Origin: Acetobacteraceae bacterium
GTDB taxonomy: Bacteria; Pseudomonadota; Alphaproteobacteria; Acetobacterales; Acetobacteraceae
DNA length: 64,000 nucleotides
Assembly (NCBI GenBank): GCA_947474705.1
Contig: CANJJS010000009.1
Location: 1 to 64,000, forward strand
Direction: 5' to 3'
Below the pieces are notes generated by a model. It had not been told where the DNA came from. It searched no databases and saw only the letters and a program-made list of their open reading frames with translations. This document shows, piece after piece, positions 1 to 64,000 of the stretch. Position numbers and translations under genes: made by a program. Position 1 is the first letter of the stretch. The number at the start of each line of letters is the position of its first letter.

Positions 1-225
1 GATATTCCCGTGACGTTTCTGGGCGTGGAGGCCGGGGGGCTGACGCATCTACGGGCCACCGCGCGTCACCCGCAGTTACACGCGGACCAACTCTCCACGG
101 GCGATGCCTGGATTACCGCCGATCGCAAGCTGGCGCGCGTGACGTTCGAGGCGCGGGGGACGTACGGCACCGCGCGGGGCGAGGTCGTGCTTCAGGATTG
201 CAACGGCGATCCAGGAACGCCGTGA
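1..225 (+). CDS. 3' end of an unidentified protein (partial)
   Basis: An open frame enters from the left edge and ends in a TGA at 223-225, giving about 74 C-terminal residues. The visible part looks like a beta-rich domain (ITADRKLARVTFEARGTYG) with one Cys near the end, but I recognise no family. It converges on the metallo-hydrolase gene that ends at 236, with 10 bases between the stops, which fits a real gene end. The function is unknown and the reading rests only on the open frame and its position. Confidence 0.4.
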   Translation, partial: DIPVTFLGVEAGGLTHLRATARHPQLHADQLSTGDAWITADRKLARVTFEARGTYGTARGEVVLQDCNGDPGTP

Positions 226-235
226 GACACCCTTG

Positions 236-1111
236 TCATACCGAGGGCGTCCAGACCTCCGGCACGAAAGCATATCCTTCCGACGCCCGCGCCACGTGTC
301 CGAAGCACGGGAAATCCAGATGCATGCCCGCGACCATGGTCCGGTCCGTCGCGGTCATGTCCATGATCCGCTGGCGCGACGCGATCGCCGCCGCGCCGTC
401 GATATCGAAGCCCATGCCGACACCGGGCATTTTGAACTGAATACCCGGCATATGCACGATATCGCCCCAGATCAGCAAAGACTCGTTGCCAGAGGCGATC
501 ATCCAGCCGGAGTGACCAGGTGTGTGGCCGGGCTCCGGGACGATGGAGATGCCTGGCAGCGCCTCGCCCGACGCCATCAGCCGGATACGATCGCCATAGG
601 CGGCGATGGCGGACCGCGCCAGCGTCACGAACCCCTTGTCCTGGTCTGTCGTCGCGCCCGCCAAGGTTGCCTCGTCCGACCAGAACGCATGGTCCGCCGG
701 ATGCACGACCAGTTCCGCGTTCGGAAACAGCGCCGCGCCGGCGCCGTCGATCAGTCCGCCGATATGGTCGGGATGCAGATGCGTGGCCAGGACCGTGCCG
801 ATGTCGCCGGCGGCGACGCCCATCGCCGCCAGAACATCGGCGAGGCGCCCCAGGTCGGCGCCGAAGGCGACTCCGCAGCCCGCGTCGACCAGCGCCAGCC
901 GGTCCCCGGTTCGCACCAGGAAGCAATTGACCGCCAGCCTTGGCGGCACGGCCCGGAAGCTGGCTTCGTGCATCGCCGTGGCCTCGTTTTCCGGCAGGTT
1001 GGCGAGCATGGAAAACGCGCCCTGGAACATCCCGTCGTTGATCGCCGTGACGATCGTATCGCCGATGCGCTTGTGGTGAATGCCGAGGGGCTGATGGGTC
1101 GGGGCCGCCAT
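236..1111 (-). CDS. MBL-fold metallo-hydrolase
   Basis: This 291-residue protein of the metallo-beta-lactamase superfamily carries the zinc-binding THLHPDH motif, followed by further ligands in PEPGHTPGH and WGDIVH. Members of this lactonase-like branch hydrolyse lactones or esters with one or two zinc ions; the substrate here is unknown. The frame is open far upstream, but the ATG at 1111 (MAAPTHQPLG) has AAGGAC just ahead of it and matches the normal family length. It lies 74 bases downstream of a second MBL-fold gene and that one overlaps an aminopeptidase P gene, so the three probably form one transcription unit. The two MBL proteins are clearly different from each other and are not a recent duplication. 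Confidence 0.88.
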   Translation of the reverse strand: MAAPTHQPLGIHHKRIGDTIVTAINDGMFQGAFSMLANLPENEATAMHEASFRAVPPRLAVNCFLVRTGDRLALVDAGCGVAFGADLGRLADVLAAMGVAAGDIGTVLATHLHPDHIGGLIDGAGAALFPNAELVVHPADHAFWSDEATLAGATTDQDKGFVTLARSAIAAYGDRIRLMASGEALPGISIVPEPGHTPGHSGWMIASGNESLLIWGDIVHMPGIQFKMPGVGMGFDIDGAAAIASRQRIMDMTATDRTMVAGMHLDFPCFGHVARASEGYAFVPEVWTPSV

Positions 1112-1185
1112 GTCCTTGGTCCTTATTCTTCTCGTTCCGCCTTCCCCTTTCTTGCCGCGCGTCTGGGCCGCGGGCAAGACCGGTC

Positions 1186-2016
1186 TCAGCCGGTCTCCGC
1201 GACAAACCGGTACGTGCCGTAGATCTTTTCCACACGGCCCAGACCCGGCCAGGGATGGTGGTAGCCGACGACGGAGAGCCGGTCGGCGACCAGCCGGTCC
1301 AGCAGGCGGCGCCGGGTGCGAACGCTCTGTTCGCGGTCGGTGTCGTAGACGCTCTCCGCGTCGGGAAACGTATAAGACAGCGGATCGTGGAAGGCGACGT
1401 CGCCGGTCAGGCACCAGCCGCCGTCGAACAGGAACGCCAGATGGCCGGGCGTATGGCCGGGCGTGGCGAGGGCGTGGACGCCGGGGGCGAATTCTTCCTC
1501 GTCGCGGACAAAACGGATACGGTCTCGCAACGGCAGGATGTGTTTGGCGATCCCGGCCAGGCTTTTCGCCATCCCGGGGCCGGAGGGTCCGGCGGTCCAG
1601 TAATCCAGCTCCGCCTGGGACATATAGAGGGTGGCGTTGGGGAAATTCGGCGTCCCGTCGTCGGCCATGGTGCCCCAGCAATGGTCGGAATGGCCATGCG
1701 TGAGCACAACGCCATCGATGTCCGCCGGGGAGACGCCCGCCAGCGCCAGGTTCTCCAGCAATTTTCCGCTGTCGGGGCCGTAGAGTTTCTCGGATCCCAT
1801 GCCGTTGTCGAACAGGAATGTCTTGCCGCCGGTTTCCAGCAGCAGGCAGTTTTGCTCGACCCGGATACGATCGACGGGTTGTCCCGAGTCGGTCAGCGGC
1901 CGCGCCAGCATGTCTTTTCCCGGTCCCAGAAAGACTTTCTCCGGCGCGTGCAGAAGCAGCGGGCCGTCGGACACGATCGTGGCGCGCATGGCGCCGATCT
2001 GGAAACGGTGGATCAT
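1186..2016 (-). CDS. MBL-fold metallo-hydrolase
   Basis: This 276-residue metallo-beta-lactamase-fold protein has the zinc motif LTHGHSDH, then TPGHTPGH and LTGDVAFHD, the full set of metal ligands for a dinuclear hydrolase. The C-terminal YHHPWPGLG is also typical of the branch that includes quorum-quenching-like lactonases, so lactone or ester hydrolysis is likely, though the substrate cannot be read from sequence. The start at 2016 (MIHRFQIGAM) overlaps the stop of the aminopeptidase gene by four bases (ATGA), which argues for translational coupling and settles the start. The neighbouring MBL gene at 236-1111 follows in the same direction. Confidence 0.88.
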   Translation of the reverse strand: MIHRFQIGAMRATIVSDGPLLLHAPEKVFLGPGKDMLARPLTDSGQPVDRIRVEQNCLLLETGGKTFLFDNGMGSEKLYGPDSGKLLENLALAGVSPADIDGVVLTHGHSDHCWGTMADDGTPNFPNATLYMSQAELDYWTAGPSGPGMAKSLAGIAKHILPLRDRIRFVRDEEEFAPGVHALATPGHTPGHLAFLFDGGWCLTGDVAFHDPLSYTFPDAESVYDTDREQSVRTRRRLLDRLVADRLSVVGYHHPWPGLGRVEKIYGTYRFVAETG

Positions 2017-3785
2017 GCGCCGATCCTCGCGCAGGCGGTGTTGAGCCAAACGCGCGCGGCGGGGTCGAGATGCGGTCCGACCTCGGCCAGCACGCGGGCG
2101 TGGTAGGCGTTCAGCCAGTCCAGTTCCCATGGATCGAGCAAGGCCGGGTCGAGCAGATGGCGGTCGAAGGGCGCGAGGGTCAGCGTTTCGAAGCGCAGGA
2201 AGGGCCGTTTCGTGTCCGGCATTTCGGCGGGCTGGACCAGCAGCAGGTTTTCCAGCCGGATGCCGTAATGGCCCGGCAGGTAATAGCCGGGCTCGTTGGA
2301 CAGGATCATGCCGGCGCCGATCGGGACCGGGCGGGCGAGGCGGGAGATGCCGACGGGACCTTCGTGCACCGAGAGATAGCTGCCGACGCCGTGGCCGGTG
2401 CCATGGTCGTAGTCGATGCCCGCCTGCCACAGGGCCCGGCGCGCGAAGGAGTCGATATGCGCGCCGCCGACGCCTTCGGGGAAGACCAGGCTGGCGATGG
2501 CGATATGGCCTTTCATGACGCGGGTGACATGGTCCTTGACCGCCGCGGGGGCCGCGTCCGGCCCGGTCCAGACGGTGCGGGTAATATCCGTTGTCCCGTC
2601 CGGGTACTGGGCGCCGGAGTCGATGAGGTAGACCTCGTTGGGTTTGATGGGACGATTGGTTTCCTCGGTGACGCGGTAATGGATGATGGCGCCGTGTTCG
2701 CCGGCGCCGGAGATCGCCGGAAAGCTTTCGCCGCGGAAGCCGTCGATGGCCTCGCGGCAGGCGAGCAGGCGGTTGGCGGCGGACATTTCGGTTTCAGTGT
2801 TGGCGGGGCCGATCTGGGACAGCCAGTGCAGGAACCGGCACATCGCCACGGCGTCGCGGGCATGGGCCGCGCGGGCGCCGGCTTGTTCCACCGGATTTTT
2901 CTTCGCTTTGGGCAGCAGGCAGGGGTCGGGCGCGGCGGCGATCTTCGCGCCGGCCTCTTTCAGCCGTTGGGAGAACCAGACGGGCGCGCCGGCGGGGTCG
3001 ACTCGCACGGTTTTGCCGGCGAGGCGGTCCAGCGCGGCGGGCAGCGCGGCGCGGTTGGCGATCGAGACGCCGTTGCCCAGCCAGGCGCGGGTGGGTTCGG
3101 GCAGTTTGACGGGGTCGATGAAGAGTTCGGCGCCGCCGTCGGCGTGCGCCAGGGCGAACCCCAGCGCGAAGGGGGTGAAGGGGACGTCGCCGCCCCGGAT
3201 GTTGAACAGCCAGGCGACGGAGGCCGGATCGGTCAGGACGGCGGTGTCCTGGCCCGCCTGTTTCAGCAGGGTGGCGATATCCTGGCGTTTTTCCTCGCTG
3301 GATCGTCCGGCGAGGGTCAGCGGGTGGGGGGTCGCTTCGGCCTGTGAGGCGCTGGGCCGGCTGGTCCAGACGGTGTCGACGGGGTTGGTGTCGACGGGGA
3401 TCATGGCGAGGCCGGCTTTGGTGTAGCGGGCGAGTCCGTCCTCGCTGACAAGCCAGGGGTCGAAGCCGATTTTCGCGCCTTTGGGGGCGTTGGCGGCGAT
3501 CCAGGTTTCCGGCGGGTTGTCGGTGACGTGGAGGCGTTCCCAGAGCGCCGGGTCGGTTTGGTCCGCGAGTTGGAGGACGTAGCGGCCGTCGGTAAACACG
3601 GCGGCTTTGTCCGCGAGCACGATGGCGAGTCCGGCGCTGCCGGTGAATCCGGTCAGCCAGGCGAGGCGTTCGGCGGAGGCTGGCACGTATTCGCCCAGAT
3701 GCTCGTCGGCTCTTGGCACGATGAAACCATGTAGTCCCCGGCGGGAGAGTTCGATCCGCAACGAAGAGAGGGGGGTTACGCTCAT
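2013..3785 (-). CDS. pepP: Xaa-Pro aminopeptidase (M24B, aminopeptidase P)
   Basis: This 590-residue metallopeptidase removes N-terminal residues ahead of proline. The first ~300 residues are two creatinase-type N domains (SRRGLHGFIVPRADEHLGEY near the start), followed by the pita-bread M24 catalytic domain and a short C-terminal domain. Metal ligands are visible as two Asp in LIDSGAQYPDGTTDITRT, the His of GTGHGVGSYLSVHEGP, and Glu in SNEPGYY and RLENLLL. The length fits the long cytosolic form of the family. The frame is open to 3872, but the ATG at 3785 (MSVTPLSSLRIEL) has GGAG six bases ahead and begins where the conserved domain begins. It heads a probable three-gene unit with two MBL hydrolases. 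The pepP symbol is a family-level assignment. Confidence 0.9.
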   Translation of the reverse strand: MSVTPLSSLRIELSRRGLHGFIVPRADEHLGEYVPASAERLAWLTGFTGSAGLAIVLADKAAVFTDGRYVLQLADQTDPALWERLHVTDNPPETWIAANAPKGAKIGFDPWLVSEDGLARYTKAGLAMIPVDTNPVDTVWTSRPSASQAEATPHPLTLAGRSSEEKRQDIATLLKQAGQDTAVLTDPASVAWLFNIRGGDVPFTPFALGFALAHADGGAELFIDPVKLPEPTRAWLGNGVSIANRAALPAALDRLAGKTVRVDPAGAPVWFSQRLKEAGAKIAAAPDPCLLPKAKKNPVEQAGARAAHARDAVAMCRFLHWLSQIGPANTETEMSAANRLLACREAIDGFRGESFPAISGAGEHGAIIHYRVTEETNRPIKPNEVYLIDSGAQYPDGTTDITRTVWTGPDAAPAAVKDHVTRVMKGHIAIASLVFPEGVGGAHIDSFARRALWQAGIDYDHGTGHGVGSYLSVHEGPVGISRLARPVPIGAGMILSNEPGYYLPGHYGIRLENLLLVQPAEMPDTKRPFLRFETLTLAPFDRHLLDPALLDPWELDWLNAYHARVLAEVGPHLDPAARVWLNTACARIGA

Positions 3786-3978
3786 TTTATTCTCCATCGG
3801 CCTCGCCTGACGAAATTTCATACCTGTCGATGACGACATGCGTTTCACGCATGCCGGGTCCGGGGTTTTCACGCTTATCCACAGGGGTTGGCGGGATTAT
3901 GTTGCGTTGCACCAAAACCCGGGGCGCCCCGCCAGTCTGACAGAGCGTTGAACCCAGGTGAATTTTGGAGAGTGAGCC

Positions 3979-4287
3979 ATGAGTGCACCGATCGCCAAGA
4001 GCCAGATGGCTTTTGAATTACCGAAGCTGAGCTATATCGACACGCGTTGGGAAGAACCAGCCGTTCAGCCGGCTGGCGAGACGGTTGAAGAGCGCGGTCT
4101 CGCCGCGTGGATCGCGTCGTATGTCGCGGGGTTTCGCGCCTGGCGCGCGGATGCGCGGTCGCTCGCGGAGTTGCGGGGTCTGACCGAGCGCGAGTTGTCC
4201 GATATGGGATTGAACGCCGGGGATGTCGAGCGTTTGTATGACGCGCGTTACAACCAGGATGTTCTGAGCCGTTCGGCGATCTTCTGA
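3979..4287 (+). CDS. DUF1127 domain protein
   Basis: This small protein of 102 residues has a C-terminal DUF1127 (YjiS-like) signature, LAELRGLTERELSDMGLNAGDVERL, preceded by an aromatic-rich helix WIASYVAGFRAWR. Such proteins are small, Arg-rich, abundant in alphaproteobacteria, and in some species bind RNA or affect phosphate and carbon metabolism; no specific role is shown here. A GGAGAG ribosome site lies seven bases ahead of the ATG. It is monocistronic, followed by a strong hairpin at 4300-4333 between it and the convergent cytochrome gene. Confidence 0.85.
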   Translation: MSAPIAKSQMAFELPKLSYIDTRWEEPAVQPAGETVEERGLAAWIASYVAGFRAWRADARSLAELRGLTERELSDMGLNAGDVERLYDARYNQDVLSRSAIF

Positions 4288-4299
4288 TCGCATCGCGAT

Positions 4300-4333
4300 G
4301 GCGCCGGGGCGGTTTCGCCGCCGTCCCGGCGCC
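4300..4333. terminator. bidirectional hairpin between convergent genes
   Basis: An inverted repeat pairs GGCGCCGGG (4300-4308) with CCCGGCGCC (4325-4333), with a second short CGG/CCG pairing inside. It sits between the stops of the DUF1127 gene and the convergent cytochrome c gene. There is no long T run, so termination may be weak or factor-aided. Confidence 0.55.
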
Positions 4334-4339
4334 GCGCGG

Positions 4340-4741
4340 TTACTTCAGGGTCTTCAAATAGGCGATGACATCGGCGCGTTGCGCCGGGTCTTGCAACCGG
4401 AAGCCCATCCGGTTTCCTGGCACGAGTTTTTCCGGGTTTGTCAGCCACTGGTCCAGCCGTGCCTCGTCCCAGACGAAGCCCGCTTTTTTCAGCGCGGGCG
4501 AGTAGGCGAAATCCGTCAGGCCGCCCGCGGTCCGGCCGACGACGCCCTGGTGTCGCGGCCCGATCCGGTTGAGGGACGGCGAGTGGCAGGCGATACATTT
4601 GTCGTAGACGTCCGCGCCTTTCGCGGGGTCGCCGCCAGCCCATGCGGTGGGGCTGACGGCGGTCGCGAGCGCCAGGGACAGGACCGCGGCCACCGTGGGG
4701 CGGCGTGCCGCGGGGGGTTGTTCCGCCGGGTCCTGGCGCAT
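4340..4741 (-). CDS. class I c-type cytochrome
   Basis: This 133-residue exported monohaem cytochrome c has an N-terminal hydrophobic signal ending near PTAWAG, the haem-binding motif Cys49-Ile-Ala-Cys52-His53, and the distal ligand Met112 in GNRMGFRLQDP. The fold resembles the soluble c550/c2-like electron carriers of alphaproteobacteria. It starts four bases after the stop of the ferritin-like gene, so the two are almost certainly co-transcribed. The N-terminus is long and rich in Pro and Arg before the hydrophobic stretch; an internal start is possible, but no better ATG is present. Confidence 0.88.
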   Translation of the reverse strand: MRQDPAEQPPAARRPTVAAVLSLALATAVSPTAWAGGDPAKGADVYDKCIACHSPSLNRIGPRHQGVVGRTAGGLTDFAYSPALKKAGFVWDEARLDQWLTNPEKLVPGNRMGFRLQDPAQRADVIAYLKTLK

Positions 4742-4745
4742 GGGG

Positions 4746-5333
4746 TCAGCCGCCGAAGCTCAGGGCGTTGCCGGGCAGCGCGATCCCGAGCGCGGTTTGC
4801 AGCGCCGTGAAATGCATCGCCTCGTCCGCCGCCAGGCGCGCCGACACCTGCGCCAGCATTGGATCGGAAAAGGAAGGAATGACGCCGATGTAGGCGTTGG
4901 CAGCGCCTTTTTCGAGCCGGGCGGCGAGTTTCAGCACGTCCGCCTCGTTCTTCGGGCCGGCGGCCATGACGACCTTGGCATATTCGTCCTTGCCTTTGGC
5001 CGCGACGGCGGTTCCGCCGAGTTTGCGGATCGTGGCTTCCAGCGCGGCGGCGTGTTCCTTGTGCTGGCTTTGGAAGGCCACGGCGACTTTCAGCGTGCCC
5101 GCGCTCAGCAGCCCGGATTCCGCGCCGACCTGGTAGACGCCGATGGCTTCCTGCTCGAGGCCCAGGGCGGTGTTGAGGATGCCGACGTCTTTTTTGGGGT
5201 CCGAACTGGCGGCTTTGGCGGTGCGCGCGGCGAGCGCGTCGAAGCCGACCAGAAGCGCGACGGCGCTGGCGGACAGCACGGTCTTGCGGCGGCCCGCGTC
5301 GAAGCCCCGGGGTTGGATCAGTGTGTTTGTCAT
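4746..5333 (-). CDS. exported ferritin-like domain protein
   Basis: This 195-residue protein has an N-terminal signal with a twin Arg (FDAGRRKTVLSASAVALLVG) and a helical ferritin-like domain with carboxylate/His pairs spaced as in four-helix iron or thiol proteins (LEQEAIGVYQ, SQHKEHAAALEA, ADEAMHFTAL). These resemble DUF4439/ferritin-like proteins of unknown substrate. The twin Arg suggests Tat export after cofactor loading, which is inference. The start at 5333 has AGGAAAGGAA ahead. It is the first gene of a pair with the cytochrome c and is divergent from the AraC-type regulator at 5541, a likely controller. It may act in iron storage or peroxide handling in the periplasm. Confidence 0.8.
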   Translation of the reverse strand: MTNTLIQPRGFDAGRRKTVLSASAVALLVGFDALAARTAKAASSDPKKDVGILNTALGLEQEAIGVYQVGAESGLLSAGTLKVAVAFQSQHKEHAAALEATIRKLGGTAVAAKGKDEYAKVVMAAGPKNEADVLKLAARLEKGAANAYIGVIPSFSDPMLAQVSARLAADEAMHFTALQTALGIALPGNALSFGG

Positions 5334-5540
5334 GGTGTGTTTCCTTTCCTCGCGAGATCGCGTGGACCGGATCGAAGCGGATCGGCGTATCGCCGCGCAA
5401 TCGGGAAACACGGCGGTGGGACGCCCGGTCATTTGTTCGGGACGGGCGGACGGATGCGCGAAAATTCGTCGATGGAGAGAGATCCAGGCCGGTGGCGGGC
5501 CCGTATGACGCGTGGAAGCACACGGCGAACGAGGTGCGTT

Positions 5541-6374
5541 ATGCGGGATATTCTTCACGATATATCGGACGACCCGTTGGGCGAGATTTTCGCCCATGTT
5601 CATTTGTCGCATGTATCGTGGCGCCGGTCTCCGCCGGCGGACATGACGGCGGGGCCGGCGCGTTTGTTCGTGGTTGGCGATGGGGTTTGGCCGTTGCCGG
5701 ACGGTGGCCTCGCCGGGCCGGGCGATTTGGTTCTGGTGGCGCCGGGCCGGGTTGTCGCGCCGCCACCGATCGGCACGCCGCCGCGGCTGTTGACGGGCGA
5801 GTTGACGTTCGGGGCCGGCGCGGACCATCCGTTGTTTCAGGCGTTACCGGATATTATCTGGCTTGGGCGCGATACGCGGGAGAAAAGTCCGGGACTGGAT
5901 GAGACGGTGCGGTTGTTGTTGCGGTATTTGCTGTTGGCGCATCGTCCGTCGATGGCGGTGCTGAGCCGGCTGTCGGAAATCGTATTAATGGAAACGATCC
6001 GTGCCACCGCGCATGAATCGTCGGTTCTGAGCAATATACTGGCGGCGTTCCACGACCGGCGCATTTCGGCCGCGCTGGCGTTGCTGCACGCCGCGCCGGA
6101 CCGCGCCTGGACGGTGCAATCGCTGGCAGAGGCCGTCGCGATGTCGCGCAGCCGCTTCGCCGCCCGGTTCCAGACGGTCACGGGACACGGACCTTTGACC
6201 TATTTGCGGGATTTACGGTTGCGGCAGGCGGAGGCGCGGCTGCGGTCGGGGGCTTCAAGTGTCATGGAAGCCGCGCGTCACGCCGGATACCGGTCCGCCA
6301 CGGGTTTGACCCGGGCGTTCGCGCATCGGTTCGGGCGGACTCCGGCGGCCGTGCGCGCGGTTCAGATGGGTTGA
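5541..6374 (+). CDS. AraC-family transcriptional regulator
   Basis: This 277-residue regulator has an N-terminal cupin-like sensing domain (about residues 1-165) and a C-terminal double helix-turn-helix domain (about 175-277), visible as [20 protein letters not shown] and the second helix region [19 protein letters not shown], followed by the family ending FGRTPAAVR. The effector is not evident. The ATG at 5541 is preceded by GAGG. The 207-base divergent spacer shared with the ferritin-like/cytochrome c pair makes that operon the prime target. Its last 13 bases overlap the end of the convergent pth gene. Confidence 0.88.
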
Positions 6375-6937
6375 GTGAGCATCGCCACGCGCGACATGAA
6401 GTCCGGCGGTTTACCGCCCGCGAGCAGTGGCGCGGCGTCCGCGATCGCGTCGAGGAACGGCACGAGCCAGGCGACGTCGTCTTTCGAAAAATCGCCGAGC
6501 ACGTAGGAAAGAACACGGTCTTTCACGCCGGGATGGCCAATGCCCAGACGCGCGCGCCAGTATTCCGGCGATCCGAGCTGCCGGTCCATGCTGCGCAACC
6601 CGTTATGCCCGGCCGCGCCGCCGCCTTTTTTAACGCGCAGTTTCCCAGGCGCGAGGTCGAGTTCGTCGTGGAACGCGACGATCGTTTCCGGAGGCAGTTT
6701 GTAGAACGCGGCCGCGGCCTGCACGGCCTCGCCGGATGCGTTCATGTAGGTCATGGGTTTCAGCGCGAGGATTTTCTCGCCGCCGATATTGCCTTCGGCG
6801 ACCTGGCCTTTGAATCGGTTCCGCCACGGGGAGAACCCGTGGCGGATCGCGATGACGTCGAGCGCCATGAAACCGATATTGTGGCGGTTTTTCACCATGC
6901 CCGGCTCTGGATTGCCCAGACCGACCCAGAGGAGCAT
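6362..6937 (-). CDS. pth: peptidyl-tRNA hydrolase
   Basis: This 191-residue enzyme releases tRNA from peptidyl-tRNA that drops off ribosomes, an essential recycling step in the cytosol. It shows the bacterial Pth signatures [20 protein letters not shown] at the N-terminus with the catalytic His, [10 protein letters not shown] with the conserved Asp, and [17 protein letters not shown] site precedes the ATG. It lies 24 bases downstream of rplY, the usual alphaproteobacterial arrangement. Its 3' end overlaps the convergent AraC-type gene by 13 bases. Confidence 0.97.
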
Positions 6938-6961
6938 GTCGTGCCTCCGTTGAAAGGGGGG

Positions 6962-7600
6962 TTAGCCCTTCTTCGCGGCGGCTTTTTTGGCCGGCGCCTT
7001 GGATCCGCCGGCGGCGGGGGTCGCGGCTTCCTCGACCTTTGTCGGCGGCACGACGGTGGCGATCACGAAATCGCGGGAGTCGACGGGCTTCGAGTTCTCG
7101 GTGCCCTTCAGGTCGTGCCAGCGGACGTTATCGTTGAAGTCGAGCGGGCTGAGATCGGCGGTGAACTGGTCGGGGATGTGATCGGCGTCGCAGTAGACGT
7201 CCACCACGTGCATCACGACGTTCAAAACTCCGCCCCGCTTCAGTCCTGGGCTTGTCCCATCATTGTCGAAGTGAACGGGCACCTGAACCTTGATGCGCTC
7301 GCCGGGGACGAGGCGCTGGAAGTCGACGTGGACCGGGTTGTCGGTCACGGGATGGAACTGCACGGCGCGGATCAGCGCGCGCACCGGCTCCGGGCCGCCC
7401 TGAATTTCGTACATGCGGGACTGCCAGCCGCCGCGATGCAGTTCTTTCATCACGTCGCGGGGTTCCAGCGAAATCAGGCTGGGTTCGATTTTGCCGCCGT
7501 AGATTACCGCGGGAACTCTTCCCGTCCGCCGAGTCGCTCGCGCTGCCCCCTTACCTGCTTGCGCGCGTGTCTCGGCCGCGATCGTCACGATGTTGGCCAT
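6962..7600 (-). CDS. rplY: 50S ribosomal protein L25 (general stress protein Ctc type)
   Basis: This 212-residue long-form L25/Ctc protein binds 5S rRNA in the large subunit. The N-terminal L25 domain (about residues 1-95) includes TGRVPAVIYGG and AVQFHPVTDNPVHVDF, and a C-terminal TL5 domain (about 100-185) follows. The tail is Ala/Lys-rich (APAKKAAAKKG), common in this group. AGGAG precedes the ATG at 7600. It is followed by pth in the same direction, so both are probably one unit. Confidence 0.96.
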   Translation of the reverse strand: MANIVTIAAETRAQAGKGAARATRRTGRVPAVIYGGKIEPSLISLEPRDVMKELHRGGWQSRMYEIQGGPEPVRALIRAVQFHPVTDNPVHVDFQRLVPGERIKVQVPVHFDNDGTSPGLKRGGVLNVVMHVVDVYCDADHIPDQFTADLSPLDFNDNVRWHDLKGTENSKPVDSRDFVIATVVPPTKVEEAATPAAGGSKAPAKKAAAKKG

Positions 7601-7726
7601 GGTCTTTGCTCCTGAATGACAGAACGCCGGCCTCCAGGGGTGCCGGCGAAGCGCGGGCGTTTACAGCACCGGCACAAGGGAGGCAAGAGCGACGATCGGG
7701 CCCTGACAGCGACGGTCCCGCGCCGC

Positions 7727-7755
7727 TGGCCATCCCCGCCGGGCGAGGCTATACT
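7727..7755 (+). promoter_or_regulatory. possible sigma70-type promoter for the cupin-like gene
   Basis: TATACT at 7750-7755 is a good -10 match, and TGGCCA at 7727-7732 is a weak -35 at 17 bases. It lies 33 bases ahead of the cupin-like gene start. The -35 match is poor, so this is tentative. Confidence 0.3.
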
Positions 7756-7787
7756 CCCCGCAAAGACAACCCACGAGGCCTTTCCCC

Positions 7788-8555
7788 ATGATCCACGCAG
7801 CGGACAGCATCGTCGCCCAGCAGGCCAATCGCCGGAGAACCGGCAATGGCTGGCACACAACCTATATCGGCAAGAACCGCAACACGCTTCAGGCCGGCGA
7901 GGCCCCGCCCGCCGACGACGTCATCTACCCCATGGCCTTCCTCGTGGAAAAAGACGCCGCCGCGATCGTGAAGCCGCATTTCCACAGCGCCGACCAGTAT
8001 CAGGTCGTCGTCCAGGGCGGCGGCCGCCTTGGCGTGCACGATGTCGGCAGCGTCGCCGTCCATTACACCGACGCCTGGTCCGCCTACGGCCCCATTATCG
8101 CCGCGGACGAGGGCATTTCCTGGTTCACGCTGCGCAACACCTGGGATCCCGGCGCCCGCTACATGCCCGCCGAGCGTCAGGCCCTGCGCGAAGCCCGCGC
8201 CAAATTCCAGCATCGCGAGGCCACCTGCGGCCCGATGAACGCCCTGTCCGACGCCGAACTCGCCGCCCTGACCGACGTCGCCGGCAACGCCGTGATCGCG
8301 GAAACCAAGGACGGTCTCGGCACCTGGCGTTACACGGTGAAAGCCGGCGGCGTGGCACGCGGCCCCGATCCCTCCACCGGCGGCGGCCAGTTCTGGCTGG
8401 TGACCGCGGGCATGGCCCATGTCCCCGGCGGCGCGCTGCTGCCCCCGAACTCCACCGTCTTCGTGGGTCCGGACGACGCGGCGCTGGCGATGACCGCCGG
8501 CCCGATGGGCGCCGACCTGCTGTGCATGCAGTTCCCCAAGCGCGCCCACGACTAA
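7788..8555 (+). CDS. cupin-like protein of unknown function
   Basis: This 255-residue protein has a likely cupin fold: VKPHFHSADQYQVVVQGGGRLG carries two His and a Gln in the pattern of a metal-binding cupin motif 1, and a second half (GQFWLVTAGMAHVPGGALL) looks like another beta-barrel segment. No signal peptide is seen. It is followed after ten bases by the molybdenum hydroxylase large subunit, so they may be co-transcribed, but nothing in the sequence defines the substrate. Alternatives are a sugar isomerase-like or dioxygenase-like cupin. Confidence 0.7.
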   Translation: MIHAADSIVAQQANRRRTGNGWHTTYIGKNRNTLQAGEAPPADDVIYPMAFLVEKDAAAIVKPHFHSADQYQVVVQGGGRLGVHDVGSVAVHYTDAWSAYGPIIAADEGISWFTLRNTWDPGARYMPAERQALREARAKFQHREATCGPMNALSDAELAALTDVAGNAVIAETKDGLGTWRYTVKAGGVARGPDPSTGGGQFWLVTAGMAHVPGGALLPPNSTVFVGPDDAALAMTAGPMGADLLCMQFPKRAHD

Positions 8556-8565
8556 GCGCGCCTTC

Positions 8566-10818
8566 ATGGACGGAGATCGTATCGGGCTGGGTTTGTCCCC
8601 ACGCCGCAAGGAAGACTCGCGCTTTCTCATCGGCAAAGGCGCCTATCTCGACGATCTCCCCTTCCCTGGCCTGACGCATGCCGTCTTCGTGCGCGCCACA
8701 CACGCGCACGCGGGCATCGCCGGCATCGATACCGCGGCCGCCAAGGCCGCTCCAGGCGTCCTCGCCGTCCTGACAGACGCCGATGTCCGCCATGACGGCC
8801 TGAACGACCTGCCCCCCACCGTCGAAGCCAACGTCCAGACCGGCGAGCGCTTCCAGTTCACCGCGCTCCCGCTCCTCGCCCGCGACGAAGTCCGTTACGC
8901 CGGTCAATTGATCGCCCTGGTCGTGGCGGAAACCAAAAACCAGGCGCTGGACGCAGCCGAACTGGTCCGCGTCGATTACGCGCCCCGCCCCGCCGTCATG
9001 GACCCCGAACAGGCCGCCGCCACGCCCGAACTTCTGTGCATGGACTGGCGCCTTGGCGACGCCGGCGAAGCTTTCGACAAAGCCACCCATGTCGTGTCGC
9101 TGCGGCTTCTCAATCACCGCATCGTCACCAACCCCATGGAACCTCGCGGCGTCGTCGGCATCCACGACCCCGAAACGGACGCCTATACCGCCCATGTCTC
9201 CAGCCAGAGCCTCCACGCCAACCGCGACGCCATCGCCCGCGCGCTGAACATTGCTCCGGAGAAACTCCGCTTCACCGCGCCCGACGTCGGCGGCGGCTTC
9301 GGCGCCAAAAACTTTCCTTATCCCGAACAAGCCCTGATCCCGTGGGCCGCGAAACGTCTGGGACGGCCGGTGAAATGGATCGCCAGCCGTTCCGAAGTCT
9401 TCCTCAGCGACCACCAGGCCCGCGACCAAACCGCCTGGGCTTCCCTGGCGCTGGACGCGGAGGGCCGCTTCCTCGGCCTGCGCGCCGACAGCATCGCCAA
9501 TATCGGTGGCTATATGTGCGGCGGCGCCGGATCGTTGCAAACCTTCCAATACCCGCATTTGCAGGGCGGCATTTACGCCATCCCCCGCATCGGCCTGCGC
9601 ATCCGCACCGTCCTCACCAACGCCACGCCCATCGGAGTCACCCGCGGCCCTGGCTTCGCCGAAGCCATCAATATCGTCGAGCGCCTGATCGACGCCGCCG
9701 CCCGCCAATGCGGCTTCGATCGCGCGGAACTGCGCCGCCGCAACATGGCCAGGACACCGATGGTCAACGCCCTTGGCTATGCCGTCGACAGCGGCGATTT
9801 CCGCGGCACCTTCGACAAAGCCCTCGCCGCCGCCGATCTTCCCGGCTTCGAAGCCCGGCGCCGGAACAGCGAAGGCCGAGGCTTTCACCGCGGCCTCGGC
9901 TTCGCCTGCCACATCAAGGGAACCGGCGGCAACCCGTCCGAAAACGTCGATATTCGCTTCGCCGAGGACGGAACGGTGGAGCTCGTCACCGGCACCCAAA
10001 CCATCGGCCAGGGCCACGAAACCACATTTCCGCAGATCGTCGCGCATTGTCTCGGGGTTCCGAACGACCGCGTCCGCCTCGTCTACGGCGACACCGCCGC
10101 CATCCGGACCGGCGGCGGTCACGGCAGTTCCCGCGCCACCTATATGGGCGGCACCGCGATCTTCCGCGCCTCGGAAATGATCGTCGAGAAAGGCCGCCCC
10201 ATCGCCGCTTCCATGCTGGAAGCGGCCGAAGCCGACATCGCCTTCGCGGACGGGATGTTTTCAATCGCCGGCACCGACCGGAGCGTCGATCTCCTGGACG
10301 TCGCCGCCAAGGCCCGCGAGAACGGAACCCCACTCGACACCTATTACTTCTGGACGCGGGAACACATGACTTTCCCCAACGGCACCCATGTCGTGGAAGT
10401 CGAGATCGACGCTGACACGGGCCGCGTGTCCCTGGCCCGCCACACCGCCGTCGACGATTACGGAATCATCGTGAACCCCATGGTCGCCTCGGGCCAGGCC
10501 CATGGCGCGATCGCGCAAGGCGCCGGACAGGCACTGATGGAGCACGCGGTGTTCGACGCGAACGGCCAGGTGCTGACAGGCTCCTTCATGGATTACACCC
10601 TCCCGCGCGCCGCCGATTTCCCCGCCTTCAACCTCGATTTCAACAACACCGTCTGCACCACCAATCCCCTCGGCGTGAAAGGCTGCGGCGAGGCCGCCGC
10701 GGTCGGCGTCTATCCCGCCATCGCCAACGCCGTCGCCGACGCGCTTGGCACCAACGGCATCCTCGACGCCCCCGTCACCGGCGAGAGAATCTGGCGCGCG
10801 TTGAACGCGACCCGATAG
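8566..10818 (+). CDS. xanthine dehydrogenase-family molybdopterin-binding (large) subunit
   Basis: This 750-residue protein is the catalytic subunit of a molybdenum hydroxylase of the xanthine dehydrogenase/CO dehydrogenase/aldehyde oxidase family, which hydroxylates carbons with water. The N-terminal part matches the a/b hammerhead domain (SRFLIGKGAYLDDL, HAVFVRATHAHAGI), then the molybdopterin-binding part with APDVGGGFGAKNF, VTRGPGFAEA and IGQGHETTFPQI. The C-terminal GVKGCGEAAAVG contains the conserved catalytic Glu. No FAD (medium) or 2Fe-2S (small) subunit gene is adjacent, so it must pair with subunits elsewhere or work unusually. The ATG at 8566 lies ten bases after the cupin-like gene. 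Confidence 0.9.
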   Translation: MDGDRIGLGLSPRRKEDSRFLIGKGAYLDDLPFPGLTHAVFVRATHAHAGIAGIDTAAAKAAPGVLAVLTDADVRHDGLNDLPPTVEANVQTGERFQFTALPLLARDEVRYAGQLIALVVAETKNQALDAAELVRVDYAPRPAVMDPEQAAATPELLCMDWRLGDAGEAFDKATHVVSLRLLNHRIVTNPMEPRGVVGIHDPETDAYTAHVSSQSLHANRDAIARALNIAPEKLRFTAPDVGGGFGAKNFPYPEQALIPWAAKRLGRPVKWIASRSEVFLSDHQARDQTAWASLALDAEGRFLGLRADSIANIGGYMCGGAGSLQTFQYPHLQGGIYAIPRIGLRIRTVLTNATPIGVTRGPGFAEAINIVERLIDAAARQCGFDRAELRRRNMARTPMVNALGYAVDSGDFRGTFDKALAAADLPGFEARRRNSEGRGFHRGLGFACHIKGTGGNPSENVDIRFAEDGTVELVTGTQTIGQGHETTFPQIVAHCLGVPNDRVRLVYGDTAAIRTGGGHGSSRATYMGGTAIFRASEMIVEKGRPIAASMLEAAEADIAFADGMFSIAGTDRSVDLLDVAAKARENGTPLDTYYFWTREHMTFPNGTHVVEVEIDADTGRVSLARHTAVDDYGIIVNPMVASGQAHGAIAQGAGQALMEHAVFDANGQVLTGSFMDYTLPRAADFPAFNLDFNNTVCTTNPLGVKGCGEAAAVGVYPAIANAVADALGTNGILDAPVTGERIWRALNATR

Positions 10819-10985
10819 ACAGCGCTTCAGCCCTCGGGCATCATCGCCGCAATCAAGATCGGCCTGGCGGTTGTGCCTGGCGAAACGAGGGAGGCCAGAC
10901 GCGCCAGGCGAGCACAGAGTCTCGCCGCGAAAGCCATCCCTCGCGCCATGCCAATGCCTCGCCCTACATATGGGACGGCGAGATT

Positions 10986-12545
10986 ATGGGATTTAAGCGC
11001 GCCCGCGTTTTCGCGGGCCTCTGTTTGGCACTTGGCGCCTTCGCGCCTGGCCCGTCCGCGCGCGCCGCGGAAGCCGATCCGTCCGTGCCGCTGGTCTTTT
11101 ACGACATGGCCGGCAACGCCACGCTCGATCCCGCCGAACCGCAAAACAACAGCAGCTTTTCCCACGAGATCCTGCTGGCGCTCTACGACACCGTCATCCG
11201 CATGGACGACGCCGGGACGCCCGGACCCGGCCTCGCGGAATCCTGGACCCGCAACGCCGACCTGACCGAACTGACGCTCAAACTCCGGACCAATGCCCGC
11301 TTCCACGACGGTCTGCCCGTCAACGCGGCGGCGGTGAAAGCGAACCTCGAACGTTCCGCCGCTTTGGGCTCGCGCGCCGGGGCGACCATGTTCGAAACCA
11401 TGAACCTCATCTCCGGCATCGAGGTGCTCGGCGAATTCGAACTCCGCCTCAAACTCAAAAAACCCAGCGGCCAGATCGAGTTCTGGCTGGGCTCCAACCC
11501 CGGCATGATGATCAGCCCCGCCGCGCTGAAAGACGGCGCCTTCGGCGGCGCCCTGACCGCGATCGGCGCCGGACCGTTCAAGCTGAAACATTTCGACCCC
11601 AACGTCACCACGACCACCACCCGCTTCGAGGAGTACTGGGCCGGCGCCAAAACCCGCGCCGCCGGGTTCGACCATCATTACGTGCCCGACGGCCGCGCCC
11701 GCCTGAACGCGCTCCGCTCCGGCCAGGCGAACGTCGCCCTGATCGACGCCAAACAAATCCCCGAAGCCAAAGCCGCCGGATTGTTCGTTCAGCCCGTCAA
11801 CAAAAACGCCTTCTGGGACATCTACCCCAACACCAAAAAAGGCCCCCTGGCCGATATCCGGGTCCGCCAGGCCATGATGTACGCGATCGACCGCGAAGGC
11901 CTCGCCGGCGCCATCGGCGGCGGCAGCGCGCGCGCCGCCCTGCAACTCTGGTCGGAACGCTCCCCCTATTTTGTCCCCGAACTGGAACAACGCTACCCCT
12001 TCGATCAAAAGAAGGCGCGCGAACTCCTCGCCGCCGCCGGATACAAAGACGGTTTCGAAATCACGCAACTGTTGCTGAACAGCACCGAATACCGCCAGCT
12101 CGCCGAGGCCCTGCAAGCCAATCTCGCGGAAGTCGGCATCAAAACGAAATTCGACGTCGTCGATCTCTCGCAGTTCACCGCCTTCCACAAACCGCCGGGA
12201 CGCGGCGACATGCTGATGGCGCGGTACGGCGGACGCAGCGACCCCATCCAGACCGTGTTCGAACTGGTCGGCACCGGCGGAACCTACGCCCTTGGGGGCG
12301 CCGTCAGCCCCAAAATCGACGAACTGCTCAACAAACTCCGCGCCATGGCGGGCACCGACCCCGCGCGCATCGGATTGATGCACGACCTGGCGCGCGAAAT
12401 CTCCGAAACGGCCGCGACACTCCCCATGATCACGCGCGCCAATGTCTACGCTTACAAACCTGGCTGCATCCTCGATCTCGTGCCGTACCTGCCATCGGGC
12501 GACGACCGGTTCAACGATGTGCACGTCGCGAAAGGATGCAAATGA
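10986..12545 (+). CDS. peptide-type ABC transporter substrate-binding protein, paralog 1 of 4
   Basis: This 519-residue periplasmic SBP_bac_5 protein (DppA/OppA type, cluster C) delivers peptides, glutathione, opines or similar small molecules to an inner-membrane importer. A signal peptide runs to about PSARAAEA. It opens with the pattern NATLDPAEPQNNSSFSHEIL shared with the three following genes and ends with two conserved Cys, PGCILDL and KGCK. The characteristic YPFDQKKARELLAAAGY segment is present. It is the most divergent of the four paralogs and the promoter-proximal one. Its stop overlaps the next gene. Confidence 0.93.
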   Translation: MGFKRARVFAGLCLALGAFAPGPSARAAEADPSVPLVFYDMAGNATLDPAEPQNNSSFSHEILLALYDTVIRMDDAGTPGPGLAESWTRNADLTELTLKLRTNARFHDGLPVNAAAVKANLERSAALGSRAGATMFETMNLISGIEVLGEFELRLKLKKPSGQIEFWLGSNPGMMISPAALKDGAFGGALTAIGAGPFKLKHFDPNVTTTTTRFEEYWAGAKTRAAGFDHHYVPDGRARLNALRSGQANVALIDAKQIPEAKAAGLFVQPVNKNAFWDIYPNTKKGPLADIRVRQAMMYAIDREGLAGAIGGGSARAALQLWSERSPYFVPELEQRYPFDQKKARELLAAAGYKDGFEITQLLLNSTEYRQLAEALQANLAEVGIKTKFDVVDLSQFTAFHKPPGRGDMLMARYGGRSDPIQTVFELVGTGGTYALGGAVSPKIDELLNKLRAMAGTDPARIGLMHDLAREISETAATLPMITRANVYAYKPGCILDLVPYLPSGDDRFNDVHVAKGCK

Positions 12546-14077
12546 TGCGTATTCCCACCTTCCTCGCCAGCCTGTTTCTGTCGGGCGCCGCGATCGCCGG
12601 CGGCACCAACCCCAACGCGATGCTGATTTATTACGACGCCGTCAGCAACCAAACGCTGGACCCGCGCGAACCGCAAAACAACAGCAGCTTCGCGCAGGGA
12701 CCGCTGATGGCGATTTTCGATCAGTTGATTTACCTCGACCCCAAGGGCAACCCAACGCCGGGCCTCGCGACGTCCTGGACGTACAACACCGAACTGACCG
12801 AAATCGTTCTGAAACTCCGCCCGAACGTGACCTTCCATAACGGCGAGAAATTCAACGCCGCCGTCGTCGCCCGCAATTTCCAGGCCGCCACTGCCCTGGG
12901 GTTGCGCGCCGGATTCGCCGTCTCCGAAACCATGTCCCAGATCGCCAGCGTCGAAACGACCGGCGAGGACACCGTCAAAATCAAACTGAAACAACCCAAC
13001 GGTCAAATGCCCTACCTTCTGGGCTCCCAGGCCGGCATGATGATCGCCCCCGCCTCCCTGGAAGGCGACGCCTTCGGCGTCGCGCTGAAACCCATTGGCA
13101 GCGGTCCTTACAAAGTCCGATCTTTCGACTCCAACATCAAAACCGTCACGGATCGTTACGACGGATACTGGGACGGCCCGCGCGGCCGCCCGGCGGGGTT
13201 CGAGCACCAGTACGTCAATGACGGCCGCGCCCGGCTGAACGCGCTCCGCTCCGGCCAGGCCAACCTCGCGCTGATCGACCCGCGCCAGATCGCCGAAGCC
13301 AAATCCGCCGGCTTCGAAGTCCTGATCAACGAGAAAAACAGCACCTGGGATATCTACCTGAACGTCAAACGCGACAATATCGGCCGCCTGAAAATGCGCC
13401 AGGCCTTCATGCACGCGCTCGACCGCGCCGCCATCGCCGAGGGTCTCGGCTACGGCGCCTCCAAGCCCACCGCGCAGTTGTTCGCCAGTTCCTCCCCCGC
13501 CTGGGTGAAGGAAATGGAGACCCTCTACCCCTACGATCCCGCCAAGGCCAAAAAACTCCTCGCCGAAGCCGGATATCCCAACGGCGTCGATGTCACCTGG
13601 GTTCTTCTGAACACCACCGAATACAAACAAATCGCCGAGGCCGTACAGGCGATGATGGCCGAGGTCGGAATCCGCATCAAATTCGACGTCGTCGATATCT
13701 CGCAATACGTGACCTTCCGCCGCCCGCCCACCCGCGGCGACATCATGATGGCGCGCTGGGGCGGGCGTCCCGATCCGCTCCAGGCCTTCCAGGAAGTCAC
13801 GGGCACCGGCGGGTCCGTCAACGCCGGCGACGCCGCCTCGCCGGAAATCGATGCGCTGATCGACAAAGCCCGCCGCATGGACCCCGCCAACCCGGAGCGG
13901 ATGAAAGTCATCCACCAACTCGGCAAAGTCACCACCGAACTGGCGGCGCATTTCGGCATCATGACCCGCTCCGCCGTCTACGCCTACAAACCCGGCTGCA
14001 TCGCGGGCCTGCCGCCCTATCTCCCCACCGGCAACGATCGCATCAACGACGTCACCATCGGAGAAAACTGCAAATGA
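12542..14077 (+). CDS. peptide-type ABC transporter substrate-binding protein, paralog 2 of 4
   Basis: This 511-residue SBP_bac_5 protein has a signal peptide ending near GAAIAGG and the shared NQTLDPREPQNNSSFAQ opening. [20 protein letters not shown] and the C-terminal Cys pair (PGCIAGL and ENCK) align closely with paralogs 3 and 4. ATG codons at 12536, 12542 and 12545 are possible; 12542 is chosen because it gives the same four-base ATGA overlap seen at the next junctions and lies a good distance from AAGGA at 12532. It is a close homolog of its neighbours, so duplication within the operon is likely; the ligand may differ subtly. Confidence 0.92.
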   Translation: MMRIPTFLASLFLSGAAIAGGTNPNAMLIYYDAVSNQTLDPREPQNNSSFAQGPLMAIFDQLIYLDPKGNPTPGLATSWTYNTELTEIVLKLRPNVTFHNGEKFNAAVVARNFQAATALGLRAGFAVSETMSQIASVETTGEDTVKIKLKQPNGQMPYLLGSQAGMMIAPASLEGDAFGVALKPIGSGPYKVRSFDSNIKTVTDRYDGYWDGPRGRPAGFEHQYVNDGRARLNALRSGQANLALIDPRQIAEAKSAGFEVLINEKNSTWDIYLNVKRDNIGRLKMRQAFMHALDRAAIAEGLGYGASKPTAQLFASSSPAWVKEMETLYPYDPAKAKKLLAEAGYPNGVDVTWVLLNTTEYKQIAEAVQAMMAEVGIRIKFDVVDISQYVTFRRPPTRGDIMMARWGGRPDPLQAFQEVTGTGGSVNAGDAASPEIDALIDKARRMDPANPERMKVIHQLGKVTTELAAHFGIMTRSAVYAYKPGCIAGLPPYLPTGNDRINDVTIGENCK

Positions 14078-15612
14078 AGCGTCTCGCGCTGCTGCTGGGT
14101 CTCCTCGCGCCCGCCGCCCTTCAGGCGGCGGAGCCCGACGCGAACCCGGCGGCGACGCTGACCTATTTCGACGCCGCGACCAACGCGACGCTCGACCCCG
14201 TCGAGCCGCAAAGCAACTCCAGCGTCTCCCAGGCCGCGCTGCTGGCGATTTACGACGCCCTGGTCCGCCTGTCCGACACCGGCGAGCCGTTGCCCGGCCT
14301 GGCGACACGCTGGAGTTTTAATAATGACCTCACCGAATTTACCCTGACCATCCGTTCCGGCGTGACCTTTCACGACGGCGCCAAACTCGATGCCGCCGCC
14401 GTCGTCCGCAATTTGCAACGTTCCATCGACCTCGGGGGACGCGCGGGGGCGTCAACCCAGGAGCTGACCGCGAAAATCGCGAGCGTCACCGCCAAAGGCA
14501 ATGATACCGTCGTCATCAAACTGAAAGAACCAAACGGGCAGATCCCCTTCCTGCTCGCCATGCAGCCGGGCATGATGATCTCCCCCGCCTCGCTCACGCC
14601 CGAGGCCTATGGCGGCACCCTGAAACCCGCCGGTGCCGGCCCGTACAAAGTCCGGATATTCGAGGCCGCGAACCGCACCGTCATGGATCGTTTCGACGGC
14701 TACTGGAACGGCGGCGACGGCCGGCCGGCCATCTTCATCCAGCAATACGTCCCCGACGCCCGCGCCCGCATGAACGCCGTTCGCTCCGGCCAGGCCAACC
14801 TCGTCCTGCTCGACAACCGCCAGATCGACGAAGCCAAAGCCGCCGGTCTCACCGTCCAGGTCAACGAGCGCAACACCATCACCGACCTCTATGTGAATGT
14901 GTCCCGCGATACGACCGGCAAGCTGAAAGTCCGCCAGGCCCTGATGCACGCCATCGACCGCCAGGCCCTCGCCGAGGCCTTGGGCGGCGGTGTCGCCCAA
15001 CCCGTCGTGCAACTCTTCGCCCGCGGCTACCGCATGCACGACCCAGAGCTGGAGAAACGCTTCCCTTACGATCCCGCCCGCGCCAAAAAACTCCTCGCCG
15101 AGGCCGGATTCCCCAACGGGGTCGATATCAACTGGCTGATGTCCAACACCAGCGAAACCCGCATCATCGCCGAGGCCGTGCAGGCCATGGTCGCCGAATC
15201 CGGCATTCGCATGAAGCTCGACGTCGTCGACATCTCCCAATACGTGCTCTTCCGCCGTCCCCCCACCCGCGGCGACATCTACCTCGGACGCTGGGGCGGC
15301 CGCGCCGATCCGTTGCAGGTCTTCCAGGAAACCGCGAGTTCCGACGGCTCCGTCAACGCCGGCGGCGCCGCCTCGCCCGAGATCGACGCGCTGATCGCCA
15401 AGGCCCGCGCCATGCGCCTGGAAGACCCGGAACGCGAAAAAATCCTCCACCAACTCAACACCCTGACCACCGAACTCGTGTCGAATGTCCCGCTGATGAC
15501 CCGCCCGAATGTCTATGCCTTCCGAAAGGGATGCGTTCTCAATCTGACCTCCTACCTCAACACCGGCAGCGACCGCTTCAACGACGTTCGCGTCGGCAAG
15601 GACTGCAAATGA
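14074..15612 (+). CDS. peptide-type ABC transporter substrate-binding protein, paralog 3 of 4
   Basis: This 512-residue SBP_bac_5 protein has a short signal peptide (LLGLLAPAALQA then AEPDANPAATLTYF). It carries the same NATLDPVEPQSNSS opening, the ANLVLLDNRQIDEAKAAGL ligand-region segment and the C-terminal Cys pair (KGCVLNL and KDCK). Its start overlaps the previous stop as ATGA, so translation is coupled. It differs from paralogs 2 and 4 at several positions in the central lobe (for example ARGYRMHDPELEKR in place of ASSSP), suggesting a changed binding pocket. Confidence 0.93.
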   Translation: MKRLALLLGLLAPAALQAAEPDANPAATLTYFDAATNATLDPVEPQSNSSVSQAALLAIYDALVRLSDTGEPLPGLATRWSFNNDLTEFTLTIRSGVTFHDGAKLDAAAVVRNLQRSIDLGGRAGASTQELTAKIASVTAKGNDTVVIKLKEPNGQIPFLLAMQPGMMISPASLTPEAYGGTLKPAGAGPYKVRIFEAANRTVMDRFDGYWNGGDGRPAIFIQQYVPDARARMNAVRSGQANLVLLDNRQIDEAKAAGLTVQVNERNTITDLYVNVSRDTTGKLKVRQALMHAIDRQALAEALGGGVAQPVVQLFARGYRMHDPELEKRFPYDPARAKKLLAEAGFPNGVDINWLMSNTSETRIIAEAVQAMVAESGIRMKLDVVDISQYVLFRRPPTRGDIYLGRWGGRADPLQVFQETASSDGSVNAGGAASPEIDALIAKARAMRLEDPEREKILHQLNTLTTELVSNVPLMTRPNVYAFRKGCVLNLTSYLNTGSDRFNDVRVGKDCK

Positions 15613-17147
15613 TCCCCCGCCTCGCCACCAGCGCCCTCGCGCTGGCCCTGTTCGCCACCACGGCCCATGCCGCCACGGACGCCAATCCCGACGCGACGCT
15701 CACCTATTTCGACGCCGTCGGGAACCAAACCCTCGACCCGCAAGAGCCCCAGAACAACTCCAGCTTCGCGCAAGGCGTGCTGATGGCGATCTACGAACCG
15801 CTCGTGCGCCTCGACGAAAAAGGCGACCCGAAACCCGGCCTCGCGCTGTCCTGGGAGTACAACGCCGAACTCACCGAGCTCACCCTGAAACTTCGGCCCG
15901 GCGTCACCTTCCACGACGGCACCAAATTCGACGCCGCGGCGGTGGTGAAGAATTTCGCCCGCTCCCACGCCCTTGGCGGCAAAGCCGGAGCCTCCACGCT
16001 TGAAACCATGTCCCAGATCGCCGCTGTCGAAACGATCGACGACATGACCGTCCGCCTCAAACTCACCGGACCCACGGGACAACTCCCCTACCTCCTGGGC
16101 TTTCAGGCCGGCATGATGATGAGCCCCGTCGGCCTCGACGAGACCGTCTTCGGCGCCACCGTCAAACCCATCGGCGCCGGCCCGTATAAAATCCGCGCCT
16201 ACGAATCCAACATCCGCACCCAAATGGTTCGTAACGAAACCTTCTGGGAAGGCACCGACGGCCGCCCCGCCGGCTTCGACCACAACTACGTCCCCGACGC
16301 CCGCGCCCGCCTCAACGCCGTCCGCTCCGGCCAGGCCAACCTCGCGCTGATCGAGCCCCGCCAGATCGCCGAAGCCAAAACCGCCGGACTCGCCATCCAG
16401 ATCAACGAGAAAAATTCCACCTGGGAAATCGGGATGAACACATCCCGCGACAACGTCGGCAAACTCAAAATCCGCCAGGCCATCATGCATGCCATCGACC
16501 GCCAGGCGCTGTCCGACGCGCTTGGCTTCGGCGCCTCGCAACCGACGTCGCAACTTTTCGCCAGCTCCTCGCCCGTCTACCAAAAACACCTGGACGGGCT
16601 CTACCCCTACGACATCGCCAAAGCCAAAGCCCTGGTCCGCGAAGCCGGCTACCCCAACGGAGTCGACATCACCTGGCTCCTGCTCAACACCACCGAATAC
16701 AAACAAATCGGCGAGGCCGTGCAATCCATGCTCGCCGAAGCGGGCATCAGGATCAAATTCGAAATCGTCGACGTTTCGCAATATTACACATTTCGCAGAC
16801 CCCCCAGACGCGGCGACGTCCTGATGGTCCGCTGGGGCGGGCGGCCCGACCCGCTGCAAACCTTCCAGGAAACCTCCGGCACGATCTCGCTGCCCTGGGG
16901 TGCGGTGACACCGGAGATCGACGACCTGATCGCCAAGGCCAAAGGCATGAAACCGGACGATCCCCGCCGCCTCCCCGTCCTCCACGAACTGGGACGGGTG
17001 ACGACCGAACAGGTCTCGCATATCACCCTGATGACCCGATCCGCCGTCTATGCTTATCGTCCCGGCTGCATCCTGAATCTGCCGCCGTACCAGCCGACCG
17101 GAAACGACAGAATGAACGACACACGCGTGGGAGCGAAATGTAAATGA
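15609..17147 (+). CDS. peptide-type ABC transporter substrate-binding protein, paralog 4 of 4
   Basis: This 512-residue SBP_bac_5 protein has a clear signal peptide (LALALFATTAHA then ATDANPD). It shares NQTLDPQEPQNNSSFAQGVL, the ANLALIEPRQIAEAK segment, and the Cys pair (PGCILNL and AKCK) with its upstream neighbours, and looks closest to paralog 2. The frame is open upstream to 15531, but the ATG at 15609 overlaps the previous stop by four bases and starts the signal peptide. Its stop overlaps the start of the permease by four bases, tying all four binding proteins to one importer. Confidence 0.93.
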   Translation: MIPRLATSALALALFATTAHAATDANPDATLTYFDAVGNQTLDPQEPQNNSSFAQGVLMAIYEPLVRLDEKGDPKPGLALSWEYNAELTELTLKLRPGVTFHDGTKFDAAAVVKNFARSHALGGKAGASTLETMSQIAAVETIDDMTVRLKLTGPTGQLPYLLGFQAGMMMSPVGLDETVFGATVKPIGAGPYKIRAYESNIRTQMVRNETFWEGTDGRPAGFDHNYVPDARARLNAVRSGQANLALIEPRQIAEAKTAGLAIQINEKNSTWEIGMNTSRDNVGKLKIRQAIMHAIDRQALSDALGFGASQPTSQLFASSSPVYQKHLDGLYPYDIAKAKALVREAGYPNGVDITWLLLNTTEYKQIGEAVQSMLAEAGIRIKFEIVDVSQYYTFRRPPRRGDVLMVRWGGRPDPLQTFQETSGTISLPWGAVTPEIDDLIAKAKGMKPDDPRRLPVLHELGRVTTEQVSHITLMTRSAVYAYRPGCILNLPPYQPTGNDRMNDTRVGAKCK

Positions 17148-18091
17148 ACACGCTCCGATACCTCGGACGCAGAGCCATCTCGACCGTGCCCATGCTGGTG
17201 CTGGTCGGACTGATCACCTTCCTGCTGATTCACATCACCCCCGGCGACCCCGCCGCCGTGGCCGCGGGCGACAACGCCTCGATGGAAGCCATCGAAGCCG
17301 CCCGCGTGCGTCTCGGTCTGGACAAACCCTTCCTCGTCCAGTTCTGGACCTGGCTGGTCAAAGTCCTGCACGGCGATCTCGGCGTGTCCTTCACCTCCGG
17401 CAAACCGGTCACCGAACTGATCTTCGAGCGGCTGCCGACCACGCTCTCGCTGACGGCCGGCGCCATCCTCATCGGCCTCCTCATCTCCGTCCCCCTTGGC
17501 GTTTTCGCCGCCATCCGCCGGGGATCCTGGGCCGACCGCCTGACCATCTTCGGCACCTCCCTTGGCATCGCCGCGCCCGAGTTCTTCATCGGCCTGCTGC
17601 TGGTCCTGCTGATCGCGCTGGAATGGAACTGGCTGCCCGCCACCGGCTACATCCCCTTCGCCGAAGACCCCGTCGAATACTTTCGACGTCTCACCCTTCC
17701 CTGCATCACGCTGGGTCTGGGCGTCGCCGCCGAAATGGCCCGCCAGGTCAGGGGCGCCATGATCGACGTCCTGTCGCGCGACTACATCCAGACCGCCCGC
17801 GCCAAAGGCCTCTCCACCTTTTCCATCATCGTCAAACACGGGTTGAAAAACGCGGCCATCCCCGTCGTCACCGTGCTCGGCCTTCAGGTCCGCCGTCTCC
17901 TTGGCGGCACGGTCATCGTCGAGCAAATCTTCGCCATGAACGGCGTCGGCCAACTCGCGGTGCGCGCGGTCTTCCTGCGCGATCTGCCCGTGCTCCTTGG
18001 CGTCGCCCTGGTCACCGCCACGGTGGTGCTGCTGATCAACCTCCTCGTAGACATGTCCTACGGTTACTTCGATCCAAAGGTCCGCGCCTGA
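17144..18091 (+). CDS. peptide-type ABC transporter permease (DppB type)
   Basis: This 315-residue inner-membrane permease of the BPD_transp_1 family has six expected membrane spans, beginning with the N-terminal span STVPMLVLVGLITFLLIHITPGDPA. The cytoplasmic EAA loop is visible around DYIQTARAKGLSTFSIIVKHGLKNA. It forms the translocation pore with the next gene product. It overlaps the fourth binding-protein gene by four bases and the next permease by one base (TGATG). Confidence 0.95.
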   Translation: MNTLRYLGRRAISTVPMLVLVGLITFLLIHITPGDPAAVAAGDNASMEAIEAARVRLGLDKPFLVQFWTWLVKVLHGDLGVSFTSGKPVTELIFERLPTTLSLTAGAILIGLLISVPLGVFAAIRRGSWADRLTIFGTSLGIAAPEFFIGLLLVLLIALEWNWLPATGYIPFAEDPVEYFRRLTLPCITLGLGVAAEMARQVRGAMIDVLSRDYIQTARAKGLSTFSIIVKHGLKNAAIPVVTVLGLQVRRLLGGTVIVEQIFAMNGVGQLAVRAVFLRDLPVLLGVALVTATVVLLINLLVDMSYGYFDPKVRA

Positions 18092-18975
18092 TGAGCACCA
18101 CGACCATCGAACAGGCGCCCGCCGTCGCGCTGCCGCCCACCAGCACATTCTTCCAACGCTTCTGCCGCAACCGGACCGCGATGGTTTCCGCCATTATCCT
18201 GGCGATCATCGTTCTGGCGGCGATCTTCGCCCCCTATATCGCGCCGCACGACCCGGCCAAAAGTTCTCTGCGCGCCATCCTGAAGCCGCCGGGCGCGGTG
18301 TACTGGCTGGGCTCGGACGACCTGGGACGAGACGTCGCCTCCCGCCTGATCTTCGCCTCCCGCCTCTCCCTCGTCGCCTCCGTCCAGGCGGTCGCCATCG
18401 CCCTCGTCATCGGCCTCCCGCTCGGCCTCATCGCCGGCTATGTCGGCGGCTGGATCGACACCATCATCTCCCGCTTCAACGACGCGCTCATGAGCTTTCC
18501 CGCCCTGATCCTTGCCGTCGTCATCGTCGGCCTGATGGGGCCCAGCCTGTCAAACGCCATGACCGCGATCGGCCTCGTCTACGCCCCCCGCATCATGCGC
18601 GTTGTCCGCGGCAGCACCCTCAGCGTCCGCGAGGAAGTCTATATCCGCGCCGCCCGCGCCATGGGCTGCGGCGACATCCGCATCATCGCCCTGCATGTTC
18701 TGCCCAACGTCATGGGCCCCCTGGTCGTGCAGGCCACCGTCCTCATGGGCCAGGCCCTGCTCGCCGAAGCCGGCCTCAGCTTCCTCGGCCTCGGCGCCCA
18801 ACCCCCGCTCGCGAGTTGGGGCGCCATGCTCGGCACCGCATTCCCCTACATGCAGCAATCACCCGTCCCCACCATCGCCTCCGGCGTGGTCATTTCGGTG
18901 ACGGTGCTCTGCTTCAATCTGATCGGCGACGGCATCCGAGACTCGGTCGGCCGCATGCGCCGCGCGGGAGACTGA
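18091..18975 (+). CDS. peptide-type ABC transporter permease (DppC type)
   Basis: This 294-residue permease pairs with the DppB-type subunit. The N-terminal OppC domain contains one span (AMVSAIILAIIVLAAIFAPYI), followed by the usual GSDDLGRDVASRLIF motif and the EAA loop EEVYIRAARAMGCGDIRIIALHVLPN. The start at 18091 overlaps the previous stop by one base. It is followed after three bases by the first ATPase gene. Confidence 0.95.
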   Translation: MSTTTIEQAPAVALPPTSTFFQRFCRNRTAMVSAIILAIIVLAAIFAPYIAPHDPAKSSLRAILKPPGAVYWLGSDDLGRDVASRLIFASRLSLVASVQAVAIALVIGLPLGLIAGYVGGWIDTIISRFNDALMSFPALILAVVIVGLMGPSLSNAMTAIGLVYAPRIMRVVRGSTLSVREEVYIRAARAMGCGDIRIIALHVLPNVMGPLVVQATVLMGQALLAEAGLSFLGLGAQPPLASWGAMLGTAFPYMQQSPVPTIASGVVISVTVLCFNLIGDGIRDSVGRMRRAGD

Positions 18976-18978
18976 CCC

Positions 18979-19979
18979 ATGGACCCGCTGCTCTCCCTCA
19001 AGGACCTCACGGTCCAGTTCCCCTCCACTCACGGCCTCCTCACCGTCGTCGATAAAGTCTCCTTCGACGTCGGCCGGAACGAGGTCGTGTGCGTCGTCGG
19101 CGAGTCCGGCTCCGGCAAAAGCGTGACCATGCAGGCCGCCGTCGGCCTCGTCCAAACCAAAGGCGGCCGGGTCACCGGCGGCAGCGTCCGCTTCGACGGC
19201 CAGGAACTGGTCGGGATGAAAAACCGCCATCTGAACCGCATCCGCGGCAACGACATCGGCTTCATCTTCCAGGAACCCATGTCCAGCCTGAACCCCGCTT
19301 ATACCGTCGGCGAACAAATCGCCGAGGTCGTGCGCCGCCATCGCGGCGTCTCGCGCGCCGAGGCCTGGAAACGCGCCGTCGAAATGCTTGAACGCGTCCA
19401 CATCGCCACCGCCGCCGCCCGCGCGCACGACTACCCGCACCAGTTCTCCGGCGGCATGCGCCAGCGCGTCATGATCGCCATGGCCATCGCCTGCGACCCC
19501 AAACTCCTCATCGCCGACGAACCGAGCACCGCGCTCGACGTCACCATCCAGGCCCGTATCTTGCAGCTCATCAAGGAACTCCAGACCGCGTCCGGCATGT
19601 CCGTTCTGTTCATCACGCACGACCTTGGCGTCGTTGCAGAAATCGCCGACCGCGTGGTGGTGATGTATGGCGCGCAGGTGGTGGAGGAAGCGGGGGTGGA
19701 CGCGTTGTTCGCCACGCCGCGCCACCCCTACACAACCGGCCTGCTCCGCGCGATGCCGCAGGTCGCCCTGGAACGCGGCGAGGACCCGGTCGCGATCCCC
19801 GGCACCGTGGCGCAGGCGCACGCCTGGCCCGCGGGATGCCGCTTCAATCCCCGATGCGAATTCCGCGAGGACGGGCCTTGCACCACCGGCCAGGTGCAAC
19901 TGGTCCGCGACGACCACGGTTTGGTGCGATGTATCCGCGCCGATGCATTGCGCACGCGTTTGACCCAGGCGGTGGCGGC

Positions 19980-19983
<4 letters not shown>
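18979..19983 (+). CDS. peptide-type ABC transporter ATPase (DppD type)
   Basis: This 334-residue ATP-binding subunit has Walker [12 protein letters not shown]-loop [11 protein letters not shown], signature [16 protein letters not shown], Walker [13 protein letters not shown] and the switch His in LFITHDLG. The C-terminal oligopeptide extension has the Cys-rich tail [18 protein letters not shown] typical of DppD/OppD. It energises the importer together with the DppF-type subunit, which it overlaps by four bases. Confidence 0.96.
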
Positions 19984-21011
<1,028 letters not shown>

Positions 21012-21023
21012 GGGTCAGGCCGC

Positions 21024-22640
21024 CTACGCGTCCGCCAGCATCATCGCCGCCGCCTTTTCCGCGATCATGATCGTCGGCGCGTTCGTATTCCCCGCGGGCA
21101 CCGTCGGCATCACCGAGGCATCGACGACCCGCAGCCGCCCAATGCCGTAAACCCGCAGCCTTGGGTCGACAACGCTGTCGCTCCCTTCCGGTCCCATCCG
21201 GCAGGTGCCCACCGGATGCAGGTTCGACAGCGCGTTCTGACGGATCGCGTCTTCGAACTCCGCGTCGGTTTCCACGCCGGGCCCAGGAACGACCTCTTCG
21301 GCGACGTAGGGGGCGAGGGACGGTTGTTTCGTGAACGACCGTACCAGCCGCATCCCCGCCGTCAACGCCTGAAGATCGTATTGCGTCCGCAAGAAATTGA
21401 ACCGGATCGACGGCGGCGCCAGCGGATCGGCGCTTTTCAGCATCACCGTCCCCCGCGCGTCCGGCTTCAAATGCACCGCGCTGAGGCTAAATCCCGGAAA
21501 ATCGTGCGCCACCGCCCCGTTCGGCCCGCGGAACGCGTAGCTGAACGGCGAGAAATTGATCTGCAAATCCGGCCGCTCCAACCGCGGATCGCTGCGCGCG
21601 AAGGCCCCGCAGGTCACTCCGTTCGCCGCCAGAGGTCCGGATTTCAGCAATAAATACCGCGCCATCGCCCATGCCTGCCGCGGCAGGCTGTTCGCCAGTT
21701 CGTTCATCGTCACCGGGCGCGTGCACCGATACGCCAGCCGCACATAAAAATGATCCTGCAAATGCGCGCCCACCGACGGCGAGTCGCACACGACATCGAT
21801 CCCATGCCCGCGCAGAAACGCGCCGGGACCGATCCCCGACAACTGCAACAACTGCGGCGAATTGAACACACCGCCGCTGACCACGACCTCGCCACGGGCA
21901 CGCGCGAACCGGGGGACACCGCCGGTCACATAATCCACGCCCACCGCGACACCGTTCTCGACCCGTACCTTCGTCGCCTGAGAATTCGGCCGGACCACCA
22001 GATTGGTCCTGTTACGCGCGGGCTTCAAATACGCCGTCGCCGTGCTCCACCGGCGGCTTTTCCCCACCGTGCTCTGGAAATACCCAGCACCTTCCTGCGT
22101 CGCGCCGTTGACGTCGTTGTTCCGCGGCAGCCCCGCCTCCACCGCCGCCGCGATCACTTTCTCCGCGAGTTCGTAACGATTGGGCTGCTCCGTTACCGTC
22201 AACGGCCCTCCCACCCCGTGATATTCGTTCGCCCCACCCTCGTAATTCTCAGCTTTCTTGAAAAACGGCAGCACGCTGTCGTAATCCCAGCCCGTGCATC
22301 CCCGCTGCCGCCATTCGTCGTAATCCGCGTGATTGCCGCGCATATAGACCATGCCGTTAATGGAACTGGTGCCGCCCAGCACTTTCCCGCGCGGCGAATA
22401 CATCGACCGCCCCGCGAGTTCCGGTTCCGCCTCGCTTTCGTACATCCAGTTCACCGCCGGATCCGCGAACAGCCGCGAAAACCCCATCGGCAGATGGATC
22501 CAGGGATTGCGATCGGGCGGCCCCGCCTCCAACAGCAGCACGCGATACCGGCCGGATTCGCTGAGCCGCGCCGCCACGGCGCATCCCGCCGAGCCCGCGC
22601 CGGTCACGATATAGTCGAATTCTTCCTCAGTCGCGGCCAC
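21024..22640 (-). CDS. GMC-family FAD-dependent oxidoreductase (choline dehydrogenase-like)
   Basis: This 538-residue flavoprotein oxidises an alcohol to an aldehyde or ketone. The N-terminal Rossmann motif DYIVTGAGSAGCAVAARLSE binds FAD; GMC signature 1 is seen in SPRGKVLGGTSSINGMVYMRG, signature 2 in GGVFNSPQLLQLSGIGP, and the catalytic His in NLHPVGTCRMG. The start is GTG at 22640 with GGGAG seven bases upstream. It is 66 bases downstream of the nitrile hydratase-like alpha gene in the same direction, so it may be the last gene of that unit. The substrate is unknown; choline-like or alkyl alcohols are both possible. Confidence 0.93.
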   Translation of the reverse strand: MAATEEEFDYIVTGAGSAGCAVAARLSESGRYRVLLLEAGPPDRNPWIHLPMGFSRLFADPAVNWMYESEAEPELAGRSMYSPRGKVLGGTSSINGMVYMRGNHADYDEWRQRGCTGWDYDSVLPFFKKAENYEGGANEYHGVGGPLTVTEQPNRYELAEKVIAAAVEAGLPRNNDVNGATQEGAGYFQSTVGKSRRWSTATAYLKPARNRTNLVVRPNSQATKVRVENGVAVGVDYVTGGVPRFARARGEVVVSGGVFNSPQLLQLSGIGPGAFLRGHGIDVVCDSPSVGAHLQDHFYVRLAYRCTRPVTMNELANSLPRQAWAMARYLLLKSGPLAANGVTCGAFARSDPRLERPDLQINFSPFSYAFRGPNGAVAHDFPGFSLSAVHLKPDARGTVMLKSADPLAPPSIRFNFLRTQYDLQALTAGMRLVRSFTKQPSLAPYVAEEVVPGPGVETDAEFEDAIRQNALSNLHPVGTCRMGPEGSDSVVDPRLRVYGIGRLRVVDASVMPTVPAGNTNAPTIMIAEKAAAMMLADA

Positions 22641-22706
22641 GGCGCGTCTCCCTTTTCATTGGGGAGAAGTCTGCCCATGGGAACGCCGCCCCGTCGAGTC
22701 CGGCGC

Positions 22707-23285
22707 TCAGACCGAGGGAACGGTGACCCCCACCATATCCCCCTCGCGCACGATCGCCGCGAGCTGTTCCACGCTCCACCCCTCCGTCCCCTCGGGACGT
22801 TTCGGCAGCACCATCCAACGATAATCCGCCGTGGAATCGACGACATGGATTTGCACATCGTCCGGCAGCGTCGTGCGGAACTCGCCCAGCAAACCCCGGG
22901 GATCGCGCACCGCGCGCGCCCGGTACGCCGCCGACTTATACCAAAACGGAGGATATCCCAGCACCGCCCGCGGATAGCAACTGCACAACGTGCAAACGAT
23001 CAAATTATGCACGTCGCCGGTATTTTCCAGCACCCCCAATGGCGGCATCCCCACCATCGGAATATTCATCGCCTCCGCCGCCTTGGTCCCGTCCTCCAGC
23101 ATCAGCGCCTTGTAAGCCGGGTCCGTCCAGGCCCGCGCGACCATCTTCGCGCCCTGACCCGGGCTGGCGTTATCCGTCGATTGCCGCCGCGCGGCGATAT
23201 CCTCATCCGAAACAATGTTCTTCGCCGCGAGCAATTTCCGCAGCGCCGCCAGCAGTTCCGGACCATCCGTCTCGACGATGCTCAT
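22707..23285 (-). CDS. nitrile hydratase alpha / thiocyanate hydrolase gamma-like subunit
   Basis: This 192-residue catalytic subunit carries the metal-binding VCTLCSCYPR motif with Cys98, Cys101 and Cys103. The Thr in CTLCSC is the signature of cobalt-type enzymes (iron types have Ser). In this family two of the Cys are oxidised to sulfinic and sulfenic acids, and the low-spin Co(III) centre hydrates a nitrile to an amide or hydrolyses thiocyanate. The ATG at 23285 overlaps the previous gene's stop by four bases; the longer open frame to 23351 is a shadow. The beta subunit is encoded as two separate upstream genes, as in thiocyanate hydrolase and toyocamycin nitrile hydratase. Confidence 0.92.
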   Translation of the reverse strand: MSIVETDGPELLAALRKLLAAKNIVSDEDIAARRQSTDNASPGQGAKMVARAWTDPAYKALMLEDGTKAAEAMNIPMVGMPPLGVLENTGDVHNLIVCTLCSCYPRAVLGYPPFWYKSAAYRARAVRDPRGLLGEFRTTLPDDVQIHVVDSTADYRWMVLPKRPEGTEGWSVEQLAAIVREGDMVGVTVPSV

Positions 23286-23563
23286 GCCCGCTCCAGCCAA
23301 TGTTCGTACAATTCCACCACCAGAGAGTCGTTCGCGCGCCCGTCCGGCCAAAGTTCCGTCATCGGAAAGGTCACGTGATACAGCGGCCGCTTCGGCGCCG
23401 GACGCGCGAAGGCCAGATCCTCGGGGTTCGGATGATCGCCGAGATACCGGACGATCTGGCCCTTGTGCCCGCGCAGATAATGCGGCGTGCGAATATGGGC
23501 GGGACCGCGCGTTTCCGGCCAGTCGTCCTTCACCGCGACCGCGTCGCCAATGGAAAAATTCAT
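23282..23563 (-). CDS. nitrile hydratase beta, C-terminal-domain subunit
   Basis: This 93-residue protein corresponds to the SH3-like C-terminal half of nitrile hydratase beta: FSIGDAVAVKD, PHYLRGHKGQIVRYLG, PLYHVTFPMTELW and LVVELYEHWLE are all family motifs. As a separate gene it matches the alpha subunit of thiocyanate hydrolase. It overlaps the genes on both sides by exactly four bases (ATGA), so the split is a stable gene architecture and not a recent frameshift. The substrate specificity cannot be decided from this subunit. Confidence 0.9.
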   Translation of the reverse strand: MNFSIGDAVAVKDDWPETRGPAHIRTPHYLRGHKGQIVRYLGDHPNPEDLAFARPAPKRPLYHVTFPMTELWPDGRANDSLVVELYEHWLERA

Positions 23564-23868
23564 TTCGCCTCCAAAGCGGCGCGCAACTCGTCCTCGCTAA
23601 TCACGCCCTTGCGCAGCAGCGTCGCCGCGATCGACCGGATCCAGCGGCGGTAATAGCTGAGCTTGTGATACTCCGCCTCCGGGATCGACTCGATGCTCCG
23701 CCGCAACTCGTCGACCGTCATGATCTGCTTCATGCCGAGCACGCCGCGCAGCGCGTCCACTTCCCGGTCGAACTCCGTCAGCGCGTGCGGTTCGATATCG
23801 ACCGCCTCGCACATGAATTTCGACACGCCACCCATGTCGTGGTGGGACCGTTTGTCATCGTTGTCCAT
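23560..23868 (-). CDS. nitrile hydratase beta, N-terminal-domain subunit
   Basis: This 102-residue helical protein matches the N-terminal half of nitrile hydratase beta: the HDMGG opening corresponds to the HDxGG start of beta subunits, and YYRRWIRSIAATLLRKGVISEDEL to the conserved helix pair. In thiocyanate hydrolase this half is the separate beta subunit. Nitrile hydratase accessory proteins are related in sequence, so an accessory role is the alternative, but HDMGG favours a structural subunit. GGAGG lies almost directly against the ATG at 23868, an unusually short spacing. It is the first gene of the operon, divergent from the propeller gene at 23979. Confidence 0.82.
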   Translation of the reverse strand: MDNDDKRSHHDMGGVSKFMCEAVDIEPHALTEFDREVDALRGVLGMKQIMTVDELRRSIESIPEAEYHKLSYYRRWIRSIAATLLRKGVISEDELRAALEAK

Positions 23869-23978
23869 TCCTCCACCCTACCAAGACCTTGGCCGCCGGT
23901 AAATCGCCATCCACGCCAACCCGCGCTACACTCCCGCGCGGACCGCCCGAAGAGGCGGAAAATGAAGGAAACCCGACC

Positions 23979-25127
23979 ATGAAACGCCTGATTTTCGCGT
24001 CCCTGCTGCTGGCGGGCACCAGCTTGCAAACCGCCCATGCCGATCTGCTGATCTCCGCCAACGACGGCAAGGCGGAGCTGGTAAACGGCGTCAACACCGT
24101 CCCCGCCAACCCGGTGCCGGACAATATTTCCATCGTCGACCTCTCCACCTCCCCGCCCAAGGTCAAAGCGGAAATTCAGATGCCGACCTCCCTGGTCGGC
24201 CCGCCCTCCTCCGTCGCCATCTCCCGCGACGAATCCTACGCGCTGGTCACCGCCGCGACCAAAATCGACCCCGCCGACAAGAAGAAAATCGTTCCGCATA
24301 ACCTGCTCAGCGTCGTGGACCTGAAAGCCTCGCCGCCGAAGGTGATCGCGACGCACGAAACCGGCGCGGGCGCGTCCGGCGTGGCGATCAATCGCGCGGG
24401 CACCCTGGCTTTGGTCGCGAACCGGCAGGAAGGCACGGTTTCCGTCTTTTCCATCGCCGGCAATGTTCTCACCGCCGCCGGAAAAGTCGATCTGGGCGCG
24501 CCGAAATCCGAGCCCAGCGCGGTCGCGATAACCCCCGACGGCAAGCGCGCTTTGGTCACCCGGACCGGCGACAACAAGGTCACCGTGCTGAACATCGATG
24601 GCACGAAAGTCACGCTCTCCGGCCGCGATGTTTACGCCGGTCATAAACCCTATCCCGCCGGCATCTCGCCAGACGGAAAATTCGCGGTCGTCGCCAATGT
24701 CGGCATGGGCGGCGGCGACAACGACACGATCAGCCTGATCGACCTGACCGCGAACCCGCCGAGAACCGTCGACACCGTGTCCGTCGGTCCGACGCCGGAA
24801 AGCATGACCATCTCCCCGAACGGGAAATACGTCGCGGTGACCATCATCAACGGCACCAGCCGCCCCAGCGACTCGCCGTTCTTCAACCCGCGCGGCAAGA
24901 TGCCGGTGTTCGAAGTGAAAAACATGAAATTCGTCCGGGTCGCCGAGGCCCCGATCGGCCGCTGGTGTCAGGGCGCCGGCTGGAACAAATCCAGCAGCCT
25001 GATCCTGATGCAATGCATGGTCGAACAAGAACTGCAAATGTTCAAATTCGACGGCAAAACCCTGACCCCCGCCGGCGCGATCAAGGTCAAGGGCGGCCCC
25101 GCCGGGATCGCCACCACGCCGGGCTGA
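23979..25127 (+). CDS. exported beta-propeller (YVTN/lactonase-like) protein
   Basis: This 382-residue protein has a signal peptide ending SLQTAHA before DLLI. The mature part contains repeated blades of the type VAISRDESYALVTA, VAINRAGTLALVAN, VAITPDGKRALVT and ISPDGKFAVVAN, the YVTN-type seven-bladed propeller. Such periplasmic proteins act as binding scaffolds or, rarely, lactonases; no active-site assignment is possible here. AAGGAA precedes the ATG at 23979; the open frame upstream is non-coding. It is divergent from the nitrile hydratase-like operon. Confidence 0.85.
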   Translation: MKRLIFASLLLAGTSLQTAHADLLISANDGKAELVNGVNTVPANPVPDNISIVDLSTSPPKVKAEIQMPTSLVGPPSSVAISRDESYALVTAATKIDPADKKKIVPHNLLSVVDLKASPPKVIATHETGAGASGVAINRAGTLALVANRQEGTVSVFSIAGNVLTAAGKVDLGAPKSEPSAVAITPDGKRALVTRTGDNKVTVLNIDGTKVTLSGRDVYAGHKPYPAGISPDGKFAVVANVGMGGGDNDTISLIDLTANPPRTVDTVSVGPTPESMTISPNGKYVAVTIINGTSRPSDSPFFNPRGKMPVFEVKNMKFVRVAEAPIGRWCQGAGWNKSSSLILMQCMVEQELQMFKFDGKTLTPAGAIKVKGGPAGIATTPG

Positions 25128-25146
25128 TCCCCATCGCCAAAGGACA

Positions 25147-25173
25147 GGCGGACGCGGTCAGATCGCGTCCGCC
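25147..25173. terminator. bidirectional hairpin between convergent genes
   Basis: A ten-base perfect inverted repeat, GGCGGACGCG (25147-25156) and CGCGTCCGCC (25164-25173), flanks a seven-base loop that contains the stop codon of the antiporter gene. It lies just past the stop of the propeller gene. No T run follows. Confidence 0.5.
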
Positions 25174-26942
25174 GTCCCCTGACGTTGCCGGTCCGCCTCC
25201 AACAACGCGGTCAGTTCCTCCACTTCCTGCGCGGCGCTTTGGATCAATCGCGCCTCGTCCCGGTAAATCTCGTGACTTTCCAACAAATGCGCCTCGTCGC
25301 GCGCGCGGAAAATCGCGACGCCGCGCGCCGCCTCCGCCTCCGGCACGCCCATCGCCATCAGGCTTAATTCGGCCAGACGCAACCCGGAATGAAACGTATC
25401 CCGCACCAGCCCGTCGACATTCCGATCCATTAACAAATGCGCGTGGTGCCGGTTCCGCGCCCGCGCCAGGATCGTCAAATTCGGATGATTCCGCTTCGCC
25501 GTTTCCACCGTCCGCAACGTCCGGTCCATATCGTCCAACGCCACGATCAACAGCGAGCCCGCGTCCGCCCCGGCGGCGCGCAGCACATCCGGCCGCGCCG
25601 CGTCGCCGTAATAAACCTTGCCACCAAAGCGCCGGATCACGTCCACCTGGCCCGGGTCTCGTTCCAACGCGGTGAAGGGGATACCGTGCATGGTGAGGAC
25701 ACGGCCGACGATCTGGCCAACCCGGCCAAACCCCGCCAGGATGACTTTCGCGTCCGCCCCGTCCAGCGCATCGAACACCGGTTCCGGCGCGGCTTTCAGG
25801 CGCGGCACCAGAAGTTTCTCCGATACCGCGAACAACACCGGTGTCGCCAGCATCGACGCCGCCGAGACCAAGGTCGCCAGCGCCGCCATTTCCGGCGCCA
25901 AAACGCCAATCCCCACCGCCACCCCCAACAGCACAAAACTAAATTCGCTGGCCTGCGCCAAGGCCAGCGCGAACCGGACCGCGTTCGTCCGGTCCCGTCC
26001 CGCCGCCATCGCCAGCCCGTACCCCACCGCGATCTTCGCCGCCAGCAACGCCCCCAGCGCCGCCGCCAAAAGGCCCGGATGCGCCGCCGCCGCGCGCAAA
26101 TCCGCGGACATACCGACGGAAATAAAGAAAAACCCGAGCAGGGTATTTTCGAAAGGTGCGATATCCGCCTGCAACTCGTGCCGGTACTCCGAATCCGACA
26201 GCATCGCCCCCGCCAAAAATGCCCCCAAACTGGGCGACAAACCGGCCTCCTCCGCGAGCAACGCCGACCCCGCCACCAACAACAACGCCACCGTCGTGAA
26301 CAATTCCGGCGAACTCGCCCCGCCAATCGCCCGGAACAACGGCCCAACCAAAAACCGCCCCCCACCGAGAATCAGGCCAATCGCCGCGACACCTTTCCCC
26401 ACCTCAACCCACGGCAACGCCATCGCGTGGCCCGGCGCCAGCAACGGCACCAACGCGACCAGCGGAATGAACGCCATGTCCTGAAACAGCAGCACCGCGA
26501 ACGCGTCCCGTCCCGCCGGCGCCGCCAGCAACGCCCGCTCGCCCAACATCGGCAACACGATCGCCGTCGAGGACAGCGCCAGCCCAAACCCCAGCACCGC
26601 CGCCCCGGCCCAACCCACACCCGCCAGATACGCCAACCCCGCAAGCCCCGCCGCCGTGACCGCCACCTGCGCCGATCCCAGCCCGAACACCGGCCGGCGC
26701 ATCACCCATAACCGTCTGGGACGCAGTTCCAGCCCGATCAGAAACATCAACATGATCACGCCCAGCGAGGCGACATTCGCGATCTGCCCAACATCCGTCA
26801 CCAGCCGCAGCCCCGAGGGCCCGATCGCCAAACCCGCGACCAAATAACCCAACACACTCCCCAACCCCGATTTCCGGGTCAAAGGCACGGCAATCGTGGC
26901 GGCGGCGAGCAAGGCGACCAACGTAATCAGCATGAAGTCCAT
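25158..26942 (-). CDS. CPA2-family cation:proton antiporter with RCK domain (KefB/KefC-like)
   Basis: This 594-residue inner-membrane protein exchanges K+ or Na+ for protons. The first ~390 residues hold about 12 membrane spans (LGYLVAGLAIGPSGLRLV, FLIGLELRPRRLW, GLALSSTAIVLPML, FFFISVGMSADL). The cytoplasmic C-terminal RCK-N/TrkA-N domain begins near KVILAGFGRVGQIVG with the NAD-binding GxGxxG and ends about residue 520, followed by a helical tail. GSH-regulated KefB/C proteins look alike, but no KefF/G partner is present. ATG at 26942 or 26933 (three residues shorter) could be used. It is divergent from the aldo/keto reductase. Confidence 0.92.
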   Translation of the reverse strand: MDFMLITLVALLAAATIAVPLTRKSGLGSVLGYLVAGLAIGPSGLRLVTDVGQIANVASLGVIMLMFLIGLELRPRRLWVMRRPVFGLGSAQVAVTAAGLAGLAYLAGVGWAGAAVLGFGLALSSTAIVLPMLGERALLAAPAGRDAFAVLLFQDMAFIPLVALVPLLAPGHAMALPWVEVGKGVAAIGLILGGGRFLVGPLFRAIGGASSPELFTTVALLLVAGSALLAEEAGLSPSLGAFLAGAMLSDSEYRHELQADIAPFENTLLGFFFISVGMSADLRAAAAHPGLLAAALGALLAAKIAVGYGLAMAAGRDRTNAVRFALALAQASEFSFVLLGVAVGIGVLAPEMAALATLVSAASMLATPVLFAVSEKLLVPRLKAAPEPVFDALDGADAKVILAGFGRVGQIVGRVLTMHGIPFTALERDPGQVDVIRRFGGKVYYGDAARPDVLRAAGADAGSLLIVALDDMDRTLRTVETAKRNHPNLTILARARNRHHAHLLMDRNVDGLVRDTFHSGLRLAELSLMAMGVPEAEAARGVAIFRARDEAHLLESHEIYRDEARLIQSAAQEVEELTALLEADRQRQGTADAI

Positions 26943-27013
26943 CCACGAAGGGGGGGTTTCTCGCCCACCCTGACATCGTGGATACTCCCGCGAAAGCGGG
27001 AGACCCCAACACC

Positions 27014-27976
27014 ATGAAAACCCACAATTTCGGCCGGCTTGGCCAGGTATCCACCCTCACCCTTGGCGGCGGCGGACTCGGCCAGCTCTGGGGCGCCACC
27101 ACGCGCGAGGAATGCGTCGCCACCGTCAAAGCCGCCATCGACGCCGGAATCACCCTCCTGGACCTCGCCCCCCGTTACGGCGACGGAAAGGCCGAGCAGG
27201 TCGTCGGCGAAGCCTTCGGCGGCCGCCTCCCCGCCGGCATCCGCGTCACCTCCAAATGCAATCTGGGCAATCCCCCACCCGCGCGCATCGAACGAATCCT
27301 CAGACAATCGATCGAGTCCAGCCTACGCCTGACCCAACTCGACAAACTGGACGTCTTCTTCCTCCACTCCAACATCGTGCCACGCGGCGACGCCATGTGG
27401 CGCCGCGTCGATACCTCCCGTTTCGTTCCGCAAGAAGTCTTCGAAGACACCATCCGCCCATTATTCGAAAAATTCGTGAAAGAGGGCCTGATCGGCGCCT
27501 GGGGCATCACCGGCATCGGACACCCCGACGCCATCCTCGCCGCTCTGAGCCAGGACCCGAAACCCGCCGTGGTCCAGGTCATCGCCAACCTGCTCGACTC
27601 CCCCGGCGGCCTGAAATTCTTCGACGGCCCGGCGAAACCCCGGGAGATCATGGCCGCCGCGCACGCCAACGGAGTCGCCGTCATGGGCATCCGCGCGGTA
27701 CAGGCGGGCGCCCTGACCGCCGCCCTCGACCGCCCGCTCCCCGCTGACCACCCAGAAATGACCGATTACGCCCGCGCCGCCGGCTACCGCGCGCTCTGCG
27801 CCGAACTTGGCGAGAACCCGGCGATCCTGGCCCACCGTTACGCGCTGTCGCTGCCGATCGATACGCTGGTGCTCGGCGTCAAAAACCGCCAGGAACTGGC
27901 CGAATGCGTCGCCGCCGCCGAAGCGGGCCCGCCACCGGCGGATATCGTCGCGCGGATCGACGCGTCGGTCGCCTGA
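27014..27976 (+). CDS. aldo/keto reductase
   Basis: This 320-residue NAD(P)H-dependent TIM-barrel oxidoreductase shows the catalytic tetrad as Asp and Tyr in LLDLAPRYGDG, Lys in VTSKCNLG and His in FFLHSNIV. The N-terminal TLGGGGLGQLWGATT and the C-terminal LVLGVKNRQELAEC, which contacts the cofactor, are typical of the VDAC beta/YghZ-like branch. The carbonyl substrate is unknown. ATG at 27014 (MKTHNFGRL) begins the family domain; the earlier start at 26978 is unlikely. The gene is divergent from the antiporter and is followed by a long palindromic repeat. Confidence 0.9.
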   Translation: MKTHNFGRLGQVSTLTLGGGGLGQLWGATTREECVATVKAAIDAGITLLDLAPRYGDGKAEQVVGEAFGGRLPAGIRVTSKCNLGNPPPARIERILRQSIESSLRLTQLDKLDVFFLHSNIVPRGDAMWRRVDTSRFVPQEVFEDTIRPLFEKFVKEGLIGAWGITGIGHPDAILAALSQDPKPAVVQVIANLLDSPGGLKFFDGPAKPREIMAAAHANGVAVMGIRAVQAGALTAALDRPLPADHPEMTDYARAAGYRALCAELGENPAILAHRYALSLPIDTLVLGVKNRQELAECVAAAEAGPPPADIVARIDASVA

Positions 27977-28003
27977 GGTCAGCGGGCGGCGGAAAGGAAA
28001 CCC

Positions 28004-28226
28004 TGGGGCTTTGCCCCGGACCCCACGGGGGCTTTGCCCCTCGACCCCACCAGGGCGGGGGCCCTGGACCCGTTTAATGGGTGAGATGAAGAAGGGGGGC
28101 CTACTCGGACGTTGATACGTCATTGATGGCCCCCCTACTTCATCTCCCCCAAAAAGATGGCATCCAAGGCCCTACCTTGGCGGGTTCGAAGGGCAGCGCC
28201 CTCGTGGGGTCCGGGGCAAAGCCCCG
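28004..28226. repeat. long palindromic intergenic repeat, copy A
   Basis: Between the convergent aldo/keto reductase and thiolase-like genes lies a nested palindrome. A perfect 23-base inverted repeat pairs 28005-28027 with 28203-28225, each arm itself containing GGGGCTTTGCCCC. Inside, 28083-28101 (GATGAAGAAGGGGGGCC) pairs with 28128-28144 almost perfectly. The 305-base gap 27977-28281 holds nothing else. Related copies lie at 57486-57656 and, more remotely, 62734-62805. It could terminate both transcripts or be a REP/MITE-like interspersed element. Confidence 0.75.
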
Positions 28227-28281
28227 GGTCTCTCTTCCCACGCCCGGCCAACCCAGTGCCCGGCGACAGCGACACCCGCCC

Positions 28282-29454
28282 TCAGCCCGACGCGTGCCGG
28301 CTCAAAATCAGCGACGAGTGGAAGTTCAGAATTCCTCCATTGCCGCTGACCAGCACATAATCGTTCCGTTCCACCTGGCGTTCGCCCGCGGTCCCGCGCG
28401 CCTGCACCACCGCCTCCGCCAGCGGCGTGAACGCCCACATATAGAACCCCGACAACTGCCCGCCGCCCGTGTTCGTCGGCAACGCCCCGCCCGGCCCAAG
28501 CTTCCCGTCGGCGACAAACGGCCCGCCCTCGCCCTTGGCGCAAAACCCGTAATCCTCCAACGACACCAGCACCGTGTAAGTATAACAATCGTAGAGTTGC
28601 AGCGTGCCGATATCCTTCCGCTCGATCCCCGCCATCTTGAACGCCGCGTCGCCCGCCTGCCTGGCGCCCGTCTCAACCGCCGGATGACGCGAGGAATCCA
28701 AATTGTCCCCCGGTGCCCGCTGCGCGTAGCCCAGCACATTCACCGGCGTTTGTTTCAGATCCCGCGCCCGCTCCGCCGAGGTCACGATCGTCGCCACCGC
28801 CCCATTCGACACCAGGCAACAATCGAACAACCGCAACGGCTCAGCAATATAGCGAGAATTATAATAATCGTCCATCGACATCGGCGCCTTCATCTGCGCC
28901 CATGGGCTCATCCGCGCCCATTTCCGCTGGCCCGTGGCGATCGTCCCAAGCTGTTCGGATGTCGTGCCATAAAGATGCATGTGCCGCTGGGCCGCCATCG
29001 CGTATCCCAGATTGGCGCCGAAATCCCCATAATGCGCCTTCAGACCCGCCATGCCCCCCAAGGGAAACCGGTGCGGCCCCGAATAGGACTGGCCCGCGCC
29101 CCGCGTCGGCGTCAGCGGCGCGTCCGCGTAAACCAGCGCCACCGTCGTCGCGAGGCCCTCGCGAATGGCCATGCACGCATATTGCATCATGCTGCCCATG
29201 GTCGAGCCATAAGCGTTCATCACATTGATCAACGTCAGATTTTCGAACCCGAGCATCATCTGCGCCCGAGGGTCCATATCCCCCGGAATATTCGCGTTGA
29301 TCAGAAGCCCATCGACGTCGCTCTTCTTCAACCCCGCGTCGTCCAGCGCCATCGCGATCGCATCCGCCGCGAAATCCACGGACCGCCGCCCGTAAATCTT
29401 GCCCATCTTCGTGACACCGAGCCCGACAATGGCCCCTTTCGGCTGATTCGCCAT
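28282..29454 (-). CDS. thiolase-superfamily protein, catalytic residues lost
   Basis: This 390-residue protein has the thiolase fold of the SCP2/lipid-transfer group (Ltp2/DitF-like). The usual nucleophilic Cys region reads NAYGSTMGSMM with no Cys, the NxHGG motif reads NTGGGQLSG, and the C-terminal CxG reads SGNGGIL, so the Claisen-type residues are replaced. In the related steroid side-chain enzymes such proteins act as retro-aldolases together with a DUF35 partner, and a DUF35 gene lies directly upstream. ATG at 29454 has GGGAG ahead; a TTG at 29472 overlapping the DUF35 stop is the alternative. A role in acyl-CoA side-chain cleavage is inferred. Confidence 0.87.
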   Translation of the reverse strand: MANQPKGAIVGLGVTKMGKIYGRRSVDFAADAIAMALDDAGLKKSDVDGLLINANIPGDMDPRAQMMLGFENLTLINVMNAYGSTMGSMMQYACMAIREGLATTVALVYADAPLTPTRGAGQSYSGPHRFPLGGMAGLKAHYGDFGANLGYAMAAQRHMHLYGTTSEQLGTIATGQRKWARMSPWAQMKAPMSMDDYYNSRYIAEPLRLFDCCLVSNGAVATIVTSAERARDLKQTPVNVLGYAQRAPGDNLDSSRHPAVETGARQAGDAAFKMAGIERKDIGTLQLYDCYTYTVLVSLEDYGFCAKGEGGPFVADGKLGPGGALPTNTGGGQLSGFYMWAFTPLAEAVVQARGTAGERQVERNDYVLVSGNGGILNFHSSLILSRHASG

Positions 29455-29468
29455 CTTCGTTCTCCCGC

Positions 29469-29885
29469 TCAACCCGCCACGACGCGAAACTTCGGAACGC
29501 TGACATTATCGCCAACATCCTCGAACACCGCTTCAAGTTTCATTCCGACACGCAACGCCGCGTTTTCCACGCCCACGACATTGGAAATCATCCGCACGCC
29601 TTCCTCCAGATCCACCTGAGAGACATTGTACGGCACGGCGGACGCGAAGCCCGGGTTCATCACCTGATGCATGATCGCGAAGGTGTACAGCGTCCCCCGC
29701 CCGCTGGCGGCACGCCATTCCAGCTTCGTCTCGAAACAATGCGGGCAGCGCTCGCGCACCGGGAAACTCCATTTTCCGCAGCCGGTGCAATGTTGCAGCA
29801 TCAACTTCCCACCCCGCGCGCCATCGAAAAACGGCGCGGTGATCTCGTCGGGAATGGGAATGGGTTTCGCGACAGCCTGTGACAT
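29469..29885 (-). CDS. DUF35 OB-fold/zinc-ribbon protein
   Basis: This 138-residue protein has an N-terminal rubredoxin-like zinc ribbon (CTGCGKWSFPVRERCPHC, four Cys) followed by the DUF35 OB fold (GRGTLYTFAIMHQVMNPGF). Such proteins bind acyl-CoA and assemble with degenerate thiolases. AAGGAG sits eight bases before the ATG at 29885 but only two to three before the ATG at 29891, so 29885 is preferred. It is followed by the thiolase-like gene, and the pair is an expected complex. It is divergent from peptide deformylase. Confidence 0.9.
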   Translation of the reverse strand: MSQAVAKPIPIPDEITAPFFDGARGGKLMLQHCTGCGKWSFPVRERCPHCFETKLEWRAASGRGTLYTFAIMHQVMNPGFASAVPYNVSQVDLEEGVRMISNVVGVENAALRVGMKLEAVFEDVGDNVSVPKFRVVAG

Positions 29886-30035
29886 GGACATTTCTCCTTA
29901 TGTTTCGACGCTAGCGGGCGGGCCGGAGCATGACAACCGGGACAGCGCCGCGTGCCCCCCCAACACCCCCGCGATTCGCGCTTGCCCGCCGCCCGAGGAT
30001 GGGAGACAAGCCCGGTCGGGTCTGGAGAGTTCGAT

Positions 30036-30593
30036 ATGGCCATTCTGAAAATCGCCCGCATGGGCAACCCGGTGCTGCTGCGCCAGTGCGATCCCGTGCC
30101 CGATCCCACGGCGCCGGAAATCCGGCGCCTGATCGCCGATATGATGGAAACGATGGAAGACGCGCCAGGCGTCGGCCTCGCCGCGCCGCAGGTGTTCGTG
30201 CCGCTCCGCCTGTTCGTCTTCCGCGTCCCCGGCGACCGCGCCAGCGCCGATCCCAACAGCGCGGGCGTGCCCAACACCGTCATTATCAACCCGGAGATCG
30301 AAGCCATCGGCGAGGAAACCGGCCTGAACTGGGAAGGCTGCCTCTCGATCCCGGAAATGCGCGCCGTCGTGCCCCGCGCCCTGCACATCAAATATCGCGG
30401 CGTGGACATGAACGGCGAACCGGTCGAAGGCACGGCCTCGCGCTTTCACGCCCGGGTCATGCAGCACGAATACGATCACCTCGACGGCATCCTCTACCCC
30501 ATGCGCGTCACCGATTTCCGCTACTTCGGCTTCAACCGGGAACTCGACCAGGCGGCCGAGGCCCAGCAACGCCAACAGACCGGCCAATCGTGA
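30036..30593 (+). CDS. def: peptide deformylase
   Basis: This 185-residue metalloenzyme removes the formyl group from N-terminal Met of new proteins. The three signature motifs are present: GVGLAAPQ, EGCLSIP with the Cys ligand, and QHEYDHLDG with the two His ligands and catalytic Glu. TGGAGAG precedes the ATG at 30036; the earlier start in the open frame is unsupported. It is not next to fmt here; instead COQ9 follows with a four-base overlap. Bacteria often carry a second deformylase, so this may be a paralog. Confidence 0.95.
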   Translation: MAILKIARMGNPVLLRQCDPVPDPTAPEIRRLIADMMETMEDAPGVGLAAPQVFVPLRLFVFRVPGDRASADPNSAGVPNTVIINPEIEAIGEETGLNWEGCLSIPEMRAVVPRALHIKYRGVDMNGEPVEGTASRFHARVMQHEYDHLDGILYPMRVTDFRYFGFNRELDQAAEAQQRQQTGQS

Positions 30594-31201
30594 TCGCCCC
30601 GCCGGAGCGCCTGGCCGAACGCGACGCGGCGGTGGAGGCGATGCTGGCGCATGTGCCCTTCGACGGGTGGACGCGAAAAGCCCTGCGCGCGGGCCTGGCC
30701 GACGCCGGCATGCCCGCGGATGAAGCCGAGTTGCTGTTCCCCGGCGGCGCGGCGGATATGATCGCGGTGTTCTGCGACCTGATCGACCGGCGCATGGAAG
30801 CGGCCGCCGCCAACCTGACCGAAACCCGCACCACCGCGCGGGTCCGGGCGATCGTCGCCGCCCGGCTGGACCTGACCCGCCCGCACAAGGAAGCCGTGCG
30901 GCGCGCTTTGTCGTACCTGGCGCTGCCCGGTCACACGGGCACGGCGGCGGCGATCATGGGGCGGACCGTCGATGCGATCTGGCACGCGGCGGGCGATCGC
31001 TCGGCCGATTTCAGTTGGTACACCAAGCGCGCGATCCTGACCGCCGTTTATGGCGCGGTGCTGTTGTTCTGGTTGCGCGATGGCAGCGAAGACGGGGCCG
31101 AGACCCGCGCCTTTCTGGACCGGCGCCTGCGCGATGCCGGACGGATCGGCCAAACACGCGCGCGCATCGCCGGGTTCTTCGCGCGGGCCCGGCCCGCCTG
31201 A
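30590..31201 (+). CDS. COQ9-family ubiquinone biosynthesis protein
   Basis: This 203-residue protein matches the COQ9 family: the N-terminal helices AMLAHVPFDGWTRKALRAGL resemble a TetR-like fold, and the C-terminal lipid-binding COQ9 domain includes HKEAVRRALSYLALPGHTG, the AIWHAAGDRSADFSWYTKRA core and LRDAGRIG. COQ9 binds quinone precursors and supports the hydroxylation step of ubiquinone synthesis. The start is GTG at 30590, overlapping the def stop as GTGA, which also fits the family's N-terminus. The family is typical of alphaproteobacteria and mitochondria. Confidence 0.9.
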   Translation: MIAPPERLAERDAAVEAMLAHVPFDGWTRKALRAGLADAGMPADEAELLFPGGAADMIAVFCDLIDRRMEAAAANLTETRTTARVRAIVAARLDLTRPHKEAVRRALSYLALPGHTGTAAAIMGRTVDAIWHAAGDRSADFSWYTKRAILTAVYGAVLLFWLRDGSEDGAETRAFLDRRLRDAGRIGQTRARIAGFFARARPA

Positions 31202-31267
31202 CGGACCGCCACCTGTAACGAGATTGTCGGTTTCAGGCCTGTAAACATGGCCGGCAGGAGGCCGGTC

Positions 31268-31606
31268 ATGCGATCTTTCGGGTTTATTGTCGAGAAAATG
31301 GGGGTTTTCCACGAAACCCGGGTGCCGGACACACGCCTCTCGCGCGCCAACCCGCCAGACGCCTTGTTGCTCGACGAGGCCGTGAAGTCCGCTTTCGATC
31401 TGGCCTGCCTCAACGGCGACCTGGAAACAGCGGCCGATCTGCTGGAGGTCCTGATCCGGCGCGAAGCCCGCGCCGCGAAAGACGCGCGAACGGCGCGCCC
31501 GGACGGCGGCACGCTGCTGCCGCGCATGCGGGCGGAGCTGGACCGCCGCCACATCATGCGCGGGACGCGGCCGCCAGAGGGATTGTGGCGCACCGCGCCC
31601 GATTGA
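31268..31606 (+). CDS. small conserved-looking hypothetical protein
   Basis: This 112-residue protein has a helical centre (LDEAVKSAFDLACLNGDLETAADLLEVLIRREARAA) that looks like a tetratricopeptide-like or helical pair, and a charged C-terminus. AGGAGG lies seven bases before the ATG at 31268, which supports this start over the ATG at 31247. No family is recognised. It stands alone downstream of COQ9. Confidence 0.65.
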   Translation: MRSFGFIVEKMGVFHETRVPDTRLSRANPPDALLLDEAVKSAFDLACLNGDLETAADLLEVLIRREARAAKDARTARPDGGTLLPRMRAELDRRHIMRGTRPPEGLWRTAPD

Positions 31607-31697
31607 GATGGCCCAAATCGGCGCGCGTTTATTGGCTCTCCGATTGAAGCACGCGGCCAGTTACGGAAGGTGACCGAACCCGAAGGAAAACCGCGTC

Positions 31698-32420
31698 ATG
31701 TCCGGTTCTTACCCCATCTCGAAGCGCAACAAGGTCGTGCGCCGCCACGAACGCGGACATTACGACCATGCGTCCGTGCATGCGATCCTGGATGGCGCCT
31801 TACTGGCCAATATCGCTTACGTCGTGGACGGACAGCCTTTTTGCACACCGACCGCGTTCTGGCGCGACGGCGAGCATCTGTACTGGCACGGCTCCTCCGC
31901 CAGCCGGATGGTTCGGTTTCAGGCGCCGGGCGTCCCGGTCTGCGTGACGGTGACCCATCTGGACGCGCTGGTGCTGGCGCGTTCGGCGTTTCATCACTCG
32001 GTCAATTACCGCTCGGTCATGGCATTCGGCACCGCGCGGATTTTGGACGGGCGTGAGGAAAAGCGCCGGGCGATCGATGGGTTCGTCGACCGGTTCTATC
32101 CCGGCCGGTCCGCGTTGCTACGGCCGGTCAACAGCCAGGAGTTCAAGGCGACGACGTTCATCGGGATGGAGATCGAGCAGGCCTCGGCGAAGATCCGCGA
32201 GACCCATGTTGGGGACGACGAAGAAGATTACGCCTTGCCGATCTGGGCCGCGCGCTATCCGGTGCGCCAGATCGTCGGGGCGGCGGAACCCTGCCCGCGG
32301 CAACATCCGGACGCCCGCCAGCCACCGCCAGGAATGGCGCCGTACCGGGAAGGACGCGCGCTGGACGAGGTCCTGACGGAGGCGTTCCGGGCCACGGCGC
32401 CACCGCGCGCGGAAGAGTAA
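31698..32420 (+). CDS. pyridoxamine 5'-phosphate oxidase-family flavin-binding protein
   Basis: This 240-residue protein resembles the NimA/PPOX split-barrel group that binds FMN or F420-like flavins: RNKVVRRHERGHYDHASVHAIL opens the domain, followed by AYVVDGQPFCTPTAFWRDGEHLYWHGS and the conserved NYRSVMAFGTARI. Members reduce nitroimidazoles or serve other redox roles; the substrate is unknown. No signal peptide. It stands alone. Confidence 0.85.
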   Translation: MSGSYPISKRNKVVRRHERGHYDHASVHAILDGALLANIAYVVDGQPFCTPTAFWRDGEHLYWHGSSASRMVRFQAPGVPVCVTVTHLDALVLARSAFHHSVNYRSVMAFGTARILDGREEKRRAIDGFVDRFYPGRSALLRPVNSQEFKATTFIGMEIEQASAKIRETHVGDDEEDYALPIWAARYPVRQIVGAAEPCPRQHPDARQPPPGMAPYREGRALDEVLTEAFRATAPPRAEE

Positions 32421-32719
32421 GCACAGGGGCTTTCCGTCCGCCCAAATCGCCAGGTCTCATGTCAGGTCTTGGCGAATAACCGCGTATTTCAGGTTGGGTC
32501 TGGGACGTTTCGTTGGATACCGCCCGCCACGACGGTTTGAAAGCCGCGCGTCCCAAAGCGGCAAGCATTTGCGGCCGTGTCCAGGCATGTGTAGGATCGC
32601 CGCCAACGTGAAAAAATAACGCGGCCCTCGAAGCGTGGGCAATCCTCTGGACCATCTTGCCTGGCTTACTCCAGGGTTCCCTCGCCGGCCGGACCGCTCA
32701 CGGCAGGGGGAAATGACTC
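32421..32719. other. 299-base intergenic spacer
   Basis: The stretch between the PPOX-family gene and the orphan binding-protein gene shows no convincing reading frame, tRNA or hairpin. Its end contains GGGG at 32707-32710 ahead of the ATG at 32720, probably the ribosome site of the binding protein. The promoter of that gene must lie here but no clear -35/-10 pair is visible. Confidence 0.5.
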
Positions 32720-34261
32720 ATGAGCCTTTGGAGAAGCATTGTCTTAACAGCGTTCCTGTCCTTCGCCCTTTCGCCCGGCGGCGCGGGGGACGCGATGGCG
32801 CAGACCAAACCGGCGGGCGAAATGCGATGGGCGCTGTATGTCACCATCGCGCCGGCCTGGCTGGATCCCGGCGAGGTCATACCGGGAACGATCACCCCGT
32901 TTTGGATCCTTTACGCACTGCATGACGCGATGGTGAAGCCGATGCCCGGCAACCCCATGGCGCCAAGCCTCGCGGAATCCTGGACGGAAAGCGCGGATCA
33001 CCTGACTTATGAGTTCACCCTGCGAAAAGGCCTGAAATTTCACAACGGCGACGCCTTCACCGCCGAAGACGTGGCGTACAGCTTCCAGCGCTCCAAGGCG
33101 AGCCTGATGCACGAACAGGTAAAGCAGGTGGAAGTCGTCGATCCCACCCGCATCCGCTTTCACCTGCACCGGCCCTGGCCCGACTTCATGACCACTTATG
33201 GCACGCTCGCCACCGCCACGAGCTGGATCGTCCCGAAGGCCTACACGGAAAAGGCCGGACCGGCCGGCTTCAAGCGCCATCCGATCGGCCTCGGACCCTA
33301 CAGGTTCGTGGAAAACAATCCCGGCGTCGAACTGGTCCTGGAAGCGTTCGAGGGCTATTGGCGCAAAGTCCCATCGGTCAAACGCATGGTGTTGAAAAGC
33401 ATCCCGGAGGCGTCCACCCGCATGGCGATGCTGAGCCGGGGCGAGGTGGACGTCGCCTATCTGCTCGATGCCTCGCTGGCGAAAGGGCTGAAAAACGATC
33501 CGAAGCTGAAACTCGCCTTCTCCGGCGGGATCGCGACCTATATCGTCGATTTCTTCGACATGTGGGACCCGAAATCCCCTTGGTCCGACCCACGCGTGCG
33601 CAAAGCGGTCAGCCTCGCGATCAACCGCCAGGAAATCAGCGAGGCCGAAACACTCGGTGCTTCCCCGCCCGCCGGCAATTTCGTGCCAAAAAACTTCCTT
33701 TTCGCCTTGCCGATGGAACCGGATCCCTACGACCCCGCCAAAGCGCGACAATTGCTCGCCGAAGCGGGCTACCCCAACGGCTTCGACGGCGGCGACATCA
33801 TCCCGACACCGCCCTACACCAGCGCGGCCGAGGCCGTGGCCAATTACCTCGCCGCCGTCGGCATCAAACTCCGCGTCCGCACCATGGAGCGCGCCGCGTT
33901 CACAACCGCTCTCGGCGCGAAAAAACTGAAAGGTCTCTGCGTCTGCTCCTATTCGGTTTATGGCAACGCCTCGACCCGCCTGTCCCAGATCGTGCCCAGC
34001 AGCGGTCCCTTCGCGTACGGCGGCTTTCCCGATGTCGACGATATGTTCAGACTTCAGAACGAGGAAACCGACATCGTCAAACGCACCGCGCAACTGCACA
34101 ACCTGCAGCGCGTGCTGCACGAACGGACCCGCTTCGTGCCGATTTTCGATTACATCTGGCCCAGTGGGATCGGGCCTCGCGTGGACAATCCCCAGTTAAT
34201 GTCCATCGATCCCTACCCTTGGGCCGCGCCGATGGAAGACGTGACGCTGAAGGCCCCGTAA
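32720..34261 (+). CDS. orphan peptide-type ABC transporter substrate-binding protein
   Basis: This 513-residue SBP_bac_5 protein has a signal peptide ending AMAQ before TKPAGEM. The domain includes SLAESWTESADHLTYEFTLRKGLKFHNG, the FEGYWRKVPSV region and YDPAKARQLLAEAGYPNGFDG. No permease or ATPase gene is adjacent, so it must deliver ligand to a remote importer. It precedes the selenoprotein gene by 239 bases in the same direction, so the ligand could be related to that enzyme's substrate, which is inference. It is clearly distinct from the four tandem paralogs. Confidence 0.92.
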   Translation: MSLWRSIVLTAFLSFALSPGGAGDAMAQTKPAGEMRWALYVTIAPAWLDPGEVIPGTITPFWILYALHDAMVKPMPGNPMAPSLAESWTESADHLTYEFTLRKGLKFHNGDAFTAEDVAYSFQRSKASLMHEQVKQVEVVDPTRIRFHLHRPWPDFMTTYGTLATATSWIVPKAYTEKAGPAGFKRHPIGLGPYRFVENNPGVELVLEAFEGYWRKVPSVKRMVLKSIPEASTRMAMLSRGEVDVAYLLDASLAKGLKNDPKLKLAFSGGIATYIVDFFDMWDPKSPWSDPRVRKAVSLAINRQEISEAETLGASPPAGNFVPKNFLFALPMEPDPYDPAKARQLLAEAGYPNGFDGGDIIPTPPYTSAAEAVANYLAAVGIKLRVRTMERAAFTTALGAKKLKGLCVCSYSVYGNASTRLSQIVPSSGPFAYGGFPDVDDMFRLQNEETDIVKRTAQLHNLQRVLHERTRFVPIFDYIWPSGIGPRVDNPQLMSIDPYPWAAPMEDVTLKAP

Positions 34262-34500
34262 CGGAAACGCCAGGGGACGAAAGTCAAAGTTCTGAAAGGA
34301 TGAGATTGCCGGCCGCGCGAGACCCTCGGACCAAAGACAAAAAGTCCAGGGTTTCCGCCCCAAACGCCGCGAGGCGCTCTGCCCCGTCGAATCCCACCCG
34401 AACGGAGCCCCATGCCCCCGGCGTGACGCCCGGCGCTGAATCGGATAACGTCGCCTCATCGTCCCCCGTGGGACGCTCACATCGTTCGGAGGCACGCGTC

Positions 34501-35436
34501 ATGGCGGACCGCATGGACGATCTGGAATTCGCCGTCGAACACGACGTGCCGATTCCGTATCGTCATCGCATCAGCACGTATTACCAGACCCTCGGTTACG
34601 GGAAGCCTTACCGTTGGGCGCAATACTCTCATGTTCCGTTCACGCCGCTGAAAAAGCCGCTGTCGGAGAGCCAGGTGACCCTGATCACCACGGCCGCCCC
34701 ATACCAGCCGGACAAAGGCGACCAGGGACCGGGCGCGCCCTATAACGCCGCCGCGAAGTTTTACCGGGTCTACACGGACAGCATCGAGGGCGAGCCCGAC
34801 GTCCGCATCTCCCACATCGGCATCGACCGCAAACACACCGCGGCGACCGATATCAACACCTGGTTTCCGCTGAAACAGCTCAAGCGGCTGGCGGCGGAAG
34901 GCCGGATCGGGGCGTTGGCGTCCGAATTCATCGGTGCGCCGACCAACCGCAGCCAAAAGGTCACCATCGAGCAGGACGCGGTGGAAATCCTCGCGACCCT
35001 GCGCGCCCAAGGGTCCGACGTCGCGATTCTCGCGGCCAATTGACCCGTGTGTCATCAGACCGTGAGTCTGATCGCACGGCATCTTGAGGCCAACGGAATC
35101 CCGACCGTCATCATGGGTTGCGCGAAGGACCTGGTGGAATTCTGCGGCGCGCCGCGGTTCCTGTTCTCGGATTTCCCACTGGGAAACCCAGGCGGGCGGC
35201 CGCACGACGTCGACTCGCAGGCATTCACCATGGAACTGGCGTTGAAAGTGCTGGAGTCCGCGATCGGCCCCCGCACGACCGTGCAAAACCCGTTGCCGTG
35301 GACCGGCGACCCCGGCTGGAAGCTGGATTTCTCCAACATCGAACAACTCTCGGCCGAGGAAATCGCCCGGCGCCGCGCCGAGTTCGATGCCAACAAGGAA
35401 ATCGCCAAACAGCAACGCGTCAAAACCGCCGAGTGA
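34501..35436 (+). CDS. selenoprotein, glycine/betaine/proline reductase component B family (in-frame UGA)
   Basis: This is a 311-residue protein read through an in-frame TGA at 35041-35043 as selenocysteine, residue 181. Both halves lie in the same frame and together match the GrdB/PrdB family: the upstream half has DVRISHIGIDRKHTAATDIN, and downstream of U181 come PVC (Cys184, a UxxC redox pair), then IPTVIMGC and FSDFPLGNPGG. In these enzymes the Sec sits at this position and takes part in reductive cleavage. A perfect stem-loop lies 17 bases after the UGA. GGAGG precedes the ATG at 34501. A class III CoA transferase follows. A nonsense-mutated pseudogene is the alternative, but no decay is seen on either side. 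The partner GrdA/E or PrdA genes are absent, so the function is probably not Stickland reduction. Confidence 0.85.
35044..35080 (+). promoter_or_regulatory. bacterial SECIS element
   Basis: Directly after the UGA, CCGTG (35045-35049) pairs with CACGG (35075-35079), and ATCAGAC (35054-35060) pairs perfectly with GTCTGAT (35066-35072). The apical loop is CGTGA (35061-35065), with a G in its second position. The distance of 17 bases from UGA to loop, the short loop and the G fit the known bacterial SECIS rule for SelB binding. Confidence 0.82.
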
Positions 35437-35494
35437 TACACCAGACCGGGACGAACCACCGTCCCGGTCCCATTTTCGAAGATTGCGAGGAAAC

Positions 35495-36697
35495 GTGAGC
35501 GGAAAACTTCCCTTGGCCGGTATACGCGTGCTCGATATCGGCACGCTCATCGCCGGTCCTTTCGGCGCCACCATGCTGGGCGATTTCGGCGCCGAAATCA
35601 TCAAGGTCGAACAACCCGGCATCGGCGACGCCCTGCGCGGCACGCCGAAGGACGGCAAGGCCTCGCGGTCCGGCAACTGGCTGGTGGAGGGACGCAACAA
35701 AAAATCCGTCACGCTCAACCTTCGCGTGAAACAAGGTCAGGACATTCTGCGGGAACTGGTGCGCACCGCCGACGTCGTGATCGAAAACTTCACCCCCGGC
35801 ACACTCGAAAAATGGAACCTTGGCTGGGACGACCTGCGCAAGGTGAATCCGCGCCTGATCATGGTGCGCGTCTCCGGCTACGGCCAGGTCGGCCCCTATT
35901 CGAAACGGTCCGGCTACGACCGCATCGCGCTCGGGTTCTCCGGATACATGTATCCCACCGGCTTCCCCGACCGCTTCCCGGTCCGGCCCGCCTTCCCCAC
36001 CGCCGACTACAACACCGGCACCTTCGCGGCGCTGTCCGCCATGTTCGCCCTCTACGAACGCGACGCCAAGGGCGGCGAGGGCCAAATGATCGACCTCGCC
36101 CTCTACGAAGCCCCTTTCCGCATCACCGCGGATATGATGACCAAACACGCCCAGACCGGCGAAATTCGCGAGCGCATCGGCAACCGCAACCCCACCTTCT
36201 CCCCGGCCGGCACCTTTCAGACCCGGGACGGACGCTACGTCCAGATCGCGGCGGGCGGCGATAACGTCTGGCAACGCCTCGCCGAGGCCATCGACATGGC
36301 CCCCCTCGCCACCGACCCGCGCTACGCCAAAAGCCGCGAACGCATCGCCCGCGCCGACGAACTGGAAGCGCTCCTCGCCGGCTGGATTTCGGAACACGAC
36401 TTCGCGGACATCGAAGCCCGCCTGGAAAAAGCCAACGTCCCCTTCGGCGGCATCTACACCGCCGCCGACATCGCCACCGACCCGCATTTCGCCGCCCGCG
36501 AAAACATCGCCGTGATCCCAGACGAGGAAGAAGGCCCGGTCACCATGCCCAACGTCGTGCCCAAACTCCGCGGCACGCCAGGACGCATCGCCCATGCCGG
36601 CCCTCCCCTTGGCAAGCACAACCAGGAAATCTACGTCGCGCTGCTGGGCAAGACCGAGGCGGAACTGGCCGCGCTCAAAGACGCCGGCGTCATCTGA
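35495..36697 (+). CDS. class III (CaiB/BaiF) CoA transferase
   Basis: This 400-residue enzyme moves CoA between organic acids. The N-terminal PLAGIRVLDIGTLIAGPFGA and LGDFGAEIIKVE, the conserved TPGTLEKWNLGWDDL, and the C-terminal PRLRGTPGRIAHAGPPLGKH region are all typical. The conserved Asp of the family's active site lies in MIDLALYEAP. The start is GTG at 35495 with GAGG ahead. It lies 58 bases downstream of the selenoprotein gene, so the two may share a message and a substrate chain. Confidence 0.92.
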   Translation: MSGKLPLAGIRVLDIGTLIAGPFGATMLGDFGAEIIKVEQPGIGDALRGTPKDGKASRSGNWLVEGRNKKSVTLNLRVKQGQDILRELVRTADVVIENFTPGTLEKWNLGWDDLRKVNPRLIMVRVSGYGQVGPYSKRSGYDRIALGFSGYMYPTGFPDRFPVRPAFPTADYNTGTFAALSAMFALYERDAKGGEGQMIDLALYEAPFRITADMMTKHAQTGEIRERIGNRNPTFSPAGTFQTRDGRYVQIAAGGDNVWQRLAEAIDMAPLATDPRYAKSRERIARADELEALLAGWISEHDFADIEARLEKANVPFGGIYTAADIATDPHFAARENIAVIPDEEEGPVTMPNVVPKLRGTPGRIAHAGPPLGKHNQEIYVALLGKTEAELAALKDAGVI

Positions 36698-36753
36698 CGG
36701 GCACGGCGCCCGGCCGGGAAGAAAATACCACGGCGCTTTCCGCCGGGCGCACC

Positions 36754-36759
36754 TATATA
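36754..36759 (+). promoter_or_regulatory. possible -10 element for pmbA
   Basis: TATATA at 36754-36759 in the short spacer ahead of pmbA is a fair -10 box in otherwise GC-rich DNA. No good -35 is visible, so this is only a suggestion. Confidence 0.25.
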
Positions 36760-36794
36760 AAGGCAACCATAGCGCCCGCGGGAGACCTGAACGC

Positions 36795-38123
36795 ATGAAC
36801 CACCTGGACCGCCTGTCCGACCTGATCCGCCACGCCAAGGCCGCGGGCGCCGACGCCGCCGACGCCGTCCTCGTCGCCGGCACATCCCTCTCCGTAGCCC
36901 GCCGCCTTGGCAAAACCGAACACGTCGAGCGCTCCGAAGGCCAGGACCTGGGCCTTCGCGTCTTCCTCGGCAAACGCGCCGCCATGGTCTCCGCCACCAA
37001 CGTCGACCCCGCCACCTTCGCCGCCCTCGCCGAACGCGCCGTCGCCATGGCCAAGGTCGTGCCCGAAGACCCCTACGCCGGACTAGCCGAAACCGCCGCG
37101 CCCCCCGACCCACAAAACCTCGACATGGCCGACACCGCCGAACCCTCCACCGCCGAACTGGTCGAACGCGCCGCCGCGGCCGAAGACGCCGTCCTCGCCA
37201 CCAAAGGCGTCACCAACACCGAAGGCGCCGACGCCGGCTACGGCCGGGGCGAAATCTACCTCGTCACATCGGCCGGATTCGTCGGCCACCGCGTGGGCAC
37301 CAGCCACTCCATCAGCGTCACCGCGCTGGTCGGCGAGGGCACGGGCATGCAACGCGACTACGACTACGACTCCAAGGTGTACCTGTCCGACCTCGACGAC
37401 CCCATTGCGATCGGAAAAAGCGCGGCACGGCGGGCCCTCGCGAGGCTGAACCCGATTCGGCCCCAAACCGCCAAAATCCCCGTCGTCTACGACCCCCGCG
37501 TCGCCACCTCCCTGCTGGGCCACCTGACCGGCGCCATCAACGGCGCCTCCATCGCCCGCGGCACCAGCTTCCTTAAAGAAAAAATGGGCCAAAAACTCTT
37601 CGGAACCGGCGTTTTCGTCCACGACGACCCCCGCCGTGTCCGTGGCCCCCGCTCCCGCGTGTTCGACGGCGAAGGCACCCCCACCAAAGCCCGCGCCCCG
37701 ATCGAGGACGGAGTCCTCACGACCTGGCTGCTCGACAGCCGCTCCGCGCGGCAACTCGGCCTGGCATCGACGGGACACGCCGTCCGCGGAACCTCCGGGC
37801 CCCCCTCCCCCGCCGCGTCGAATCTGTGGCTCGCGGCCGGCGCGATGACGCCGGACGAGCTCATGGCCGACATTAAACTTGGGTTATACATTACGGAACT
37901 GATCGGGATGGGCGTGAACGGCGTCACCGGCGACTACAGCCGCGGCGCGGCCGGATTCATGATCCGGGACGGAAAACTGGCCGAACCCGCCGCCGAAATC
38001 ACCGTCGCGGGCCATTTATTGGAAATGTTCGCCCATATGACCCCCGCCAGCGACCTGGTTTTCCGCCGCGGCACGGATTCCCCCACCGTCCGGATCGACG
38101 GCATGACGATGGCGGGCGCCTGA
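36795..38123 (+). CDS. pmbA: TldD/PmbA-family metalloprotease subunit
   Basis: This 442-residue protein is a PmbA/TldE-type member of a two-component protease that matures peptides such as microcin B17 and degrades small proteins. Family motifs include GVTNTEGADAGYGRGEIYLVTSAGF, PVVYDPRVATSLLGHLTGAINGASIARG, TWLLDSRSARQLGL, and MGVNGVTGDYSRGAAGFMI near the end. It lacks the HExxxH zinc motif that the TldD partner would bear; no tldD is nearby. GGGAG precedes the ATG at 36795. Confidence 0.95.
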   Translation: MNHLDRLSDLIRHAKAAGADAADAVLVAGTSLSVARRLGKTEHVERSEGQDLGLRVFLGKRAAMVSATNVDPATFAALAERAVAMAKVVPEDPYAGLAETAAPPDPQNLDMADTAEPSTAELVERAAAAEDAVLATKGVTNTEGADAGYGRGEIYLVTSAGFVGHRVGTSHSISVTALVGEGTGMQRDYDYDSKVYLSDLDDPIAIGKSAARRALARLNPIRPQTAKIPVVYDPRVATSLLGHLTGAINGASIARGTSFLKEKMGQKLFGTGVFVHDDPRRVRGPRSRVFDGEGTPTKARAPIEDGVLTTWLLDSRSARQLGLASTGHAVRGTSGPPSPAASNLWLAAGAMTPDELMADIKLGLYITELIGMGVNGVTGDYSRGAAGFMIRDGKLAEPAAEITVAGHLLEMFAHMTPASDLVFRRGTDSPTVRIDGMTMAGA

Positions 38124-38193
38124 ACTCCCCTCTTGCAATTTTCGCTCTGTTACACCAGCTTACAATGGCTTCAACAACAAAGTGACAAATCCA

Positions 38194-39204
38194 ATGTCAG
38201 TCCAGGCTTCACGTCTTCTCGCGGCCGTCGCGGCGATCTCTCTGGCCCTGGCCCCCGCCATCGCGGATGCGCGAGTGGGCGGAGGGAGCTCCTCGGGTAG
38301 CCGCGGCAGCAACACGCACTCGGCCCCACCCGCCACGCGGACCGCGCCAGGCACCGCCGCGCCGATGGAACGCACGATCACGCCGAATACACCGGCGCGC
38401 CCCACGGCACCGGCCGCGGCACCGCACGCACCCGCCCCCGCCCCCGCGCCGGTCGCGGCACCCGCGCGCTCCGGCTTCATGTCCGGCCTGGCCGGCGGCC
38501 TGATCGGCGCCGGCATCGGCGCGATGCTGTTCGGCGGCATGGGCGGCGGCTTCTTCGGCCACGGCCTCGGCTTCGCCGGCGTGCTGGGCTTCATCCTGCA
38601 AATCGGCCTGGTCGCCATGATCGGTATGCTGATCTGGAAACTGGTCGCCCGCATGCGGACCCGCCAACCCGAGGCCGCCGGCGCCCCCGGCATGTACGGC
38701 CGCGAAATGGCCCCGCCCCAAGGCGGAATACCCCCCCAAGGCGGCATGCCGATCGGCAACGGCGGCGCGCCCATGCAAAACCCGGCGCCCACGACGGTGC
38801 CGGTGAACATCCTGCCCGGCGACTTCCAGGCGTTCGAACAACTGCTGCAATCGACACAGGCGGCATGGAGCGCACGCGACATCAACGCGCTACGCGGCAT
38901 GACCACCCCGGAAATGGGCGGATACTTCGCCGAACAACTGGGCGCCCTGACCAACCGCGGCGTGACCAACGTCGTCACCAATGTCCGCCTCGACTCCGGC
39001 GACCTCTCCGAAGCCTGGGCTGAAAACGGCCAGGAATACGCGACCGTCGCGATGCGCTTCTCGATGATCGACGTGACCAAAGACGGCATCGGCCGCGTGA
39101 TCGAAGGCAGCCTGAACGAACGCGTCACCGCCACCGAGGTCTGGACCTTCGTCCGGCCGCGCGGCGGACAGTGGATCCTGTCGGCCATCCAACAGACACG
39201 CTAA
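38194..39204 (+). CDS. Tim44-like domain membrane protein
   Basis: This 336-residue protein has a signal peptide ending near PAIADA, a long Ala/Pro-rich disordered segment (about 35-95), a Gly-rich region with one or two membrane spans (GLIGAGIGAMLFGGMGG and GVLGFILQIGLVAMIGMLIW), and a C-terminal Tim44-like domain (about 215-336: FEQLLQSTQAAWSARDINAL, TEVWTFVRPRGGQWILSAIQQ). Bacterial Tim44-like proteins are of unknown function. A GTG at 38182 is an alternative start four codons upstream; no clear ribosome site supports either. It is followed by a strong terminator. Confidence 0.85.
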   Translation: MSVQASRLLAAVAAISLALAPAIADARVGGGSSSGSRGSNTHSAPPATRTAPGTAAPMERTITPNTPARPTAPAAAPHAPAPAPAPVAAPARSGFMSGLAGGLIGAGIGAMLFGGMGGGFFGHGLGFAGVLGFILQIGLVAMIGMLIWKLVARMRTRQPEAAGAPGMYGREMAPPQGGIPPQGGMPIGNGGAPMQNPAPTTVPVNILPGDFQAFEQLLQSTQAAWSARDINALRGMTTPEMGGYFAEQLGALTNRGVTNVVTNVRLDSGDLSEAWAENGQEYATVAMRFSMIDVTKDGIGRVIEGSLNERVTATEVWTFVRPRGGQWILSAIQQTR

Positions 39205-39229
39205 CGCCCGCCCCCACGGCGTTCGAAAG

Positions 39230-39261
39230 AACCCCGCCGCCATCCAGGCGGCGGGGTTTTT
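39230..39261 (+). terminator. rho-independent terminator
   Basis: AACCCCGCCGCC (39230-39241) pairs with GGCGGCGGGGTT (39247-39258) around a five-base loop, followed by TTT. This is the clearest intrinsic terminator in the window, closing the Tim44-like gene. Confidence 0.9.
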
Positions 39262-39332
39262 CGTTGTACCGCCAGTTGCCATGGCCCGGTCTGGGCGATA
39301 GCTCAAAAAACCCCGCCACCAAGGAGCATCCG

Positions 39333-41138
39333 ATGTCCGCGCCCGCCCCCATCCCCTATTCCGACGCGAAACTCCGCGGCATCCTGTCCACGGTACGCAC
39401 CATCGCGATGGTCGGGGCGAGTTCCAACTGGAACCGGCCCAGCTACTTCGTGATGAAATACCTGCAAGGCAAAGGCTACCGGGTGATCCCGGTCAATCCC
39501 GGCACCGCGGGCAAGGAACAACTCGGCGAGAAAATCTACGCCTCGCTCCGCGACATCCCCGAGAAAATCGACATGGTCGACGTCTTCCGCGCCTCCGATC
39601 AGGTCGGCCCGGTCGTCGACGACGCGATCGCGATCGGCGCCAAAATCGTCTGGATGCAACTGGGCGTGCGCAACGACGACGCCGCCGCGAAAGCCGAAGC
39701 CGCCGGTCTGGACGTCGTCATGAACCGCTGCCCCAAAATCGAATTCGGCCGTCTGGGCGGCGAATTGTCCTGGAGCGGCGTCAATTCCGGAATCATCCGC
39801 AACCGCGCACCCGAACAGCCCATGGATCGCCGCGCCAAACCCCGCCCGCTTCCCCCAGCCAACATCGAATACGGCTTCGAAACACGCGCGATCCACGCCG
39901 GCGCGTCCCCCGACCCCACCACCGGCGCCCGCTCCACCCCCATCTATCAAACGACCGCGTACGTGTTCGACGACGTCGACCACGCCGCGTCGTTGTTCAA
40001 CTTGCACAATTTCGGCTATATCTACAGCCGCCTGACCAACCCCACCGTCTCCGTGCTGGAAGAACGCATCGCCAGCCTGGAAGGCGGCCGCGCCGCCGTG
40101 GCGGCGGCATCCGGCCACGCCGCGCAATTCCTGGTCTTCGCGACGATGCTGGAACCCGGCGACGAGTTCCTCGCCTCCCGCGCGCTCTACGGCGGCTCCC
40201 TGACCCAGTTCGGCCTCAGCTTCAAGAAGCTCGGCTGGCATTGCCATTTCGTCGATCCGCTCGACCCCGAGAATTTCCGCCGCGCGCTGACCCCGAAATG
40301 CAAGGCGATCTTCATCGAAAGCCTCGCCAACCCCGGCGGCGTGGTCGTGGATATCGAGGCGATTTCGAAGATCGCGCATTCCGTGGGCATCCCGCTGATC
40401 GTCGATAATACCCTCGCGACGCCATTCCTGTGCCGCCCCTTCGAGTGGGGCGCCGACCTCGTCACCCACTCGACCACGAAATTCCTTGGCGGCCACGGCA
40501 ATTCCATGGGCGGCATGGTCGTCGAATCCGGAAAATTCGATTGGGCCGCCAGCGGCAAATTCCCCTCGATGACCGACCCGGAACCCGCCTATCACGGCCT
40601 CCGCTTCTACGAAAACTTCGGCGATTTCGCCTTCACGACGAAAGCCCGCGCCGTGGCGCTGCGCGATTACGGCCCCACCATGGCGCCCATGAACGCGTTT
40701 CTGACGATCACCGGCACGGAAACCCTACATATCCGCATGGAACGCCATTGCGAGAACGCCATGAAAGTGGCGCGCTTCCTCGCGGGGCACGAAAAAGTCT
40801 CCTGGGTTTCCCACGCGGGCCTCGACTCCAGCCCCTATTACGCCCTCGCGAAAAAATATTTGCCGAAAGGCGCCGGCTCCGTCTTCACCTTCGGCGTCAA
40901 AGGCGGCTTCGAGGCCGGCGTGAAAATGGTCGAGGGAGTCAATCTGTTCTCCCACCTCGCCAATATCGGCGACACCCGCAGCCTGATCCTGCACCCGGCC
41001 TCGACCACCCACCGGCAGTTAACCGAGGAACAGCGCCTGGCCGCCGGCGCGGGCCCCGACGTGATCCGGCTGTCGATCGGCCTGGAAACGGCGGAGGACC
41101 TGATCGCCGATCTGGAACAGGCGCTGGCCGCCGGTTAA
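39333..41138 (+). CDS. fusion of CoA-binding domain and O-acetylhomoserine sulfhydrylase (MetY)
   Basis: This 601-residue protein joins two normally separate proteins. Residues 1-~145 are a CoA_binding_2 Rossmann domain (VRTIAMVGASSNWNRPSYFVM). After a Pro/Arg-rich linker, residues ~170-601 are a full-length PLP enzyme of the Cys/Met metabolism family: YGFETRAIHAGASPDP, YIYSRLTNPTVSVLE, Lys383 in THSTTKFLGGHG as the Schiff-base residue, and the C-terminal RSLILHPASTTHRQL. O-acetylhomoserine plus sulfide to homocysteine is the likely reaction. AAGGAG precedes the ATG at 39333 and no stop or ribosome site lies in the linker. In related genomes the two genes are neighbours; here they are one frame. 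A short sequencing error removing a stop is the alternative. Confidence 0.9.
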   Translation: MSAPAPIPYSDAKLRGILSTVRTIAMVGASSNWNRPSYFVMKYLQGKGYRVIPVNPGTAGKEQLGEKIYASLRDIPEKIDMVDVFRASDQVGPVVDDAIAIGAKIVWMQLGVRNDDAAAKAEAAGLDVVMNRCPKIEFGRLGGELSWSGVNSGIIRNRAPEQPMDRRAKPRPLPPANIEYGFETRAIHAGASPDPTTGARSTPIYQTTAYVFDDVDHAASLFNLHNFGYIYSRLTNPTVSVLEERIASLEGGRAAVAAASGHAAQFLVFATMLEPGDEFLASRALYGGSLTQFGLSFKKLGWHCHFVDPLDPENFRRALTPKCKAIFIESLANPGGVVVDIEAISKIAHSVGIPLIVDNTLATPFLCRPFEWGADLVTHSTTKFLGGHGNSMGGMVVESGKFDWAASGKFPSMTDPEPAYHGLRFYENFGDFAFTTKARAVALRDYGPTMAPMNAFLTITGTETLHIRMERHCENAMKVARFLAGHEKVSWVSHAGLDSSPYYALAKKYLPKGAGSVFTFGVKGGFEAGVKMVEGVNLFSHLANIGDTRSLILHPASTTHRQLTEEQRLAAGAGPDVIRLSIGLETAEDLIADLEQALAAG

Positions 41139-41183
41139 CCCCACGCCACATCGAACCCGCCTACCATCGCTCCCCTTTCGTCA

Positions 41184-41204
41184 TGGCCCGGCCTGTCCGG
41201 GCCA
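41184..41204. terminator. hairpin between convergent genes
   Basis: TGGCCCGG (41184-41191) pairs with CCGGGCCA (41197-41204) around a five-base loop between the MetY fusion and the convergent ABC operon. No T run follows, so a terminator role is inferred from place. Confidence 0.4.
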
Positions 41205-41239
41205 CCGGGAGCGGCATACCCGGGCGAAGGAGACCCCCC

Positions 41240-42235
41240 TCACCCCCGCGGAATCGGAAACGGCGCCGCGAAATGACACGCCGCGAGATGGCCCGGCGCC
41301 ACCTCCTTCGGATCCGGCCGCTGCGTCCGGCAAATATCCCGCGCGATCGGACAGCGCGGATGGAAATGGCAGCCGGGCGGCACATTCGCCGGTCCCGGCA
41401 CATCGCCGCCCAGAACGATCCGCGACCGCGATCTTTCCGGATCGGGAACCGGCGCGGCGGATAACAGCGCCTGCGTGTAAGGATGATGCGGCGCGCCAAA
41501 CAACGTCGCGGTCTCCGCGACCTCCACCAAACGCCCCAGATACATCACCGCGACCCGGTGCGCGATATGCCGGACCACCGCCAGATCGTGCGATATGAAC
41601 ACATACGACAGCCCGAAACGTTCCTGCAGGTCCTGCATCAAATTGACGACCTGCGCCTGGATCGAGACATCCAATGCCGAAACCGGCTCATCCGCGACGA
41701 TCAGCTTCGGCCGCACCGACAAGGCGCGCGCGATGGCGACGCGCTGGCGCTGACCGCCAGAGAACTCGAACGGGTAACGCCGTAAATGGATCGCGTCCAG
41801 ACCGACCAGCCGGAGCAGCTCCACCACCCGGTCCCGCCGCGCCTCGCGCGAAAGTCCGGGTTCGTGCACGTCCAACGGCTCGGCGATAATATCCTCGACC
41901 CGGTTGCGCGGGCTGAGCGACGCGTAAGGGTCCTGGAAGACAATTTGGATGGCCTCGCGGTGCCGCCGCAGCGCGCGGGCCCCAAGCTGAGTCAGATCCA
42001 CGCCGTCGAACAACACCGTGCCCGCGGTCGGCTCGGTCAGCCGAAGGATCATCCGGCCCGTCGTCGACTTGCCGCAGCCGGATTCGCCGACGATCGCCAA
42101 GGTCTCGCCCGCCGCGACGTCGAAGGACACATCGTCGACCGCCTTCACCTGACCGACGGTCCGGGCATTGAGAAACCCGCCGGAGACCGGAAAATGCTTG
42201 CTCAGGCCTTGAACCGACAGCAGCGGCGCGGTCAT
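41240..42235 (-). CDS. peptide-type ABC transporter ATPase (DppF type), second operon
   Basis: This 331-residue ATPase has Walker [21 protein letters not shown], signature [16 protein letters not shown], Walker [13 protein letters not shown] and FISHDLAVV. The oligopeptide tail [17 protein letters not shown] is present. ATG at 42235 overlaps the previous gene's stop as ATGA; the longer upstream frame is a shadow. It is the last gene of the operon that starts with the binding protein at 46556. Confidence 0.96.
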
Positions 42236-43197
42236 GGCGTCACCGCCCAGCACGCGGCGAGCGCGGCATACCCCGTCGCCACGATCGGCGGTTCCTCCGC
42301 CCGGCATTGGTCCGTCGCCAAGGCGCACCGCGGATTGAACCGGCACCCCGCGGGCATGGCGAGCGGCGGCGGCACGGTACCCTCAATCGTGCGCAGCCGG
42401 TGCTCCCTGGTTTCCAGCGACGGCACCGACCGTAACAATCCTTGCGTGTAAGGATGTTTCGGACTCGCGAACAGGGTTTTCACCGGCGCGTGCTCGACGA
42501 TTTTCCCCGCGTACATGACCGCGACCTCATCGACCAGATCGGCGATCACGCCCAGATCGTGCGTGATCAAAATGACCGCCAGTCCGAGTTCCTCGCGCAG
42601 TTTGCGTAACAAATCGAGGATTTGCGCCTGGATCGTCACATCCAGCGCGGTCGTGGGCTCGTCGGCGATCAACAACTTCGGATCGCAGGCCAACGCCATG
42701 GCGATCACGACGCGCTGGCGCATACCTCCCGAAAGCTGATGCGGATAGGCCGCCGCGATCCGATCCGGATCGGGAATGTTCACCAGACGCAACATGTCCA
42801 CCGCGCGGGCCCATGCCGCCTGCCGGGAATCGCGCCGGTGCAGCCGCGCCGCCTCGGCGATTTGTTCCCCCACCGTGAAGACCGGGTTCAGGCTCGTCTG
42901 CGGGTCCTGATAAATCATCGCCATGGCCCCGCCGCGAATTTCGGCGAGCCGCGCGCTGTCCATCGCCAGCAGGTTCTCGTCCTGAAACCGGATCGATCCG
43001 CCGGCGATCCGGGCCGGCGGCACCGGCAACAGCCGCATCAGCGACAGCGCGGTCATGGTCTTCCCGCAGCCGGACTCGCCGACAATGCCCAACGCCCGGC
43101 CGGCCTCGAGGCGAAACGAAATCCCATCGACGGCCTTCACGACGCCCCGGCCCGTCGCGAGATGAACGCGGAGATCTTCGACTTCCAGCAGGCTCAT
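42232..43197 (-). CDS. peptide-type ABC transporter ATPase (DppD type), second operon
   Basis: This 321-residue ATPase has Walker [25 protein letters not shown], signature [16 protein letters not shown], Walker [13 protein letters not shown] and LITHDLGV, with the Cys-rich C-terminal tail [10 protein letters not shown]. The ATG at 43197 overlaps the permease stop as ATGA; the upstream open frame to 43743 is antisense-type noise. It forms a heterodimer with the DppF-type subunit. Confidence 0.96.
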
Positions 43198-44033
43198 GTG
43201 TCGATCTCTGGGTCGAGCATATCGCGCAGCGCGTCGCCGACCATGTTGAAGGCCAGGACGGCGATCGTGATCGCCGCCCCCGCGCAGGCGGCCGGCCAGG
43301 GCGCGCCGACCAGATCCGACATGCCGTCGCGGATCATGTTCCCCCAGGACGGCGCCGGCGGCTGCGCGCCCAGCCCCAGAAACGACAAAGCGGCTTCCAG
43401 GCGAATCGCGGTGGCGATCCATAACGTCAACGCGACGATCAACGACCCGCCGATATTCGGCAGAACATGACGCAGCATGATGGAGGCGGAGCCTCGCCCG
43501 GCGGCGATGGAGGCGTCGATGAAGGGTTCGCGTTTGACCACCTGCGTCGCCGACCGCGAGAGCCGGACAAAGCGCGGAAACAGCGCGATGGCGATGGCGA
43601 TCACCGCGCTTTGAAACGACGGCCCCAGCGCCGCCGCGATCATCACGCCCAGCAGCAACGTCGGAAACGACATCAACAAATCCGACGACCGCGAGATCGT
43701 CCGGTCGGTCCAGCCGCCGAAATACCCGGCCACCATGCCGCACCAGATCCCCGCGAACGCCGCGATCGTGGGGGCGACGATGCCGATCGACAACGACACC
43801 CGCGCGCCCGCCAGCACCCGGGAAAACACGTCCCGTCCGAAGGAATCCGTCCCCAGCCAGTGCTCGGCCGAGGGCCCCTGTCCGGCACTAAGAAAACTCT
43901 GATCCAGCGGGTCCTGTGGGACGATCCAGGGCGCGACGATGGCGAGCACGATCAGCGCCAGGCTGATCGTCATGCCGGCGGCGGCGACTTTATTGCCGCC
44001 GATATAGGCGCGTACGGAGACCTGGTCCGTCAT
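43194..44033 (-). CDS. peptide-type ABC transporter permease (DppC type), second operon
   Basis: This 279-residue permease has the N-terminal span [22 protein letters not shown], the [21 protein letters not shown] motif and the EAA-loop region [21 protein letters not shown]. It overlaps both neighbours by four bases (44030-44033 and 43194-43197). It is only distantly similar to the first operon's DppC-type gene, so the two importers are not recent copies. Confidence 0.95.
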
Positions 44034-44965
44034 CGCAGGGTGATCCTCGGGTCGATCGCGGCGCAGAGCAGGTCCGTCAGCAGATTGACCACGACGACGA
44101 AGAAAGCGAACACGACCAGCCCCGCCTGGACCATGGTGTAATCGCGCGCCGAAATACCGCCGATCAGCAATTGGCCCAGACCTGGCCTCGAGAAAACCAG
44201 TTCGACCGTGATCGTGCCGGACAGGGTCGTCAGCAGATAAATCCCCATGCCCGTGGTCACCGGGATCAGCGCATTGCGCAACGCATGCTTAAAGATGACC
44301 CATCTCTCCGCCACGCCTTTGCCGCGGGCGGTGCGAACATAATCGCGGCGCAACACCTCCAGCATCGACGACCGAGTCAGCCGCATGATGAACGCCGCCA
44401 TGACCAGGCCGAGTGTGATCGCCGGCAGCACCAGATGATGCATCCGGTCCCAGAATGTTTCGCCGCCGCCCAACATCGGAAACCAGTCCAGATGCAACGA
44501 AAACGCCAGCAGCAGCAGCACGCCAAGGTAAAAATCCGGCAGCGAAAACCCCAGCAGCGCGAAGATCCGCGCGATCCCGTCCGCCGCGCCGTCGCGTTTG
44601 GTCGCCGTCCACACCCCCAGCGGCACGCCCACGACCATCCCGAACAACAACGCCGCCGCCGCCAGTTCCATCGTGTAGGGCAACGACCGCGCCAGCAGCG
44701 CGTTGATCGGCGTGCCGTTGACCATCGACTGCCCGAAATCGCCCATGACCGCCTGGCTCAGAAACGCGAGATATTGCCGCCACATCGGCTGATCCAGGCC
44801 GAGCTTATGACGGAATGTCTCGATCGCCGCCGGCGTCGCGAATTCCCCAAGCGCCGCCACCGCCGGATCGCCAGGCAGCACGCGCAACGCCAGAAACACC
44901 AGCGTCAGCACGAGCAAAACCGTGGGCACGACCTCCAGCAGTCTGCGGGCGATATAGGCGATCAT
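44030..44965 (-). CDS. peptide-type ABC transporter permease (DppB type), second operon
   Basis: This 311-residue permease starts IAYIARRLLEVVPTVLLVLTLVFLALRVLPGDPA and shows the EAA loop around RRDYVRTARGKGVAERWVIFKHALRNALIP. It lies seven bases downstream of the binding-protein stop. It makes the membrane pore with the DppC-type subunit. Confidence 0.95.
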   Translation of the reverse strand: MIAYIARRLLEVVPTVLLVLTLVFLALRVLPGDPAVAALGEFATPAAIETFRHKLGLDQPMWRQYLAFLSQAVMGDFGQSMVNGTPINALLARSLPYTMELAAAALLFGMVVGVPLGVWTATKRDGAADGIARIFALLGFSLPDFYLGVLLLLAFSLHLDWFPMLGGGETFWDRMHHLVLPAITLGLVMAAFIMRLTRSSMLEVLRRDYVRTARGKGVAERWVIFKHALRNALIPVTTGMGIYLLTTLSGTITVELVFSRPGLGQLLIGGISARDYTMVQAGLVVFAFFVVVVNLLTDLLCAAIDPRITLR

Positions 44966-44972
44966 GGCGCGG

Positions 44973-46556
44973 TCAACGCTTGCTGCTGGCCTTGGCCAGA
45001 GTGAAAGTGCCCATATACGCCTTCACCGGAAACCCGATCTCCATCGTTTTGCCGTTATGGAACCACGCCGAGGCCGGGCTCGGCAGCGGAATGGCGGGCA
45101 CCTGGCTCAGGATGTTCAACTGCACCTGCTTCAACAGCGCCAGCCGTTTCGCGTCGTCCGTCTCCTGGTTCGCCTGATCCATCAACGCATCGGAATTTCC
45201 CGCGATATCTCCGTAATGGCTGAAATTCATGTTCCGCGTCGGCTTCGAGACAATCGCCGCCGAGTTATAAAACGCGTTCAACACCGCCTGCGCCAACGGC
45301 GGCTGGCCCGAGCCGTAAACCGTCAACGAATTGAGATCCTTGCGAATATCGGCGTGGTAGCTGGTGTGATCCACGACCCGGATATTCACCTGAATCCCGA
45401 TTTTCCGTAACTGCTCCTGCACGATCAGCAGATGGGTCTTATACTCCTCGCGCTCCGTGATGAACGCGTCGATCGAAAACCCGTTGGGGAATCCCGCCTC
45501 CGCCAGCAGCTTCTTGCTCAACTCGGGATTGAAGTGAAAGGGCCAATCCGCCGGCAGATCCTCCTTGACCACGCCGCCATAGGCCTTCTGCGGCGCGACG
45601 CCGTACATCGGCTCCACGAAATCCCCGAACGCGGCCTGCCATATCCGCTGGTCGATCCCATGCGCGATCGCCTTGCGCACCCGCAAATCGTCCAGCGGCT
45701 TGCGCGTCATGTTCAAATGCAACGCCCAAACCGAGCCAGGCCGCCCGAAATCCTCCACCACATGCGGCATCTGCTTGCGCAGACTGGCGAGCCACCCCGG
45801 CACCGTCGCGCCCTCGATCATATCGACGTCGCCCTTGACGAACCCCAGCGTGCGCGCGGCGGTTTCCGGCAAAAACAGAACCTCCAGCACATCCACCTTC
45901 GGCTTGCCGCCCCAGTACCCCTCATGCGCGCGAGTCACGACTTTCTGCTTCGGTTCGTACCCAGTCACCGCGAAAGGACCGCTGCCCACGGGATTGTGAC
46001 GATATTTGTCGCCCAGCTCCAACACCGCCTTCTTGCATTGAATATACCCGCCGAACCGAGGCATCAGGGCGAAGGCATGAAAAAACGGGTTCGGCGTGTT
46101 CAAATGAATGACCACGGTGTAACGATCCGGCGTGTCCACATGGTCGATCTGACGGAAATTCGACGAATAGGCCGTGCCCGTCGCCGGATCCTTCATCCGC
46201 GCCAAGGTGAACGCGACATCCTCCGACGTCACCTCGCCATACCCGCGATGCCACTGCACACCCTTCCTCAACCAAAAGGTGAAGGTCCGCGCATCCGGCG
46301 ACATCTCCCACCGCTCGGCGATCTCGCCCTGCAACTGGTCCAGCTTCAGATCGGACGTCCCATCGCGCGGACTGACCAGCGTGCTGAACACCTGACGGAT
46401 CGGAAACTCGTCGCCATTGCCGATGCCAAACGCCGGGTCCATCGCGCCCAGATCGCGCTGCGACACGCCAACACGGATCGTCGTCTGCGCCGAAGCCGCT
46501 GTACTCGCGCCAAGCAACGCCGCGCACAAAATGCGTGTCAGGTGTTTCATCGCCAT
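44973..46556 (-). CDS. peptide-type ABC transporter substrate-binding protein, second operon
   Basis: This 527-residue SBP_bac_5 protein has a signal peptide ending TAASAQ. The domain includes [27 protein letters not shown], the [19 protein letters not shown] segment and [22 protein letters not shown] at 46556 has GGGAGG nine bases ahead and a second ATG lies two codons later. It is the first gene of a five-gene importer operon with order binding protein, two permeases, two ATPases. It is divergent from rph. Confidence 0.93.
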
Positions 46557-46681
46557 CCCCCGGTTCCTCCCAGTGCCCAGACCCTAATTCGCCCCCCGGA
46601 AATACACCAGCGCCCCCACCTTCGCCGCCAGCCCACATGCTGGTAAGAGCCAGGCCTGAAAACGTACAAGGACCAACCGAC

Positions 46682-47398
46682 ATGCGCCCATCCGGCCGCG
46701 CCGACGACGCGTTGCGCGAATTTTCGATGACAACGGGCTTCTCCCACCACGCCGAAGGCTCCTGCCTGATCCGCATGGGCGGGACAGAGGTCCTGTGCGC
46801 CGCCTCCGTCGAAAGCCGGATTCCCCCCTTCCTCCGTAACACCGGCCTTGGCTGGGTCACCGCCGAATACGGCATGCTGCCCCGCGCCACCCACACGCGC
46901 GGCGATCGCGAGGCCGCCCGCGGCAAACAATCCGGCCGCACGCAGGAAATCCAACGCCTGATCGGACGCTCGCTCCGCGCCGTCGTGGACCGCGCGGCCA
47001 TGGGCGAAATGTCGATCACCGTCGATTGCGACGTCCTTAACGCCGACGGCGGCACAAGATGCGCCTCGATCACCGGCGCCTGGGTTGCCCTCTCTTTGGC
47101 CTTCCGCCACCTGATTAAAATGAACGTGCTGAAGACCATGCCCCTGATCGGCCAGGTCGCCGCCATCTCCTGCGGTATCGTCGGCGGCAAACCCGTCCTC
47201 GACCTCAATTACGACGAGGACTCGGGCGCCGAAGCCGACGCCAACTTCGTTCTGACCGGGACCGGCGGCCTCGTGGAAATCCAGGCCACCGCCGAAAAGA
47301 CCGCCTTCTCCGAAGAAGAATTCATGCAACTGCTTCGCCTCGCCCGCACCGGCACCGCGGCGTTGTTCGAGGCGCAGCGCAAGGCCGTGGGGGACTGA
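46682..47398 (+). CDS. rph: ribonuclease PH
   Basis: This 238-residue phosphorolytic 3' exonuclease trims tRNA precursors. It starts with the family's [12 protein letters not shown] and has [19 protein letters not shown], the [20 protein letters not shown] loop that binds RNA, and [12 protein letters not shown] of the phosphate site. AAGGA precedes the ATG at 46682. It overlaps rdgB by one base (TGATG), a common alphaproteobacterial pair. Upstream it is divergent from the second ABC operon. Confidence 0.97.
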
Positions 47399-47997
47399 TG
47401 GGCCGCAAACTCCCGCCGGGCACCAAAATCGTCCTGGCCAGCCACAACAAAGGCAAGCTCCGGGAATTTTCGGACCTGCTGAGCCCGCACGGCATCGAAA
47501 TGGTGCCGGCGGGCGAGCTCGGCCTGCCGGAACCCGACGAAACCGCGCCCGATTTCGCCGGCAATGCCCGGATCAAGGCGCTGGCGGCGGCCCAGGCGAG
47601 CGGCATGCCCGCCTTTTCCGACGATTCCGGCTTCTGCGTGGCGGCGCTGGGCGGCGAACCCGGCGTGCTGTCCGCGCGTTGGGGCGGGCCCGAGAAAGAT
47701 TTTTCCAAGGCCATGGCGCTGGTGAACGAACGCATGGGCGAGGCCACGGACCGGCGGGCCTGGTTCGTCGCGGCGCTGTGCCTCGCCTGGCCCGACGGGC
47801 ATACGGAAACGTTCCAGGGGCGGGTCGATGGGACGGCGGTCTGGCCGCCCCGGGGCGGCAAGGGCTTCGGCTACGACCCCATGTTCGTGCCGCTGGGCGG
47901 AACGGAAACCTTCGGGGAGATGGATGCGGACGCGAAGCACGCGATCAGTCATCGGGCGCGGGCCTTCGCCCAGGTGCTGGCGGCTTGTTTCGCCTGA
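47398..47997 (+). CDS. rdgB: non-canonical purine NTP pyrophosphatase (RdgB/HAM1)
   Basis: This 199-residue house-cleaning enzyme hydrolyses dITP, ITP and XTP to monophosphates. Motifs are [11 protein letters not shown] at the N-terminus, [19 protein letters not shown] with the catalytic Asp, [14 protein letters not shown] and the terminal ISHRARAF. The start overlaps the rph stop by one base. No obvious terminator follows; a 398-base gap separates it from the next gene. Confidence 0.96.
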
Positions 47998-48395
47998 TCC
48001 TTTGGGGGCTTGTTTTACCTGGCGGCCGGGTTCCGCCCGCCGGTCCCGGGTTTGCTGGGCTGGCGGCCCTTCCCCATGCGGGTCCCGCGGTGGCTGTACA
48101 ACCGCGGAATGAAAGTTCGATGTCTGGCACGGGGGGGGCCGCTGGTCTGAGTTCACGGAACCCATGACAAGGCGGAAAGCGGTCCGCCACCGCCCGATTT
48201 CGTGGCGCGAGAGGCCGCGTCGGGCCCGGATATCTGGTGTTTCAATCGCGAACGGGCCGATGACCCATTGCCGCGCGGGGCGGAGATCGCGGCGTTCGCG
48301 CGGTATGGCCTGTGTCTTTGCCCGCCGCGGCGAGACCCCGCCGGACCCGAACCGGGCACGAGGCGCGGCTCGGGTCCCGACGGACCCAGAAGGGG
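47998..48395. other. 398-base intergenic region with one hairpin
   Basis: Between rdgB and the convergent repeat-protein gene I find no frame with coding character. A hairpin pairs CCGCGGT (48085-48091) with ACCGCGG (48101-48107) around a nine-base loop. The rest is GC-rich without recognisable features; short open frames here are of random type. Confidence 0.5.
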
Positions 48396-48635
48396 TCAGC
48401 GTGCCGGCGGGAGTTCGACGCCGACAATGCGCGGCGCCACCGCGGAGGCGCCGTTCAGGTGGGCGCCGTTCATGGTCAGACCGTTGCGGGCATAAGCATT
48501 GAGGCTGAGACCATTGAGGCTGAGACCATTGATGCTGATACCATTGGAGTAAGCACTCGCCTCGGCGGGCGCGATGGCGCCGGAAATGGCGAGAAACGCG
48601 ATGGCGGCGGCGGCGAGGGTGCGGGTCACGATCAT
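48396..48635 (-). CDS. small secreted protein with NG pentapeptide repeats
   Basis: This 79-residue protein has a clear signal peptide (AAAIAFLAISGAIAPAEA) and a mature part built of about seven consecutive five-residue units of the type NGISI, NGLSL, NGLTM, then a short tail ending LPPAR. The period is exact at 15 bases in the DNA (48490-48550). It is not the standard A(D/N)LXX pentapeptide repeat, since Asn is followed by Gly. AGGAG precedes the ATG at 48635; the longer open frame is a shadow. It is divergent from the LysR regulator gene. A surface or matrix role is conceivable, but function is unknown. Confidence 0.8.
   Translation of the reverse strand: MIVTRTLAAAAIAFLAISGAIAPAEASAYSNGISINGLSLNGLSLNAYARNGLTMNGAHLNGASAVAPRIVGVELPPAR
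48490..48550. repeat. 15-base tandem repeat
   Basis: Units resembling ACCATTGAGGCTGAG recur every 15 bases, at first almost identical and then diverging. They encode the NG pentapeptides of the small secreted protein on the minus strand, which points to growth by slippage. Confidence 0.75.
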
Positions 48636-48728
48636 GGGGTTCTCTCCTGAATGGGGCCATTTGGTGTGTGCCGGCGTTGGCCCGTTCGCCGTTCGATGAC
48701 GAGATGTTTGGCCTGACCCGCGCTCGCC

Positions 48729-48758
48729 GGACAGACGGTGAATCTGGACAGTCTGTCC
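48729..48758. promoter_or_regulatory. candidate operator in the divergent LysR spacer
   Basis: GGACAGTCTGTCC at 48746-48758 is a palindrome except at its centre, and a half-site GGACAG occurs again at 48729-48734. It lies 13-43 bases before the LysR start and upstream of the divergent repeat-protein gene. It may be an autoregulatory site; no experimental or homology support is available. Confidence 0.4.
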
Positions 48759-48780
48759 GGCCTGTCGAACAATGGCGGCC

Positions 48781-49668
48781 ATGAATCCTTTCGATGGCAT
48801 GGAAACCTTCGCCCGCGTCGTGGAATGCGGCTCCTTCACCGCCGCCGCCGACCGGCTGCAAACCGCGAAATCCAGCGTCAGCGACAGTGTTCGCGCGCTG
48901 GAAGAGCGTTTGGGGGTCCGTTTGCTCGACCGGACCACGCGGCGGGTGCGGCCGACAGAGGCGGGCCTGACGTTTTACGCCCGTTGCCAGCGTCTGATTG
49001 GCGAGGCGGAGGCGGCGCGGTCGGAAGCCCAGGCGGCGCAGGGGGCGTTGAGCGGGACGTTGCGGATCGCGGCGCCGGAGGGGTTTGCCCGCCGCTATGT
49101 CGCCCCTGGGCTGGTCGGCTTCGTCAATACCTACCCGAACATCGACGTGGAACTGGTCGAGGGTGCGGGCGCGGTGCGGCTGGTGGAAGATGGGATCGAC
49201 CTTGCCATTCGCATCGCGCAGTCGCCGGACGAGTCGCTGATCGCGCGGCGGATCGCGACGTCTCAGGTGGTCGTGGTGGGCGCGCCGAGTTACCTGGCGG
49301 CGTTCGGGACACCCAGGGAACCGGAGGAATTACCAAGGCATCGGTGCATCGGGTTCTCTCCGCTGGCATGGCGCGATACCTGGCGGTTGGGCGACAGGGA
49401 CATTCGGATCAAGCCGCGGCTTCTCACCAACAGCACGGAGTCGTTGCGCGCGGCGGCGTTGTCGGGTCTGGGGCTGGCGGCGTTGCCGGGGTGGATGGTG
49501 AACGACGCGGTGGCGACGGGCGCGCTGACGCGGGTGCTGGAGGATTTTCCAACACCGAAAGCCGGGATTTTCGCGGTTTATCCGACCAACCGGCTGCTGA
49601 CCCCGAAAATCCGGTTGTTCGTGGAGCATCTGGCGGCGGAGTTGCGGGCGCGCGGCCTGGCGGACTGA
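48781..49668 (+). CDS. LysR-family transcriptional regulator
   Basis: This 295-residue regulator has the N-terminal winged HTH (about residues 3-62: FARVVECGSFTAAADRLQTAKSSVSDSVRALE) and a periplasmic-binding-like effector domain (LRIAAPEGFARRYVAPGL onwards, about 90-290). The HTH resembles the CrgA-like group. ATG at 48781 fits the family N-terminus; ATG at 48772 adds three residues. The small repeat-protein gene is divergent, and a two-subunit ThDP decarboxylase follows on the same strand; either could be regulated. Confidence 0.92.
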   Translation: MNPFDGMETFARVVECGSFTAAADRLQTAKSSVSDSVRALEERLGVRLLDRTTRRVRPTEAGLTFYARCQRLIGEAEAARSEAQAAQGALSGTLRIAAPEGFARRYVAPGLVGFVNTYPNIDVELVEGAGAVRLVEDGIDLAIRIAQSPDESLIARRIATSQVVVVGAPSYLAAFGTPREPEELPRHRCIGFSPLAWRDTWRLGDRDIRIKPRLLTNSTESLRAAALSGLGLAALPGWMVNDAVATGALTRVLEDFPTPKAGIFAVYPTNRLLTPKIRLFVEHLAAELRARGLAD

Positions 49669-49800
49669 TGCCGGCGCCGAGGTGGAGGCGCGTTCTTGCC
49701 CCGCGTCGTTTTTTGGCTCCCGCGCGGCGCGGAAGGCCCGGCCCTTGAACAAGGGCGGGCGGTGGCCGATCCTGGCGTGGACAAACAGGAACGGACCCCC

Positions 49801-50319
49801 ATGCCCGACCCCACCAACGACTGGCCCAACGCCCTCTACGACCTGCTGCGCGCCAACAAAATCACCCAGTTCGCCTACGTCCCCGACGCCGGCCACAAAG
49901 TCCTGATCGACCGCTCCCTGGCCGATCCCGACGCGCACGCCATCCCCCTGACGACCGAGGAAGAAGGCGTCGCCCTCCTCGCCGGCGCCGATCTGGGCGG
50001 CGCGCGCGGCGTGCTGCTGATGCAATCCTCCGGCGCCGGCAATTGCATCAATCTGCTGTCCCTGACCGTCGGCTGCCGCTTCCCGCTGCTGACCCTGATC
50101 TCCATGCGCGGCGAGTTCGGCGAAGGCAACGCCTGGCAATTCCCCATGGGCCAGGCGGTCGAACCCGTCCTGAAAGCCATGGGCCTGGTCGTGCTGACCT
50201 GCTCGGCGCCAGAGGACGTGATCCCCGTCGTCTCCAACGCCATCACCATGTCGTTCCAGGCCGGACAGGCCGTCGCCGTGCTGCTGAGCCAACGCCTGAT
50301 CGGCGCCAAGAAGTTTTAA
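49801..50319 (+). CDS. ThDP-dependent decarboxylase, alpha (PYR-domain) subunit
   Basis: This 172-residue protein is the N-terminal ThDP domain of the sulfopyruvate/phosphonopyruvate decarboxylase group, with LYDLLRANKITQFAYVPDAGHKVL, the conserved Glu in LTTEEEGVALLAGADLGG, and QSSGAGNCINLLSL. In the usual enzymes this domain and the ThDP-binding domain are one chain; in ComD/ComE and here they are two genes. ATG at 49801 is used; the longer open frame has no ribosome site. Its partner starts 17 bases downstream. Confidence 0.88.
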   Translation: MPDPTNDWPNALYDLLRANKITQFAYVPDAGHKVLIDRSLADPDAHAIPLTTEEEGVALLAGADLGGARGVLLMQSSGAGNCINLLSLTVGCRFPLLTLISMRGEFGEGNAWQFPMGQAVEPVLKAMGLVVLTCSAPEDVIPVVSNAITMSFQAGQAVAVLLSQRLIGAKKF

Positions 50320-50336
50320 GCGGAGGACATCGCGCC

Positions 50337-50951
50337 ATGGCGAAACTGAACAAAATCCAAATGTCCAACCTGCCCGACGCGGTCCTGGACCGCCGCCAGG
50401 CAGTGCCCGCGCTGATCGAGAACCCCGCGGACTTCCTGATCGTCGCGGGCCTCGCGGGCGCGGCCCAGGAAATCACCGCCCTGACCCTGGATTCCCCCGG
50501 CGTCTTCGGACTCGGCGGCGCCATGGGCGCCGCGCCGATGATGGGACTCGGCCTGGCCCTGGCCCAAAAAGACCGCCGCGTGCTGGTGGTGACCGGCGAC
50601 GGCGAACTGCTGATGAACGTCGGCGCGCTGGCGACGATCGCCCTGCAAAACCCACCCAATCTGACCGTGATCTGCGTCGATAACGGCCATTACGGCGAGA
50701 CCGGCAACCAGGACAGCCACACCGGCCTGGGCGTTCAACTCGACAAAATCGCCGCGGGCGCCGGCTTCCCCGTGGTAACCACCATCAACACAGAGGAAGA
50801 CCTGGCCGAAGGCCGCCGCCTGCTGCGCGAAGGCGGCGGACTGTCCTTCATTCTGCTGCGCGTGAAAGAAGGCCCGCCGAACCGGGTATCTCGAAATCTG
50901 GTCCCACACCAGGTGCGGGACCGGTTCCGGGCGGCGTTGCTGAAGTCTTAA
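50337..50951 (+). CDS. ThDP-dependent decarboxylase, beta (PP-domain) subunit
   Basis: This 204-residue protein carries the ThDP pyrophosphate-binding domain: GLGGAMGAAPMMGLGLALA, then VTGDGELLMNVGALATIA (GDG motif) and CVDNGHYGETGNQ. With the alpha subunit it forms a ComDE-like decarboxylase that acts on sulfopyruvate, phosphonopyruvate or another 2-oxo acid; the sequence does not decide between them. GGAGG precedes the ATG at 50337. No phosphonate or coenzyme M genes are adjacent. Confidence 0.88.
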   Translation: MAKLNKIQMSNLPDAVLDRRQAVPALIENPADFLIVAGLAGAAQEITALTLDSPGVFGLGGAMGAAPMMGLGLALAQKDRRVLVVTGDGELLMNVGALATIALQNPPNLTVICVDNGHYGETGNQDSHTGLGVQLDKIAAGAGFPVVTTINTEEDLAEGRRLLREGGGLSFILLRVKEGPPNRVSRNLVPHQVRDRFRAALLKS

Positions 50952-50991
50952 AGGTGGCTGGCCCGGCGGCGCCCGCCGCCGGGCCAGCTTC

Positions 50992-52242
50992 TTATTTCTG
51001 CGGCGCCTGCTCCGGCGCGTTCTCCGTGCCGTTAACCCGGAACACCTGCGCGATCAACGAATCCAGCGCCTTAAACACCCCTTCGACCCCGTACCCCGCA
51101 AGAAACGCGAGTCCGGACGTCGACAACGTCACCACCAGACCCACCGTGCCCGTCGCCTGCGCCTGACCAGAACCCGAATAAACCAACCCGATACACCCCC
51201 CAATCAGAGTGCCAAGCAACAATCGGATGACGTTGGCGCGCCGGTCGTACGGCGAAAGAAGGAACAAAGACAGCCGGCGATGGTAACGACGCAAAACGAA
51301 AGCGCCCGACCCGAGAAAACCATAAAGAACAGGCATCAAATAATTCCCTATGACGGTCATCATGGCGACGCTCTGTTGTTCTATTTCTTTTCTGTGTTTT
51401 TCCGCGGGCCATATGGGCTTCTCGCTAGACCTGAACTCCTTTGGCGCGGGCGGACCGTCGTTCCAGCTCCAGGCCCAGAATTTCGTCGCATTCAACCATT
51501 TCTCAAGATCTATGCTGATGCTCTCCCTTCGCGCCACGATATCGTTTAATCTGTGGCAAATATCAGTGGTTTGATAATCGACATCCTTTTCCGGCTGACA
51601 GTCCGGCAGATTCCCACCGGGCGCACCCTGCGCGCCCGCGGAAACTTCGGTCTTTTCTGGCTGCTGGTTCGGATCCCGCGGGCCCGGGCGCGCGGGATCG
51701 TCCCCCTGGTACGCCACCTTTTCCGCGGGCTTGGGAGACTTGTCCCGCTGCGTGGCGCTGTCGTCCCGCCGGACGGCATCCAACGTATCCATCAACGATT
51801 TACCCCAGGCCGTATAGGCGGAGATCGCGACAGCCAAGACCAGAAAGCACACACCCAAACGCAGCGTCTGTTTGATCGACTCGTCCAAAATCGCCGCGGA
51901 CCGCGCGAGCCAGGGATATGCCTCAACGGCGAAGCCTCGGGCTGAAATGCCCTCGGACATCTCCTCGCCCTCGCTATCCCGCCCCACCTGCCACCACCTC
52001 CTGGTTCTGGCCCCGTGCGCGGCCACCATCGCGGTAAAAGCGATAGTGGCGCCGGTCGCGGGCGCGGCCCGGGCGTTCAAAACATCCCGGGCCCGGAGCA
52101 AAAAGGCGGCGTCGGCTTCGAAGTTTGCGCTGTCCGGCTGGATCGGGTAACGGACCTGCATCGCGCGAAGAACCAGACGCGCCGGATCCTGCAAGTCCGC
52201 CTCGATCTTTTGGGCCGCCGCGATGTCGCGGCCCGGCGCCAT
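50992..52242 (-). CDS. membrane protein of unknown function (probably main part of a frameshifted gene)
   Basis: This frame encodes 416 residues from the ATG at 52242: a helical region (AAAQKIEADLQDPARLVLRAMQV), a charged Pro-rich segment around 165-225, and four likely membrane spans (LGVCFLVLAVAISAYTAW, VIGNYLMPVLYGFLGSGAFV, VIRLLLGTLIGGCIGLVYSG, and TVGLVVTLSTSGLAFLAGYG). The frame continues upstream to 52446, but that part reads like a shadow. A plausible N-terminal piece lies in another frame from 52459. I recognise no family. Confidence 0.6.
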   Translation of the reverse strand: MAPGRDIAAAQKIEADLQDPARLVLRAMQVRYPIQPDSANFEADAAFLLRARDVLNARAAPATGATIAFTAMVAAHGARTRRWWQVGRDSEGEEMSEGISARGFAVEAYPWLARSAAILDESIKQTLRLGVCFLVLAVAISAYTAWGKSLMDTLDAVRRDDSATQRDKSPKPAEKVAYQGDDPARPGPRDPNQQPEKTEVSAGAQGAPGGNLPDCQPEKDVDYQTTDICHRLNDIVARRESISIDLEKWLNATKFWAWSWNDGPPAPKEFRSSEKPIWPAEKHRKEIEQQSVAMMTVIGNYLMPVLYGFLGSGAFVLRRYHRRLSLFLLSPYDRRANVIRLLLGTLIGGCIGLVYSGSGQAQATGTVGLVVTLSTSGLAFLAGYGVEGVFKALDSLIAQVFRVNGTENAPEQAPQK

Positions 52243-52244
52243 CC

Positions 52245-52459
52245 GGTGCGCCCGCGGCTCCGGCGGGCGCAGGCGCCGGAACCGTGCTTTGAACGACGGA
52301 CTGGATTTGGGTCTGAAGCAGCGACCGCGCCTGCTCGTCCTGCGTCGGGCGGATGGACCGGTCAGGCCGCCCAGAAAGAAAATCCAATAGTAGATAGACT
52401 TCCGCCGCTTCGCGATTGAGAAATCTAACCCGCGTTTCTTCCCCATTTGGCATGTTCAT
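52245..52459 (-). pseudogene. N-terminal piece in another frame, probably joined to 50992-52242
   Basis: From the ATG at 52459 a frame reads MPNGEETRVRFLNREAAEVY and LLLDFLSGRPDRS, then an Ala/Pro-rich stretch, which looks far more protein-like than the frame that continues the membrane protein. After about 52260 the coding character moves to the other frame. One added or lost base in the GC-rich Ala/Pro stretch would join them into a protein of about 489 residues. A real frameshift, a sequencing error or programmed shifting are all possible. Confidence 0.5.
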
Positions 52460-52697
52460 TGCCCTTGATTTTGGGACAGGTGTTTTTGGAATTCGGCAAC
52501 CAGCCCGCCCCAGCAACAAACGTAAACGATTGCTTACCGAATGGCCAGAGAAAAACAAACCGTTAACAACCCGCCCGCCAATGGGAAGCACAGCCCACAT
52601 ACCCAGATCATTTTTTTCGATTCGGCCGCGCCTCTTAACCAATCCCTAACGATTGTCAGGCGAGATGCCGGTCGCAACCAAACAGGAGCACTCCGTG

Positions 52698-53090
52698 ATG
52701 GCCCAATGGCCCGCGGAACCAAACAGCACGACCCGCACGGCCGAGGACCCAGTGTTCGATCGGGCCGAATTCGCCACCCTCGCCGATGCGCTCGGCGACG
52801 ACGGCGTGCGCGAAGTCGTCTGGATCTTCGAAACCGAAACCCGCGACCGGCTCCGCCGCCTGTCGAACGGCGGACAGGACCACACCACCCTCGTGCGGGA
52901 GCTACATACGCTGAAAGGCGCCGCGAGCACCGTCGCCTCTCCGCGATTGACCGAGATCGGCCGCGGGCTGGAACAACGCGCCCGCCAAGGCGTCGCGCCA
53001 ACGGCGGCCGACCTCGCGGCCATCGCCGCGGCATTGAATGCCTATATGCGCGAGATCGCGACCCTGGGGTTTTCCAACCCCGAGGCCTGA
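52698..53090 (+). CDS. Hpt-domain phosphotransfer protein
   Basis: This 130-residue protein has an Hpt four-helix domain: FATLADALGDDGVREVVWIFETET and the phosphorylated His70 in LVRELHTLKGAASTVASPRL. Such proteins pass phosphate between receiver domains in multistep His-Asp relays. AGGAG lies nine bases ahead of the ATG at 52698; starts at 52653 (TTG) and 52665 (ATG) would lengthen it. No histidine kinase or receiver gene is nearby, so partners are elsewhere. Confidence 0.85.
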   Translation: MAQWPAEPNSTTRTAEDPVFDRAEFATLADALGDDGVREVVWIFETETRDRLRRLSNGGQDHTTLVRELHTLKGAASTVASPRLTEIGRGLEQRARQGVAPTAADLAAIAAALNAYMREIATLGFSNPEA

Positions 53091-53100
53091 CGCGACCGCC

Positions 53101-53895
53101 CTAACGAATCAACCCACTCAAGGGACTGGACGGATCGGCCCCCATCCGGCGCGGCATCCGCCCGGCGCGATACGCCAGCCTCCCCGCCTCAATCGCGTGC
53201 TTCATCGCCTGAGCCATCAAAATCGGGTCCTTCGCATGCGCGATGGCGGAATTCATCAACACCGCCGTGCACCCCAGCTCCATCGCGATCGCCGCGTCCG
53301 ACGCCGTCCCGACACCCGCGTCAACCAGGAACGGCACCGTGATATGCTCCATCATCATGGTCAGCATCGCCGGATTTTGCAGCCCGAGCCCCGACCCGAT
53401 CGGCGCCCCCAACGGCATGATCGCGACACATCCCATGTCCTGCAGCCGCTTCGCCGCCAAGGGATCGTCGGCGCAATAAACCATCACCTCGAACCCGTCC
53501 TTGATCAACGCTTCCGCCGCCTCGAACGTGCCCTGCATGTCCGGATACAGCAGCGGCGGCGGGCCCAGCACCTCCAGCTTCACCAAATTCCAGCCCCCGG
53601 CCTCGCGCGCCAGACGCAAGGTCCGCACCGCCTCGTTGGCCGTGAAACACCCCGCCGTGTTCGGCAAATAGGTGAATTTCTTCGGATCGACATAATCCTG
53701 CAGCATCGGCGCCTTCGGGTCCGACAAATTCACCCGCCGCACCGCCACGGTGACGATTTCCGCCCCGCTCGCCACGATCGCCGCGCCCGTCTCCTCAAGA
53801 TCCTTATACCGCCCCGTGCCCACGATCAGACGCGAGTGGAAGGTGCGGCCAGCGACCGTCCATGTGTCGTCGGCGGTTGTCGTTACCTGGTCCAT
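53101..53895 (-). CDS. thiG: thiazole synthase
   Basis: This 264-residue enzyme builds the thiazole ring of thiamine from DXP, dehydroglycine and ThiS thiocarboxylate. TIM-barrel motifs include [36 protein letters not shown], the Schiff-base Lys in [10 protein letters not shown], and the phosphate-binding [15 protein letters not shown]. It lies three bases downstream of thiS. It converges on the Hpt gene with 10 bases between the stops. Confidence 0.97.
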
Positions 53896-53898
53896 ATT

Positions 53899-54123
53899 TC
53901 AGCCTCCGCCGATAAAGTGCACGATTTCCAGCTGATCCCCGCTGGCCAGCCACGTCTCCATGTAACTGGAGCGCGGCACGATCTCCTCGTTGCGCTCGAC
54001 CGCGACCTTGCGCATGTCGAGCCCCAGTTCCGTCAACAGCCCCATGACGGACAGGCGTCCATCGGCGGGCGTGGCGAATTCGCGTTTCTCCCCGTTCAGG
54101 GTGAGGGTGAGGACGTCTGTCAT
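53899..54123 (-). CDS. thiS: sulfur carrier protein ThiS
   Basis: This 74-residue ubiquitin-like protein ends in the Gly-Gly needed for thiocarboxylate formation (IVHFIGGG, with one extra Gly). The core LTLNGEKREF and the VAVERNEEIVPRS segment are typical. ATG at 54123. No thiO, thiC or thiF gene is adjacent and no TPP riboswitch consensus is seen in the 114-base upstream spacer, so the regulation is unclear. The operon is thiS-thiG only. Confidence 0.93.
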   Translation of the reverse strand: MTDVLTLTLNGEKREFATPADGRLSVMGLLTELGLDMRKVAVERNEEIVPRSSYMETWLASGDQLEIVHFIGGG

Positions 54124-54237
54124 GGCCGCGATTATGCGGCGGGCGCCGCCTGGGGGCAATGACCGCCCCCCCGCCGGTCGTTTCGCCGTGGCATTCCAAC
54201 GGAAACGGTGGCATCGTCGCACCCGGAGGTTCAACCC

Positions 54238-54816
54238 ATGAATGCTCGCGGCGCTCTCCCATTGGTCATCCTGTCCGCCTTGTCGATCGCGCCGGCCCAT
54301 GCCGACGATGTGACCGACCAAATCAACGAGGCCCTGGCCGCCTACAACAAAAAAGACGTGCCCACCGCCATGGCGGGGCTGGAAGCGGCGTTGAATTTGT
54401 TGCGGCAGGGACGCGCGGATTCCTACGGCAAATTGCTGCCCGCCGTCCCCGCCGGCTGGCAGGCGGACGAGATCGAAACGATCGCGTCCGGCCTGGCCGC
54501 TCTCGGCGGCGGCGCCGGCGCATCGCGCAAATATCGTAAAGGAGACGACACCGTCACCGTCTCCATCCTCGCCGATTCCCCCATGTTGCAGGCGCTGTCG
54601 GCCTTCGCCTCCAGCGGTATCGCCGCGATGGCCGGCGGACGAACGACGATCGTGAATGGCCGCCGCACCATCTACATGAAGGACGAAGGGTCGTTCTCGA
54701 CCATCGTCTCCGACCGGATTTTGGTGCGGGTGGAAGGGCGCGGACTGCCGGAAGCGACGTTGAAACAATTTCTCACCGCGATCGATTTCGCCGCGGTCGA
54801 AAAAGCCGCGAAATAG
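54238..54816 (+). CDS. exported protein of unknown function
   Basis: This 192-residue protein has a signal peptide ending IAPAHA before DDVTDQI. The mature part has a TPR-like helical start (INEALAAYNKKDVPTAMAGLEAAL) and a beta-rich C-terminal half (IVNGRRTIYMKDEGSFSTIVSDRILVRVEGRG). I recognise no named family. GGAGG precedes the ATG at 54238; the open frame upstream is not supported. It is divergent from thiS. Confidence 0.8.
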   Translation: MNARGALPLVILSALSIAPAHADDVTDQINEALAAYNKKDVPTAMAGLEAALNLLRQGRADSYGKLLPAVPAGWQADEIETIASGLAALGGGAGASRKYRKGDDTVTVSILADSPMLQALSAFASSGIAAMAGGRTTIVNGRRTIYMKDEGSFSTIVSDRILVRVEGRGLPEATLKQFLTAIDFAAVEKAAK

Positions 54817-54825
54817 CGGCCGCCG

Positions 54826-55467
54826 TCAGACCTTCGCCGCCGGCGGCCTGTTACTCTCCAACGCCCGCGCGTAAGCGGGACGCGCCGTCACCCGGCCGTT
54901 ATAAACACGCGCCGGTTCGGTTACCGGCACGCCATAGCGTTCAGCCCAGGAGAGGCACGTGGAAAGAATAAGGTCGGCGGCGGTGAAGGTGGCGCCAAGG
55001 ATAAAGGGGCGCCCGTCCTCCAACGCGCGATCGACACTGCGCATTTGCTTTTGAAAATATTGCGCCGCAGAATCGTTCGCCACCGGCGAGTCGCCATAAA
55101 TATGCTTCAGATCGCGATGCCGGCGAATGACATAAAGCGCGGTGGCGTCAAGTTCGCTGATCGCGAAAAAACACCATTCCAGACACCGCGCGCGATCCGC
55201 CGGGTCCAGCGGCACCAGCCGGTTTTCGGGCGTGCCATAAATATCGGACAAATAATAAACAATCGCCGCGCTCTCGGTGATGGTCATGTCGCCATCGCAC
55301 AATAACGGGATTTTTTGCCGCGCGGTCAGGCTGGTATATTCGTCCGTCTGGGTCTCGCCCGTGCGCGGCAAAATGGGCCGGTGCTCGAAACTCAATCCCA
55401 GCTCGTGCATCGCCCAGATCGGACGAATTGTGCGGCTGGTGCCGGTGCCCCAAAGGATCAGTGTCAT
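54826..55467 (-). CDS. glutathione S-transferase-family protein
   Basis: This 213-residue protein has a thioredoxin-like N-terminal domain (LILWGTGTSRTIRPIWAMHELGL, then the cis-Pro in QKIPLLCDGD and TESAAIVYYLSDIY) and an all-helical C-terminal domain (LILSTCLSWAERYGV). It may conjugate glutathione or, given its operon, act on a CoA-linked or alpha,beta-unsaturated compound. ATG at 55467 overlaps the CoA transferase stop as ATGA. It is the last gene of the SDR-CoA transferase-GST unit. Confidence 0.9.
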   Translation of the reverse strand: MTLILWGTGTSRTIRPIWAMHELGLSFEHRPILPRTGETQTDEYTSLTARQKIPLLCDGDMTITESAAIVYYLSDIYGTPENRLVPLDPADRARCLEWCFFAISELDATALYVIRRHRDLKHIYGDSPVANDSAAQYFQKQMRSVDRALEDGRPFILGATFTAADLILSTCLSWAERYGVPVTEPARVYNGRVTARPAYARALESNRPPAAKV

Positions 55468-56657
55468 GAACGAGGCCCCTTCGCCGCGCCAGACGCGATC
55501 AACGCGGCGATCTCCTCGCCGGTGTAACCGGCCTCGGTCAAAATCGCGGCGGTGTGCTCGCCCACACGAGGCGCCGGACCGCCGATCCGCGCGGGCGTCC
55601 GATCGAAGCGCGCCGCCGGTCTGGGCTGCCGGATCGTTCCCAAACCCGTCTGCTCCATCGTTTCCATCACCCCATTGTTCACCACCTGCGGGTCCGTCAG
55701 CACCTCCGCACGCCGCAATACCGGCGCGCAAGGCACTTCCGCCGCATCGAGCTTTTCCAGCCACGCCGCGCTTCGCCCCGTCGCGAGAATCTCCCCCACC
55801 AGCGTCAAGCGTTCGGCGGCATTCACCGACCGCGCCGCCGGGGTGCGAAAACGTTCGTCCTCGATCCATTCCGGTTTGGCGATGACCCCGCAAAGCCCTC
55901 GCCATTCCGAATCGGACAGCGCGCCAACCGTGATGTAACCATCCAACGTCTGGAAAATCAGGTCGGGACGCGGCACCGGCTGCGGCGCGTTCTCCTGCCC
56001 CACGACGGTGTAACGCGTCATCGCCTCCGGCCAAAGATAAGCGATCATGGTGTCGAGCATCGACAACCGGATATGTTGACCTTCGCCCGTCCGCGCCCGC
56101 GCGACCAGCGCCGCGCAAATCGCCTGCGCGCCATGCACCGCCGTGGTCTTGTCGGCGACAATGGTCCGAATCATCTGGGGACGGCCCGTCGCCATGTCCG
56201 CCTGAACATCCGCGAACCCCGACAAAGACTGGATCACCGGATCGTAAACCCGCTTCTTGATATACGGGCCTGTATCCCCAACCCCAGATATCGACAAATA
56301 CACAAGACCCGGATTCGCCGCGCGCAGCGACGGCTCGTCGAGCCCCAGCCGCTCCATCGTCCCCGGACGGAAATTCTGCACCAGCACATCCGCCTTGGCG
56401 ATCAACCGTTTCAACGCCGCCAGCGCCTGGGCATTCTTTAAATCCAGCGCGATGGCCCGCTTGCCGCGATTGGCGGACACGAACAGCGGCGAAAACTCGC
56501 CATCCGCGGCCGTCCGGCGAGAAATATCGCCCGCCGGCGGCTCGACCTTCACCACGTCCGCGCCCTGATCCGCCAGCAACATGGTGCAAACCGGCCCCGA
56601 AACGACCGTCGTCAGGTCGATGACCCGGATGCCCGCCAGAGGTCCAGACATCTCCAT
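55464..56657 (-). CDS. class III (CaiB/BaiF) CoA transferase
   Basis: This 397-residue enzyme shows PLAGIRVIDLTTVVSGPVCTM, ADQGADVVKVEPPAGD, FRPGTMERLGLDEPSL and the C-terminal ARIGGPAPRVGEHTAAILTEAGY. It transfers CoA between carboxylic acids. The start ATG at 56657 uses the last base of the SDR stop (TGATG) and has GGAGG seven bases ahead. The middle of three coupled genes; together they suggest a small catabolic module for an organic acid. Confidence 0.93.
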   Translation of the reverse strand: MEMSGPLAGIRVIDLTTVVSGPVCTMLLADQGADVVKVEPPAGDISRRTAADGEFSPLFVSANRGKRAIALDLKNAQALAALKRLIAKADVLVQNFRPGTMERLGLDEPSLRAANPGLVYLSISGVGDTGPYIKKRVYDPVIQSLSGFADVQADMATGRPQMIRTIVADKTTAVHGAQAICAALVARARTGEGQHIRLSMLDTMIAYLWPEAMTRYTVVGQENAPQPVPRPDLIFQTLDGYITVGALSDSEWRGLCGVIAKPEWIEDERFRTPAARSVNAAERLTLVGEILATGRSAAWLEKLDAAEVPCAPVLRRAEVLTDPQVVNNGVMETMEQTGLGTIRQPRPAARFDRTPARIGGPAPRVGEHTAAILTEAGYTGEEIAALIASGAAKGPRS

Positions 56658-57388
56658 CACCACGCCTCCGCCCATGGCCGCAGATCCAGCTCCTGCGTCC
56701 ACGCGTCCCGCGGCTGCGCATGAAGCATCCAATAAGTTTCCGCGATGGAATCGGGATTGAGAATTTTTCGCGCCGCCTTCCGTTGCTCATACGCATCGGG
56801 CGCGCGAGATTTCGTCCAATCGGTGTCGATCGCGCCATCGACAACGACATGGGCGACATGAATCCCCTCCGGCCCCAGCTCGCGCGCCATGCTCTGCGCC
56901 AGCGCGCGCAACGCGTGCTTGCCGCCCGCGAAAGCGGAAAAACCAGCACCGCCCCGCGTGGACGCCGTCGCACCCGTGAAAAGAATCGTGCCCCGCTGCC
57001 GCGGCACCATAACCCGCGCGGCCTCCCGCCCATTCAAAAACCCCGCCAGCGCGCACATTTCCCAGACTTTCGTGTAAACGCGCAGCGTGGTTTCCCGGAT
57101 CGAAAAGCGAACATTGCCGCCGACATTGAAAACCAAAACTTCCACCGGCCCGATGTCACGCTCAATGGTGGCGAAAAGATCGATCACCGCCTCCTCGCGC
57201 CGCGCATCGGAACCAAACCCATGCGCCTCGCCACCGTCATCCCGAATTCGCGCGACCAGCGGTTCAAGCTTCTCCGCGGTCCGGCGCGTGAGGCAAACCA
57301 CATACCCCTCCCGCGCGAAACGGCGGGCAATCGCACCGCCCGTGGCATCGCCCGCCCCAACAATTAAAGCGACCTTCCTGTCCCGCAT
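56657..57388 (-). CDS. SDR-family oxidoreductase with Phe at the catalytic Tyr position
   Basis: This 243-residue Rossmann protein starts VALIVGAGDATGGAIARRFA, has the NVGG structural motif and FTGATAS with the catalytic Ser. The usual YxxxK reads FAGGK (GAGFSAFAGGKHALRALAQ), so the catalytic Tyr is Phe. A subgroup of SDR proteins shares this change and may be a non-standard reductase or binding protein. ATG at 57388 starts the domain; the longer frame is unlikely. First gene of the unit with the CoA transferase and GST. Confidence 0.88.
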   Translation of the reverse strand: MRDRKVALIVGAGDATGGAIARRFAREGYVVCLTRRTAEKLEPLVARIRDDGGEAHGFGSDARREEAVIDLFATIERDIGPVEVLVFNVGGNVRFSIRETTLRVYTKVWEMCALAGFLNGREAARVMVPRQRGTILFTGATASTRGGAGFSAFAGGKHALRALAQSMARELGPEGIHVAHVVVDGAIDTDWTKSRAPDAYEQRKAARKILNPDSIAETYWMLHAQPRDAWTQELDLRPWAEAW

Positions 57389-57485
57389 AGGCCAAAATCC
57401 TGGACGATGAAGCACGAACGGTGGCCGCGGCCGACGCATGTGTCAATCGCGGCGGCCCGGCCGATCGGCGGCCCGAATCCGAACC

Positions 57486-57656
57486 CTGGGGCTTTGCCCC
57501 AGACCCCACGAGGGGCTTTGCCCCTTCGAACCCCGCCAGGGGAACGTCCCCCCTCCCACGGCACTCCAACCCCGGGGTTCCAAGGGCGAGCCCAAAAGAC
57601 CCATTGGGGCGGGGTCGAGGGGCGGAGCCCTCGCGGGGTTTGGGGCTTTGCCCCAA
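57486..57656. repeat. long palindromic intergenic repeat, copy B
   Basis: An imperfect inverted repeat lies between the SDR start and the permease stop: the left arm 57486-57534 and the right arm 57606-57656 each contain GGGGCTTTGCCCC and GACCCCACGAGGG-like parts in opposite order. It shares this core with copy A at 28004-28226. The 275-base spacer holds no gene. A role in transcription end or as an interspersed element is inferred. Confidence 0.7.
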
Positions 57657-57663
57657 CGCTTGC

Positions 57664-59388
57664 CTATCGCCCAGGCGCCATCTGACCCACATTGGCCAGC
57701 CGGTTGGCCGCCACGACGACCACCGCGGTCACGGCCATTAGCACCAGGCCCAGCACCGCGATCGCGCCAAGCTCGCCATTTTCGTTCAGGTCGTAAATCA
57801 GCACCGACACCAGCTTGGTATTCGATGTCGTCAGCAGAATGGTCGCCGACAATTCCCGGATCGTGCCGATGAACACAAAGCACCAGGTCGCCGCGACCGA
57901 GGATTTCAGCAACGGCGCCACGATACTGGTCAACGACTTCAACCGCCCTGCGCCCAAAATACGGCTGGCATCTTCCAGCTCCGGGTTCAGACCACGAAAC
58001 GCCGCCTGCATTTGCTGATAAGCCGGCGGCATTTCGATCGTCAAAAACGCCAGCAACAGGATCCATAACGTCCCATAAAGCTGAAACGGCGGCCGGGTGT
58101 ACCCAATGAACAACGCCACGCCGAGCACGATCCCCGGCACGGCGGCCGGCGCCGTGGCCAGAAAGGCCAAAAACCGGTGGCCCGGCACCGCGCGCCGGGC
58201 GGTCAAATACGCGACCAACACGGAGAACGCCGTGCCAGCGGTCGCCGCCGCGACCCCGGTGATCAACGTGTTCTCCAGCGTCGCGCGCGTGTGCGTCAGC
58301 CCGAACACCAGCCGCACATTATCCCAGGTGATCGTGTCCAGGGTCCAGGCGTCGGACACGGTGCGCAACATGCTCGCGCGGATCAGGATCAAATTCGGCA
58401 ACAACACCGTCACGACGATCACCAGCAACGCCATCGTCAACGCGGGCCAACGCCACAGCCCGAGATTGGTCAGTTGCGGCGCCCCCGCCTTACCGCCGAT
58501 CATGGTGAACCCGCGGCGGCCCAACAGGAATTTCTCCCCGCGCAACAACAGGATCGTGACGAACAGCATCGGTATCGCGCAGGCCGCGGCCAAATGCGTG
58601 CGCGGCGGAAACTGAAACAGACTCCAGATCTTGGTCGTCAGCACGTGAAACCCGGCGGGCAGCGCCAGGATCGCGGGCGTGCCGAACTGCGTCATCGCCT
58701 GCAAAAACGCGATCAAAAATCCCGCCAACAGAGCGGGCAACACCATCGGAAAGGTCACCCGGCGCAACGTATGCCAGCGGCCGCCCCCCAAAATGGCGCT
58801 CGCCTCCTCCAGATCGTACGGCATGCGATCGAGCGTGTTCGCCGCCAAAACGAAGACATAAGGAAATGCATAAGACGCCATCACGAAGACGATGCCCTCG
58901 GCGGAAAAAATATTCACGAGGCGGTCGAACTGGCCCGCCCCCGTCAGCGCCCGGTAATACTGGTTGATCAACCCGCTGTTCGGCGCCGCCAACAGCACCC
59001 ATGCCACCGCGCCAATGAACGGCGGCGTGATGAACGACGTCATGATCAGACCGCGCAATGTCCGGCGAAACGGCACATTCGTGCGCGATACCAGCCACGC
59101 CAGCGGCAGCGCCACGCCACAGGCGAGCACCCCGACCCCCAACGCGATCCCCAAAGTCGTGACAAAAGGCCCCAAAAACAGCGAAGGATCGCCCAGCTCG
59201 GAGAAATTCTCCATGCTGAACGCGCCCTTTTCGTCGGTCAGGCTGAACAGCGCCAGCCAGCCAAACGGCAACAGCACTACAAACGCGAGCAACAGCGCGA
59301 TCAGGCCGAAAAACACCGGCGAGGGATCGAACCAGCCAGGCAATCCGCGCCCGGACGCGGGCGCCGCCTCGGGCGAGGAGGCACTCAT
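57664..59388 (-). CDS. Fe(III)-type ABC transporter permease (two permease domains)
   Basis: This 574-residue inner-membrane protein has about 12 spans in two BPD_transp_1 domains, as in FbpB/SfuB-type permeases. EAA loops are seen at DLEEASAILGGGRWHTLRRVTFPMVLP and LEDASRILGAGRLKSLTSIVAP. Substrates of this family are Fe(III), phosphonates, putrescine or thiamine; none is decided here. ATG at 59388 starts two bases after the binding-protein stop; a TTG at 59394 is the alternative. Last gene of the operon ATPase, two binding proteins, permease. Confidence 0.93.
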   Translation of the reverse strand: MSASSPEAAPASGRGLPGWFDPSPVFFGLIALLLAFVVLLPFGWLALFSLTDEKGAFSMENFSELGDPSLFLGPFVTTLGIALGVGVLACGVALPLAWLVSRTNVPFRRTLRGLIMTSFITPPFIGAVAWVLLAAPNSGLINQYYRALTGAGQFDRLVNIFSAEGIVFVMASYAFPYVFVLAANTLDRMPYDLEEASAILGGGRWHTLRRVTFPMVLPALLAGFLIAFLQAMTQFGTPAILALPAGFHVLTTKIWSLFQFPPRTHLAAACAIPMLFVTILLLRGEKFLLGRRGFTMIGGKAGAPQLTNLGLWRWPALTMALLVIVVTVLLPNLILIRASMLRTVSDAWTLDTITWDNVRLVFGLTHTRATLENTLITGVAAATAGTAFSVLVAYLTARRAVPGHRFLAFLATAPAAVPGIVLGVALFIGYTRPPFQLYGTLWILLLAFLTIEMPPAYQQMQAAFRGLNPELEDASRILGAGRLKSLTSIVAPLLKSSVAATWCFVFIGTIRELSATILLTTSNTKLVSVLIYDLNENGELGAIAVLGLVLMAVTAVVVVAANRLANVGQMAPGR

Positions 59389-59390
59389 GG

Positions 59391-60437
59391 TCAAACCCCA
59401 AACGCCCGAGTGTAGCGCTTGCGGATGTCCTCAGCCGCCAGCGCCACGGCGGCGGGATCGGCGTGCAGCAATTTAATCTGCTCCGTCGGCCGCAACCCCT
59501 CTGGCATCGCGACGCCCGGCAGGAACGAACGGCCCCCGTAATCCGCCAAAATCTGCTGACCTTCGCCCGAGGAAATGAAATGCAGCAGCAACCGCGCCGC
59601 GTTCGGATGCGGCGCGGCGGCCATCAGCGCCGCCGCCACCGGCACGACCGGCGATCCTTCCGTGGGATACACGATCGTCACCGGCCCGCCCTTTTTCTGG
59701 ACCCGGAACGCCGCGTTTTCCGCCCCGTCCGCCGCCACCAAACGTTCACCTTGCGCCACCCGTTGCGACGGATCGACCGCGGACTGAACCTGCATGATCT
59801 GCTGTTTCGCGAGCTTTTCGTAAAACTCCCACCCCAGCGCCTGAGTGACGATATAAGTCCCGGTCATGATGTTCCCGGAATAACCCGGATGCGCCTTGAC
59901 CATTTTCCCTTTCCATTTCGAATCCAGCAAATCGCTCCAGGCCCTGGGCGCATCCGCCGCCTTCACCAACTGGGAATTATAGGCCGGCACCATCAGCGAA
60001 AACGTTTCCTTGGTATAAAAACCATCCGCCTCCCGCGCGTCCGGCGCGAGACGCATCGCCTCCTCCGTCACATACGGCGCGGTCCAGCCATTCGCCTTCC
60101 AACTCACCAAATATCCAAGATCCGACGACGTCACGACATCCACCGCGCGAATATTCGACGCGTATTCCTGGCTGACCCGCTGATAATTCCGTTCGGCCCC
60201 AGACCGTTCCAGAAGCACCGAGATCCCCGGATATTTCGCCTCGAACCGCTTCGCCAGCGTGGTCGCCAAGGTCAGATCGTTGGAGGTGTAATGCGCGACC
60301 TTCCCTTCCTTCACGGCCGCCGCGATCAGCGCGGGCGTGACGGACACCGCCGCCGGCGCGGCACGCGCCAAACGCGGCGTCGCGAAAACAGCGACGCCGG
60401 CGAGCACGCCGCGGCGGGTCGTTCCGAACGAAGTCAT
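59391..60437 (-). CDS. Fe(III)-type ABC transporter substrate-binding protein, copy 2
   Basis: This 348-residue periplasmic protein of the SBP_bac_6/FbpA-like group has a signal region with a twin Arg (TTRRGVLAGVAVFATPRLARA). The mature part has VAHYTSNDLTLATTLAKRFEAKYP, SGAERNYQRVSQEY, and KWKGKMVKAHPGYSG. It aligns along its length with the gene just upstream, so the two arose by duplication. GGAGG precedes the ATG at 60437. No clear Tyr pair for Fe binding can be assigned, so the ligand is open. Confidence 0.9.
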   Translation of the reverse strand: MTSFGTTRRGVLAGVAVFATPRLARAAPAAVSVTPALIAAAVKEGKVAHYTSNDLTLATTLAKRFEAKYPGISVLLERSGAERNYQRVSQEYASNIRAVDVVTSSDLGYLVSWKANGWTAPYVTEEAMRLAPDAREADGFYTKETFSLMVPAYNSQLVKAADAPRAWSDLLDSKWKGKMVKAHPGYSGNIMTGTYIVTQALGWEFYEKLAKQQIMQVQSAVDPSQRVAQGERLVAADGAENAAFRVQKKGGPVTIVYPTEGSPVVPVAAALMAAAPHPNAARLLLHFISSGEGQQILADYGGRSFLPGVAMPEGLRPTEQIKLLHADPAAVALAAEDIRKRYTRAFGV

Positions 60438-60450
60438 CGCCCCGCCTCCC

Positions 60451-61506
60451 TTATACGCCAAAGATCTGCGAATAACGTTTCTTCACCGCCTCCGCTTCCC
60501 GCGCCAGCGCCTCTGGCTCGTTGTGCAACAGCTTGATCTTCGACAACGGCGTCCAGCTCGCGGGCTCGGTCATCGCCGGATCGAAGCTGCGTGTGCCATG
60601 TTCCATGTTGATCTTCTGACATTCGCTCGACGCCAGATAATGCATGAACAAACGCGCGGCGGCCGGCCGCGGCGCCTTCCGCATCAGCACGCTGCCAACG
60701 CCGACGACCGGCACGCCCTCCACCGGATAAATCAACACCAGCGGCGCGCCCTGAGAGATCAGACGCGCGGCCGTGACCTCCGCCCCATCCGCCATGATCG
60801 CCCGCTCCCCTTGCGCGAGCCGCATGGGCGGATCGGTGGCGGACTGCACCTGCATGACACCCTGCTTCGCCAGTTTTTCGAAATACTCCCAGCCCAGAAG
60901 CCGGCTGAGCGCGTAAGTCGCGTTGGTGATCGCCCCCGAATAACCCGGGTGTCCCTTGACCAGCTTGCCCTTCCATTTCGGGTCCAGCAAATCCAGCCAG
61001 GATTTCGGCGCCTCCTCGGCTTTAACCAGGCGGGAATTATAGGCGGCCATGACCAAAGTGAATTTATCGACGATGAAACTCCCGTCCGCCGCGATCGCCG
61101 CCTCCGGCCAGGCCGCCGCCTCGGCGGGCACGAAAGGCTCCAACAACCCCGCCGCCCGCCAGGTCACGCAATGCCCGAGATCGGAGGTCGTCGCGACATC
61201 CACCGCGTGAATGTTGGAACTGTATTCCTGACCGATGCGCTGATAAATACGTTCGGCGCCAGATCGTTCCAACTGAACAATCATACCGTACTTCGCCTCG
61301 AAGGTCTTCGCCACCTTGGTCGCGAGGACAAGATCGTCGGCGGTATACCACGCGATCTTCCCCTCTTTTTTCGCCGCCTCCACCAGCGCCGGAGTCAGCA
61401 CCGCGCGTTCGGGCCGCGTGCCCTGCGCCCGGCCCGGCGCGGCGGCCAGCGTGGCGGCCGCCGCCAGCACCGAACGGCGATGGATCGTTCCGGGACCGGT
61501 GGACAT
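60451..61506 (-). CDS. Fe(III)-type ABC transporter substrate-binding protein, copy 1
   Basis: This 351-residue protein has a signal region HRRSVLAAAATLAAAPGRAQ and matches its downstream neighbour: IAWYTADDLVLATKVAKTFEAKY, SGAERIYQRIGQEYSSNI, KWKGKLVKGHPGYSG, and a shared ending KKRYSQIFGV/RKRYTRAFGV. It lies 13 bases before copy 2 and 23 bases after the ATPase gene. Two binding proteins with one permease suggest that the importer takes up two related ligands. Confidence 0.9.
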   Translation of the reverse strand: MSTGPGTIHRRSVLAAAATLAAAPGRAQGTRPERAVLTPALVEAAKKEGKIAWYTADDLVLATKVAKTFEAKYGMIVQLERSGAERIYQRIGQEYSSNIHAVDVATTSDLGHCVTWRAAGLLEPFVPAEAAAWPEAAIAADGSFIVDKFTLVMAAYNSRLVKAEEAPKSWLDLLDPKWKGKLVKGHPGYSGAITNATYALSRLLGWEYFEKLAKQGVMQVQSATDPPMRLAQGERAIMADGAEVTAARLISQGAPLVLIYPVEGVPVVGVGSVLMRKAPRPAAARLFMHYLASSECQKINMEHGTRSFDPAMTEPASWTPLSKIKLLHNEPEALAREAEAVKKRYSQIFGV

Positions 61507-61529
61507 GGCGATCTCCCCTTACAATTGTT

Positions 61530-62594
61530 TCAACGCGCCAAAGCGCGGCAATGACCCGGCGGCAGTGTCAGCCCGACCCGCTGCGACGGTTGCGCCAGCA
61601 CATCGGACGACGCCAACACCTGCAACCGCGTCCCTGCCTCGAGCGCGACGATATAATGCCGTTGCGATCCCAAATAGACCGCCCGCTCCACGGTACCCAC
61701 CGCCTCGTTCGGTCCCGCCTCACCCTCGGGCGGAGGCCCCAACACGATCCGATGCGGCCGGATCGAAACGATCGCACCGCCATCCTCCGAAAACACCCCG
61801 GATTCGCAGGCGAGTCTCAGCCCGTCGCAGTCCGCCACATGCTCTCCGGCGCGGCGTCCCCGCAGAATATTGGTGCTGCCGATGAAGCGCGCCACGAACT
61901 CGGACAACGGCCGCTCGTAAATATCCTCCGGCGAACCGGCCTGCTCGATCTTGCCATCCCGCATCACCGCGACAATATCGGAGGTCGTCATCGCCTCCAT
62001 CTGGTCGTGCGTCACATAGATTGTTGTGTAATGAAACCGGTCGTGCAACCGGCGAATTTCATGCCGCATTTCCTCGCGCAAATTGGCGTCGAGATTCGAC
62101 AAAGGCTCATCCAGCAACAGAATTTTCGGCTCCACCGCCAGCGCCCGCGCGAGGCCCACGCGCTGCTGCTGACCGCCCGACAATTCGGCGGGATACCGCG
62201 CCGCGTACGGCCCGAGCTGCATCGTCTCCAGCATCGCCCGCACCCGCTCGTCGATCGTCGCGCGCGGCAAACGCCGCAGTTTCAGCCCATACGCGACGTT
62301 CTCCGCCACCGTCAGATGCGGCCAGAGCGCGTAGCTCTGAAAAATCATCGACATCTCCCGCCGCTCCGGCGGAACAACCGTCCCGGCGGCGGACACCTGC
62401 CGGCCGGCGACGTGAATGGTCCCGCCATCCGGAATGGCGAAGCCGGACACAAGACGCAGCGTCGTCGTCTTGCCACACCCGGACGGGCCAAGCAGCGAAA
62501 TCAACTGACCGCTCTCAACCGTCAGATCGAGCGCGTCCACGGCCGTCTGCGCACCGAACCGCTTGGTCAGGCCAGCAAGCTCAAGACGAGACAT
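61530..62594 (-). CDS. Fe(III)/polyamine-type ABC transporter ATPase
   Basis: This 354-residue ATPase has Walker A GPSGCGKTTT, Q-loop IFQSYALWPHLTV, signature LSGGQQQRVGLARALA, Walker B ILLLDEPLSNLD and switch His YVTHDQMEA. The C-terminal TOBE-like domain (about 245-354) includes SIRPHRIVLGPPPEGE. It resembles PotA/FbpC. ATG at 62594; the upstream open frame is a shadow. First gene of the operon with two binding proteins and the permease. Confidence 0.95.
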   Translation of the reverse strand: MSRLELAGLTKRFGAQTAVDALDLTVESGQLISLLGPSGCGKTTTLRLVSGFAIPDGGTIHVAGRQVSAAGTVVPPERREMSMIFQSYALWPHLTVAENVAYGLKLRRLPRATIDERVRAMLETMQLGPYAARYPAELSGGQQQRVGLARALAVEPKILLLDEPLSNLDANLREEMRHEIRRLHDRFHYTTIYVTHDQMEAMTTSDIVAVMRDGKIEQAGSPEDIYERPLSEFVARFIGSTNILRGRRAGEHVADCDGLRLACESGVFSEDGGAIVSIRPHRIVLGPPPEGEAGPNEAVGTVERAVYLGSQRHYIVALEAGTRLQVLASSDVLAQPSQRVGLTLPPGHCRALAR

Positions 62595-62733
62595 CAGGCG
62601 CCCGGCCCGAACGCCGTGCCACCGCACGGGATGGAAAGAATGGTCAAATGTCAGCCTCCGCCGGCGCGCGTTCTCATTCCCGGCGCGTCCGAAATTCGAC
62701 CCGGACCCTACCCGCGGGCGGCGGCGGGCGCAA

Positions 62734-62805
62734 CCGGGTGGGGTGGGTGTTTGGGGACGCGCTGGGGCGTTGCCCCAGCGCGTCCCCAGGCGCCAACCCC
62801 ACCCG
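62734..62805. terminator. long perfect hairpin at the 3' end of ggt
   Basis: TGGGGACGCGCTGGGGC (62752-62768) pairs with its exact complement at 62772-62788 around a three-base GTT loop, and an outer pairing joins 62734-62744 with 62795-62805. It lies just beyond the stop of ggt. The GGGGC-GTT-GCCCC core resembles the other intergenic palindromes. No T run follows, so it may act as a terminator or mRNA-stabilising element. Confidence 0.65.
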
Positions 62806-62806
62806 G

Positions 62807-64000
62807 TCAGGCCCGCACCGCCTCCGGCCGGAACCGCACGCCGGCGCGGGCCAGGCCGCCGCCCAGTCCGATTGGGGTGCCGTCGGCGCGCCAGCAGGCC
62901 GCGCCTTCCATTTCGCCGTTGTCCGCGAACCGGATCGCGCTCATTCCGCCCGCGACATTTCCGACCCGCGCCACGGCGTGTCCGCGCGCCGCCAAGGCCT
63001 GATACACGGCCTCCGGCACCCCGTTTTCGATTTCCAGTTGATGCCCCTGGGTCCAAATTCGCGGCGCCTCCACCGCTTCCTGCACGCTCATTCCATGATC
63101 GATGATATTGGAAATCGCCTGCATGACACTCGGGAAAATCCGCAGACCGCCGGGCAGTCCCAGCGCGAACACCGGCTTTCCATCGCGCGTAACGATAACC
63201 GGCGACATGGAAGATGTCACGCGTTTTCCAGGCGCCACCGAACTGGCCCGCCCAGGACGGGGATCGAACACGAACATGTAGTTGTTGGGGATCATGCCGG
63301 TGCCAGGGACAATGTAACGCGCGCCAAACAAACTGTTGATTGTCTGCGTGCTCGCGACAATATTCCCCATCCCATCCGCGATCGTCAGATGCGTCGTATG
63401 CGCCCCGCCATCGCCCGGCGCCACCTCCGCGCTCCAGGCCTGAGCACGCCCCATCTCGATCCCACCCCGCCGGCTGGCGGCGTAGCCCTTGTCCAGCAAC
63501 CGCGCCACCGGCACCTTCACGAACGCCGGATCGGCCGTCGCCGCCGCGCGATCCGCGAAGGCGATCTTCAAAACTTCCGCCAGCAAATGCAGCGTATCCG
63601 CCGACCCGAACCCGAGCCCACCGATATCGAACCCCTCCAAAATATTCAACATCTGACAAATATGCAGCGGCCCCGAGGACGGTGGCGGCGGCCCCACGAT
63701 CTCGAACCCCCGGTAATTCCCCCGAATCGCGTCCCTTTCGATCGTCCGGTAGCGGCTCAGATCCTCTTGCGCGATATACCCGCCATCCCGCGCCATATGC
63801 GCCACGTAATGCCGCCCCAAGGCGCCCCCGTAGAGAATCCCCGGCCCTTCCTTGGCGATCGACCGCAGCGTCTCCGCGTAATCCCCTGTCGTCAGCCGCG
63901 CGCCCGCCGCGATCGGCATCCCGCCCGGCAGATACAATTTCGCGATTTCCGGATCCCGCGCCATGTCTTCAGCGCAATCCGCCACGCATTCGCTCAGATA
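62807..64000 (-). CDS. ggt: gamma-glutamyltransferase (5' end beyond the window)
   Basis: About 398 C-terminal residues are present; the frame is still open at 64000 (YLSECVADC). The protein cleaves gamma-glutamyl bonds of glutathione. After self-cleavage the small subunit begins at the Thr in DGGAHTTHLTI; GIRP-like loops are seen as PPPPSSGPLHICQML and TSSMSPVIV, with LPGGLRIFPSVMQAI near the substrate pocket. The full protein is expected to have about 530 residues with a signal peptide outside the window. It is followed by the hairpin at 62734-62805. Peptide and glutathione importers nearby suggest a use in scavenging. Confidence 0.93.
   Translation of the reverse strand, partial: YLSECVADCAEDMARDPEIAKLYLPGGMPIAAGARLTTGDYAETLRSIAKEGPGILYGGALGRHYVAHMARDGGYIAQEDLSRYRTIERDAIRGNYRGFEIVGPPPPSSGPLHICQMLNILEGFDIGGLGFGSADTLHLLAEVLKIAFADRAAATADPAFVKVPVARLLDKGYAASRRGGIEMGRAQAWSAEVAPGDGGAHTTHLTIADGMGNIVASTQTINSLFGARYIVPGTGMIPNNYMFVFDPRPGRASSVAPGKRVTSSMSPVIVTRDGKPVFALGLPGGLRIFPSVMQAISNIIDHGMSVQEAVEAPRIWTQGHQLEIENGVPEAVYQALAARGHAVARVGNVAGGMSAIRFADNGEMEGAACWRADGTPIGLGGGLARAGVRFRPEAVRA

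Follow-up and report, generated by a model that had tools for sequence, protein, structure and literature searches.

The selenocysteine (Sec) enzymes PrdB and GrdB are Stickland enzymes of anaerobes and require a pyruvoyl partner. In proline and glycine reductases, the pyruvoyl group on PrdA or GrdE holds the amino substrate, and the Sec of the B-subunit attacks its alpha carbon. The reactions and subunits of both reductases are described in PMC13188914, and for fluoroacetate, PMC10838667 proposes that a GrdB-related operon breaks the C-F bond by selenocysteine attack. Related UxxC sequences filed as 'proline reductase PrdB' rank with the most abundant selenoproteins of marine samples: 42 were reported from the Sargasso Sea in 2005 (PMC1088965), and 235 Sec and 110 Cys forms from the GOS data in 2008 (PMC2398784). 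The family considered here is thus already known, both from these published counts and from RefSeq, which names relatives by the GrdB family. As described in the two papers, the marine proteins share with ours the UxxC motif and PF07355, and names such as MED665, ERR599097 and BS-150m among our related loci hint at marine sampling; judged by these descriptions, the marine 'PrdB' may be the same subfamily. A literature search, with subscription journals mostly outside its coverage, found no account that separates a partnerless subfamily or notes a link to a CoA-transferase.

The window analysed here, a stretch of 64,000 nucleotides from an Acetobacteraceae genome (contig CANJJS010000009.1, positions 1 to 64,000), carries on its forward strand a PrdB/GrdB-like gene of 311 residues (34501..35436) if an in-frame TGA is taken as Sec. 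The gene starts with ATG at 34501, has a GGAGG resembling a ribosome-binding site 8 nt upstream of it (34488..34492, found by inspection), contains the in-frame TGA at 35041-35043 (residue 181) and ends with another TGA at 35434-35436. The residues around the codon read AILAAN-U-PVCHQT, in which U181-P-V-C184-H-Q forms a UxxC motif with Cys184 (35050..35052) as the presumed resolving thiol. Standard-code gene calling cuts the gene in two, and the first-pass annotation, which had joined the two same-frame pieces parted by the TGA at 35041 alone, gave exact coordinates. Frame structure by itself is weak evidence for such a joined gene: counting the two of this gene, the window has 31 TGA codons that are flanked on both sides by at least 125 open codons. 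The real evidence comes from homology.

Homologues were collected with six search patterns, and the analysis used 80 related loci, the best 80 of 256 matches; because of this selection, and because one of the patterns holds the Cys form of the motif, the ratio of Sec to Cys forms is not a census. In this set, codon 181 could be read in 83 tblastn-aligned places from 82 loci and is TGA in 50, TGC in 28 and TGT in 5, with no other codon. Setting aside a paralogue from the window's own genome (L002, 29% identical) and an additional gene at locus L025 (33%) leaves 81 orthologues, the window's included, 48 with Sec and 33 with Cys at residue 181. The additional L025 gene (623-1372, forward strand), which lies some 6.6 kb upstream of the main one, also has an in-frame TGA and reads UPLDHQT, that is, Sec without the second Cys. 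Among the best 80 of 256 matches, the alignment runs through the TGA at 60-90% identity, and in Cys-form relatives a single unbroken frame covers both pieces. In six close relatives, codon position 3 varies and positions 1 and 2 are conserved on both sides of the TGA; between the window and L003, identity at the three positions is 92/96/52% 5' of the codon and 91/90/66% 3' of it. Judged by this pattern, coding constraint acts on the stretch 3' of the TGA as well. U/C181, C184, H105, D109, R110, N149, R150 and D224 are invariant over 38 aligned rows, as would fit an enzyme.

Directly 3' of the UGA lies a SECIS-like stem-loop (35045..35079, forward strand; MFE -18.9 kcal/mol, z -2.89 against shuffles), whose upper stem (35054-35060 with 35066-35072) encloses the apical loop CGUGA (35061-35065). 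It has the features by which bacterial SECIS elements are recognized in PMC1088965, namely a position directly 3' of the UGA and a guanosine within a small apical loop. Within the best 80 of 256 matches, all 35 distinct Sec-form orthologues carry the CGUGA loop after the TGA, as against 1 of 33 Cys forms. The five loop-proximal pairs are formed in all 35 distinct Sec forms (one of them in 34), the second pair from the loop is kept in 3 of 33 Cys forms, and the two outer pairs are formed less consistently (27/35 and 33/35 Sec forms); mean folding energy is -14.6 for the 50 TGA against -10.9 for the 33 Cys sequences, the two sets overlapping widely. The genus has a second selenoprotein, whose nine distinct sequences show CGUGA (seven) or CGUGU (two) as the loop; three of its stem pairs are swapped for different standard pairs, and the outermost one no longer forms. 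Conservation in the Sec forms, together with compensated pairs in a selenoprotein of about 30% identity, is strong evidence that the predicted hairpin is a SECIS element. An Rfam scan of the window at gathering scores gave no match.

The host genome (5.48 Mb in 205 contigs, rated 99.27% complete and 3.2% contaminated) encodes a full Sec machinery: selA (553 bits) with an adjoining tRNA-Sec (anticodon TCA) on contig C4, selD, and two SelB above the curated cut-off. All four of the genes selA, selB, selC and selD, which the first-pass annotation had proposed to look for, are present, among them selB and selC, whose absence it had named as a possible objection. The two SelB genes lie at C47 28780-30651 and C67 4478-6322, with tRNA-Sec and selA on a third contig; the second SelB is either a duplicate or part of a foreign contig in the bin. 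The same genome holds a second PrdB-like selenoprotein (locus L129; contig C163, 5118-6320, reverse strand; 401 residues, motif UPLC), which is about 30% identical to that of the window and has the in-frame TGA in 18 of the 33 genomes of the genus, its own included. That formate dehydrogenase accounts for the Sec machinery was considered and is not supported by TIGR01553, the one FdhA model tried: it gave no match above cut-off in the host genome, and the 14 stretches that it matched have no internal stop. A 2006 survey stated that fdhA encodes the sole selenoprotein of the Alphaproteobacteria then studied (PMC1794560). Taken as it appears in that paper, the statement does not fit the present genome, with its two PrdB-like genes that contain an in-frame TGA and no TIGR01553 match above cut-off.

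Among curated families, the protein is closest to NCBIfam PrdB (TIGR04483), with 95.4 bits against an equivalog cut-off of 300; an annotated Terrisporobacter PrdB scores 423.7 bits on this model. TIGR01918 (Glycine/betaine/sarcosine/D-proline reductase selenoprotein B) gives 42 bits, below its cut-off of 65.45 (81.3 for the annotated PrdB), whereas Pfam GRDB (PF07355) matches above its gathering cut-off (24.3 versus 22 bits) over model positions 208-345 of 347. In a 7-row alignment with two annotated PrdB, to each of which it is 29% identical, Sec181 lines up with the residue that TGA encodes in them, the second Cys is shared, and U181, C184, H105, D109, D117 and others are invariant. The next residue is His in both, in the context CHQ here and CHR in PrdB. 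At 311 residues versus about 240, however, our protein is some 70 residues longer than annotated PrdB, owing to both ends and to insertions. From GrdB, GrdF and GrdH, with which it shares U-x-x-C, it differs in lacking the N-terminal 200 or so model positions and in reading UxxCxxT in place of the UxxCxxC given for GrdBFH in PMC6778437. FarB/FarE of fluoroacetate-degrading Synergistota, as described in PMC10838667, likewise involves a GrdB-related selenoprotein with proposed attack at an alpha C-X bond, but has the GR protein B partner FarE, an anaerobic host and a radical SAM neighbour. Two RefSeq proteins named 'glycine/sarcosine/betaine reductase selenoprotein B family protein', from plasmids of a Roseomonas and a Haematobacter, belong to the same subfamily (59% and 55% identity), but have Cys at the Sec place and no adjoining CoA-transferase.

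Given the Pfam GRDB match and the alignment of the Sec with that of PrdB, a nucleophile role of the PrdB/GrdB type may well apply. A sequence search for solved relatives found none up to E 1, and another returned two chance-level rows. The AlphaFold2 model of the protein has a mean pLDDT of 86.2, and a fold search against the PDB gave no match under E 0.001 (best E 0.025; query TM-score at most 0.29 among the best 50 rows). With no solved fold significantly like the model, no active-site geometry backs the chemistry discussed below.

The pyruvoyl partner was sought throughout the host genome. Neither the PF09338 (PrdA/GrdE-type) profile nor an annotated PrdA as query matched anywhere in it, and control genomes were likewise without a match; the silence of PF09338 is meaningful because the model gives 79 bits on that annotated PrdA. 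GrdA (PF04723) also had no match in the host genome, though the control genomes were silent as well. Around the two RefSeq relatives, prdA is not among the annotated features, whereas prdA and prdC adjoin the Terrisporobacter PrdB. Two haem-copper oxidases score above cut-off in the host genome, and the bacterium seems to respire oxygen. The first-pass annotation had proposed a GrdB/PrdB relative in an apparently aerobic host, with no partner reductase genes nearby; the Pfam match and the aligned Sec agree with the kinship, the oxidases with the aerobic host, and the absence of partners now extends to the whole genome for the PF09338 and PrdA queries. The new chemistry that it thought likely is a conjecture. 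We incline, by a modest measure and jointly with the whole explanation given below, to the view that the subfamily would work without a pyruvoyl PrdA/GrdE-type subunit.

A further difference from PrdB lies in the gene neighbourhood. Downstream of the selenoprotein gene, on the same strand, is a class III (CaiB/BaiF) CoA-transferase of 400 residues from a likely GTG start (35495..36697; PF02515, 404.9 bits). Its nearest relatives of solved structure include formyl-CoA and succinate-hydroxymethylglutarate CoA-transferases. In the loci drawn from the best 80 of 256 matches, a CoA-transferase match lies directly downstream in 61 of 81 (42 of 48 Sec and 19 of 33 Cys forms); a stricter position rule, which omits L027, L029 and L030 for a first start far upstream, retains 58 (41 Sec, 17 Cys). 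The remaining 20 loci, without such a match, comprise 14 Cys and 6 Sec forms, and one of them, L019, has only 278 nt of downstream sequence. The adjoining enzymes fall into two lineages that share about 33% identity, one found beside the window gene and in L003, L004, L005, L006, L007, L009 and L011, the other in the rest. L008 has a selenoprotein that groups with that of the window, but a CoA-transferase of the other lineage, so that the association has either outlived a change of partner gene or arisen twice. The coupling of the selenoprotein to a class III CoA-transferase is shown in this sense, as conserved adjacency.

Of 50 CoA-transferase ORFs measured for the second lineage, taken from their first start and unrefined, 44 begin within 42 nt of the selenoprotein gene or overlap it. 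In the window, a GC-rich 10-bp hairpin followed by a weak T run (35444..35469, forward strand), a possible terminator or attenuator, separates the two genes and makes their co-transcription doubtful; a consensus terminator scan did not list this hairpin. Strong GC-rich intergenic hairpins of unlike sequence are present in L003, L004, L005, L007, L009 and L011, six of the seven nearest relatives. In three loci without a CoA-transferase, inspection by eye revealed downstream genes resembling CoA ligases (L016, L070) or enoyl-CoA hydratases (L037). In a Pfam tally of 113 neighbour ORFs, hand-picked from 34 loci out of 201 listed for 36 loci, CoA_transf_3 (15) and ECH_1 (enoyl-CoA hydratase, 5) were commonest among the best 25 of 140 families, which also included SBP_bac_5 (4), PNPOx_N and AhpC-TSA (3 each) and AMP-binding (2). 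Upstream of the selenoprotein gene, the window has a family 5 solute-binding protein of a peptide-type ABC transporter (32720..34261, forward strand; PF00496, 265.5 bits), whose link to the selenoprotein is uncertain. As a fixed partner it was rejected, being matched in 2 of the 59 loci with 6 kb of upstream sequence, the window's own included; other SBP_5-like ORFs, many from Reyranella, cluster upstream in 29 loci from the best 80 of 256 matches. Elsewhere in the window (39324-41138, forward strand), about 180 residues that by eye resemble a CoA-binding domain are fused in frame to an O-acetylhomoserine aminocarboxypropyltransferase (717.6 bits from residue 182).

How far do alternative readings account for these observations? 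TGA is a stop in table 11, and with 31 like frame pairs in the window the gene might be broken, or its product 180 residues long. This is highly improbable in view of the exceptionless TGA/Cys exchange, the constraint 3' of the codon, the hairpin and the full Sec machinery; the first-pass annotation had itself named relatives with neither Sec nor Cys at residue 181, or with the TGA as a stop in all of them, as counter-evidence, and instead all 83 places from the best 80 of 256 matches hold one or the other. Its full-length Sec protein is borne out by the exchange, the hairpin and the machinery, and 34501-35436 is almost certainly a real selenoprotein gene with UGA 35041 decoded as Sec. It might then encode a true subunit of D-proline or glycine/betaine reductase, with a partner that has diverged or was left unassembled: PrdB is the nearest curated family, the Sec residues align, and marine relatives are filed under proline reductase in PMC1088965 and PMC2398784. 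Yet the score lies far below the PrdB cut-off that the annotated protein passes, the protein is considerably longer, a 99%-complete genome yields no PF09338 or PrdA match (GrdA being unmatched with a silent control), and the two RefSeq relatives have no annotated prdA nearby, unlike the Terrisporobacter gene. We regard this reading as improbable, and the protein as very probably a relative of PrdB and GrdB that is neither a proline nor a glycine reductase.

Outside reductive cleavage, the protein could be a general thiol-disulfide or peroxide-reducing UxxC redox protein, with the CoA-transferase as a bystander. The motif itself, the PNPOx_N and AhpC-TSA neighbours (3 of 113 ORFs each, among the best 25 of 140 families) and the hairpin between the two genes in the window speak for such a role; its homology is to PrdB/GrdB, however, no thioredoxin-like family was matched, and the CoA-transferase adjacency recurs with two distinct lineages. 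This makes the general redox protein an unlikely reading. That the selenoprotein works with CoA-linked acyl metabolism we consider an evenly balanced proposition.

The explanation that we prefer, as a whole slightly more likely than not, is a pyruvoyl-independent branch of the PrdB/GrdB superfamily, coupled to a CoA-transferase, in which Sec attacks an acyl substrate. SelB and tRNA-Sec would decode UGA 35041, aided by the hairpin directly after it. Absence of a pyruvoyl partner and the adjoining CoA-thioester enzymes together point to an acid, or its CoA ester, that bears a leaving group close to the carbonyl as a candidate substrate, which the neighbouring CoA-transferase may activate as a CoA thioester; as no pyruvoyl partner was found, this activation may replace the pyruvoyl Schiff base. 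The selenolate of Sec181, or the Cys thiolate in many relatives, would then attack an electrophilic carbon of the small acyl substrate and expel the N-, O- or halogen-bound leaving group, and Cys184 would resolve the seleno-ether to a selenenyl-sulfide, which might be reduced by thioredoxin or some comparable thiol. Reductive C-X cleavage by the selenoprotein is, on its own, a tentative assignment. Still more doubtful is the wider proposal that a pyruvoyl-independent branch in aerobes carries out Sec-dependent C-N, C-O or C-halogen cleavage on acyl-CoA delivered by the CoA-transferase, and that most marine 'PrdB' belong to it with a misassigned function.

Sec and Cys forms have been exchanged repeatedly. 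The 81-row tree, built from the best 80 of 256 matches, requires at least six Sec/Cys changes, at least three of them forced by well-supported branches. Close matches occur in 31 of the 33 genomes of the window's genus, five with a TGA copy and 27 with a stop-free copy (one has both), residue 181 having been read in part of the 27. The Sec form of the window clusters with those of further Acetobacteraceae and of alphaproteobacterial bins and is separate from the Cys forms of Acetobacteraceae (L030, L032, L033, L036, L047 and L076). This placement suggests that it arose by transfer or old duplication and not by a fresh Cys-to-Sec change. Over 50 of the 80 loci (49 genomes), 16 of 17 Sec-form loci versus 21 of 33 Cys-form loci come from a genome with selA (Fisher p 0.04, kinship ignored), the single Sec-form locus without it being L037, from a metagenome bin; kinship leaves 3 independent pairs on supported branches, and so no conclusion is drawn from this correlation.

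If the preferred explanation is true, a partnerless branch with a haem-copper-oxidase host and at least six Sec/Cys exchanges would lend itself to studying when selenium is of advantage, and the usual CoA-transferase neighbour would point to candidate substrates. The 'proline reductase' label of a common marine selenoprotein would also be brought into question.
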